DNA of 33,225 nt. It comes from Acidimicrobiia bacterium (GTDB lineage: Bacteria > Actinomycetota > Acidimicrobiia > Acidimicrobiales > Aldehydirespiratoraceae). The stretch's first letter is position 1; each line of letters starts with the position of its first letter. A program made the position numbers and the translations under genes. Positions 1 through 33,225 of the stretch are shown here, piece after piece. The notes below the pieces were generated by a model. It saw only the letters and a program-made list of their open reading frames with translations. It was not told where the DNA came from and made no database searches. The stretch covers positions 1 through 33,225 of the forward strand of contig JAUIML010000013.1 of the NCBI GenBank assembly GCA_030432715.1, read 5' to 3'.

Positions 1-846
1 CTCTTCTTCGCCTTCCATCAGATCAATGACATCTTCATCATCATCGTCATTCACGATAATGCGCTGATGGGAGCGGAACGGTTCTTCAACATCAAGTGCC
101 GCTACTCGGGCCTCGCCCCCGATGCCGCCGTGCTCGTGGCCACGGTGCGGGGTCTGAAGGCGCACTCCGGCAACCACCGGATCATCGCCGGGAAACCCCT
201 GCCCGATGCCCTCCTCGCGGAGAACCCGGACGAAGTACACATGGGCGGCGACAACCTGCGCAAGCAGCTCGAGAACATGCAGGTCCACGGGTGCACCCCG
301 GTCGTGGCGATCAACGTCTTCCCCGACGACCACCCCGCCGACATCGCCGCGATCCACGAGATCGCCGCCGAGTACGGCGCCCGAGCCGCGGTCTCGACCC
401 ACTTCTCCGACGGCGGTAAGGGGGCAACCGAGCTCGCAACGGCGGTCAAGGAAGCGGCCGAGGAACCGTCCCAGTTCTCGGTGCTCTATCCCGACGACGC
501 CTCGCTCGAGGAGAAGATCCATGCGGTGGCGACCAGGATCTACGGTGCCGACGGCGTCGAGTACTCGCCGCAGGCCGAGTCGCAGCTGGCGACCTTCACC
601 GACGCCGGCTTCGGCGCCCTGCCCGTCTGCATCGCCAAGACCCACCTGTCGCTGAGCCACGACGCGAAGCGCAAGGGGGCGCCGACCGGCTGGACCCTCC
701 CGGTCCGCGAGGTCCGGGCCTCCGTCGGCGCCGGGTTCGTGTATCCGATCTGTGGCGACATGCGCACAATGCCCGGCCTGGGCAGAAACCCGGCTGCGCA
801 CGCCATCGACATCGACGCCGACGGCAATGTCGTCAACCTGAGCTGA
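1..846 (+). CDS. fhs: Formate--tetrahydrofolate ligase, C-terminal part
   Basis: This is the C-terminal ~260 residues of formate-THF ligase, a cytosolic enzyme of about 555 residues that makes 10-formyl-THF from formate, THF and ATP. Recognisable sequence starts near base 67 with GAERFFNIKCR, followed by SGLAPDAAVLVATVRGLKAHSG, HMGGDNLRKQLEN, VVAINVFPDD and, near the end, GFVYPICGDMRTMPGLG, all typical of the family. The frame stays open back to base 1, but the residues encoded by bases 1-63 do not resemble the expected family sequence before GAERFF, so the join near base 60-67 is suspect. folD and serA-like genes follow, which fits a one-carbon/serine neighbourhood. The identity is secure; the 5' boundary is not. 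Confidence 0.93.
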   Translation, partial: LFFAFHQINDIFIIIVIHDNALMGAERFFNIKCRYSGLAPDAAVLVATVRGLKAHSGNHRIIAGKPLPDALLAENPDEVHMGGDNLRKQLENMQVHGCTPVVAINVFPDDHPADIAAIHEIAAEYGARAAVSTHFSDGGKGATELATAVKEAAEEPSQFSVLYPDDASLEEKIHAVATRIYGADGVEYSPQAESQLATFTDAGFGALPVCIAKTHLSLSHDAKRKGAPTGWTLPVREVRASVGAGFVYPICGDMRTMPGLGRNPAAHAIDIDADGNVVNLS

Positions 847-848
847 AG

Positions 849-886
849 GACGAAGCCCTCGGGGCGGCAACGCCGGGGCTTTCGTC
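849..886 (+). terminator. Probable fhs transcription terminator
   Basis: Arms gacgaagccc (849-858) and gggctttcgtc (876-886) pair with one bulged base. Inside them ggcg (863-866) and cgcc (871-874) form a second stem closed by a gcaa tetraloop. It begins 3 nt after the fhs stop. There is no U-tract. Confidence 0.55.
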
Positions 887-928
887 GCCGGTGCCTCCGA
901 CACGCTTCCCGGTCGATCGGAGGGAAGG

Positions 929-934
929 TACAGT
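929..934 (+). promoter_or_regulatory. Candidate -10 (TACAGT) for the serA-like gene
   Basis: TACAGT fits the TANNNT consensus and would start transcription near 940-941. That leaves a ~25-nt leader containing the purine-rich gagggagga upstream of the ATG at 966. This is a normal leadered start, in contrast to the leaderless ones elsewhere in the window. No clear -35 was recognised. Confidence 0.4.
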
Positions 935-965
935 CGATGCCCCCCGAGGGAGGATTGCCGATCAC

Positions 966-2171
966 ATGAAAATTCTCCTCGCCGATTCCCTCCCCGAGGC
1001 GGCCGTCGATCGACTGGTGGCCGCCGGCGACGACGTCGTCGCGGCCGATCACCTGGATGGCGACGGTCTCGGCGCCGCTCTGCCCGGCGTCGAGGTGCTC
1101 GTCGTCCGCTCCACCCCGGTGACGGCGGCGGCCCTCGACCAGGCCGACGACCTCGCTCTCATCGTGCGGGCCGGCGCCGGGACCAACACCATCGACTGCG
1201 CCCGGGCCGCCGAGCTCGGCATCTTCGTGTGCAACGTGCCCGGCCAGAACGCACTGGCCGTCGCCGAGCTCACGATCGGACTGTTGATCGCGGTCGACCG
1301 CCACATCGCCACGGCCACCGCCGACCTCCGCGACGGCAAGTGGAACAAGAAGGCCTACTCGCAGGCCGACGGCCTGTTCGGCCGCACGCTCGGAATCATC
1401 GGCCTGGGCGACATCGGCATCGCCACCGCAGCCCGGGCCACTGCGTTCGGCATCGACGTGATCGCGGTCGACAAGGCCGGACGCCCCGCCTCGGTGCTCG
1501 ACCGGGCCGCCCGGGCGGGCGTCCGCTTCGTCGACGACCTCGACACGCTCCTGACCTCGTCCGACATCGTCTCCCTGCACGTGCCCGGCGGCCCGGAGAC
1601 GGCGGGCATGGTCGACGCGGCGTTCCTGGCGAAGATGCGCGACGGCGCCATCCTCCTCAACACCGCACGCGGCGATGTGGTCGACGAGGCCGCGCTGATC
1701 GAGGCGATGGAGACGCGCGGTCTGCGAGCCGGACTCGACGTGTTCGCCGACGAACCCGGCAGCGGCACCGGCGAGTTCTCCTCGCCCCTGGCCCGGCATC
1801 CGTCGGTCGTCGCGACCCATCACGTGGGCGCCTCGACCGAGCAGGCCCAGCAGGCGGTGGCCGACGGCACCGTCGACACGATCGAGGCGTACCGCAACGG
1901 TGCCGTCGTGAACTGGGTGAACATGGAGGTCGAACCCCGCTGCGCGGCCACGCTCTCGATCCGTCACCAGGACAAGGTGGGCGTCCTCGCCGGCGTGTTG
2001 GCCATCCTTCGGGGATCGGACCTCAACGTGTCGACCATGTCCAACAAGGTGTTCGCCGGTGCGAAGGCGGCGGTGGCGACCATCGACGTGGGCGGCGTCC
2101 CCAGCGACGAGATCCTCCAGCGGATCAAGGCGCACGAACACGTGATCAACGTCTCCGTCACGCTCGCATGA
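966..2171 (+). CDS. serA: D-3-phosphoglycerate dehydrogenase-like 2-hydroxyacid dehydrogenase with ACT domain
   Basis: The product is 401 aa and most likely oxidises 3-phosphoglycerate with NAD in the first step of serine synthesis. It has a split D-isomer 2-hydroxyacid dehydrogenase fold. The NAD-binding GLGDIG lies at 146-151, the catalytic arginine in NTARGD is R235, the glutamate in DVFADEP is E263 and the histidine is H286 (HHVGAST). An ACT regulatory domain covers about 329-401, so this is the short form without the ~100-residue intervening domain of the long form. The start at 966 follows a good gggagg; a longer frame from 891 is rejected because its extra 25 residues are not family-like. 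Its stop overlaps the next ATG (ATGA), indicating translational coupling to the DUF1015 gene. A related dehydrogenase specificity is possible, but the context supports SerA. Confidence 0.88.
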   Translation: MKILLADSLPEAAVDRLVAAGDDVVAADHLDGDGLGAALPGVEVLVVRSTPVTAAALDQADDLALIVRAGAGTNTIDCARAAELGIFVCNVPGQNALAVAELTIGLLIAVDRHIATATADLRDGKWNKKAYSQADGLFGRTLGIIGLGDIGIATAARATAFGIDVIAVDKAGRPASVLDRAARAGVRFVDDLDTLLTSSDIVSLHVPGGPETAGMVDAAFLAKMRDGAILLNTARGDVVDEAALIEAMETRGLRAGLDVFADEPGSGTGEFSSPLARHPSVVATHHVGASTEQAQQAVADGTVDTIEAYRNGAVVNWVNMEVEPRCAATLSIRHQDKVGVLAGVLAILRGSDLNVSTMSNKVFAGAKAAVATIDVGGVPSDEILQRIKAHEHVINVSVTLA

Positions 2172-3412
2172 CGGCGCCCCTGTTCGCCCCGTTCCGGGGG
2201 TGGCTCATCCGACCCGAGTGGGCCGAGCGTGTGGTCGCCGGCGCCTACGACGCCAAGACGCCCGACGAGCGCCGGGCCATCGTCGAGGCCAACCCCTACA
2301 GCTACTTCGGGGTGACCCGTTCGGCCGGCGACCTCTCGCCTGGCGAGGTGGCCGACGACGACGAGTTGCTCCGCCGGGGGGCCGAGACGCTCAGCCGAAT
2401 ACTCGACGCCGGAGCGTTCGCCCCCTCCGATCAGCCGGCCTTCTACGCCTACCGGCTGGCCTACCGCGACCACGTTCAGACCGGCATCGTCGGGGCCCTG
2501 GAGGTCGACGGGTTGCGCGACGGCCGGGTCCTCACCCACGAGAACGTGCGACCCGAGCGGGCCTCGCTCCTCAGCCACCACCTCGAGGTGGTCGGGGCCA
2601 CGTCGTCCCCGATCGCGCTCACCCACGAGCCCGACCCGACCCTGCGGGGATTGCTGGCAGCTGCGTGTGCGAGAACCCCCGATGTCGACCACGTGGTCGA
2701 AGACGTCCGACACCTCATCTGGACCCTCGACCCCGACGAGAGCGCCCGGGTGGTCGAGCTTCTCGCCGACGCCCGCGTCTACGTCACGGACGGCCACCAC
2801 CGGTCGGCGGCGGCCCTCGCCGGACGCGACGCCCATCCCGACGAGCACGCCTTCCGGCGGACGCTCGCCGTGCTCTTCCCGGCCGACGAGTTGCGGGTGG
2901 AAGCCTTCCATCGCCGGGCCGCCGACGTCGACGGTCGATCGGTCGAGGACCTCCGTCGTTCGCTCGAGACCGTCGGCACGGTCCGGCCGGCCACCGACGC
3001 CGACGCCGCCGCGCCGCGGGCCCGCGGCGAGATCGGCGTCTACCACGACGGCCACTGGTCGATGCTGGTCCTCGATCCCCAGGAGCGACCCTCGCCCCTC
3101 GCCGCGCTCGACGTCGAGCGCCTCCGCCGCGACGTGATCGGACACGTGCTCGGCATCGACGAACTCGCGCCCGACAGCGGTGTCGACTACGTGCCCGGAC
3201 CGTCCGGCGTCGGCGAACTCGTCGCCCGGTGCGACGCCGACGGCATGCTCGGCTTCCTCGTCTTCCCGACCGACATCCACGACCTGATGGCCGTCGCCGC
3301 AGCCGGTGAACTCATGCCCCCCAAGTCGTCGTACTTCGCGCCGAAACCGCGCTCAGGAGTCTTCCTGCGGATCCTCGGCACGGGCGCGACCGCCCATCTG
3401 CCGCCGAGCTGA
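2168..3412 (+). CDS. DUF1015 family protein
   Basis: The product is 414 aa, cytosolic, with no membrane segment. It is assigned to DUF1015 by the hallmark TDGHHRSAAA (DGHHR at 208-212), by NPYSYFGVTR near the N-terminus and by GELMPPKSSYFAPKPRSG near the C-terminus. The biochemical function of the family is not established to my knowledge, although members often sit beside serA. Here the ATG overlaps the serA-like stop by 4 nt, so both proteins are probably made from one mRNA in a set ratio, which suggests a role in serine or phosphoserine metabolism (inference). It ends 6 nt before the stop of convergent folD. Confidence 0.85.
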   Translation: MTAPLFAPFRGWLIRPEWAERVVAGAYDAKTPDERRAIVEANPYSYFGVTRSAGDLSPGEVADDDELLRRGAETLSRILDAGAFAPSDQPAFYAYRLAYRDHVQTGIVGALEVDGLRDGRVLTHENVRPERASLLSHHLEVVGATSSPIALTHEPDPTLRGLLAAACARTPDVDHVVEDVRHLIWTLDPDESARVVELLADARVYVTDGHHRSAAALAGRDAHPDEHAFRRTLAVLFPADELRVEAFHRRAADVDGRSVEDLRRSLETVGTVRPATDADAAAPRARGEIGVYHDGHWSMLVLDPQERPSPLAALDVERLRRDVIGHVLGIDELAPDSGVDYVPGPSGVGELVARCDADGMLGFLVFPTDIHDLMAVAAAGELMPPKSSYFAPKPRSGVFLRILGTGATAHLPPS

Positions 3413-3423
3413 GCGCCCTCAGC
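3408..3423. terminator. Short palindrome at the DUF1015/folD convergent junction
   Basis: Arms gctgag (3408-3413) and ctcagc (3418-3423) flank a 4-nt loop, cgcc. Both stop codons lie inside the arms in mirror positions (TGA 3410-3412 and, on the other strand, 3419-3421). It may be a weak bidirectional terminator; there is no U-tract. Confidence 0.35.
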
Positions 3424-4309
3424 CCGGGACCGCGCCCAGCATCCGGGCGGCGGCGAGGGTGTTCTCCATGAGACAGCCGATGGTCATCGGGCCGGTGCCC
3501 CCGGGCATCGGGGTGATGGCGCCGGCGATCTCCTGGACCGAGTCGAAATCGACGTCGCCCACGATGCCCGCTTCGGTGCGTGAGATCCCGACATCGAGCA
3601 CCGCCGCCCCCGGCTTCACGAAGTCGGCTGTCACGAGCCGGGCCATGCCGGCAGCCGCCACGACGATGTCGGCCTGACGGCAGACCCCCGCGAGATCGGC
3701 CGTGCGGCTGTGGGCGAGGGTGGGGGTTGCATCGCACCCCTTGCGTCCGAACAACAGCACCTGGGGGAGCCCGACGAGGGTCGAGCGGCCGATGACGACC
3801 GCGTTCTTGCCCGAGGTCTCGACCCCATAGCGTTCGAGCAGGCGCATGACCCCGAGCGGGGTGCACGGCACATGGCCGATCCGACCGCGGACCAGGCGAC
3901 CCATCGAACGCTCGGTGAGACCGTCGACATCCTTCTCCGGCGGAACGAGATCGAGCACGGCCTCCGCATCGAGCCCGGCCGGCAGCGGGAGCTGCACGAG
4001 GATCCCGTGCACCTCCGGGTCGTCGGCCAGGCTTCGCACCGCGTGCTCGACATCGTCTTGTGTCGCGTCTTCGGGCAGTTCGACGTGGCGCGAGATCATG
4101 CCCGCTTCCCCGGCCTTGCGGTGCTTGTTGCGCACATAGATCTGGCTGGGTCGGTCGCCGCCGACGAGCACCGTGGCCAGGCACACACCCGGGTTGCCGA
4201 GCGAGTCGATCTCCTCCCTGATCCCGGCGACGATCTCGTCGCGAAGTCGGTTGCCGTCCATCAGGACCGCACCACCGTCGGTGCGGACGAAGTCGTCGTA
4301 GCTGGTCAC
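3419..4309 (-). CDS. folD: Bifunctional methylene-THF dehydrogenase / methenyl-THF cyclohydrolase
   Basis: The product is 296 aa, a cytosolic enzyme interconverting 5,10-methylene-THF, methenyl-THF and 10-formyl-THF with NADP. The catalytic lysine is in QIYVRNKHRKAGE (K62). Other family blocks are ILVQLPLPAGLD, KDVDGLT, PCTPLGVMRLLERY, the nucleotide-binding NAVVIGRSTLVGLP, DVGISR and the C-terminal ITPMPGGTGPMTIGCLMENT. Position VGLP carries Leu where VGRP is usual. The chosen GTG at 4309 has TAGCCT ending 6 nt upstream and would be leaderless; an internal Met17 is the alternative start. With fhs close by, it supplies or consumes formyl-THF. Confidence 0.95.
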   Translation of the reverse strand: MTSYDDFVRTDGGAVLMDGNRLRDEIVAGIREEIDSLGNPGVCLATVLVGGDRPSQIYVRNKHRKAGEAGMISRHVELPEDATQDDVEHAVRSLADDPEVHGILVQLPLPAGLDAEAVLDLVPPEKDVDGLTERSMGRLVRGRIGHVPCTPLGVMRLLERYGVETSGKNAVVIGRSTLVGLPQVLLFGRKGCDATPTLAHSRTADLAGVCRQADIVVAAAGMARLVTADFVKPGAAVLDVGISRTEAGIVGDVDFDSVQEIAGAITPMPGGTGPMTIGCLMENTLAAARMLGAVPG

Positions 4310-4315
4310 GCGCGG

Positions 4316-4321
4316 AGGCTA
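4316..4321 (-). promoter_or_regulatory. Leaderless -10 (TAGCCT) for folD
   Basis: Reading the minus strand, TAGCCT is followed by 6 nt (ccgcgc) and then the GTG at 4309. The expected start of transcription therefore coincides with the start codon. No Shine-Dalgarno sequence lies between them. Confidence 0.55.
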
Positions 4322-4349
4322 CCTTCTGCACGCCGCGCCGTTGTCGACC

Positions 4350-4355
4350 TAACTT
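4350..4355 (+). promoter_or_regulatory. Leaderless -10 (TAACTT) for the CoA-transferase
   Basis: TAACTT is followed by 6 nt (gccgag) and the ATG at 4362. It shares the 52-nt divergent space with the folD promoter. No ribosome-binding site is present. Confidence 0.55.
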
Positions 4356-4361
4356 GCCGAG

Positions 4362-5558
4362 ATGAGCGACGTGCGCAGCGGGCCCATGAGCGGCATCAGG
4401 ATCCTCGATCTCTCGCAAGTCGTGGCCGGCCCGTTGGCCACGCAGATGCTCGCCGAACAGGGCGCCGATGTCATCAAGATCGAGCCGCCCGAAGGCGAAC
4501 TCCTCCGTCTCGGTCTCCGTCACGGATATCCACCGCTGTTTGCCAACGACAACCGGGGCAAGCGTTGCGTGGCGGTGGACACCAAGCAGTCGGAAGGCCG
4601 CGACCTCGTCCTCCAGCTGGCCCGCGACGCCGACGTCTTCATGGAGAACTTCCGGCCCGGCGTGTCCGAACGACTCGGCCTCGGTGAGGCGGCCGTGCGA
4701 GCGGTTGCGCCCGACATCGTCTACGTCTCCGTCACCGGCTTCGGGCCGACCGGCCCCTACGCCGACCGGGCGTGTCTCGACCCGGTCATCCAGGGCATCA
4801 CCGGCATGGTCCACGGGCAGACCAGCCGTGACCTTCCCTTTCCCGATCTCATCCGCACCCTCGTGGCCGACAAGACCACCGCCTACACGGCGGCCCAGGC
4901 CATCTCCGCCGCCCTCTTCGCCCGTGAGCGAGGCGCCGGAGGGCAGCACATCGAGATCGCGATGCTCGACGCGGTGCTCGCCTGGTTCTGGCCCGATGGG
5001 ATGAGCGACTTCACCCTGCCCGACGACCCTGCTCCCGGACGACGGGCGAGCGACAACTACCGCCTGACCGACACCGCCGACGGCCAGATCATCTACTACC
5101 TCGCCTCCACCGACCAGATCTGCGGGATGTGGCGGGCATTGGGTCGCGACGACATGCTCGACGACGACCGCTACAACCACATCGGCCTCGGCCGCGACCC
5201 TGAGGCCCTGGCGTTGGTCGGTGCGACGATCGTCGAGGAGATCGGGGCGCTGGCCACAGCCGACATCATCGAGCGTCTGGCCCGCGAGGGCGTGCCCGCC
5301 GGGCCGATCCACCAACGGGCCGACGTCCTCACCGACCCGCAGGTCGTACACAACGGACTGGTCGTCGAGTGGGAACACGCCGACCTCGGCCTCGTCCGCC
5401 AGATCCGACCACCCGTCGACTTCCACGGCACGCCCACGACGATGCTGCACCAGGTCGAGGACGTCGGCGCCAGCACCCGAGCCGTGCTCCGCGACCAGGG
5501 GCTCGACGACGCCGCGATCGATGGACTCATCGCGCGAGGCGTGATCCGCGAGACCTGA
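4362..5558 (+). CDS. CaiB/BaiF (family III) CoA-transferase
   Basis: The product is 398 aa, a cytosolic enzyme that moves CoA between carboxylic acids through an aspartyl-CoA thioester. The N-terminus has GIRILDLSQVVAGPLATQMLAEQGADVIKIE, split here as GIRILDLSQVVAGP and GADVIKIEPP. FMENFRPGVSERLGLG and VSVTGFGPTGPY are further family blocks. D170 (LVADKTTA) aligns by position and context with the catalytic Asp169 of formyl-CoA transferase. The substrate cannot be read from sequence; fatty-acid, bile-acid-like or dicarboxylate CoA esters are all possible. The gene stands alone, divergent from folD. A second family member lies at 21992-23182. Confidence 0.9.
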   Translation: MSDVRSGPMSGIRILDLSQVVAGPLATQMLAEQGADVIKIEPPEGELLRLGLRHGYPPLFANDNRGKRCVAVDTKQSEGRDLVLQLARDADVFMENFRPGVSERLGLGEAAVRAVAPDIVYVSVTGFGPTGPYADRACLDPVIQGITGMVHGQTSRDLPFPDLIRTLVADKTTAYTAAQAISAALFARERGAGGQHIEIAMLDAVLAWFWPDGMSDFTLPDDPAPGRRASDNYRLTDTADGQIIYYLASTDQICGMWRALGRDDMLDDDRYNHIGLGRDPEALALVGATIVEEIGALATADIIERLAREGVPAGPIHQRADVLTDPQVVHNGLVVEWEHADLGLVRQIRPPVDFHGTPTTMLHQVEDVGASTRAVLRDQGLDDAAIDGLIARGVIRET

Positions 5559-5566
5559 CCGGAAAT

Positions 5567-5586
5567 GGGCCGGAAGGCCCGTTTTC
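5567..5586 (+). terminator. Intrinsic terminator after the CoA-transferase
   Basis: The stem gggcc (5567-5571) / ggccc (5576-5580) closes a ggaa tetraloop and is followed by gttttc. An upstream aaa can pair with the ttt. This is the only hairpin in the window with a proper T-run. Confidence 0.7.
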
Positions 5587-5660
5587 GCCTCATCCCCTGC
5601 CCGATCCGGCCGATCTGAACGGTGTTGACCGAAGTCCGCACCGATTCGAGGGAGAGGTGA

Positions 5661-7346
5661 ATGGGGAGCCGCGCACTGCTGAAGGGTGAACAGCGGGCAC
5701 TCGTCGGCATCGTCGCGCTCACGCTGATCGGCACGCTCAGCGAAGCGGGATTCCTGGTGATCATCGCCCGCGCCGGTGTCGCGCTCGCCAACGGCGAGAA
5801 GGCCATCACGATCCAGGGCGACCACACCGTCGCGATGATCACCGGTCTCGCGGCCGCGGCCGCGTTCATCATCCTGCGCTTCGTCGCCAACATCGGCGGT
5901 GCGGCGCTCTCGAGCGTGAGCATGGCTCGCGCCGCGATCCGGTTGCAGAGCGAATTCACGGAGGCCTACCTGGGCACCGCGTGGGACGTGAAGCACAGCC
6001 TCGCCCCGGGGCGGGTGCAGCAGCTCCTCAGCAACTACGCCCGCACCGCGGTGAACGCCGTTGCCGCCACCGCCCGCGGGCTCACGGCCGCCGTCAGCCT
6101 GTTCGCCCTGGTTGCCGTCGCCTTCGCCATCCAGCCCTACATCACGATCGTCGCCACCCTGCTGGTCGCCGCGCTGGGCACGGCGATGGTTCCTCTGCGA
6201 CGGAAGGTCCAGAAGGTCTCCCAGCGGGCCGCCGCGGCCCAGGTCGCGTTCGGCACGCGCGTCAACGAGACCGAGTCGCTGGCCCTCGAGATCGAGGTTC
6301 ACGGTGTGGCCGAGCCCGTCGCCGAGCGCGTCACCGCCGACGCCACGGAGGCTGCCCACGCCCTCGGCTGGTCGCAGTTCGCACAACTCGCGATCGGCCC
6401 TGCGTACCAGCTCGTCGCCTACGGCGGCGTGGTCGGCCTGCTCGCCGTCGGCATCAGCACCGGCGTCGACGACATCGGCACGGTCGGCGCGGTCTTGATC
6501 CTGCTCCTGCGCTGCCTCGGCTACGGCCAGTCCCTCCAGGTGGCCCGAGCCCAGTACACCCAGGCCGACGTGTACGCGACGGCCCTCGCCGAGGAGGTCG
6601 CCCGCTATCGGGCCGCGACCCCGGAGCGGGGAAGCCGGTCGAGCACCACCGGAGGCGGGCTCGTGGCCCGTCGGCTGAGCTACGCCTACGACGACGAGCC
6701 GACCCTGCACGACCTGGACTTCGCCGTGGAGCCGGGATCCATCATCGGCGTGGTCGGCCCGTCCGGCAGCGGCAAGTCGACCCTGACCCAGCTGGTGCTC
6801 GGACTGCGCGACTCGAACGGCGCCCTCACACTCGACGGCGTGGCCATCGACGACGCCGACCCCGACTGGTGGGCGCGTCGGGTCGCGATGGTGCCCCAGC
6901 ACAGCCAGCTGTTCACCGGATCCGTCGCCGACAACGTGCGATTCCTGCGCGACCTCGACGACGACGTCATCGTTGCCGCGTGCCGTCAGGCGGCCGTACA
7001 CGACGAGATCATGGCGATGGGCGGCTACGACACGCCCGTCGGCGAGCGGGGCGGTGCCCTTTCGGGTGGCCAGCGTCAACGGATCTGCATCGCCCGGGCC
7101 CTCGCCGGCCGACCCGAACTCCTGGTGCTCGACGAGCCGACCAGCGCCCTCGACAGCGTCTCCGAACGACTGGTCCTCGACTCGCTGGCCGCCCTTCGCG
7201 GCTCCACCACCGTCCTCGTGGTGACCCACCGGCTGGCCGTACTCGACGTGTGCGACCACGTCCTCAGCCTCGCGGCCGGTCGCATCGACTATCTCGGGCC
7301 CACCGACGGCTACCGCTCGCGACTCGACCCGTCGTGGAGCGCGTGA
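5661..7346 (+). CDS. ABC transporter, fused permease and ATPase (exporter type)
   Basis: The product is 561 aa with an N-terminal membrane domain (about 1-320; hydrophobic stretches near 15-40, 57-80, 140-178 and 250-285) and a C-terminal nucleotide-binding domain. Walker A is GPSGSGKST (366-374), the Q-loop glutamine is Q413, the signature LSGGQ is at 468-472, Walker B LLVLDE at 487-492 and the H-loop histidine H523. This is the half-transporter layout of MsbA/PglK-like exporters, which act as dimers. The gene leads a run of glycosyltransferase and sulfotransferase genes, so a lipid-linked glycan is the likely cargo (inference). The ATG at 5661 follows gggagaggtga. The next gene begins 1 nt after the stop. 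Confidence 0.88.
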   Translation: MGSRALLKGEQRALVGIVALTLIGTLSEAGFLVIIARAGVALANGEKAITIQGDHTVAMITGLAAAAAFIILRFVANIGGAALSSVSMARAAIRLQSEFTEAYLGTAWDVKHSLAPGRVQQLLSNYARTAVNAVAATARGLTAAVSLFALVAVAFAIQPYITIVATLLVAALGTAMVPLRRKVQKVSQRAAAAQVAFGTRVNETESLALEIEVHGVAEPVAERVTADATEAAHALGWSQFAQLAIGPAYQLVAYGGVVGLLAVGISTGVDDIGTVGAVLILLLRCLGYGQSLQVARAQYTQADVYATALAEEVARYRAATPERGSRSSTTGGGLVARRLSYAYDDEPTLHDLDFAVEPGSIIGVVGPSGSGKSTLTQLVLGLRDSNGALTLDGVAIDDADPDWWARRVAMVPQHSQLFTGSVADNVRFLRDLDDDVIVAACRQAAVHDEIMAMGGYDTPVGERGGALSGGQRQRICIARALAGRPELLVLDEPTSALDSVSERLVLDSLAALRGSTTVLVVTHRLAVLDVCDHVLSLAAGRIDYLGPTDGYRSRLDPSWSA

Positions 7347-7347
7347 G

Positions 7348-8226
7348 ATGCGTCCCGTCGTCGACCTCCACAAGGTCCGCGCCGTCGGGCGCCCGCTCCG
7401 TCGCCGCAGCGCCACCGTCGACCGGGCGATGGTCCACGCCGAGACCCGCACCCGTCTGCGCCACGACCCGATCGTCGTCTTCTCGCTGGGCAAGACCGGC
7501 ACCACCGCCCTGACCACCGCCCTGGAGTCGGCGAGCGGACGCCCGGTGGTGAAGGCCCACGCGCTCAGTCCCGCCGGCATCGAGACCCGCCTGGCCAAGG
7601 CCCGGCGGCTGCGGATCGTCGATCGGCCCCGCTTTCTGTGGGCGTGCGAGCAGATCGCCCGCACGCTCGACGCGGGCGGCCGCTGGGATCTGCTCTGCGG
7701 GGTCCGCGACCCGATCGCGCTCGCCGTCTCCGACCACTTCTACGGGCTGCAACGTCAACGCGAGGTGGGGCGAGACCCCTGGCTCGACCCCGAGGACGGC
7801 GAGGCTCACACGGCCGCCATCGTCGACAACATCCGCGCCAACTTCGTCGACACCGACTGGTTCGCCGCCGAGCTCGGGGCTGTCACCGGCATCGACGTCT
7901 ACGCGACGCCCTTCCCCCACGACGAGGGCAGTCGGACCTACGCCCACGGGCGGTTCCGGGCCCTGGTGGTGAGGGCCGAGGACCTCCCCACGACCGGTCC
8001 GCGGGCCATCGCCTCGTTCCTGGGACTCGACGCGCCCCTGACGATCGAGCGGCGCAACGAAGGCACGGCGACCGATCCGACCTCGGCGTATCGCCGATTC
8101 ATCGACGGCGCGACCCTGCCGCCCGCACTGGTCGACGAGGTCTACGACACCCGGCTCGCCCGCCACTTCTACTCAGACGAGGAGCGAGCGAGACTGCGGG
8201 CCGAGTGGACGGGGGTCCTGGTGTGA
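7348..8226 (+). CDS. Sulfotransferase-like / putative capsular polysaccharide synthesis protein
   Basis: The product is 292 aa. A PAPS-type P-loop is visible as FSLGKTGTTAL (45-55; K49, T50, T52, T53). A second block, CGVRDPIALAVSDHFY, has the Arg-Asp-Pro and Ser arrangement of a 3'-phosphate-binding segment. The overall pattern resembles the putative capsular polysaccharide synthesis group of sulfotransferase-fold proteins rather than the classical family encoded at 11739-12671. It probably transfers sulfate to a surface glycan. The GTG of the next gene overlaps the last codons by 4 nt, so translation is coupled. The fold is fairly sure; donor and acceptor are inference. Confidence 0.68.
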   Translation: MRPVVDLHKVRAVGRPLRRRSATVDRAMVHAETRTRLRHDPIVVFSLGKTGTTALTTALESASGRPVVKAHALSPAGIETRLAKARRLRIVDRPRFLWACEQIARTLDAGGRWDLLCGVRDPIALAVSDHFYGLQRQREVGRDPWLDPEDGEAHTAAIVDNIRANFVDTDWFAAELGAVTGIDVYATPFPHDEGSRTYAHGRFRALVVRAEDLPTTGPRAIASFLGLDAPLTIERRNEGTATDPTSAYRRFIDGATLPPALVDEVYDTRLARHFYSDEERARLRAEWTGVLV

Positions 8227-9092
8227 ACACGCCGGAGATCTCCGTGATCATCCCCGTTCACGACGCCGCCGACACCCTGGTCGAACAACTCGACGCCCTT
8301 GCGGCATCCCTGGCCGACGCACCACCGACGGAGATCCTCGTCGTCGACAACCGATCGACCGACGGATCCGCCGCGGTCGCCACCCGGTGGGCCGACGACC
8401 ACCCGGTCGACCTCCGCGTGATCGACGCCGCCGAACGACCCGGCGAACCCTACGCCCGCAACGTGGGTCTCGCCGCGGCCCGCAGCGACACGATCCTCTA
8501 CTGCGACGCCGACGACCGCGTGGCGCCGACCTGGATCGGCTCGATGGCCGAGGCCCTGCGCAGCGCCTCCTACGCCACCGGCCCGATCGACATGCACGAC
8601 ATGAACCCGGCGTGGCTCGCCGACGTGCGCGGCTCGTCCGTGACCGGCCGCTCGCTGCTGTACGACCGGATCCCCTACGCCCATGGCTGCAACATGGGGT
8701 TCCGCCGCGACGCGCTGGTCGACGTCGGCGGCTTCGACGAGCGTTACACGGCCGGATGCGACCTCGACATCGCCATCCGGATGTGGGAAGCCGGCCACGA
8801 CCTGGCCTTCGCCGACGGCGCACTGGTCCACTACCGCCTGCGGCCGTCGCTGACGGCGACCTACCGGCAGGGTCGGTTCTACGGCCGCTACCGCGTACCG
8901 ATCCGCCGCCGACTCCAGGCCGCGGGCATCGAGGCCGCAGCCGAACGTCGCACCGGGCGTCGGTTGGCCTGGTTGGCCCGCACGTCTCCACTGGCCATCG
9001 CACGCAAGCCCTCACGGGCCCGCTGGGCCTGGGTGCTGGGTCAGCTCGTCGGAGAGCGACAGGGCGGCCGCTTCGCCCACGAGGCGCACTGA
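8223..9092 (+). CDS. Family 2 glycosyltransferase
   Basis: The product is 289 aa, a GT-A fold enzyme that would use a nucleotide sugar at the cytoplasmic face of the membrane. The N-terminus reads ISVIIPVHDAADTL, followed by ILVVDNRSTDGS and the metal-binding DXD at D95-D97 (YCDADD). The block FDERYTAGCDLDIAIRMWEAG contains the acceptor-side acidic residues. The start is GTG at 8223 inside the 3' end of the preceding gene (GTGA overlap). It is a close relative of the next gene: both share VDNRSTD, the ERxG...YARN block and a C-terminal WRQG/YRQG segment, so they look like a duplication. Confidence 0.88.
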   Translation: MNTPEISVIIPVHDAADTLVEQLDALAASLADAPPTEILVVDNRSTDGSAAVATRWADDHPVDLRVIDAAERPGEPYARNVGLAAARSDTILYCDADDRVAPTWIGSMAEALRSASYATGPIDMHDMNPAWLADVRGSSVTGRSLLYDRIPYAHGCNMGFRRDALVDVGGFDERYTAGCDLDIAIRMWEAGHDLAFADGALVHYRLRPSLTATYRQGRFYGRYRVPIRRRLQAAGIEAAAERRTGRRLAWLARTSPLAIARKPSRARWAWVLGQLVGERQGGRFAHEAH

Positions 9093-9093
9093 C

Positions 9094-9978
9094 ATGGCGA
9101 CATCCACCCCATCCAGCCCGCCGCTCGATCTCGCGGTGATCATCCCGTGCCACAACGAGGCCGAGACCCTGCCGGCCCAACTCGACTCACTCCAGGCCCA
9201 GGACTGGGACGGCTCGTGGGAGATCGTCGTCGTCGACAACCGCTCCACCGACCACACCGTCGCCGTGGCCGAGCGCTACGCCTCCGGGCCGGTCCCCGTG
9301 CGGGTGGTGCAGGCCACCGAGCGAGCCGGGGTCGCCTACGCCCGCAACCGCGGTGTGCGCGAGACCGACGCCCGCTCCGTGGCCTTCTGCGACGGCGACG
9401 ACGTCGTCCACCCGGGATGGACCGCCGCCATGGGCAACGCGCTGCGGACCGAGTCGCTCGTCACGGGCACGCTGGACGGTGACCGGCTCAACGAACCCTG
9501 GCTGGCGCGGACCCGGCCGATGGGCTCGAGCGAGACACTCCCCCGGTTCGGCCGCGTGCCGTTCGCCCGGGGGAACAACACCGGCATGCACCGGTCGGTC
9601 TGGGCGGAACTCGACGGCTACGACGAGGACTTCGAGGGTCTCGAGGACATCGAGTTCTCGGTCCGCGCGGCCGGCGCGGGCTATCAGCCCGCACTCGTGC
9701 CCGACGCCCGCGTCGCCTACCGCTTCCGATCCGGGCTGCGGGCCACGTGGCGTCAGGGCGTCTACTACGGGCTGGGTCAGCCATGCATCTCCGCTCGGGC
9801 CGCCGAGCTCGGACTCGACGGGCCGGGGCGCTTCAGGGGTCTGAAGTCGTGGGCGTGGTTGGCCGTGCGACTTCCGACGGTGGCGACGCGAGCCGGCCGC
9901 CACGCCTGGGTGTTCACCCTCGCCGTGCGCTGCGGCGTCCTCCGGGGCGCGATCAGGAACCGCCGCCTGTTCTTCTGA
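9094..9978 (+). CDS. Family 2 glycosyltransferase, paralogue of the preceding gene
   Basis: The product is 294 aa. The GT-A signature is LAVIIPCHNEAETLPAQLDSL, seen in part as VIIPCHNEAETLP; then come IVVVDNRSTDHT and the DXD at D100-D102 (FCDGDD). The acidic acceptor-side block is GYDEDFEGLEDIEFSVRAAG. The C-terminal third, rich in Arg and hydrophobics (YYGLGQP, LKSWAWLAVRLP), may lie on the membrane. It begins 1 nt after the stop of its neighbour, in the same operon, and ends in a palindrome shared with the convergent FkbM gene. The sugar and linkage are unknown. Confidence 0.88.
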   Translation: MATSTPSSPPLDLAVIIPCHNEAETLPAQLDSLQAQDWDGSWEIVVVDNRSTDHTVAVAERYASGPVPVRVVQATERAGVAYARNRGVRETDARSVAFCDGDDVVHPGWTAAMGNALRTESLVTGTLDGDRLNEPWLARTRPMGSSETLPRFGRVPFARGNNTGMHRSVWAELDGYDEDFEGLEDIEFSVRAAGAGYQPALVPDARVAYRFRSGLRATWRQGVYYGLGQPCISARAAELGLDGPGRFRGLKSWAWLAVRLPTVATRAGRHAWVFTLAVRCGVLRGAIRNRRLFF

Positions 9979-10002
9979 CCGACCCGATCGTCGCTCGGTC
10001 AG
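9975..10002. terminator. Palindrome at the glycosyltransferase/FkbM convergent junction
   Basis: Arms ctgaccga (9975-9982) and tcggtcag (9995-10002) are perfect 8-bp complements around a 12-nt loop. Each arm contains one gene's stop codon (9976-9978 and 9999-10001), placed symmetrically. It is a likely bidirectional terminator without a U-tract. Confidence 0.5.
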
Positions 10003-10754
10003 GGACGCACGAAGAGGTTGCGTTGGCCGTCGGTCCGCTCGTGGCGCAACCCACAACCCGCCAGGTGTTCGACGATCTCCGGGAGGCCGACCGGGTCGTT
10101 GACCTCCACGTCGGCCCAGAGCAATCGCACGGCGTACCAGTCGCCGGGCGCGGTGCCGAGGATCATGGATCCGGCGGCGCCCTCGACGTTGATCTTGGCC
10201 ACGACCGGGTCGCCGGCCTCGGAGATGGCGGCCAACGCGTCGGAGAGCGACACCATCTCGACGATCTCGGTGCCGACCGACTCACCCCCGACCGGGGTGT
10301 GCACCGAGTGGCCCCACGAACCGGCGGCGAGGTGCAGGGAGACCGTGCCCGCCTCGGCACCGACCGCGTGGGGGAACACCCGCCAACGATCGTGACCCTC
10401 GGCCGAGCGGCGCAGGCTGGTCAGGTTCTGGCTGGCGGGCTCGTAGGAGTCGACCCGGCGGGCCCCGTCGGCCAGGGAACGGATCGCGAAGTAACCCTTG
10501 TGGGCCCCGACGTCGAGCACGGCGGCGTCGGCCACATCGCACGGAAAGTGACGGTCGATGATCGCGCCGTAGAGGGTGAAGTAGTCGATCTCGCGTGACG
10601 ACCGATCGATCCACGCCACCCGGACGCCGAGGGGCACGGCGATGTCGCGGTCGGTGCCGCGCTCGGCTCGCAGCAGAGCCCGCTTCGTGTCCCGCGGGAG
10701 CGACGCCGTCAGGATCCTGACCACACGTTTGGGAGCGTTGAACCGGGCGGACAC
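9999..10754 (-). CDS. FkbM family SAM-dependent methyltransferase
   Basis: The product is 251 aa. SAM-binding motif I is AVLDVGAHKGYFA (78-90) and the family-specific block is VVAKINVEGAAG, the counterpart of KIDVEGAE in most members. FkbM enzymes methylate hydroxyl groups of sugars or polyketides. Here the gene is embedded, on the opposite strand, in a glycan cluster, so sugar O-methylation is the best guess. The GTG at 10754 has TACGCT ending 7 nt upstream, so the mRNA is probably leaderless. The Asp-to-Asn change in KI(N)VEG is mild and may not matter. Confidence 0.85.
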   Translation of the reverse strand: MSARFNAPKRVVRILTASLPRDTKRALLRAERGTDRDIAVPLGVRVAWIDRSSREIDYFTLYGAIIDRHFPCDVADAAVLDVGAHKGYFAIRSLADGARRVDSYEPASQNLTSLRRSAEGHDRWRVFPHAVGAEAGTVSLHLAAGSWGHSVHTPVGGESVGTEIVEMVSLSDALAAISEAGDPVVAKINVEGAAGSMILGTAPGDWYAVRLLWADVEVNDPVGLPEIVEHLAGCGLRHERTDGQRNLFVRP

Positions 10755-10761
10755 CGGGCGA

Positions 10762-10767
10762 AGCGTA
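10762..10767 (-). promoter_or_regulatory. Leaderless -10 (TACGCT) for the FkbM gene
   Basis: On the minus strand TACGCT is followed by 7 nt and the GTG at 10754. No ribosome-binding site is present. Confidence 0.45.
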
Positions 10768-10806
10768 GTGCTGCGGGCGGTGGCCGATGCGGTCTTCGGT
10801 GACCGC

Positions 10807-10812
10807 TAGCGT
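10807..10812 (+). promoter_or_regulatory. -10 (TAGCGT) for the glycosyltransferase at 10822
   Basis: TAGCGT is followed by 9 nt and the ATG at 10822. The leader would be only about 2-3 nt. Confidence 0.42.
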
Positions 10813-10821
10813 TGGCTGGCC

Positions 10822-11742
10822 ATGCTCGACTCGATGCGCACCCACGGGGTCCTGATCACGTTTCGCCGCCGTGATGCGCTCATCGACCATCTGCGCATCC
10901 TCGGCGAGCAGAGCCGGCCGCTCACCTCACTCCTCGTGGTCGACAACGACAACGACCCGGCGATTCGGGCCCTGGTCGACGTCGAGACGGCAGCAGCACC
11001 GGAGGTCCGCTACCTCGGACTCGACGACAATCCGGGCCCCGCCGGGGCCATCGCGGCCGGGATCCGCGACGTGATCGCCCGCACTTCCGACGACGAGTGG
11101 CTGGTCCTCCTCGACGACGACGACCCGCCACCCCGCTCCACGACCCTCGAGGCCCTGGCCGACACCACTGCGTCACTGGCGACCGCCGACCCCCACCTCG
11201 GTGGGGTCGGACTGTGGGGCTCGACGCTCGGGCGGGGTGGCCGGCTGCGAGCCGCGACCGGCCACGGGCCGGAACCGGTCGCCTACCTGCCCGGCGGCGC
11301 CTGCCCCCACTACCGGATCGGTGCGCTGCGGGCTGCAGGCGGCCCCGATCCCGAGCTGTTCTTCGGGTTCGACGACCTCGATCTGGGCCTCGCCCTCCTC
11401 GCCGCCGGCGCACCGCTGTGGTCGAGCGGGCTCGCCCGAGCCCACGGATGGGCCTCGATGGTCGAAGGCCGCCGCGCCTCCGCCGCGGTCGAACCGCCGA
11501 GCTGGCGTCGCTACTACAGCCTGCGCAACCTCGTGTTGATCCTGCGCCGCAACGGCCGCCCGGGTGCCGCCGCGTCGATGTCGCTGCTCGCCGGGCTCGC
11601 CAAACCCGTCGCGAATCTGCCGCGGCGACCCGCGGCGAGCTGGCGCAGCCTGCGCCTCAACCTGCTCGCCCTGCGCCACGGTTGGACGGGCCACGCCGGC
11701 AAGCACCTCGACCCGCTCGATCTCCCGGCTTGGCTGCGATGA
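10822..11742 (+). CDS. Family 2 glycosyltransferase (rhamnosyl/galactofuranosyl type)
   Basis: The product is 306 aa. LITFRRRDALIDHL opens the GT-A domain, LLVVDNDND follows, then NPGPAGAIAAGI, which is the N-x-G-x-A-G block of rhamnosyl- and GlfT-like enzymes. The metal site is the acidic run in LVLLDDDDPP (98-101). The acceptor block is FFGFDDLDLGLALLAAG. This makes it a different branch from the pair at 8223-9978. The ATG overlaps no upstream gene and has its own promoter-like TAGCGT. The stop overlaps the next ATG (ATGA), coupling it to the sulfotransferase. Confidence 0.86.
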   Translation: MLDSMRTHGVLITFRRRDALIDHLRILGEQSRPLTSLLVVDNDNDPAIRALVDVETAAAPEVRYLGLDDNPGPAGAIAAGIRDVIARTSDDEWLVLLDDDDPPPRSTTLEALADTTASLATADPHLGGVGLWGSTLGRGGRLRAATGHGPEPVAYLPGGACPHYRIGALRAAGGPDPELFFGFDDLDLGLALLAAGAPLWSSGLARAHGWASMVEGRRASAAVEPPSWRRYYSLRNLVLILRRNGRPGAAASMSLLAGLAKPVANLPRRPAASWRSLRLNLLALRHGWTGHAGKHLDPLDLPAWLR

Positions 11743-12671
11743 ACACCGGACCGCTCTTCGTCATCGGATGCCCCCGCTCCGGCACCACGCTGCTCCTCGA
11801 CCTGCTCGCCGGGACGCGGGCCTTCGGCTACGTGAGCACCAGCGGCGCGCGCCGCGATGTCGACGAGTCGCTGCACGGCCGCACCCGCATCTACGACACC
11901 CCGGTCCTCGGCGGCGCGCTCTACATCCATCGGGCCCGCATCCTCGGCGCGGCCGCCCGCCTCGGCCCGCTCGGCCGGTTCGCTCGTCGGCGCCTGCCCT
12001 CCGCCATCGAGCCGTGGGAGTTCTGGGAGGACCTCATTCCCGCCTTCCGTCCCGAATGGGGCGACGGCCCCGCGGTCGACCCGTCGGCCGACGCCCTCGA
12101 CGACGAGACCGTCGAACGCACACGAGCCGTGGTCGACGACCTCCTGCGCCGCCAGCGCCGCTCGGTCCTCCTGTCGAAGTACACCGACTTCCCCCGCATC
12201 GAGCTGATGCGCGCCATCTTCCCCTCGGCCCGGTTCGTCCACATCCGGCGCGACGCCCACGCCGTCGCCAACAGCTACGCCGTCGAGATCGAGTCGGGTC
12301 GGTTCGGCACCTGGGAGCATCGGGAATGGTGGGCGGCCGAGTGGCCCGAGTCGGCCCGCGACCACTGGCGCCGCAACGGCGAGACGATGCTCGGGTTCGC
12401 CGCCCACAACCGAAACCGCCTCGTCGCCGTGATCGACCGCGCCGTCGACGACGACCCCGGCATCATCGACGTCACCTACGAGGCCCTCGCGGCGGATCCC
12501 GAAGCCACGCTCGCCCGCATCCTCGACTTCGCCGGCGTCACGACCCGCACCGACCTCGCCCGCCTCGCCCGGTCCCGGCGGGTGGCCGACACCAACGAAC
12601 GCTGGCGGACCAAACGGTCGGCGCAGGAAGCGGCCCTGCTCGACGAGATCCTGACCCCCGAGGAGCACTGA
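11739..12671 (+). CDS. Sulfotransferase family protein
   Basis: The product is 310 aa. The 5'-phosphosulfate loop is FVIGCPRSGTTLLLDLLAG (C11, P12, R13, S14, G15, T16, T17). The 3'-phosphate-binding block is FVHIRRDAHAVANSY. It would transfer sulfate from PAPS to a hydroxyl, here presumably on the glycan built by the neighbouring transferases. It is not similar in sequence to the P-loop protein at 7348-8226, so the cluster holds two independent sulfotransferase lineages. The ATG lies within the preceding stop (ATGA). The methyltransferase gene follows after 1 nt. Confidence 0.86.
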   Translation: MNTGPLFVIGCPRSGTTLLLDLLAGTRAFGYVSTSGARRDVDESLHGRTRIYDTPVLGGALYIHRARILGAAARLGPLGRFARRRLPSAIEPWEFWEDLIPAFRPEWGDGPAVDPSADALDDETVERTRAVVDDLLRRQRRSVLLSKYTDFPRIELMRAIFPSARFVHIRRDAHAVANSYAVEIESGRFGTWEHREWWAAEWPESARDHWRRNGETMLGFAAHNRNRLVAVIDRAVDDDPGIIDVTYEALAADPEATLARILDFAGVTTRTDLARLARSRRVADTNERWRTKRSAQEAALLDEILTPEEH

Positions 12672-12672
12672 G

Positions 12673-13572
12673 ATGGTTCGCCACAACCGATCTGCCGCCT
12701 TCGACGCCGCCCATCGCGAGCCCGCGGTGGGGGCGCGCCGGTGGGCGGAGCTGGCCGACGACCCCAACGACCCTCGGGCGGTCGCCCACCGGGCCCGCAC
12801 CCTCGAGCGGGCGTGGCGACCCGGCATCGGCGACCGCGTCGCGTTCCTGGCCGACCGCTGCCGTGGGAAGAACGTGCTCGACATCGGCTGTGTCGCCCAC
12901 GACGAAGCCCGACTCGACGGCGATGGGTGGCTCCACGGCCACCTGTCGCGTGCCGCGGCCCGCTGCGTGGGCGTCGACATCCTCGAAGACGGTGTCGCGG
13001 CCGTGAACGCAGCCGGGTTCGACGCCGTCGCCCACGACCTGACCGCCGGTCTGGGGCCGCTGGCCGACCGGGGGCCCTTCGACGTGATCGTCGCCGGTGA
13101 ACTCATCGAGCACGTGCCCGATCTCGACATGGTCTTCCGGGTCGCGGCCGAGGGACTCGCCGACGACGGCCAGCTGATCCTCACCACCCCCAACCCCTAC
13201 TCTCCCCAGCGAGTGCGGGCCGGTCAGCTCGGCATCGTGTGGGAAAACGTCGACCACGTGAGCTACCTCTTCCCCAGCGGCATCGCCGAGCTCGCGGAGC
13301 GGCGGGGTCTGGTGCTGACCGAAGCGGCGACGGTCGACGAGCCGGCCCGCCCGAGCGGTTCACCCGTCCGGAAGCTCAAGCGTTCGGTGCGCGGCAGCCA
13401 CTGGCGCAATGTCGGGTTCGCCACGCTCGAGGAGACGGGTCAGGCGTCGGTCGACGCCGGACCGATCGGGCGCTGGTTGCGCGACCGGGCCCGCCCCCGC
13501 CGGCGCTTCCTCGGCGAGACGTTCGTCTATGTGGTCAGACGGCACGTCGGGGAGGGCCCCGACGCGGCGTAG
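12673..13572 (+). CDS. Class I SAM-dependent methyltransferase
   Basis: The product is 299 aa. Motif I is NVLDIGCVAHDEA (67-79), the acidic end of strand 2 is GVDILEDG (100-107), and FDVIVAGELIEHVPD (136-150) is the usual motif IV region of UbiE/Methyltransf_11-like enzymes, followed by LILTTPNPYSPQR. It is last in the co-directional glycan run, probably acting on a sugar or its carrier. Its stop TAG (13570-13572) forms the first half of the -10 of the next gene, so the helicase is not simply part of this operon. Substrate unknown. Confidence 0.82.
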   Translation: MVRHNRSAAFDAAHREPAVGARRWAELADDPNDPRAVAHRARTLERAWRPGIGDRVAFLADRCRGKNVLDIGCVAHDEARLDGDGWLHGHLSRAAARCVGVDILEDGVAAVNAAGFDAVAHDLTAGLGPLADRGPFDVIVAGELIEHVPDLDMVFRVAAEGLADDGQLILTTPNPYSPQRVRAGQLGIVWENVDHVSYLFPSGIAELAERRGLVLTEAATVDEPARPSGSPVRKLKRSVRGSHWRNVGFATLEETGQASVDAGPIGRWLRDRARPRRRFLGETFVYVVRRHVGEGPDAA

Positions 13573-13575
13573 CCT
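13570..13575 (+). promoter_or_regulatory. Leaderless -10 (TAGCCT) for the helicase, overlapping a stop codon
   Basis: TAGCCT is followed by 6 nt (gccacg) and the ATG at 13582. Its TAG is also the stop codon of the methyltransferase. The same hexamer with the same spacing precedes folD. Confidence 0.5.
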
Positions 13576-13581
13576 GCCACG

Positions 13582-15189
13582 ATGCGCGACCTCTACCGCT
13601 GGCAACACGACGCGCTGACGGCGTGGCACCGCTGCGGACGCAAGGGTGTGATCGAGGCCGTCACCGGATCGGGCAAGACCGACGTCGCCATCACGGCCAT
13701 CGCCGACGCACTCGAGCGAGGCCTCTTCGTGCTGGTCATCGTGCCCTCGCGGGTGCTGATGGAACAGTGGAACGAGCGGCTCGTCGAGTCGCTGCCCGAT
13801 CGATCGATCGGGCGGCTCGGCGACGGCTACCGCGACCGGCCCGCCGACTGCGAAGTCCTCGTCACCACGCGTCACAGCGCAGCCAGCCGCGTGCCGCTCC
13901 CCACGAGCGACGCCGGGGGCCTGCTGGTGGCCGACGAGTGCCACGGCTTCGGCGGCGCCGTGCTGCGCAAGTCGCTGCTCCCCGAGTATCAGGAACGCCT
14001 CGGGCTCACCGCCACCCTCGAACGCTCCGACGATGCCGTCGAATCGATCCTGCTGCCCTACTTCGGCGGCATCTGCTTCCGCTACGACTTCGGCGCCGCC
14101 ATCGACGACGGGGTCTGCGCCCAGCCCCGTGTCGCGTTCGTCGCCGTGCCCCTGACCGCCGAAGAACGCAGCGAGTACGACGCCACCGAGGGAGCGATCG
14201 TCGCAGCCCGCCGCGTCCTGAAGTCGATCCCCGGCGTACCCCACACCCCGTTCGGCGACTTCCTCGCCGCCGTCCACCATCTCGCCGAGAACGACGGTGG
14301 AGCCGACGGCAAGGCGGCCAACGACTATCTCGAAGCCTTCTCGGCCCGCCGCGAGATCGTGGCCACGAGCTCGGCAAAATACGAATCGCTGGGCACGTTC
14401 GCCGACGTGATCAAGACCGCCGAAGGGGCGCTGATCTTCACGGAGACGGTGCGGGCGGCCAACCATGCGATCGTCCGGCTCGACCCCCACGTCGACATCG
14501 AGATCATCACCGGCGGCACCGGCCGCAGCGACCGGGGACAGATCCTCGACGACCTGCGAGACGGGTCGCTCGACGCCGTCGCCGCGCCGCGTGTGCTCGA
14601 CGAGGGGGTCGACGTCCCCAATGCCAACCTCGGCATCGTCGTGAGCGCGAGCCGCACCCGCCGCCAGATGATCCAGCGGATGGGCCGCATCCTGCGCCGC
14701 AAGCCGGAGGGCAGCGGCGCCCGCTTCGTCATCATCTTCTCCGCCGACACGTTGGAGGACCCCCGCTACTCCGACGGCGGCGACGGTTTCCTCGACGAGA
14801 TCGAGAACATCTCCGAGTCGTCGTTCATCTTCGGCCCCGAACAGACCGACAAGCTGACCGAGTTCCTCGACTACAACGGGCCCGACGTCGTGATCGAGCC
14901 CGACACGGTCGGCCGCTTCGTCACGCCCGACCTCTCGCCGGAGGAGATCACCGAGTGGGCCGATTCGGCGCCCTACCTGGAGATCCGCAGTCCCGAGCTC
15001 CCCACGATCTCCCAACCCAAGATCGTCAAGGAGAAACCCCGTCTCTCCACCGGCGAGCACCCGGTGCGGCTCGAAGCCGTGGGCAAGGAATGGGTGCTGC
15101 GCTGCACCGGCTGTGGTGTCGCCTCGGAGCCGCGGGCGTTCAAGTGGCAGGCGCTCGACGACAAGGTCGATTGCACCTGCCTGCGCTGA
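13582..15189 (+). CDS. SF2 DEAD/DEAH-type helicase (SSL2/XPB-like) with C-terminal zinc site
   Basis: The product is 535 aa, an ATP-dependent DNA or RNA translocase. The Q-motif region is YRWQHDAL, Walker A is AVTGSGKT (26-33), motif II is DECH (118-121) and motif III LTAT (142-145). Domain 2 carries LIFTETVRAAN, VLDEGVDVPNAN and the motif VI arginines in IQRMGRILRRK. The last 35 residues hold two cysteine pairs, LRCTGCG and DCTCLR, likely binding one zinc. No nuclease domain is fused and no obvious partner sits alongside, so a repair or general role is as likely as a defence role. Confidence 0.87.
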   Translation: MRDLYRWQHDALTAWHRCGRKGVIEAVTGSGKTDVAITAIADALERGLFVLVIVPSRVLMEQWNERLVESLPDRSIGRLGDGYRDRPADCEVLVTTRHSAASRVPLPTSDAGGLLVADECHGFGGAVLRKSLLPEYQERLGLTATLERSDDAVESILLPYFGGICFRYDFGAAIDDGVCAQPRVAFVAVPLTAEERSEYDATEGAIVAARRVLKSIPGVPHTPFGDFLAAVHHLAENDGGADGKAANDYLEAFSARREIVATSSAKYESLGTFADVIKTAEGALIFTETVRAANHAIVRLDPHVDIEIITGGTGRSDRGQILDDLRDGSLDAVAAPRVLDEGVDVPNANLGIVVSASRTRRQMIQRMGRILRRKPEGSGARFVIIFSADTLEDPRYSDGGDGFLDEIENISESSFIFGPEQTDKLTEFLDYNGPDVVIEPDTVGRFVTPDLSPEEITEWADSAPYLEIRSPELPTISQPKIVKEKPRLSTGEHPVRLEAVGKEWVLRCTGCGVASEPRAFKWQALDDKVDCTCLR

Positions 15190-15195
15190 CCCCCC

Positions 15196-15201
15196 TAGGG
15201 T
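15196..15201 (+). promoter_or_regulatory. Leaderless -10 (TAGGGT) for the crotonase at 15208
   Basis: TAGGGT is followed by 6 nt (ccgggc) and the ATG at 15208. No ribosome-binding site is present. Confidence 0.55.
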
Positions 15202-15207
15202 CCGGGC

Positions 15208-16110
15208 ATGAGTGAATACGGGGAAGAGACCGCCAATCCGAGTGCCGACGGGGCGACCGACGACGGTCACCAGTGGGTGATCCTCGATGATCCGATTCCC
15301 GGCGTGCGCCGGATCACCTTCAATCGGGCCGACAAGCGGAACTCACTGATCCATCCGCTCCGCGGCGCCATTCTGGGGGCGCTGCGCGACGCCGACGACG
15401 ACCCCGACGTGAAGGTGTCGATCATCCGCGGCGACGGGCCGTCGTTCTCCGCCGGCTACGACCTCGCCGGCGGCAACGAGGGCTACGAGCTGCCGTTCTT
15501 CACGGCCAGCGGCGAGGGCCAGTGGCCCCGCCACGTCACCGAGGGATGGATGAGTATCTGGGACCTCGCCAAGCCCGTCATCGCCCAGGTCCACGGCTAC
15601 TGCCTGGCCGGCGGGTCGGAGCTCGCGACGTGCTGCGACCTCGTCTACATGGCCGAAGACGCCCAGATGGGGTACCCGGCAACCCGCTTCGGGGTGCCCG
15701 ACATGCACTTCCACGCGTGGTTCATGGGCATGCGCAAGGCGATGGAGATGATGATGACCGGCGACTCGGTCAGCGGCCTCGAGGCCGTCCAGTACGGCTG
15801 GGCCAACCAGGCGTTCCCGGCCGAGAACCTGAGCGAAGAGGTGTTGAAGATCGCCGCTCGCATCGCCCAGACCCCCTCCGATGTCGTCGCGCTCAACAAG
15901 CGCGTCGTCCATCGCCAGATGGAGGTCATGGGGCTGCGTACCGGCATCCGCCAGGGCACCGAACTCTGCGCGTTGGGCACCCACACCGAGTCGATGCGCA
16001 TCTTCATCCAGGGGGTGCAGGAGAAGGGCCTCACCGCGACGCTCAGCGAGCGCGACGAGCCCTACGACGACTACCGCACCGCGGCCGAACAACCCAAGAT
16101 CGCCGACTAG
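15208..16110 (+). CDS. Enoyl-CoA hydratase/isomerase (crotonase) family protein
   Basis: The product is 300 aa with a ~20-residue acidic N-terminal extension. Crotonase landmarks are VRRITFNRADKRNSL, the oxyanion-hole FSAGYDLAGG and HGYCLAGGSELATCCDL. The glutamate in GGSELA matches the first catalytic Glu of true hydratases. The second catalytic Glu (usually in PEI.LG) is replaced: the region reads MGYPATRFGVPD. It may therefore not be a straightforward hydratase; isomerase, hydrolase or lyase chemistry is possible. The start is set by the leaderless TAGGGT. Its stop overlaps the stop of the convergent membrane-protein gene by 4 nt. Confidence 0.85.
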   Translation: MSEYGEETANPSADGATDDGHQWVILDDPIPGVRRITFNRADKRNSLIHPLRGAILGALRDADDDPDVKVSIIRGDGPSFSAGYDLAGGNEGYELPFFTASGEGQWPRHVTEGWMSIWDLAKPVIAQVHGYCLAGGSELATCCDLVYMAEDAQMGYPATRFGVPDMHFHAWFMGMRKAMEMMMTGDSVSGLEAVQYGWANQAFPAENLSEEVLKIAARIAQTPSDVVALNKRVVHRQMEVMGLRTGIRQGTELCALGTHTESMRIFIQGVQEKGLTATLSERDEPYDDYRTAAEQPKIAD

Positions 16111-16538
16111 CGGTACTGGGGCCAGTCGGCGATCCGGAACGCGAAGTCGTGGGCCCGCAGAATCCGGAGGCCGACGGCGGAGACGACAGCCGCGCCGACG
16201 ATCTCGGCGAGCACTGCGATCCAGGTGAACGCATCGACGTCCCCACCGGGCAGCGGATCGCTGAGTGGTCCCCATTCGGGCAGTAGGTGCGCAGCGGAGA
16301 CGCCGACCACGATGGAAAGCCCGCCGACTGTTGCGACGGCCGGCGCGGACGGATGACGGACCACCACGAGTGTGAGCATGACGGCGAGCAACATCGCCAC
16401 GACCGTGCCGCCCCAGACCACGCCGTCGTCGACCACGTCGAGTCCGCGACGCAGATGATCGCCGTTGTGGATCACGAAGCCGCCCGCGAGCACCGCCGAC
16501 GCGGCGGTGAGGGTGAGGCCGTGACGAGTGTCTGACAC
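16107..16538 (-). CDS. Small integral membrane protein, function unknown
   Basis: The product is 143 aa with four predicted hydrophobic segments, near 8-24 (TAASAVLAGGFVI), 40-60 (VVWGGTVVAMLLAVMLTLVVV, cited here only by its ends), 66-86 and 104-127. It has no motif I recognise. The GTG at 16538 lies 12 nt after the stop of the PPOX gene, so the two are probably co-transcribed. The 3' end overlaps the crotonase on the other strand by 4 nt. Confidence 0.65.
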   Translation of the reverse strand: MSDTRHGLTLTAASAVLAGGFVIHNGDHLRRGLDVVDDGVVWGGTVVAMLLAVMLTLVVVRHPSAPAVATVGGLSIVVGVSAAHLLPEWGPLSDPLPGGDVDAFTWIAVLAEIVGAAVVSAVGLRILRAHDFAFRIADWPQYR

Positions 16539-16550
16539 CGGTGTGACGGG

Positions 16551-17060
16551 TCAGCCGGCGCCGGTGACGAAGGGGGCGGTGGTGCCGGCGAGATCCATCG
16601 GCGCCATCTCGAGCTTGCGGTGGTCCCACGAGCGGACCCGCTCGACCTCGAGCTTCACCGCCACCCGCTTCTGCAGCATGATCTCGACGAAGGGCTTCAT
16701 CTCTTCGCTGTAGGGGCCGTTGTAGCGTTCGAACACGTTGACACCCATGCGCCAGATCTCGTCGGGGTCCTCGATGATCACCCCGCGACCCTCGAGGGCC
16801 ACACCCCGGAGCTGGTCGTAGGTGAGACCGTCCTCGATCATCACCGAGAGGCGGTCGTTGCGGCGGAGGTTGACGACCTTCTGGGCCTTCGCCTTCGTCT
16901 CGAACCAGATGGTCCCGTCGAGCCAGGCGTACCACATGGCCACGAGATGGGGCGCGCCGTTGGCACCGACGGTGGCCATCGTCGCAGTCCGGCTCTGCTC
17001 GATGAAGACGTCGATCTCCTCGTCGGTCATCGTGATCTGCGAGCGCTGGTTCTGTCCCAC
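16551..17060 (-). CDS. PPOX-class flavin/F420-binding family protein
   Basis: The product is 169 aa with a split-barrel pyridoxamine-phosphate-oxidase-like fold. The pattern TATMATVGANGAPHLVAMWYAWLDGTIWF, seen here as ATVGANGAPHLVAMWY, then TKAKAQKVVNLRRNDRLSVMIEDG and GVALEGRGVIIEDPDE, is that of actinobacterial F420-dependent or flavin-binding members. The reaction is probably reduction of an unsaturated small molecule, but members vary widely. The GTG at 17060 follows aggag with 6-nt spacing; Met11 is an alternative. Confidence 0.82.
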   Translation of the reverse strand: MGQNQRSQITMTDEEIDVFIEQSRTATMATVGANGAPHLVAMWYAWLDGTIWFETKAKAQKVVNLRRNDRLSVMIEDGLTYDQLRGVALEGRGVIIEDPDEIWRMGVNVFERYNGPYSEEMKPFVEIMLQKRVAVKLEVERVRSWDHRKLEMAPMDLAGTTAPFVTGAG

Positions 17061-17147
17061 AACGGGCTCCTGTCGGTTGTTTCGATTCGGCCGCGTGACA
17101 CTACCCCCAGTGCCGATGCCGGCCCCAGTGCCGCCCGCGTGACCGGG

Positions 17148-18059
17148 TCAGTCGCCGACCGGCACCCCGCCGACCGCACGCGGATCGGCGAGTTGCACCG
17201 GCGGGGCCGTGCGCCAGTCGAGGGCCCCGTCGTCGGGGGTGGCGACCCAACGCTTCTGGGGGCCGTCGGTGCGGGTCGCCCAGTGTGAGTGGTTGAGCTG
17301 ATGGAGGTGGAAGCAGCCCTGGAGGGCGTTGGTGAAGCCCTGGTTGTCCATGGTCTGATTCACCGACTGCTTGATCAGCAGCGCAGCCATGGTCGGCACC
17401 TGGGCGACCCGGCGGGCGAATTCGACCGTGCGCTCCGCGAGCTCGTCGGCCGGGAAGATCTTGCTGACCATCCCCAGGGCATGCGCCTCCTCGGCGCCGA
17501 TCGCATCGCCGGTGAGCAGCAGCTCCTTCGTCTTGCGAGGACCGAATTCCCACGGGTGGGCGAAGTACTCGACGCCCTGCATGCCGAGCCGGGTGCCCAC
17601 CACGTCGGCGAAGGTGGCGTCGTCGGCGGCGACGATGAGGTCACAGGACCACAGCAGCATCAGGGCTGCGGCGTAGCTGGCACCATGGGCTTGGGCGATG
17701 GTGATCTTGCGCAGGTTCCGCCACCGCAGGGTGTTCTGGAAGAAGTAATGCCATTCCTGGAGCATCAGCCCTTCGCTCCCCTCCCGGGTGCCGCCGTTCA
17801 TCGCCCGGGTCGGGTGGGTGGCGTACTCCTCCATCGCCACCTTCGAGCCCATGTCGTGACCGGCGGAGAACATCGGCCCCTCGCCACCCAGGATGACGAC
17901 CCGCACGTCGTCGTCGGCCTCGGCCCGGCCGAACGCGGCGTCGAGCTCGACGAGCATCCCGCGGTTCTGCGCGTTGCGGGCCTCGGGCCGGTTGAGCATG
18001 ATCCGCACGATCGTGCCGTCGTCGATCTCCTCGTAGGTGATGTAGTCGTAGTCGGCCAT
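17148..18059 (-). CDS. Enoyl-CoA hydratase/isomerase family protein, lacking canonical glutamates
   Basis: The product is 303 aa. The crotonase fold is shown by VRIMLNRPEARNAQNRGM, the oxyanion block FSAGHDMGS and the segment LLWSCDLIVAADDATFAD. Both catalytic glutamates of classical hydratases are missing: the first position lies in YAAALMLLW and the second in VVGTRLGMQG. Similar proteins are common in actinobacterial lipid and steroid gene sets. The start at 18059 has a strong ggaggg 8 nt upstream; an upstream GTG/ATG at 18101 would add 14 residues of doubtful value. Confidence 0.84.
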   Translation of the reverse strand: MADYDYITYEEIDDGTIVRIMLNRPEARNAQNRGMLVELDAAFGRAEADDDVRVVILGGEGPMFSAGHDMGSKVAMEEYATHPTRAMNGGTREGSEGLMLQEWHYFFQNTLRWRNLRKITIAQAHGASYAAALMLLWSCDLIVAADDATFADVVGTRLGMQGVEYFAHPWEFGPRKTKELLLTGDAIGAEEAHALGMVSKIFPADELAERTVEFARRVAQVPTMAALLIKQSVNQTMDNQGFTNALQGCFHLHQLNHSHWATRTDGPQKRWVATPDDGALDWRTAPPVQLADPRAVGGVPVGD

Positions 18060-18177
18060 GGCGGATCCCTCCGGACGCAGTGTGTGGTCCTCGTCGACCA
18101 CAGCTCGGAGCGATACTGCCCCGGAACGTCGCCCATCCGCATCTCCCGGCCGCTGGAGGAGGGCGACGCGCCGTCGC

Positions 18178-18183
18178 TAGGTT
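18178..18183 (+). promoter_or_regulatory. Leaderless -10 (TAGGTT) deciding the start of the PhnD-like gene
   Basis: TAGGTT is followed by gccgtg and a GTG at 18190. Two GTG codons are adjacent (18187 and 18190); the 6-nt rule seen at other genes selects the second. Confidence 0.5.
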
Positions 18184-18189
18184 GCCGTG

Positions 18190-18975
18190 GTGCGATTCGT
18201 CTCCTACATGTCGCCGGGCTTTCCCGAGTCCCTGTTCGAACTCCTCGCGGATCGCATGGGTGCGGAGTTGCATTTCGAGAGGGACACGTCCGGCCCGCCC
18301 GCCGACGTCGACCCTTTCCGGGACGGCACCTTCGACTTCGGTTGGATCTGCTCGACGTCGTTCGTCGACCTGGCCCTCCGGGACCGCGACCCGTCGGTGC
18401 GCTTGGCGGGGGTCGCCTGGGTGCCCGACGACCCCGATGTCGACGGGCGGCCCGTCTACTTCGGGGATCTGGTCGTGACGGCAGACTCCGATGTCCATTC
18501 CCTGGACGATCTCGCCGGCCGCAGCATCGGCTGCAACGACATCGTCAGCCTGAGCGGCCACTACGCCCTGCGCATCGCGATCGAGGAACTGGGCCACGAC
18601 TCCGACAGCTTCGCGGATCTGGTCTTCACCGGTGGCCACCACAACTCGCTCGATGCGCTCCTGGCCGGCGATGTCGACGCGTGTGTGGTCGATTCGGTCG
18701 TTCGGATCGGCCGCGCCCGCCACGATGCTGCGGTCGATCGACTCCGGGTCGTGGACCGACTCGGACCGTGGCCCGTACAACCACTCGTCGCCCGCCACGA
18801 CCTCGATCCCGCGCTGGTCGAGACGGTTCGCCGGAGGCTCCTCGCGGCGAATGACGACCCCGAGCTCGTCGGCGCACTGGGTGATGCCGCGCTGACCCGC
18901 CTCGTACCCGTCGACCACACCCACTACACGCCGGTGCGGGACGCGCTGCGGCGCAGTGGGCTGCAGTTCATGTGA
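18190..18975 (+). CDS. PhnD-like (phosphate/phosphonate) substrate-binding domain protein
   Basis: The product is 261 aa with a periplasmic-binding-protein fold of the PhnD type: a lobe-1 strand RFVSYMSPGFPESLF, DFGWICSTSFVDL, DLVVTADSDVHSLDDLAGRSIG, then DALLAGDVDACVVDS and a C-terminal segment with LRRSGLQF. It has no signal peptide or lipobox, and no permease or ATPase genes lie nearby, so it is not an ordinary ABC-transporter component. It could be a cytosolic sensor or an enzyme-like relative. It faces a secreted 5'-nucleotidase gene across a hairpin, which hints at organophosphate use (inference). Confidence 0.74.
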   Translation: MRFVSYMSPGFPESLFELLADRMGAELHFERDTSGPPADVDPFRDGTFDFGWICSTSFVDLALRDRDPSVRLAGVAWVPDDPDVDGRPVYFGDLVVTADSDVHSLDDLAGRSIGCNDIVSLSGHYALRIAIEELGHDSDSFADLVFTGGHHNSLDALLAGDVDACVVDSVVRIGRARHDAAVDRLRVVDRLGPWPVQPLVARHDLDPALVETVRRRLLAANDDPELVGALGDAALTRLVPVDHTHYTPVRDALRRSGLQFM

Positions 18976-18995
18976 AAGGGCGTGAACCCGCGCCG

Positions 18996-19025
18996 CGCCG
19001 GTCGACGCCGGAGCGTCGACCGGCG
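18996..19025. terminator. Strong hairpin between convergent genes
   Basis: The arms at 18996-19008 and 19013-19025 are 13-bp perfect complements (cgccggtcgacgc) with a 4-nt loop, cgga. The hairpin sits midway between stops at 18975 and 19031. It is a probable bidirectional terminator with no U-tract. Confidence 0.7.
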
Positions 19026-19030
19026 GGCAC

Positions 19031-21388
19031 TCAGGTCGGGATGGGCACGTAGCTCTTGGTCGAGAAGTCGCTCGGCCGCTCGACCGGGCTCTCGTCGATC
19101 AGCCAGTCGATCCACGACTGGGCGTAGTCGAGGAAGGTGTCGACGCTGCGGCCGTCGGCGACGACATCGGCCATCACGGTGTAACCATCGCCACCCCCGG
19201 CCATGAAGCTGTTGGCGACGACGACATATGTCGCCCCGAGATCGATGGCCGTCCATGTGCCCGACCCCTTCGGTTTCACCTCGATGTTCGAGAAGCGGCT
19301 GCCGAAGTCCTCCGTGATGTCGACGTCCCAACGGATGCCGGCGCCATAGGGGTAGGCGCCGCTCGAGCCGCCGTTGTCGACCACGTTGCCGAGACCCTGC
19401 TCGAGGGCGAGGACGATCTCCGCGCCCGTCATCTCCAGCTCGAAGAGCGTGTTGGCGAACGGCAGGAGCTCGTAGGCGTCGGCGATCGTGATGTCACCCG
19501 TCGGGATGTCGATGCGGACGCCGCCGGAGTTCTGCAGGGCGATGTCGGCCCGGAAGGCTCGGTCCAGGACGGCATCGGTCACCTGCTGCTGGATGTGGCC
19601 GCCCTGGGGCACCTCGGCCGGGGTACACAGCGAGCTGCGACCGGGGTTCTGGAACGCACCGGCACCCTCGTCCTGGTAGGGGAACCGGGCCAGGCACAGG
19701 TCCTCGGTCGTCGAACCGATCACCTGCTGGCTCAGGACGTCGACCTCGGCCGCGAACCCGGCGAGGGTCGCCACGGCCGCTGCGTCGGTGGACCACTGCA
19801 TCTGGTTGGCGGCCGCGAGGGCGGCGTCGACGTCGGCCTGGGTGGCATCGGTCGAGTCGCCGTCGTCGTCGAAGTCCAGGACATCGCCGAACATCAGGTA
19901 GGCGTGGCCACCACATCCGGTCACGTTGCCGTCGTCGTCGAAGTGCACGTTGAGGGCGCCGACGGCCTTGCTGTACTCCCACGCCTGCACGACACACGTG
20001 GTGTTGCCGCCCATGTCGGTGGTGACGGTCGGGTAATCACCGGTCCCGGAGATCCCGAGATCGCTGTAGTCGCCGACGAGGGTGTGGCTGTCGCCACCGA
20101 CGATGAAGTCGACACCGTCGACCATCGAGGCGAGGTCGAGGTCGTTCTGGTACCCCTGATGGGTCACGAGCCCGATCTTGTCGTAGCCCTTGGCCGTCAA
20201 CTCGTCGATCATCGCTTGCGCCGTCGCGACCTCGTCGAGGAACACCGTGGAGTCGAGCGGCTGCGACGACACTTGGGTCTTCTGCTTGATGTCGATGCCC
20301 ACGAAGGCGACGGCGTCGTCGCCGAACTGTTCGATGTGGTACGGCTGGATGTAGTCGTCGCTGACCGGCCCCGGAGCGAGCGGGGTGCCGGCCGCCGGGC
20401 GGATGTTGGCCGCGAGCGCCGGTGTGTCACATGTGGGGTCGGCGTTCAGGAAGTCGAGGAACGTGACGAGGCCGGCATCACCCGCATCGAACTCGTGGTT
20501 GCCGAGGGCGAACATGTCGAAGCAGACCTCGTTCATCATCGCCGCATCGGCCTCGCCCTCGAACAGCGTGTAGAAGAGCGTGCCGGTGATCGCGTCGCCG
20601 GCGTGGACGGTCACCTGGTTCTCTCCGGCGTTCTCGTCGCGGAGATAGTCGATCGCCTCGACGACCCGAGAGAAGTCGCCGAGCTCGATCTCGACCTCCC
20701 CGGTCCCCACGTCGATCCCGATGTCGTCGACCTCGAGGTGCGAATGATGGTCGTTGACGTGGAAGACATTCAGGGAGAAGACCGGCGCGCCGTTCTCCCG
20801 CCAGAGGAAGGTGATACCCATGGCCCGGGTGAGGGTGATGTCGGGGCCGAACACCCCGGGCGCGATGCCGGTCGTGAGCCCCTGGGCGAGCAACCAGTCG
20901 ACGGCCTCGGTGTAGTAGAGACCGGCGCCCACGTCGCCGAACCCGGCCGCCGGGTTTCCGGTCGGCGAACCCGCGGCCCGCCAGAGGAGGGTGGCGAACA
21001 TCGCTCGGGTCATCGGGAGGTCGGAGCCGAACTGGGTCGAGGAGATGCCGGTCGTGATGCCGGTCGCCTTCGCCCAGTTGACCGCCTCCTCGTAGTAGGA
21101 GCCGGGCACGACATCGGTGAAGCCGGCGTCGGGGCTGCCCGACGGCGAACCGGCTGCCCGCCACAGAAGGGTCATCCCGTCCTTGCGGGTCAGGGTCGCA
21201 TTCGGCGAGAACGTCGTTTCGGATGTGCCTTCGCTGACGTTCGCGGCGAACGCCCAGCTGACGGCGTCGTCGTACCAGGACCCTTCCGGGACGTCGGTCA
21301 GCGAACCGACCGATGCCGACCCCGGGGCCATCGCGAGCCCCATCGCCAGCGTCAGTGCGCTGACCACCACGACCACGAGCTTCCTCAT
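19031..21388 (-). CDS. Secreted 5'-nucleotidase/metallophosphoesterase with three N-terminal SLH repeats
   Basis: The product is 785 aa. A signal peptide covers about 1-26 (MRKLVVVVVSALTLAM, then APGSAS). Three S-layer-homology-like repeats follow at about 30-78, 90-138 and 150-198, each ending in a LTR...LLWR/FLWR block. The calcineurin-like domain starts near 206 with metal-ligand motifs NDHHSH (D213, H215), HAGD (D265), LGNHEF (N297, H298), THQGYQND and GGDSHT. The C-terminal 5'-nucleotidase domain has QNSGGVRIDIPTGD and PFANTL. The protein would release phosphate from nucleotides outside the cell while held at the wall by its SLH part. The ATG at 21388 follows aggagg with ~7-nt spacing; an upstream in-frame start at 21466 would hide the signal peptide. 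There is no LPXTG or C-terminal anchor. Confidence 0.9.
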   Translation of the reverse strand: MRKLVVVVVSALTLAMGLAMAPGSASVGSLTDVPEGSWYDDAVSWAFAANVSEGTSETTFSPNATLTRKDGMTLLWRAAGSPSGSPDAGFTDVVPGSYYEEAVNWAKATGITTGISSTQFGSDLPMTRAMFATLLWRAAGSPTGNPAAGFGDVGAGLYYTEAVDWLLAQGLTTGIAPGVFGPDITLTRAMGITFLWRENGAPVFSLNVFHVNDHHSHLEVDDIGIDVGTGEVEIELGDFSRVVEAIDYLRDENAGENQVTVHAGDAITGTLFYTLFEGEADAAMMNEVCFDMFALGNHEFDAGDAGLVTFLDFLNADPTCDTPALAANIRPAAGTPLAPGPVSDDYIQPYHIEQFGDDAVAFVGIDIKQKTQVSSQPLDSTVFLDEVATAQAMIDELTAKGYDKIGLVTHQGYQNDLDLASMVDGVDFIVGGDSHTLVGDYSDLGISGTGDYPTVTTDMGGNTTCVVQAWEYSKAVGALNVHFDDDGNVTGCGGHAYLMFGDVLDFDDDGDSTDATQADVDAALAAANQMQWSTDAAAVATLAGFAAEVDVLSQQVIGSTTEDLCLARFPYQDEGAGAFQNPGRSSLCTPAEVPQGGHIQQQVTDAVLDRAFRADIALQNSGGVRIDIPTGDITIADAYELLPFANTLFELEMTGAEIVLALEQGLGNVVDNGGSSGAYPYGAGIRWDVDITEDFGSRFSNIEVKPKGSGTWTAIDLGATYVVVANSFMAGGGDGYTVMADVVADGRSVDTFLDYAQSWIDWLIDESPVERPSDFSTKSYVPIPT

Positions 21389-21523
21389 CTTCGTCCTCCT
21401 GCCACCCCGCGAGGCGCCCAGTTGTTCAACTGATCCGATACTTGCCGCGGCGAGGACGGCGATCAACCCCTCCGGGTGGTTTCCCGATGAACCCGACCCG
21501 ACCGGGAGGTGAACGTCCGGCGC

Positions 21524-21988
21524 TCACCCGTCAAGCGCGGTCAGCGCCCACCCCAGGTCGACGGTGGTCGGATCGTCCACGCCGACGATCGAGAGGGTCT
21601 CGGGCGTCCACCGGTAGATCGCCACCTGCCCGAACCGCCGGCCCAGGTCGAGGGCGACGTCGAGCTCGATGTCGAGCACGCCGAACCCGGGCTCGGCCAT
21701 CGACCCGTCGGGCGCGCTGCCGACCGTGTCGATGCACGTCTGTCCGGCGAGGGCCCCGTGCAGCTCCCGGTGTCGGACGGCGTTGGCGGCGGCGTCGATC
21801 TCGGCGCCGCCCGGGTTGTGGGCGGTGATGATGTGGACCGGCGACGAGAACGGAAAGCGTCCGAGCGTTCCCGAGGCGACCGGTGCGAGACGGTGGGGTC
21901 CGGTGGGCAGGGCAACACGCACGACGGCACCGGCGAAGCCCTGCCAGAGGGCGTCCACCGGCGGGGGATCACCCACCGACGAGGCCAT
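21524..21988 (-). CDS. DUF3293 family protein
   Basis: The product is 154 aa, cytosolic. It is recognised by VHIITAHNPGGAEID (51-65), the later MAEPGFGVLDI (98-107) and FGQVAIYRW (119-127), the conserved TA.NP, EP.F and GQ.A.YRW elements of DUF3293. Function unknown. It starts 3 nt after the CoA-transferase stop and is probably the last gene of that operon, perhaps by chance of position rather than pathway. Confidence 0.78.
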   Translation of the reverse strand: MASSVGDPPPVDALWQGFAGAVVRVALPTGPHRLAPVASGTLGRFPFSSPVHIITAHNPGGAEIDAAANAVRHRELHGALAGQTCIDTVGSAPDGSMAEPGFGVLDIELDVALDLGRRFGQVAIYRWTPETLSIVGVDDPTTVDLGWALTALDG

Positions 21989-21991
21989 CGG

Positions 21992-23182
21992 TCATGTCAC
22001 CACGGCCTTCTCTCGCAGGGTGGCGATCTCGTCGGCGAGACCGAGCTCGGTGAGTATCTCGTCGGTGTGTTGCCCCAACGACGGGGAGTCGCCGGTGAGG
22101 GTCGCTGGCGTCGCCCCGAACTGGGCGGGATGACGGGGAATCCGGGTGCGGCCGACCACCTCGTGGTCGGCCTCGACGAACAGGCCCATCGCCACCGCGT
22201 GGGCGTCGCGGGTCAGCTGGTCGGGTGTGAGGATCATCGCGAACGGCACCCGCTCTCGTTCGAAGCGCACAGTGGCCTCCTCCATGGTGAGGTTCGCGGC
22301 CATCGCGTAGACCATGTCCATCACCGGGGCGAGCACGTCGCGGTTCTTGATGCGTTCGCCGACGGTGGCGATGCGCGGGTCGTCCCACCCCTCGACGTCG
22401 AGCGCCTTGCACATGCCGGCGAAGTCGTGGTCGGAGGTCGGCGTCACGATGCCCCAGCCGTCGCTGAAGGCCATCGGCTGGAAGCCGGCGACGAAGCTCG
22501 ACGGCTGCGACCCGTCGGCGTCGAGCATCACTTCGTTGCCGGCCGCATCGGCCCACAGGAACGAGACGACGGCGTCGGCCATCGACAGCTTCACGTGTTG
22601 GCCACCGCGCCCCTGTTCGCGAGCGAACAACGCCGCGGTGATGGCCTGGGTGGCGAAGAGCGCCGTCACCTTGTCGGCCACCGTCTGGCGCAGGAAGGTC
22701 GGCACCCCGTCGTCGGGGTCGGCCTGGTTGGCGGCGATGCCTCCGTAGGCCTGCATCACCGTGTCGTACACACTGCGGTCGCGATAGGGACCGACGTCGC
22801 CGAAGCCGGAGAGCGACGCGTAGACGAGGTCGGGATTCTCGGCGGTCAGCGCGTCGTAGCCGAGGCCCAGACGATCCATGACGCCGGGCCGGAAGTTCTC
22901 GACCACCACGTCGACCTCGGCGGCGAGGCGCCGGGCGATGTCGACGCCCTCGGGGGTCTGCAGGTCGAGGGCGATCGAGCGCTTGCCCCGGTTGCACACG
23001 AGATACAGCGCACTCATCCCGTTGACCATCACCCCGACATAGCGGGCGATGTCACCGATTCCCGGCCGTTCGATCTTGATCACGTCGGCACCCTGGTCGG
23101 CGAGCAGGGAAGCGGCGTAGGGGCCGGTGAGGGCGATGGAGAAGTCGAGCACTTTGAGGCCCTGCATCGGTCCTTCGTTCAT
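21992..23182 (-). CDS. CaiB/BaiF (family III) CoA-transferase
   Basis: The product is 396 aa. Family blocks are LKVLDFSIALTGPYAASLLADQ, here LKVLDFSIALTGPYAA, GADVIKIERPG, NRGKRSIALDL, VENFRPGVMDRLGLGYD and LSGFGDVGPY. D170 (QTVADKVTA) is the expected nucleophile, at the same position as in the paralogue at 4362. The ATG at 23182 has gaggaga just upstream, overlapping the stop of the preceding crotonase gene; the much longer open frame to 23677 is the shadow of that crotonase. Pairing with a crotonase suggests both act on one carboxylic acid CoA ester (activation, then modification); the acid is unknown. Confidence 0.9.
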   Translation of the reverse strand: MNEGPMQGLKVLDFSIALTGPYAASLLADQGADVIKIERPGIGDIARYVGVMVNGMSALYLVCNRGKRSIALDLQTPEGVDIARRLAAEVDVVVENFRPGVMDRLGLGYDALTAENPDLVYASLSGFGDVGPYRDRSVYDTVMQAYGGIAANQADPDDGVPTFLRQTVADKVTALFATQAITAALFAREQGRGGQHVKLSMADAVVSFLWADAAGNEVMLDADGSQPSSFVAGFQPMAFSDGWGIVTPTSDHDFAGMCKALDVEGWDDPRIATVGERIKNRDVLAPVMDMVYAMAANLTMEEATVRFERERVPFAMILTPDQLTRDAHAVAMGLFVEADHEVVGRTRIPRHPAQFGATPATLTGDSPSLGQHTDEILTELGLADEIATLREKAVVT

Positions 23183-23192
23183 GTTCGTCTCC

Positions 23193-24014
23193 TCAGTCCT
23201 GGAAGACCGGCGGGCGGCCTTCCTTGCGGGCTCGAACGGCTTCCTGGAAGTTCTCGGTGGTGAGCCGCACGTAGAGCTGGGTGTGGGTCTCCATCTCGAT
23301 CGCGGCGCGGAGACTGCCCATCTCGAGCCCGGCCCACATCGTCCGCTTCGTGAGCTGGGTGCCGTGGGTGCTCCACCCGTTGATCTGGTCGGCGAGGTCG
23401 AGCGCCTCGGTGAGGAGGTCCTCGTCGGGTACGACCCGGGAGACCAGGCCGATGTTGGCGGCCTCGTAGGCATCGACGTCGCGACCGGAGAGCATGATCT
23501 CCATCGCCCGCGACGACCCGATGGCCCGCGGCAGCAGGAAGCTGAGCCCGAGCTCGGTTGCCGTGAGCCCGTTGTTGATGCCGGCGGCGCGGAAGTAGGC
23601 CGACTCACCGGCGAGCCGGATGTCGGCGCCGAGCGTGAGGCACATGCCGCCACCGATGGCCGCCCCGTTGATCGCACAGATCACCGGCTGCGGCATGCGC
23701 TGCATGGCGGGCACGAGATCGGCCAGCACCGACATCGCCTTGCTCGCGATGCGGGTGAGGGTCATGCCCTCGATGTTGGGCGGCGGCCCCCCGTCGTCGC
23801 TCGTGTCGGCGCCGGAACAGAACCCGCGCCCGGCACCCGTCAGGATCACGGTGTGGGTGTCGTTGTCCTCGGCCACCTCCTCGAACGCCTCGTGGAGCGG
23901 CACCATCAGCCGGAACGCCATCGAGTTCATCCGTTCGGGGCAGTTCAGCGTGATCACCGTCGTGTGGGGACGGGGTTTGTCGATGAGAACGAGGTCGGTT
24001 CGTGCGTCAGTCAT
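23193..24014 (-). CDS. Enoyl-CoA hydratase/isomerase family protein
   Basis: The product is 273 aa. Landmarks are TVITLNCPERMNSMAFRLM, the oxyanion block FCSGADTSD, INGAAIGGGMCLTLGADIRLA and GLTATELGLSFLLPRAIGSS. The first catalytic Glu is replaced by Met (GGGMCL), while a glutamate is kept at TELGLS, a layout common in isomerase-type and many uncharacterised actinobacterial crotonases. The ATG at 24014 lies 10 nt after TATTGT, so the leader is at most a few nucleotides. It leads the crotonase, CoA-transferase, DUF3293 operon. Confidence 0.87.
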   Translation of the reverse strand: MTDARTDLVLIDKPRPHTTVITLNCPERMNSMAFRLMVPLHEAFEEVAEDNDTHTVILTGAGRGFCSGADTSDDGGPPPNIEGMTLTRIASKAMSVLADLVPAMQRMPQPVICAINGAAIGGGMCLTLGADIRLAGESAYFRAAGINNGLTATELGLSFLLPRAIGSSRAMEIMLSGRDVDAYEAANIGLVSRVVPDEDLLTEALDLADQINGWSTHGTQLTKRTMWAGLEMGSLRAAIEMETHTQLYVRLTTENFQEAVRARKEGRPPVFQD

Positions 24015-24024
24015 GTTGTGACGC

Positions 24025-24030
24025 ACAATA
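24025..24030 (-). promoter_or_regulatory. -10 (TATTGT) for the crotonase operon
   Basis: On the minus strand TATTGT is followed by 10 nt and the ATG at 24014, giving a leader of about 3-4 nt. No ribosome-binding site is present. Confidence 0.4.
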
Positions 24031-24082
24031 GGGGTGTGGACGGTTTCCGCCCAGCCGCCGGCCGCCATGACGGAGCGGCTCC

Positions 24083-24313
24083 GTGAGCTCCACCGATTCG
24101 GCCGGACCGTGGACCGGCGCCGAGGCGGACGACGCCACCGGCGACCCGAACGACCGGGTCCACCACCACGCCCGCATCGACGACGCCCGGCCGACCCCGG
24201 CCGACGGCACCTACACCACCTTGTGCGGGCTGAAGATCCGTCCGCGGCCCGAGGCGGCGCGACTCCCCTGCTGTCCGATGTGTGCGCTGACGATGGGCGC
24301 ACCCTGTCGTTGA
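24083..24313 (+). CDS. Small cysteine-rich protein, possible zinc-binding
   Basis: The reading frame encodes 76 aa from a GTG. The C-terminal half has YTTLCGLKIRPRP followed by LPCCPMCALTMGAPC, a Cys...CysxxCys arrangement seen in short actinobacterial zinc-ribbon-like proteins (DUF3039-like pattern, from memory). The N-terminal half is Asp/Thr rich and featureless. No ribosome-binding site or -10 was seen, so the start is uncertain. Its stop codon lies in the first unit of a 17-bp tandem repeat. Function unknown. Confidence 0.5.
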   Translation: MSSTDSAGPWTGAEADDATGDPNDRVHHHARIDDARPTPADGTYTTLCGLKIRPRPEAARLPCCPMCALTMGAPCR

Positions 24314-24364
24314 GCGCGCCCTGTCGTTGAGTGCGCCCTGTCATTAAGGGCGCCCTGTCGCTGA
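24297..24364. repeat. Four tandem copies of a 17-bp unit
   Basis: The units begin at 24297, 24314, 24331 and 24348 and follow the pattern gcgcgccctgtcgttga with a few substitutions. Across units 3 and 4, gcgccc (24333-24338) and gggcgc (24348-24353) can form a hairpin with a 9-nt loop. The array fills the space between the convergent stops at 24313 and 24378 and may act as terminator. Confidence 0.8.
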
Positions 24365-24377
24365 AGCCGCAGCCGGG

Positions 24378-24845
24378 TCAGCCGGCCGTGCCCTCGGCCG
24401 CGGCGGCGAGTCGGTCGAGGGTGTGGGCCATGCCGGCCCGGGTGTGTTCGGCTCGATCGGCGACGCCGGTCGCGAGCCGGGCGATGGGCTTGAACCACCC
24501 CGGGCGCCGGTCGGCCCAGGTCTCGGTGGCCGTGCAGCCGCCGTCGGTCGACTCGAACTCGTAGGCCCACTCGGAGATCGGGATCCCCAGATAGGAGACG
24601 TCGAACGCGAAGCGCTCGCCGGGCACGGCGTCGGTCACCGTCACGAGTGTGCTCCAGCGATGGATCCCGTTGCGGTTGCGGCCGCGGAACTTCGCGCCCG
24701 GCGCGGGGCCGTCGGCACCGCCGACCCACTTGCCTCCGGCGTTCTCGTTGGACCACTCCCCCATCCTCGGGAGGTCGGAGGCGAGCGTCCAGAGCGCCTC
24801 GGCCGGCGCGGCGATGTCCCTCGAGACGGAGAGCGTGTCGGTCAT
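24378..24845 (-). CDS. SRPBCC (START/Bet v1-like) family protein
   Basis: The product is 155 aa, a small cytosolic hydrophobic-ligand-binding fold (polyketide cyclase/dehydrase group). The N-terminus VSRDIAAPAEALWTLASDLPRMGEWS is typical (here DIAAPAEALWTLASDLPRM), followed by WVGGADGPAPGAKFRGRNRNG and YEFESTDGGCTATETWADR. The ligand is unknown. The ATG at 24845 has TACCGT ending 6 nt upstream, so the mRNA is leaderless; it is divergent from the hydrolase gene with only 42 nt between. Confidence 0.84.
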   Translation of the reverse strand: MTDTLSVSRDIAAPAEALWTLASDLPRMGEWSNENAGGKWVGGADGPAPGAKFRGRNRNGIHRWSTLVTVTDAVPGERFAFDVSYLGIPISEWAYEFESTDGGCTATETWADRRPGWFKPIARLATGVADRAEHTRAGMAHTLDRLAAAAEGTAG

Positions 24846-24851
24846 GGCCGC

Positions 24852-24857
24852 ACGGTA
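24852..24857 (-). promoter_or_regulatory. Leaderless -10 (TACCGT) for the SRPBCC gene
   Basis: On the minus strand TACCGT is followed by gcggcc (6 nt) and the ATG at 24845. Confidence 0.52.
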
Positions 24858-24875
24858 GCCGCGCCGCCCGCTCGC

Positions 24876-24881
24876 TACATT
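24876..24881 (+). promoter_or_regulatory. Leaderless -10 (TACATT) for the dienelactone hydrolase
   Basis: TACATT is followed by ttcgcc (6 nt) and the ATG at 24888. It lies back-to-back with the SRPBCC promoter, the two hexamers 18 nt apart. Confidence 0.55.
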
Positions 24882-24887
24882 TTCGCC

Positions 24888-25640
24888 ATGGACGTCAGCG
24901 AGCAGACCATCGACACGACAACGAACGACGGCGACATGGCCGTGGTCGTCTCCCAGCCGGTCGACGACCCGGAGGGCGGAGGGGCATGGCCGACGGTCGT
25001 GCTCTTCATCGACGCGCCCGGCCTGCGCCCGGCGACCCGCGACTGGATGGCCCGGCTGGCCTCACACGGCTACCGCGTGGTCGCCCCCGACCTCCATCAC
25101 CGCCACGGGCGACTCCGCTACTACGAGCCGGCCGACATGGCCGCCGACGCCGACGCCCGGCCCACCGTGATGGGCTGGATCGCGTCGATGACCGACGACC
25201 AGATCCAGCACGACGCGGCGTGTGCGTTGGCGGCGGTCGGCCACGAGAACGACGCCCCGTACGCCGTCGTCGGTTTCTGTCTCGGCGCCCGGGCCGTGTA
25301 TCGGGCCATGGAGCGCAACCCGGACCGCGTCGTGTGTGGTGCCGCGTGGCATCCGTCGTTCCTGGTGGACGACGGGCCCGACTCGCCCCACCTCACCGCC
25401 GGCACGCTCGACCGGCCGCTCTACCTGGGGATCGGCGAGGCCGACGAGGTGCAGTCCATCGCCATGCACCAGCCGTTCCTCGACGCGGTGTCCGACCTCG
25501 ACCATGTCGATGTCACCACGTTCCCGGGCGCCGACCACGGCTTCAGCTGGCCCGGCTACCCGACCTACGACGAGAACGCGGCCGAGACGAGTTGGACGAA
25601 GACCGTCGCCCTGTTCGACACCGCCTTCGGTGGCCGCTGA
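24888..25640 (+). CDS. Dienelactone hydrolase family protein
   Basis: The product is 250 aa, an alpha/beta-hydrolase of the DLH type. The nucleophile is Cys131 in VVGFCLGAR, the acid D186 in GIGEADEV and the base H217 in PGADHGFSWPG, giving the Cys-Asp-His triad typical of dienelactone hydrolases. HRHGRLRYYEP is a cap-like segment. The natural substrate may not be a dienelactone; many actinobacterial members act on other esters or lactones. The start is set by the leaderless TACATT. It is divergent from the SRPBCC gene, perhaps co-regulated. Confidence 0.87.
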   Translation: MDVSEQTIDTTTNDGDMAVVVSQPVDDPEGGGAWPTVVLFIDAPGLRPATRDWMARLASHGYRVVAPDLHHRHGRLRYYEPADMAADADARPTVMGWIASMTDDQIQHDAACALAAVGHENDAPYAVVGFCLGARAVYRAMERNPDRVVCGAAWHPSFLVDDGPDSPHLTAGTLDRPLYLGIGEADEVQSIAMHQPFLDAVSDLDHVDVTTFPGADHGFSWPGYPTYDENAAETSWTKTVALFDTAFGGR

Positions 25641-25650
25641 CGGAAGCCCC

Positions 25651-25678
25651 CGACCGATGCGCTCACCCCAATCGGTCG
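25651..25678. terminator. Palindrome at the hydrolase/lipoprotein convergent junction
   Basis: Arms cgaccgat (25651-25658) and atcggtcg (25671-25678) are perfect 8-bp complements around a 12-nt loop that contains the lipoprotein stop (25663-25665). It has the same geometry as the palindrome at 9975-10002. There is no U-tract. Confidence 0.48.
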
Positions 25679-26397
25679 TCGACGTGATCGAGGACACCGG
25701 CGAGGAGCGTGTCGAGCGATGCCGCGCCCGCCACGGGGTCGGTGTCCGGCCCGAAGTCGGTGGTCGCCCAGATCAACACGCGATCGACCACCCCGATCGC
25801 GGTCCCCTTCCACGCCCGGAGCCGCTCACCGGGTTGCCGTGGGCACACCCGGACACCGAGCGCGTCATCGCCGACATCGTCCACCGGGCACGGGCCCTGG
25901 TCGAGGTCGACCAGATCGAGGGCGAAGGTCGCCTGGTCGGCGATCGCCGCGTCGTCCTCGCAGACGTATGCCGTCACCGAAGGGGCGAGGATCCCGACCG
26001 CCGGGGCCTCGGTGAGACCCACATCGGCGTCGTAGAAGAAGGACGCGAAGGTCACCTGGGTGCACGGCCCTTCCTGGATCGAAACCCGTAGCGCCTGGTC
26101 CGCCTCGGGGTAGCTCAGGTCGTCGGTCGCCCCCAGGGCGAGGTTCTCCTCGTCGATGACCGCGATCAGCTCCGCGAGGGTGGGGAGGACCTGCTCGGGC
26201 GCGTTCTCGATGATCGAGTCCGGGTCAGGCCAGCTGGCGATCGCGACGGTGGTGGTCGGCGCAGAAGAGGGAGGCGCGCTGGTCGTGGTCGAGTCGACCC
26301 CCGCCGACGAGGCATCATCCCCGTCGCCGCACGAACTCAGGATCGCGCCGAGCACCAGCACGCCCGTGATCCATCGATGTCTCCGCCGTCCCGCCAT
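25663..26397 (-). CDS. Putative lipoprotein, function unknown
   Basis: The product is 244 aa. The N-terminus is basic (MAGRRRHRW), then hydrophobic (ITGVLVLGAIL) with a lipobox LSSC at the end, so it should be lipid-modified and held on the outer face of the membrane. A Thr/Ser/Pro-rich linker follows (TTTSAPPSSAPTTT), then a ~190-residue domain with four cysteines (GPCTQ, VCEDD, GPCPV, VCPRQ) that could form two disulfides. I recognise no family. The ATG at 26397 follows aggag with ~9-nt spacing; longer in-frame starts lack signal-peptide character. Confidence 0.72.
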   Translation of the reverse strand: MAGRRRHRWITGVLVLGAILSSCGDGDDASSAGVDSTTTSAPPSSAPTTTVAIASWPDPDSIIENAPEQVLPTLAELIAVIDEENLALGATDDLSYPEADQALRVSIQEGPCTQVTFASFFYDADVGLTEAPAVGILAPSVTAYVCEDDAAIADQATFALDLVDLDQGPCPVDDVGDDALGVRVCPRQPGERLRAWKGTAIGVVDRVLIWATTDFGPDTDPVAGAASLDTLLAGVLDHVDDRLG

Positions 26398-26493
26398 GTC
26401 GTCGCGCTCCTGTTCGCCGTTGCTCCGGCCGACCATCTTGTCGCAACCGAGTCCCTCCGGCGAACGAATGCCGGCTGCCGCAGTCCCCTCCAC

Positions 26494-26529
26494 GGCGGGG
26501 CGGCCCCGCCGGGCTCGGCCGGGTAACTT
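26494..26529 (+). promoter_or_regulatory. Promoter region of the first ppk2 gene with GC hairpin
   Basis: A -10-like TAACTT lies at 26524-26529, implying a ~14-nt leader that contains ggagagg before the ATG at 26550. Upstream, ggcgggg (26494-26500) and ccccgcc (26504-26510) form a 7-bp dyad with a 3-nt loop over the expected -35 position. It may be an operator, or simply GC-rich sequence. Confidence 0.38.
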
Positions 26530-26549
26530 CGGGGTGGAGAGGCAAGCCC

Positions 26550-27416
26550 ATGACCGATCACGAAGAAGACCCGACCGCCAACAAGGCATCCGATGCCCTG
26601 TTGCGCGAGACCCCCGCCGGCCCGGAGCACTACAACTCCCGAGGCAAGCTCAAGAAGGCGTTCTACGAGCGTCGGCTCGACGAGCTGCAAGAGGAACTCG
26701 TGAAGCTCCAGTACTGGGTCCACGAACACGGCCTGCGGGTCCTCGTGATCTTCGAGGGTCGCGGGTCGGCCGGCAAGGGCGGCGTCATCAAGCGCATCAA
26801 CGAGCGCACGAGCGCGCGCATCGTGCGGACCGAGGCGCTGCCCAAGCCCACCGAACGCGAACAGACCCAGTGGTACTTCCAGCGGTATGTGCCGCTCCTG
26901 CCGTCGGGGGGCGAGATCGTGCTGTTCGATCGCAGTTGGTACAACCGCTCCAACGTCGAATGGGTGATGAAGTTCTGCACCGAGCAGCAGCATCAGGAGT
27001 TCCTGCGGACCTGTCCCGAGTTCGAACGCATGCTGGTGCGCTCCGGCATCATCCTCGTGAAGTACTGGTTCTCGATCAGCTACGAGGAGCAGGAGCGCCG
27101 GTTCGCGGCCCGCAACGACGAGCCGGTGAAGCGCTGGAAGCTCTCCGACATGGACCTCGAGGAGCACCGGCTCTACACCCGCTACTCGATGGCGAAGGAC
27201 ACCACATTCCAACACACCGACATCAAGGAGGCGCCCTGGTACGTGGTGCCCTCCGACGACAAGCGACGGGCCCGGCTGAACTGCATCAGCCACCTGCTCT
27301 CACAGATCCCCTACGAGGACGTGGTGCCCGACCCGATCGAGATCCCGGCCCGTGAGGAGATCCCCTACATCCGGCCGCCCATGCGGGAGCAGACGTTCGT
27401 GCCGCTGCTCTACTGA
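26550..27416 (+). CDS. ppk2: Polyphosphate kinase 2 family protein (atypical Walker A)
   Basis: The product is 288 aa, a cytosolic enzyme that would transfer phosphate between polyphosphate and a nucleotide (NDP or NMP). The Walker A region is FEGRGSAGKGG (68-78), where most members have GRDAAGKGG, so the aspartate is Gly72 here. Walker B is EIVLFDRSWYNRSNVEWV (D127, R128). The lid module RWKLSDMDLEEHRLYTRYSMAKD and the block APWYVVPSDDKRRARLN are normal. Its length fits a one-domain PPK2. It is convergent with a second ppk2, 24 nt away. Activity may be altered by the missing Asp, or this may be a subfamily trait. Confidence 0.88.
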   Translation: MTDHEEDPTANKASDALLRETPAGPEHYNSRGKLKKAFYERRLDELQEELVKLQYWVHEHGLRVLVIFEGRGSAGKGGVIKRINERTSARIVRTEALPKPTEREQTQWYFQRYVPLLPSGGEIVLFDRSWYNRSNVEWVMKFCTEQQHQEFLRTCPEFERMLVRSGIILVKYWFSISYEEQERRFAARNDEPVKRWKLSDMDLEEHRLYTRYSMAKDTTFQHTDIKEAPWYVVPSDDKRRARLNCISHLLSQIPYEDVVPDPIEIPAREEIPYIRPPMREQTFVPLLY

Positions 27417-27440
27417 CCGACCGGGCGGAGGCCGGGCTCG

Positions 27441-28331
27441 TCAGACGGTGAAGCGACCGCCACGGATCCGTTCGGCCTCCATCAGTTCGACCTCGTGGGC
27501 GCCCGACACCACGATCGCCGGGTCGGGCACGAAGTCGAGATCGGGATTGCGGTCCTCGTAGTCGACGGCGTCGAGCATCATCCGCATCGCGTTGAGGCGA
27601 GCCTTGTGCTTGCTCTGTGAACGAATGACCGTCCACGGAGCCGCGCTCGTGTGCGTGCGGCGCAGCATCTCGTACTTGCGTTCGGTGAAGTCGTCCCAGT
27701 ACTCCTGGGCCTGCACGTCGATCTCACTCAGCTTCCACTGGCGCAAGGGATCGTCGCGCCGGCGATCGAAGCGCCGTTGTTGCTCCTCCTTGGTGACGGA
27801 GAAGTACAGCTTGACGAGCACCGTCCCCTGGTGGACCAGGTCCTTTTCGATTCCGACCACGCCACGAAGGAAGTCCTCGTGCTCCTTCTCGGTGCAGAAC
27901 CCGAACACCGGCTCGACCATCGCCCGGTTGTACCAACTGCGATCGAACAGGACGATCTCGCCCGCGCTGGGCAGGTTGGCCACGTACTTCTGGAGGTACC
28001 ACTGGCCCCGTTGCTCCTCGGTGGGCTTGCCGAGGGCGACGACTCGATAGTGCTTCTCGTTCATGTAGCGGGTGACACGGCGGATGGTGCCGCCCTTGCC
28101 CGCCGCATCGCGTCCCTCGAAGAGCACCACCATCTTCATGTTGTTCGCCTCGAGGTGGCGTTGCAGCTTCAGGAGTTCGACCTGGTACGGGATGAGCGCT
28201 TCTTCTTTGTGGATGCGCTTCTTGAGCTTGCGTCGTTTGGCCTTCTCCGCGGCGAGCGCGGCACGCAGGGCCGCCACCTCGCCGTTTCGAACACCCGATC
28301 GGTCGTCGTGATCTGCCCGGCGCTCGCCCAT
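27441..28331 (-). CDS. ppk2: Polyphosphate kinase 2
   Basis: The product is 296 aa. An N-terminal charged helix (about 17-45, LRAALAAEKAKRRKLKKRI) may form a coiled coil. Walker A is the canonical FEGRDAAGKGG (71-81), Walker B is EIVLFDRSWYNRAMVEPV, and the lid reads QWKLSEIDVQAQEYWDDF. The segment APWTVIRSQSKHKARLN ends the catalytic domain. It probably makes NTP from NDP, or polyphosphate from NTP. The start at 28331 follows gggag, 65 nt after a 53-codon gene that is probably co-transcribed. The neighbouring copy lacks the Walker A Asp, so this is the better candidate for the main activity. Confidence 0.9.
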   Translation of the reverse strand: MGERRADHDDRSGVRNGEVAALRAALAAEKAKRRKLKKRIHKEEALIPYQVELLKLQRHLEANNMKMVVLFEGRDAAGKGGTIRRVTRYMNEKHYRVVALGKPTEEQRGQWYLQKYVANLPSAGEIVLFDRSWYNRAMVEPVFGFCTEKEHEDFLRGVVGIEKDLVHQGTVLVKLYFSVTKEEQQRRFDRRRDDPLRQWKLSEIDVQAQEYWDDFTERKYEMLRRTHTSAAPWTVIRSQSKHKARLNAMRMMLDAVDYEDRNPDLDFVPDPAIVVSGAHEVELMEAERIRGGRFTV

Positions 28332-28396
28332 CGGGCCAGTCTCCCATTCGTGCGGCCGAGACGCATGAGTCGGAAGGCCTGAGCCGACGGCGCCGC

Positions 28397-28558
28397 TCAG
28401 CCGAGCACGGACTCGACGGCTTCGAGCACCGACGCCGAGCTCGCCGGCTGGGGCACGACGACGAGCGCAGACTTCTTCGCGAAGTCGGTCGCCTCGATGA
28501 GGACTCGCGCCCGCGAGTCGTCGACATCCCACATGGGCATCGGCAGGACTCGAGACAT
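28397..28558 (-). CDS. Small protein of 53 aa, function unknown
   Basis: The ATG at 28558 has aaggagg about 6 nt upstream, one of the best ribosome-binding sites in the window, so the gene is probably real. The protein begins MSRVLPMPMWDVDDSRARV and ends in ASVLEAVESVLG, with an amphipathic middle (EATDFAKKSALVVVP) and no cysteine or membrane helix. It lies upstream of ppk2 on the same strand. A longer in-frame opening to 28678 lacks a ribosome-binding site. I recognise no family. Confidence 0.58.
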   Translation of the reverse strand: MSRVLPMPMWDVDDSRARVLIEATDFAKKSALVVVPQPASSASVLEAVESVLG

Positions 28559-28622
28559 GGCGCCTCCTTGCTGCCCAGCGTGGGCGAGGCGCCGCATTCC
28601 GACCAGGGTCCTTCGTCCCGCG

Positions 28623-29264
28623 TCAGGGGCGGGGATCTCGACCGTTCCAGGCCACGAGGCGATCGATGGCCGGCGCATCGTCGGGCACGGCGATGGCCTC
28701 CGCGAACGGAACCGCGACCTCGTCGAGGCCCATCGCCGTGGAGATCTCCTCGAACATGGCGAGGCGGTTCTCGGCCGGGAGGAAGTCGCGCACCGCGAGC
28801 GCGGCGTTGACGACGGTGTCGTCCCAGTCGGGGTCCTGCCCCGTTGCGGTGGCCAGGTCCCAGGTGTGGACCGTCAGCTCGGAGAAGTACGACGCGAGAA
28901 CGTCGGCACCGGTGCCCTGGATCCACGGCAGGGCCATGGGCCGTTCGAGCACCGCATCGTCGCGCCACGCGTCGGCCACGCGACGCGACGCTGCCGCCCA
29001 GGCCTCGGCCCAGCCATCGTCGTCGACCGGCGACTCCGCGACCGCGAAGGGATCGTCGCCCCGACCGAGCGCGGCGATGCGATCGAGCACGCCGACCAGA
29101 TGGCCCAGCATGGCGCGCACGTCCATCTCGGCGCAGGGCGTCGGGGCGCTGAGCTGATCGGCCCGCACGGCGGCGACGACGGCGCCACCCGTCGCGATCG
29201 CCTGCTCGAGGATCGGGCGGGGATCGATGCGGTCGTGGGTCGTGGTGATGTTGGTTGAAGTCAT
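28623..29264 (-). CDS. TIGR03086/mycothiol-dependent maleylpyruvate isomerase-like (DinB-fold) protein
   Basis: The product is 213 aa, a four-helix DinB/MDMPI-type metal-binding protein. The N-terminal block ADQLSAPTPCAEMDVRAMLGHLVGVLDRIA (seen as TPCAEMDVRAMLGHLVGV) and the later SELTVHTWDLATATGQ are typical; the histidines in GHL and VHTWD are likely metal ligands. Members are thought to use mycothiol. The ATG at 29264 is 13 nt below aggagg. A five-codon frame (MVVA, stop) ends on this ATG; it is probably accidental. The gene is divergent from a WYL regulator and is its likely target. Confidence 0.83.
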   Translation of the reverse strand: MTSTNITTTHDRIDPRPILEQAIATGGAVVAAVRADQLSAPTPCAEMDVRAMLGHLVGVLDRIAALGRGDDPFAVAESPVDDDGWAEAWAAASRRVADAWRDDAVLERPMALPWIQGTGADVLASYFSELTVHTWDLATATGQDPDWDDTVVNAALAVRDFLPAENRLAMFEEISTAMGLDEVAVPFAEAIAVPDDAPAIDRLVAWNGRDPRP

Positions 29265-29283
29265 GCCACCACCATGCCCTCCT

Positions 29284-29308
29284 AAACCGGTCACCTGATG
29301 GCCGGTTT
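29284..29308. promoter_or_regulatory. Dyad operator candidate between divergent genes
   Basis: Arms aaaccgg (29284-29290) and ccggttt (29302-29308) are perfect 7-bp complements with an 11-bp spacer, so the centres are about 18 bp apart. Another aaacc follows at 29314-29318. The site lies midway between the TIGR03086 gene and the regulator, as expected for an autoregulated operator. Confidence 0.5.
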
Positions 29309-29327
29309 CTGTGAAACCATCGTCGGC

Positions 29328-30275
29328 GTGCGAGCGGACCGACTGGTGGCCATACTCCTCCTCCTTCAGCAACGCGAGCAGGTGACCGCCGCTGAGGTCG
29401 CGCGGGAGCTGGAGATCTCCGAGCGCACGGCTCGCCGCGATCTCGACGCCCTCACCATGGCCGGGGTGCCCGTGTACTCCGTGCGCGGCCGCGGCGGGGG
29501 CTGGCGCCTCGTGGGCGGCGCCCGCACCGACCTCTCGGGGCTGACCGCCGGCGAGGCCCGCGCCCTCTTCCTCGTTGCCGGTTCTGCCTCGGCCGCGACG
29601 CCGGCCGTGAACGCAGCGCTGCGCAAGCTCGTCCAGGCCCTGCCCGAGCCCTTCCGGGTCGATGCCGAAGCTGCCGCGTCGTCACTGATCGTGGACGCGC
29701 AGCGGTGGGGGTCGAGTCGGGTCGAGCGCCGAGACCCTCCCTTCCTCGACGAACTCCAGGACGCCGTGATCCGCGGGGTCCAGGTGCGGCTCGGTTATGT
29801 CGACCGCGACGGCGTCGAGACCGAGCGCACCGTCCACCCGCTCGGCATCGTCGCCAAGGGCCCGACCTGGTATCTCGTCTCCGACACCGACGCCGGTCGG
29901 CGGACCTTCCGGATCGACCGCGTGTCGTCGGTCTCGTCGACCGCCGATCCCGTGCGCCGACCTGACGGCTTCGATCTCGCCGAGAGCTGGCGGGAGATCG
30001 CCGACGAGGTGGACCGCAAGCGAACGCCGCTGGAGGTCCAGGCCGTGTGCGCGCCGGACGGGATCGGCCTGCTCCGCATGGTGCTCGGGGATCGGCTCGA
30101 TGTGGGCGGTACGACGGCCGACGGCGGTATCGACGTCGCCATCCGCGGTCACAACGAATATGCCGTCGCCGGCGAACTGGCCGGGCTGGCCGAATGGCTC
30201 GAGGTGACCGGCCCCCCGGAGGTGCGGGACCGCCTGGCCTCGATCGGCGCCGAGCTCACCGAGCGCTACGGCTGA
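29328..30275 (+). CDS. HTH/WYL-domain transcriptional regulator (YafY/DeoR type)
   Basis: The product is 315 aa from GTG 29328. An N-terminal winged HTH spans about 1-60 (VTAAEVARELEISERTARRDLDAL, seen as SERTARRDLDALTMAGVPVY). The WYL domain follows with VRLGYVDRDGVETERTVHPLG, TWYLVSDTD and FRIDRVSSV, and a C-terminal WCX-like segment from about 220. Such proteins bind DNA and sense a ligand, often nucleotide-like, through WYL. An ATG at 29298 would add 10 residues, but it falls inside the dyad operator, so the GTG is preferred. It probably controls the divergent TIGR03086 gene and itself. Confidence 0.86.
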   Translation: MRADRLVAILLLLQQREQVTAAEVARELEISERTARRDLDALTMAGVPVYSVRGRGGGWRLVGGARTDLSGLTAGEARALFLVAGSASAATPAVNAALRKLVQALPEPFRVDAEAAASSLIVDAQRWGSSRVERRDPPFLDELQDAVIRGVQVRLGYVDRDGVETERTVHPLGIVAKGPTWYLVSDTDAGRRTFRIDRVSSVSSTADPVRRPDGFDLAESWREIADEVDRKRTPLEVQAVCAPDGIGLLRMVLGDRLDVGGTTADGGIDVAIRGHNEYAVAGELAGLAEWLEVTGPPEVRDRLASIGAELTERYG

Positions 30276-30333
30276 TCGACCATGGGCTGCCGAGCACCGC
30301 CTCGAGCGCCTCGGCGGCCCCCCAAAACCCGAA

Positions 30334-30376
30334 CTGGCGTCACACAGACCCGAAACCCGGGCATATGTGACGCCAG
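30334..30376. repeat. 11-bp inverted repeat, terminator or REP-like element
   Basis: Arms ctggcgtcaca (30334-30344) and tgtgacgccag (30366-30376) are perfect complements around a 21-nt loop that is rich in cccg. It lies between the convergent regulator gene and the acyl-CoA dehydrogenase remnant. It may terminate both, or be a dispersed repeat. Confidence 0.62.
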
Positions 30377-30394
30377 AACAGAGAAGGTGGAGAG

Positions 30395-30469
30395 CTACTC
30401 GATGCGCAGGCCGGAGATGGCCCGGCTGATCACCAGCTGCTGGATCTGCTCGGTGCCTTCGAAGATGTC
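30395..30469 (-). pseudogene. Acyl-CoA dehydrogenase, 3' remnant
   Basis: Reading the minus strand, the last 24 codons encode DIFEGTEQIQQLVISRAI followed by SGLRIE and a TAG at 30395-30397. EGT.QIQ.LVI.RA is the C-terminal signature of acyl-CoA dehydrogenases, enzymes of ~380-400 residues. Upstream (above 30470) the homology ends at once and the frame hits a TAG three codons before DIFEG. The rest of the gene has been replaced by the sequence leading to the CBASS operon. Either an element integrated into the 3' end of the gene, so that the other part lies beyond the window, or a deletion removed it. Confidence 0.8.
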
Positions 30470-30471
30470 GT

Positions 30472-30492
30472 GGGACTATCCGGGACTTATCC
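30472..30492. repeat. Imperfect direct repeat at the island junction
   Basis: gggactatcc (30472-30481) and gggacttatcc (30482-30492) are head-to-tail copies differing by one inserted T. They start 2 nt after the dehydrogenase homology ends, where a recombination core or flank would lie. Confidence 0.45.
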
Positions 30493-30570
30493 ACTGGTGT
30501 CCGGTTTGGGCCTTTGTGCCATCTGACCTGCGGAAACGTCGACTGGCGCTGTCCGCTAGTGACCGCTGAT

Positions 30571-30612
30571 CATCCCTACTCCGAGCCGAAAGTAGGGATA
30601 AAGGTAGGGATG
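30571..30612. repeat. Triple gtagggat motif, one inverted
   Basis: atccctact (30572-30580) is a perfect inverted repeat of agtagggat (30591-30599). A further gtagggatg (30604-30612) repeats the motif directly and can pair with 30571-30579. The arrangement resembles integrase/excisionase arm sites; a terminator for the CBASS operon (stop at 30645) is the alternative. Confidence 0.5.
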
Positions 30613-30644
30613 CACGGGATCGAATAACGCACCCGCGCCTCGCT

Positions 30645-31106
30645 CTAGGCGGCCCTACGGCGTTTGCTACGGCGCCGATTCGGATCCGATCTGCGCACGG
30701 GACCGGTGTGGTCGCCCCCGCTTCCGTGCCAGGTACCGGTCGCGCGCCAGAACTCGTAGTGGAGGAGCCACTCACACGACCACGGCACAATCGTCTCTGC
30801 GATCAGGTCATCGCCGCACCACTGACCCGCCTCATATAGACAGAGGCTCCCGTCGGCGTAGATGTGCGGCAACTCGCCTTCTTGATCGGCAACGAGCGCC
30901 GGGCTTCGGACCCTCACCACCGGATGGAGCGGAGGCCGGTAGATCACCTCAACCCGATACGTCGCACTGATCACCGACGGCTGAAGCGCGCCGACCCAAC
31001 GGAGCGTCCCAGCCCGCAGAGCGACCTGACCGTGCGGGTACAGCCGACGCAGCGCCTCCGCATTGCGCACTAGGCCCCGCAATCGACTACTCGCCATAGA
31101 AGTCAT
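30645..31106 (-). CDS. CBASS E2-like (ubiquitin-conjugating-like) protein
   Basis: The product is 153 aa. The pattern ELPHIYADGSLCLYEAGQW, then ETIVPWSCEWLLHYEFW and TGTWHGSGGDH, is that of the stand-alone prokaryotic E2 proteins of short type II CBASS. The candidate catalytic cysteine is C89 (SLCLY), with H81 in the PH.Y position; C97 and C111 are extra. The C-terminal ~18 residues are very basic (RRRSKRRRAA) and not part of the fold. Published work on an E2-only CBASS showed that such a protein modifies the CD-NTase and tunes its activity. No E1 (Cap2) or JAB protease (Cap3) gene is beside it. Its ATG overlaps the CD-NTase 3' end by 20 nt. Assignment is from motif and context. Confidence 0.8.
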   Translation of the reverse strand: MTSMASSRLRGLVRNAEALRRLYPHGQVALRAGTLRWVGALQPSVISATYRVEVIYRPPLHPVVRVRSPALVADQEGELPHIYADGSLCLYEAGQWCGDDLIAETIVPWSCEWLLHYEFWRATGTWHGSGGDHTGPVRRSDPNRRRSKRRRAA

Positions 31107-32220
31107 GGCGGCGCACCGGCCGGATGGCGCTCCCGGTGCCGACGCGGCCCGATTCGGTCACGCTCAACGAGCTCGCCGCAGCCGCTGCCGCGAAGCGCTG
31201 AGCAACTGTTGCCGCGGCCGCCCGCACCGGGCCCTCGCCCAGGGATTGACCCACGACGTCAGCGAACGCGTCGATCCCGTCGGGCCGATCCCAGCTCTCC
31301 ACATCGGCGAGTAGCTGGGTCACCCAGGCATCGAAGTGCGCCTTGCGGCCCTCGTGGGTGTTCCACTTATCGGCGAAGTTCTCTTCCTCATGGGCCGGGT
31401 TCGGGACCCACCACTCGCCATCGCGGATCTCGATCGCTCCGGTCAGTCCCGCCGCGACCTTGCGGTAGGTCTCGTACACGTCGAAGTCGCCACCGTACGC
31501 TCGGCCAGCCAGTGTCGTGATCAAAATCGATGGCGGCTTCTCGCCGGGGTTGTCGGCGAAGAACTCGTCGCGATGCAGCTTGAGGAGCTGGACCGCCCGC
31601 TGCAGCGGGGTCCGCACCAGCCATCGGGGGACGTCTTCGACCTCGCGAGCCAGGGCCTCGCCGAGGCGAGCCCGGGCGACAGCGACGGTGTCGCCCATCA
31701 CGTTCCAGAACCAGTCGGCGTAGCCGATTGGGTTGCTGTGCTGCCACTCTCGAAGGTCTCGGTCTGACAACAACACCGCTTCCGGTGCGCCGTCGTCGTC
31801 GGGGATGACCGGGACCACGTCCATGTGGAACGCGTCGTCGGGATAGACCAGCGTCCAGCATCGCCCCTTCTCCTCAAGTTCCGGTGAGCCGTTGAGGTCG
31901 CCTCGCTCGGCGATGTAGGCGTCGAGCAGCTCCTTGGCTTGGGCGCGCAGTTCGGCTTGGGTGACCGACGTCTTGGCGATCGGGCGGAGGAAGACCAGGT
32001 CGATGTCGAAACCGCTGTCACGATTCGGGCGCAGCACAGTTCCGAGCCGAAAGGACCCTTGCGGGTACACGTCGGGATCGCCGATGCCGTACTCCACGAG
32101 CCACTCCCCCAGGTCCTCATACAACGCAACGGCTCGCTCGAACTGCTCGGGGGTGAGGTCGAGCGTGTCGACCGTGGCTTCGAGCAGGGACGAGATGATC
32201 GGTGCGTCAGGTTCAGACAT
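31087..32220 (-). CDS. CBASS CD-NTase (cGAS/DncV-like nucleotidyltransferase)
   Basis: The product is 377 aa. The NTase core has GSFRLGTVLRP (G55, S56), FDIDLV (D72, D74) and the third carboxylate in FHMDVVPVIP (D134). After phage infection such enzymes make a cyclic oligonucleotide from NTPs, here probably cGAMP-like since the effector is a patatin; the actual product cannot be read off. An OAS1-C-like helical part follows (TPLQRAVQLLKLHRDEFF). The C-terminus ends RPVRRHDFYGE; in type II systems the extreme C-terminus of the CD-NTase is the conjugated end. The ATG overlaps the capV stop by 8 nt. Confidence 0.92.
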   Translation of the reverse strand: MSEPDAPIISSLLEATVDTLDLTPEQFERAVALYEDLGEWLVEYGIGDPDVYPQGSFRLGTVLRPNRDSGFDIDLVFLRPIAKTSVTQAELRAQAKELLDAYIAERGDLNGSPELEEKGRCWTLVYPDDAFHMDVVPVIPDDDGAPEAVLLSDRDLREWQHSNPIGYADWFWNVMGDTVAVARARLGEALAREVEDVPRWLVRTPLQRAVQLLKLHRDEFFADNPGEKPPSILITTLAGRAYGGDFDVYETYRKVAAGLTGAIEIRDGEWWVPNPAHEEENFADKWNTHEGRKAHFDAWVTQLLADVESWDRPDGIDAFADVVGQSLGEGPVRAAAATVAQRFAAAAAASSLSVTESGRVGTGSAIRPVRRHDFYGE

Positions 32221-33175
32221 GCACTTTCTCCTGGGTATGGAACGGTTCGTAGGGAGCGGGAGTATGGGCGAACAGCTCCCCGAGCTCGGGGGAGCGGTTG
32301 CGGCTCTCGGCGTGGGCCCGGCCGATGAGCTCGGTCGCCGTTACCCGGTCGAGCGATTGAGTGCCCTCGGCGATGGTCGCGTCGACTCGGATCACGTTTG
32401 AGCGGCCGACGATGAGCGCCGCGTGGCTTGTCGCTGCCAGAGTTTGGCCGCGCAGGACGATGTCGAGCCCGGCGCGGCGCCAGGCGAGGAGACCGCCTCG
32501 GTCGAGGCTGGTCGGTCGGTTGCGGAGCTCGGTGGTGGTGCCAACGTTCAGGACGCGGATACGGCCGCGGTCTCCGCCGAGGCGGTCGAAGCACTCGGCA
32601 ACGCCGACCATGGTTGGGTTGTTGGCCCAGACGCCGCCGTCGATGAGGCGGTGGTGCTCGACGGTGGCCGCTGGCAGGTAGGTCGGCGCAGCGGTGGTGG
32701 CCATCGCGACGTCGACGGCTCGTACTCGCCAGTCGCGTCGAAGCTCTTGGTGGTGCGGTGTTCGGAATAGGTGCACGTGATCCGCCGCCAGGTCATAAGC
32801 CGGGATGGCGAGGCGGAGCTGGGAGTGCCCGAGCACTGCGTCGCCGAACTGTTCTTCGAGCACGGCTCGTAGTCCGTCGGGGTCATATCGCGGTGCCCGC
32901 AGGCCGCGGAGCGGACCGCGTCGCGGCGGAAAGATCTCGCGGTGATGGGAGACGTAGAGGTCGAGCAGCTCGGCGGGCCGGTGTCCAAGTCCGAGCCCGA
33001 GTGCGAGCAAGCCGCCGGTCGAGGTGCCCACGACGAGGTCGAAGTGGTCGCCGATGCGGGTGCCGAAGTCTTCTTCCCACGCGGCGAGGGTTGCGGCGGC
33101 GAACATGCCTTTGAGTCCGCCGCCGTCCAAGCTCAGGACCTGAAGCTGGGTGTTGTCCTGCGTTGTGGGATCCAT
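32213..33175 (-). CDS. capV: CBASS effector: patatin-like phospholipase
   Basis: The product is 320 aa. The oxyanion loop is LDGGGLKGMF (16-25), the nucleophile elbow VGTSTGG (49-55) with S52, and the dyad aspartate D179 is in LIDGGVWANNP. The protein has no signal peptide, so it acts from the cytosol on the inner leaflet. CapV effectors bind the cyclic nucleotide made by the CD-NTase and destroy membrane phospholipids, killing the infected cell. It is the first of three overlapping genes. A possible upstream gene stops 4 nt before its ATG. Confidence 0.92.
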   Translation of the reverse strand: MDPTTQDNTQLQVLSLDGGGLKGMFAAATLAAWEEDFGTRIGDHFDLVVGTSTGGLLALGLGLGHRPAELLDLYVSHHREIFPPRRGPLRGLRAPRYDPDGLRAVLEEQFGDAVLGHSQLRLAIPAYDLAADHVHLFRTPHHQELRRDWRVRAVDVAMATTAAPTYLPAATVEHHRLIDGGVWANNPTMVGVAECFDRLGGDRGRIRVLNVGTTTELRNRPTSLDRGGLLAWRRAGLDIVLRGQTLAATSHAALIVGRSNVIRVDATIAEGTQSLDRVTATELIGRAHAESRNRSPELGELFAHTPAPYEPFHTQEKVHV

Positions 33176-33179
33176 GGCG

Positions 33180-33225
33180 CTACTTGGTGTCGCGAGGTGG
33201 GAAGGGATCGTTGCCCGGGGCGACG
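33180..33225 (-). CDS. Possible 3' end of an upstream operon gene
   Basis: Only 46 nt are present. On the minus strand one frame reads VAPGNDPFPPRDTK and stops at TAG (33180-33182), 4 nt before capV. The tight spacing suggests a fourth co-transcribed gene, but nothing can be said of its function, and the open frame could be chance. Confidence 0.3.
   Translation of the reverse strand, partial: VAPGNDPFPPRDTK

What the first reader, a model, noticed from the sequence alone, without database searches (positions are those of the whole stretch)
30645..33175. E2-only (short type II) CBASS anti-phage operon: phospholipase, CD-NTase, stand-alone E2
Seen: three minus-strand genes overlapping by 8 and 20 nt, with intact catalytic motifs (patatin S52/D179; NTase D72/D74/D134; E2-like C89). 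Known: CD-NTase plus CapV is the core of CBASS, and a lone E2 defines the short type II form, in which the E2 tunes the CD-NTase. Inference: this is a complete defence system in an actinobacterium, without E1 or JAB protease. How an E2 works without E1 is still little explored.
Basis: partly seen in the sequence, partly recalled or inferred. Interest (0 to 1): 0.85.

Follow-up and report, generated by a model that had tools for sequence, protein, structure and literature searches.

The report
E2-only CBASS phage-defence operon
A bacterium, probably an actinobacterium, carries what looks like a three-gene alarm-and-suicide system against viruses, of a kind already studied in another bacterium, and its alarm enzyme ends in a short tail that looks built to be clipped and chained by its ubiquitin-like partner.

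Summary
Three overlapping minus-strand genes encode a CapV-like patatin phospholipase (32213-33175), a CD-NTase (31087-32220) and a stand-alone E2 (30645-31106), with all the named catalytic residues. PADLOC, NCBIfam (patatin) and fold comparison place them in CBASS; E2 and CD-NTase both have the Serratia marcescens CdnG-E2 complex as best structural match. What I add: the CD-NTase ends in F-Y-G-E, exactly like Serratia CdnG, and 28 of 34 CD-NTases next to lone E2s end in F-x-G plus 1-9 residues, against 0 of 10 cyclases next to E1-E2 genes, 8 of which end in bare Gly/Ala. A review's table puts the Serratia site at Y405, inside this motif. This fits E2 cleaving and conjugating the tail itself, the peptide bond standing in for E1 and ATP (inference). 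The operon may lie at the end of an integrated element (candidate attR in an acyl-CoA dehydrogenase 3' end). The contig stops 50 bases upstream of the patatin gene, so an upstream gene is not excluded.

The parts
32213..33175 (-). CapV-like patatin phospholipase effector, 320 aa; S52 (GTSTG) and D179 (DGG)
   Evidence: NCBIfam NF041079 CBASS_lipase 254 bits, cutoff 200; PADLOC PDLC00757 2.3e-97; Pfam Patatin 7.7e-26; CapV entries of the PDB; residues
31087..32220 (-). CD-NTase, 377 aa; D72, D74, D134; tail 351-377 with pLDDT under 50
   Evidence: PADLOC PDLC00780 4.9e-106; Pfam DncV-like_NTFase and SMODS over cutoff; Foldseek best match 8yjy_A, Serratia CdnG, 5.2e-17; model
30645..31106 (-). 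stand-alone E2, 153 aa; C89 and H81; its only lysine is K148 in the basic tail
31090..31101 (-). codons of the CD-NTase C-terminal motif F374-Y375-G376-E377, the predicted E2 processing/conjugation site
   Evidence: identical FYGE end in Serratia CdnG; F-x-G-x(1-9) end in 28 of 34 E2-only loci, 0 of 10 beside E1-E2 genes; Serratia Y405 named as site in a review table
30840..30842 (-). codon of E2 catalytic C89 (aligned with C101 of the Serratia E2)
30395..30472 (-). last 26 codons (stop included) of an acyl-CoA dehydrogenase (ACAD) gene without its 5' part: candidate attR core
   Evidence: 77-83 bp matches at 93-97% identity to ACAD 3' ends of the own genome (C69) and of five of six genus relatives; the sixth (G001) matches only 27 bp at a contig edge; similarity to ACAD begins at about CCAC-GAC-ATC
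30572..30611 (.). three ATCCCTAC copies (one on +, two on -): candidate recombinase arm sites of the element end
   Evidence: copies; the doubled pattern occurs twice in the own genome, here and beside the intact ACAD on C69, while the reversed control pattern occurs once

Best explanation
This is an E2-only (short) type II CBASS operon, probably carried at one end of an integrated element. On phage infection the CD-NTase makes a cyclic nucleotide that switches on the patatin phospholipase, which degrades the membrane and stops phage spread (inferred from the families). The lone E2 regulates the CD-NTase: its C89, probably helped by H81, attacks the flexible C-terminal tail at the conserved aromatic-Gly step (F374-Y375/G376-E377), releases the last residues, holds the CD-NTase as a thioester and passes it to a lysine, making CD-NTase chains that are more active. 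The energy comes from the cleaved peptide bond, so neither E1 nor ATP is needed. Shown here: gene content, catalytic residues, predicted E2 and CD-NTase folds, the tail motif and its absence in the ten E1-E2 systems compared. Inferred from the Serratia system: cleavage, thioester, chains, activation. Not known: the phage trigger, the nucleotide made, the acceptor lysine.
Against: Six of 34 loci lack the strict motif: L035, L039, L040 (NMGG tail), L038, L070, L105. The 34 are not independent: 30 distinct tails, 24 with the motif, so the Fisher value overstates. Three of the 34 end in Gly or Ala like the controls, two of them as FYGA. One of the ten controls is not annotated as a CD-NTase (L113), and two controls do not end in Gly/Ala (L109, L111). 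No lysine column in the E2s is shared by more than 5 of 22, so a fixed acceptor on E2 is not supported. The NCBIfam cGAMP-synthase model is far below cutoff (44 of 150 bits). The genome is 82.9% complete and the contig ends 50 bases upstream. A ThiF-family E1 relative exists elsewhere in the genome in two pieces. The mechanism paper itself could not be read. No activity was tested.
Confidence: 0.8

Rival explanations
1. The operon is a truncated view of an ordinary type II CBASS: Cap2 or Cap3 lies upstream, beyond the contig end, and the lone E2 is an accessory.
For: The contig ends 50 bases upstream of the patatin start; the MAG is 82.9% complete.
Against: In L004 and L005 (E2 59% and 54% identical) the upstream neighbour is a divergent HTH gene, and none of the five neighbouring genes tested in these two loci is an E1 or JAB (four of the five also). 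The CD-NTase tail is of the E2-only kind. No match to the E1-E2 model searched in the held genome.
Confidence: 0.08
2. E2-only CBASS, but the E2 is charged in trans by a housekeeping ThiF/MoeB-type E1, and the C-terminal tail is trimmed first by another protease.
For: A ThiF-family gene is present, in pieces on contigs C70 and C299.
Against: ThiF relatives are widespread (12 of 14 control genomes), so presence says little. Residues after the aromatic-Gly step are kept in 28 of 34 E2-only systems, and the Serratia work credits the E2 itself (title and citing passages; abstract recalled).
Confidence: 0.06
3. The E2 is a non-catalytic scaffold or inhibitor of the CD-NTase.
For: The Serratia proteins were solved as a complex (8hsb, 8yjy).
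Against: C89 and H81 are invariant in 22 of 22 aligned E2s.
Confidence: 0.05

Closest known systems
Serratia marcescens E2-only CBASS (CdnG-E2; PDB 8hsb, 8yjy, 9kkb; Yan et al. 2024, PMID 38649411)
   Same: Lone E2 with aligned catalytic Cys (C89 = C101), CD-NTase with identical FYGE end, best structural match for both proteins.
   Different: 32-33% (E2) and 25-26% (CD-NTase) identity in the fold alignments; the window E2 has only one lysine, in a basic tail; effector and gene order of the Serratia operon were not compared.
Type II (long) CBASS with Cap2 (E1-E2) and Cap3 (JAB)
   Same: CD-NTase regulated by C-terminal conjugation; patatin effectors occur there too (L112).
   Different: No E1 and no JAB in the visible operon; CD-NTase ends FYGE rather than in Gly/Ala.
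Acidimicrobial E2-only loci L004 and L005
   Same: Same gene order patatin, CD-NTase, E2 with short overlaps; E2 59% and 54% identical.
   Different: CD-NTase ends FHGPDR/FHGPDQ; a divergent HTH gene stands upstream, a place out of sight in the window.
Atg8/LC3 and ubiquitin precursors (recalled)
   Same: A C-terminal Gly step followed by residues that are clipped before conjugation.
   Different: Analogy only: the CD-NTase has no beta-grasp fold, processing is apparently by the E2 itself, and in Serratia the reported site is the aromatic residue before Gly.

Membership tests
CBASS | CD-NTase with intact catalytic residues | tested here: met
   PADLOC PDLC00780 4.9e-106; D72, D74, D134 invariant in 6 of 6; fold
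CBASS | Adjacent effector of a known CBASS kind | tested here: met
   NF041079 CBASS_lipase 254 bits, cutoff 200; 8-nt overlap with the CD-NTase gene; gating by a nucleotide not tested
E2-only (short) type II CBASS | Stand-alone E2 with catalytic Cys | tested here: met
E2-only (short) type II CBASS | No E1 or JAB within the operon or downstream | tested here: met
   Downstream of E2 come the ACAD 3' fragment and a convergent WYL regulator
E2-only (short) type II CBASS | No E1 or JAB upstream of the operon | tested here: inconclusive
   Contig ends 50 bases upstream; relatives L004, L005 show none among the five genes tested
E2-only (short) type II CBASS | CD-NTase tail that extends beyond an aromatic-Gly step (own criterion, matches Serratia) | tested here: met
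   FYGE
CBASS cGAMP synthase (NCBIfam NF041078) | Score over curated cutoff | tested here: not met
   44.4 bits, cutoff 150: the nucleotide product stays unassigned
Type II (long) CBASS | Cap2 E1-E2 fusion in the operon | tested here: not met
   No such gene in the visible operon; no PDLC00853 match in G000 at E<=0.001; upstream not visible
CBASS | Protection against phage | not testable with these tools
   Needs an experiment

The most novel reading that the evidence does not exclude
E2-only CBASS, in at least six phyla, uses an E1-free, ATP-free transpeptidation: the E2 acts as both protease and ligase on an Atg8-like CD-NTase tail, F-aromatic|G-x(n), with the activation energy drawn from the cleaved peptide bond. 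The tail motif would then predict, from sequence alone, which CBASS systems run without an E1.
Probability: 0.55. Interest if true: 0.55.

Novelty: new member of a known kind. Interest (0 to 1): 0.36.

Why it matters
It extends a mechanism worked out in one proteobacterium to a probable actinobacterium and shows, across several phyla, a tail signature that separates E1-free from E1-dependent CBASS in the sample compared. If the E2 really supplies its own activation energy by cleaving that tail, it is a simpler route to ubiquitin-like conjugation than an E1 cascade, and easy to test with two purified proteins.

Tried and rejected
Rejected: E2 as acceptor through a fixed lysine (at most 5 of 22 E2s share a lysine column). 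The invariant CD-NTase lysine K214 (29 of 29) was considered as acceptor and dropped: it lies in a conserved core segment and may be structural or catalytic. Reading the residues after ACAD on C69 as an integrase start was dropped: Pfam finds only a PCMT fragment in that 55-aa stretch; no search for an integrase was made. An empty att site could not be shown: in G006 the WYL gene is not next to ACAD, and no other genus relative had a full-length match to the WYL stretch.

Against the element reading: the reversed control pattern also occurs once in the own genome, and the doubled pattern occurs once in G004 about 1 Mb from its ACAD. I first took the intact C69 ACAD end to be clearly the more divergent copy; counted, the window end agrees with five relatives at 70-71 of 75 positions and the C69 end at 67-71, so that point is weak.

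The close scan of viral contigs gave no relative, the alignment scan four.

Rows dropped from the tail count: L037 (no CD-NTase, transposase beside E2), L069 (CD-NTase off the contig), L106 (no gene found), L107 and L108 (remote E2 hit, no CD-NTase), L010 (weak hit), L016 (E2 not within the locus), repeats of the same loci (L008, L055, L056, L063-L066, L102, L103), second CD-NTases not next to an E2 in L024 and L066. Kept although the CD-NTase lacks its N-terminus: L006, L030, L036. Of 70 plasmid records with an E2 match 19 were fetched, not drawn at random. Controls: of 201 plasmid records seven were fetched; L115 has no CD-NTase beside Cap2 and gave no row. L021's neighbour was not examined; L073-L100 other than L077 were not examined. 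L113's cyclase is annotated adenylate/guanylate cyclase, so the CD-NTase controls are nine (motif 0 of 9, Gly/Ala 7 of 9).

Papers: PMC11153139 and PMC10097602 seen as passages; PMC12135389 as a table row and reference; PMC10449767 as part 1 of 2 of the text; PMC12804361, PMC12421889, PMC12355090, PMC12657218 as passages. Yan et al. 2024 is not held: its title is from reference lists, its abstract is recalled. I make no claim that the tail motif is unpublished; the searches made could not see that paper.

Full report
What is there. The window is a whole contig (C292, 33,225 bases) of a metagenome-assembled genome of 3.68 Mb, 82.9% complete. A genome of the same family, G041, holds the same E2 on a contig of the same length as VYBO01000130.1, an Acidimicrobiaceae MAG, so the host is most likely an acidimicrobial actinobacterium (inference). 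At the right end three minus-strand genes overlap by 8 and 20 nt: a 320-aa patatin phospholipase, a 377-aa CD-NTase and a 153-aa protein.

No E1 or JAB in sight. Downstream of the E2 lie an acyl-CoA dehydrogenase (ACAD) 3' fragment and a convergent WYL regulator. Upstream the contig ends after 50 bases. In the closest relatives, L004 and L005, the upstream neighbour is a divergent HTH gene, which matches the PADLOC candidate PDC-M03B. In the held genome there is no Prok-JAB match, no match to the one E1-E2 model searched, and a ThiF-family gene in two pieces, a family that 12 of 14 control genomes also show.

The tail. The CD-NTase ends ...HDFYGE and Serratia CdnG ends ...NTFYGE. I took the C-terminus of every CD-NTase standing directly beside a lone E2 in the loci fetched (34 loci; dropped rows are under Tried and rejected). 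F-x-G followed by 1 to 9 residues ends 28 of 34; shuffling the 20-residue tails gives 2.3 on average. By distinct tails it is 24 of 30. The middle residue is Y, F or H in 27 of the 28 and A in one. In an alignment of 29 CD-NTases of such loci, F374 is kept in 26 and G376 in 27. Named hosts with the motif include Actinomycetota, Bacillota, Cyanobacteriota, Bacteroidota and Pseudomonadota (records), and a Phycisphaerae MAG. Ten cyclase genes directly upstream of E1-E2 genes gave 0 of 10, and 8 of 10 end in bare Gly or Ala (E1-E2 identity; in L017 the E1 part lies beyond the locus and rests on a 42-bit match), as Jenson et al. report for 1,583 proteins (passage). One of the ten is annotated as an adenylate/guanylate cyclase. 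L109 and L111 do not end in Gly/Ala; conversely 3 of the 34 E2-only tails do.

Mechanism. A review table lists Y405 as the site of E2-driven cGASylation, crediting Yan et al. 2024. Serratia CdnG in 8hsb has 407 residues and ends F-Y-G-E, so Y405 is the aromatic of the motif, and the last two residues would be removed; in the window this is Y375. Kruger et al. [quoted passage not shown] From these I infer the same for the window: E2 attack on the tail peptide bond, thioester on C89, transfer to a lysine, active chains, cyclic nucleotide, phospholipase. The tail is of low model confidence from residue 351, as a flexible substrate would be. That the peptide bond replaces E1 and ATP is my inference from the anatomy. 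The acceptor lysine is unknown; the window E2 has one lysine, K148, and the E2s share no lysine position.

Context. Window 30395-30472 is the end of an ACAD gene without its 5' part, 93-97% identical to ACAD ends in the own genome and five of six genus relatives. The doubled ATCCCTAC pattern occurs in the own genome at two places: between this fragment and the E2 gene, and just after the intact ACAD on contig C69; the reversed control pattern occurs once, and one further match in G004 lies far from its ACAD. The order of core and repeats is reversed between the two places, as expected of attR and attL. Sequence divergence of the two ends decides little. So the operon probably sits at one end of an integrated element. 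No integrase has been seen, and neither contig is joined to the middle of such an element.

Verdict. The finding is real and correctly read. It is a new member of E2-only type II CBASS, already known from a solved complex and a published study; the tail signature is the part worth following.

Noticed in passing
window 26550-27416 (+) and 27441-28532 (-): Two different PPK2 polyphosphate kinase genes stand tail to tail, 24 bases apart (Pfam PF03976).
   Followed up: no
window 30395-30611; L054 10060-10320: ACAD 3' fragment plus ATCCCTAC repeats, mirrored beside the intact ACAD on contig C69: looks like attR/attL of an integrated element carrying the CBASS operon.
   Followed up: partly
L054 10297-10461 (C69 end): A short open frame begins integrase-like by eye and turns into a PCMT fragment at the contig end; chimera or scar not resolved.
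   Followed up: partly
L004 2775-3755 (-), L005 2749-3711 (-): Divergent HTH gene (with a sub-cutoff HIRAN match in L005) upstream of the patatin, matching PADLOC candidate PDC-M03B; a possible regulator of this CBASS lineage.
   Followed up: no
L031, L037 (cyanobacterial plasmids): A CBASS-type E2 and a SAVED gene lie next to a separate multiubiquitin/E2 operon with ThiF (L031) or Mov34 (L037).
   Followed up: no
L035, L039, L040: One set of near-identical plasmid loci has NMGGTVPDDNCW in place of the F-x-G tail although CD-NTase, E2 and patatin are all present.
   Followed up: no
PADLOC PDLC00816: The window E2 matches the C-terminal part (426-538) of a 'Cyclase' model whose earlier part matches the CD-NTase: CD-NTase-E2 fusions seem to exist; whether the tail motif sits at the junction would be a natural test.
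   Followed up: no
L027, L032, L033, L034, L035, L040, L041: An ImmA/IrrE metallopeptidase gene, in all but L034 with an annotated HTH gene, stands divergently upstream of proteobacterial E2-only CBASS operons.
   Followed up: no
L066 6626-11860 (G277:C126): A second CD-NTase (513 aa) and a further CD-NTase-like frame follow a CD-NTase-E2 pair about 1.1 kb downstream without a second E2.
   Followed up: no
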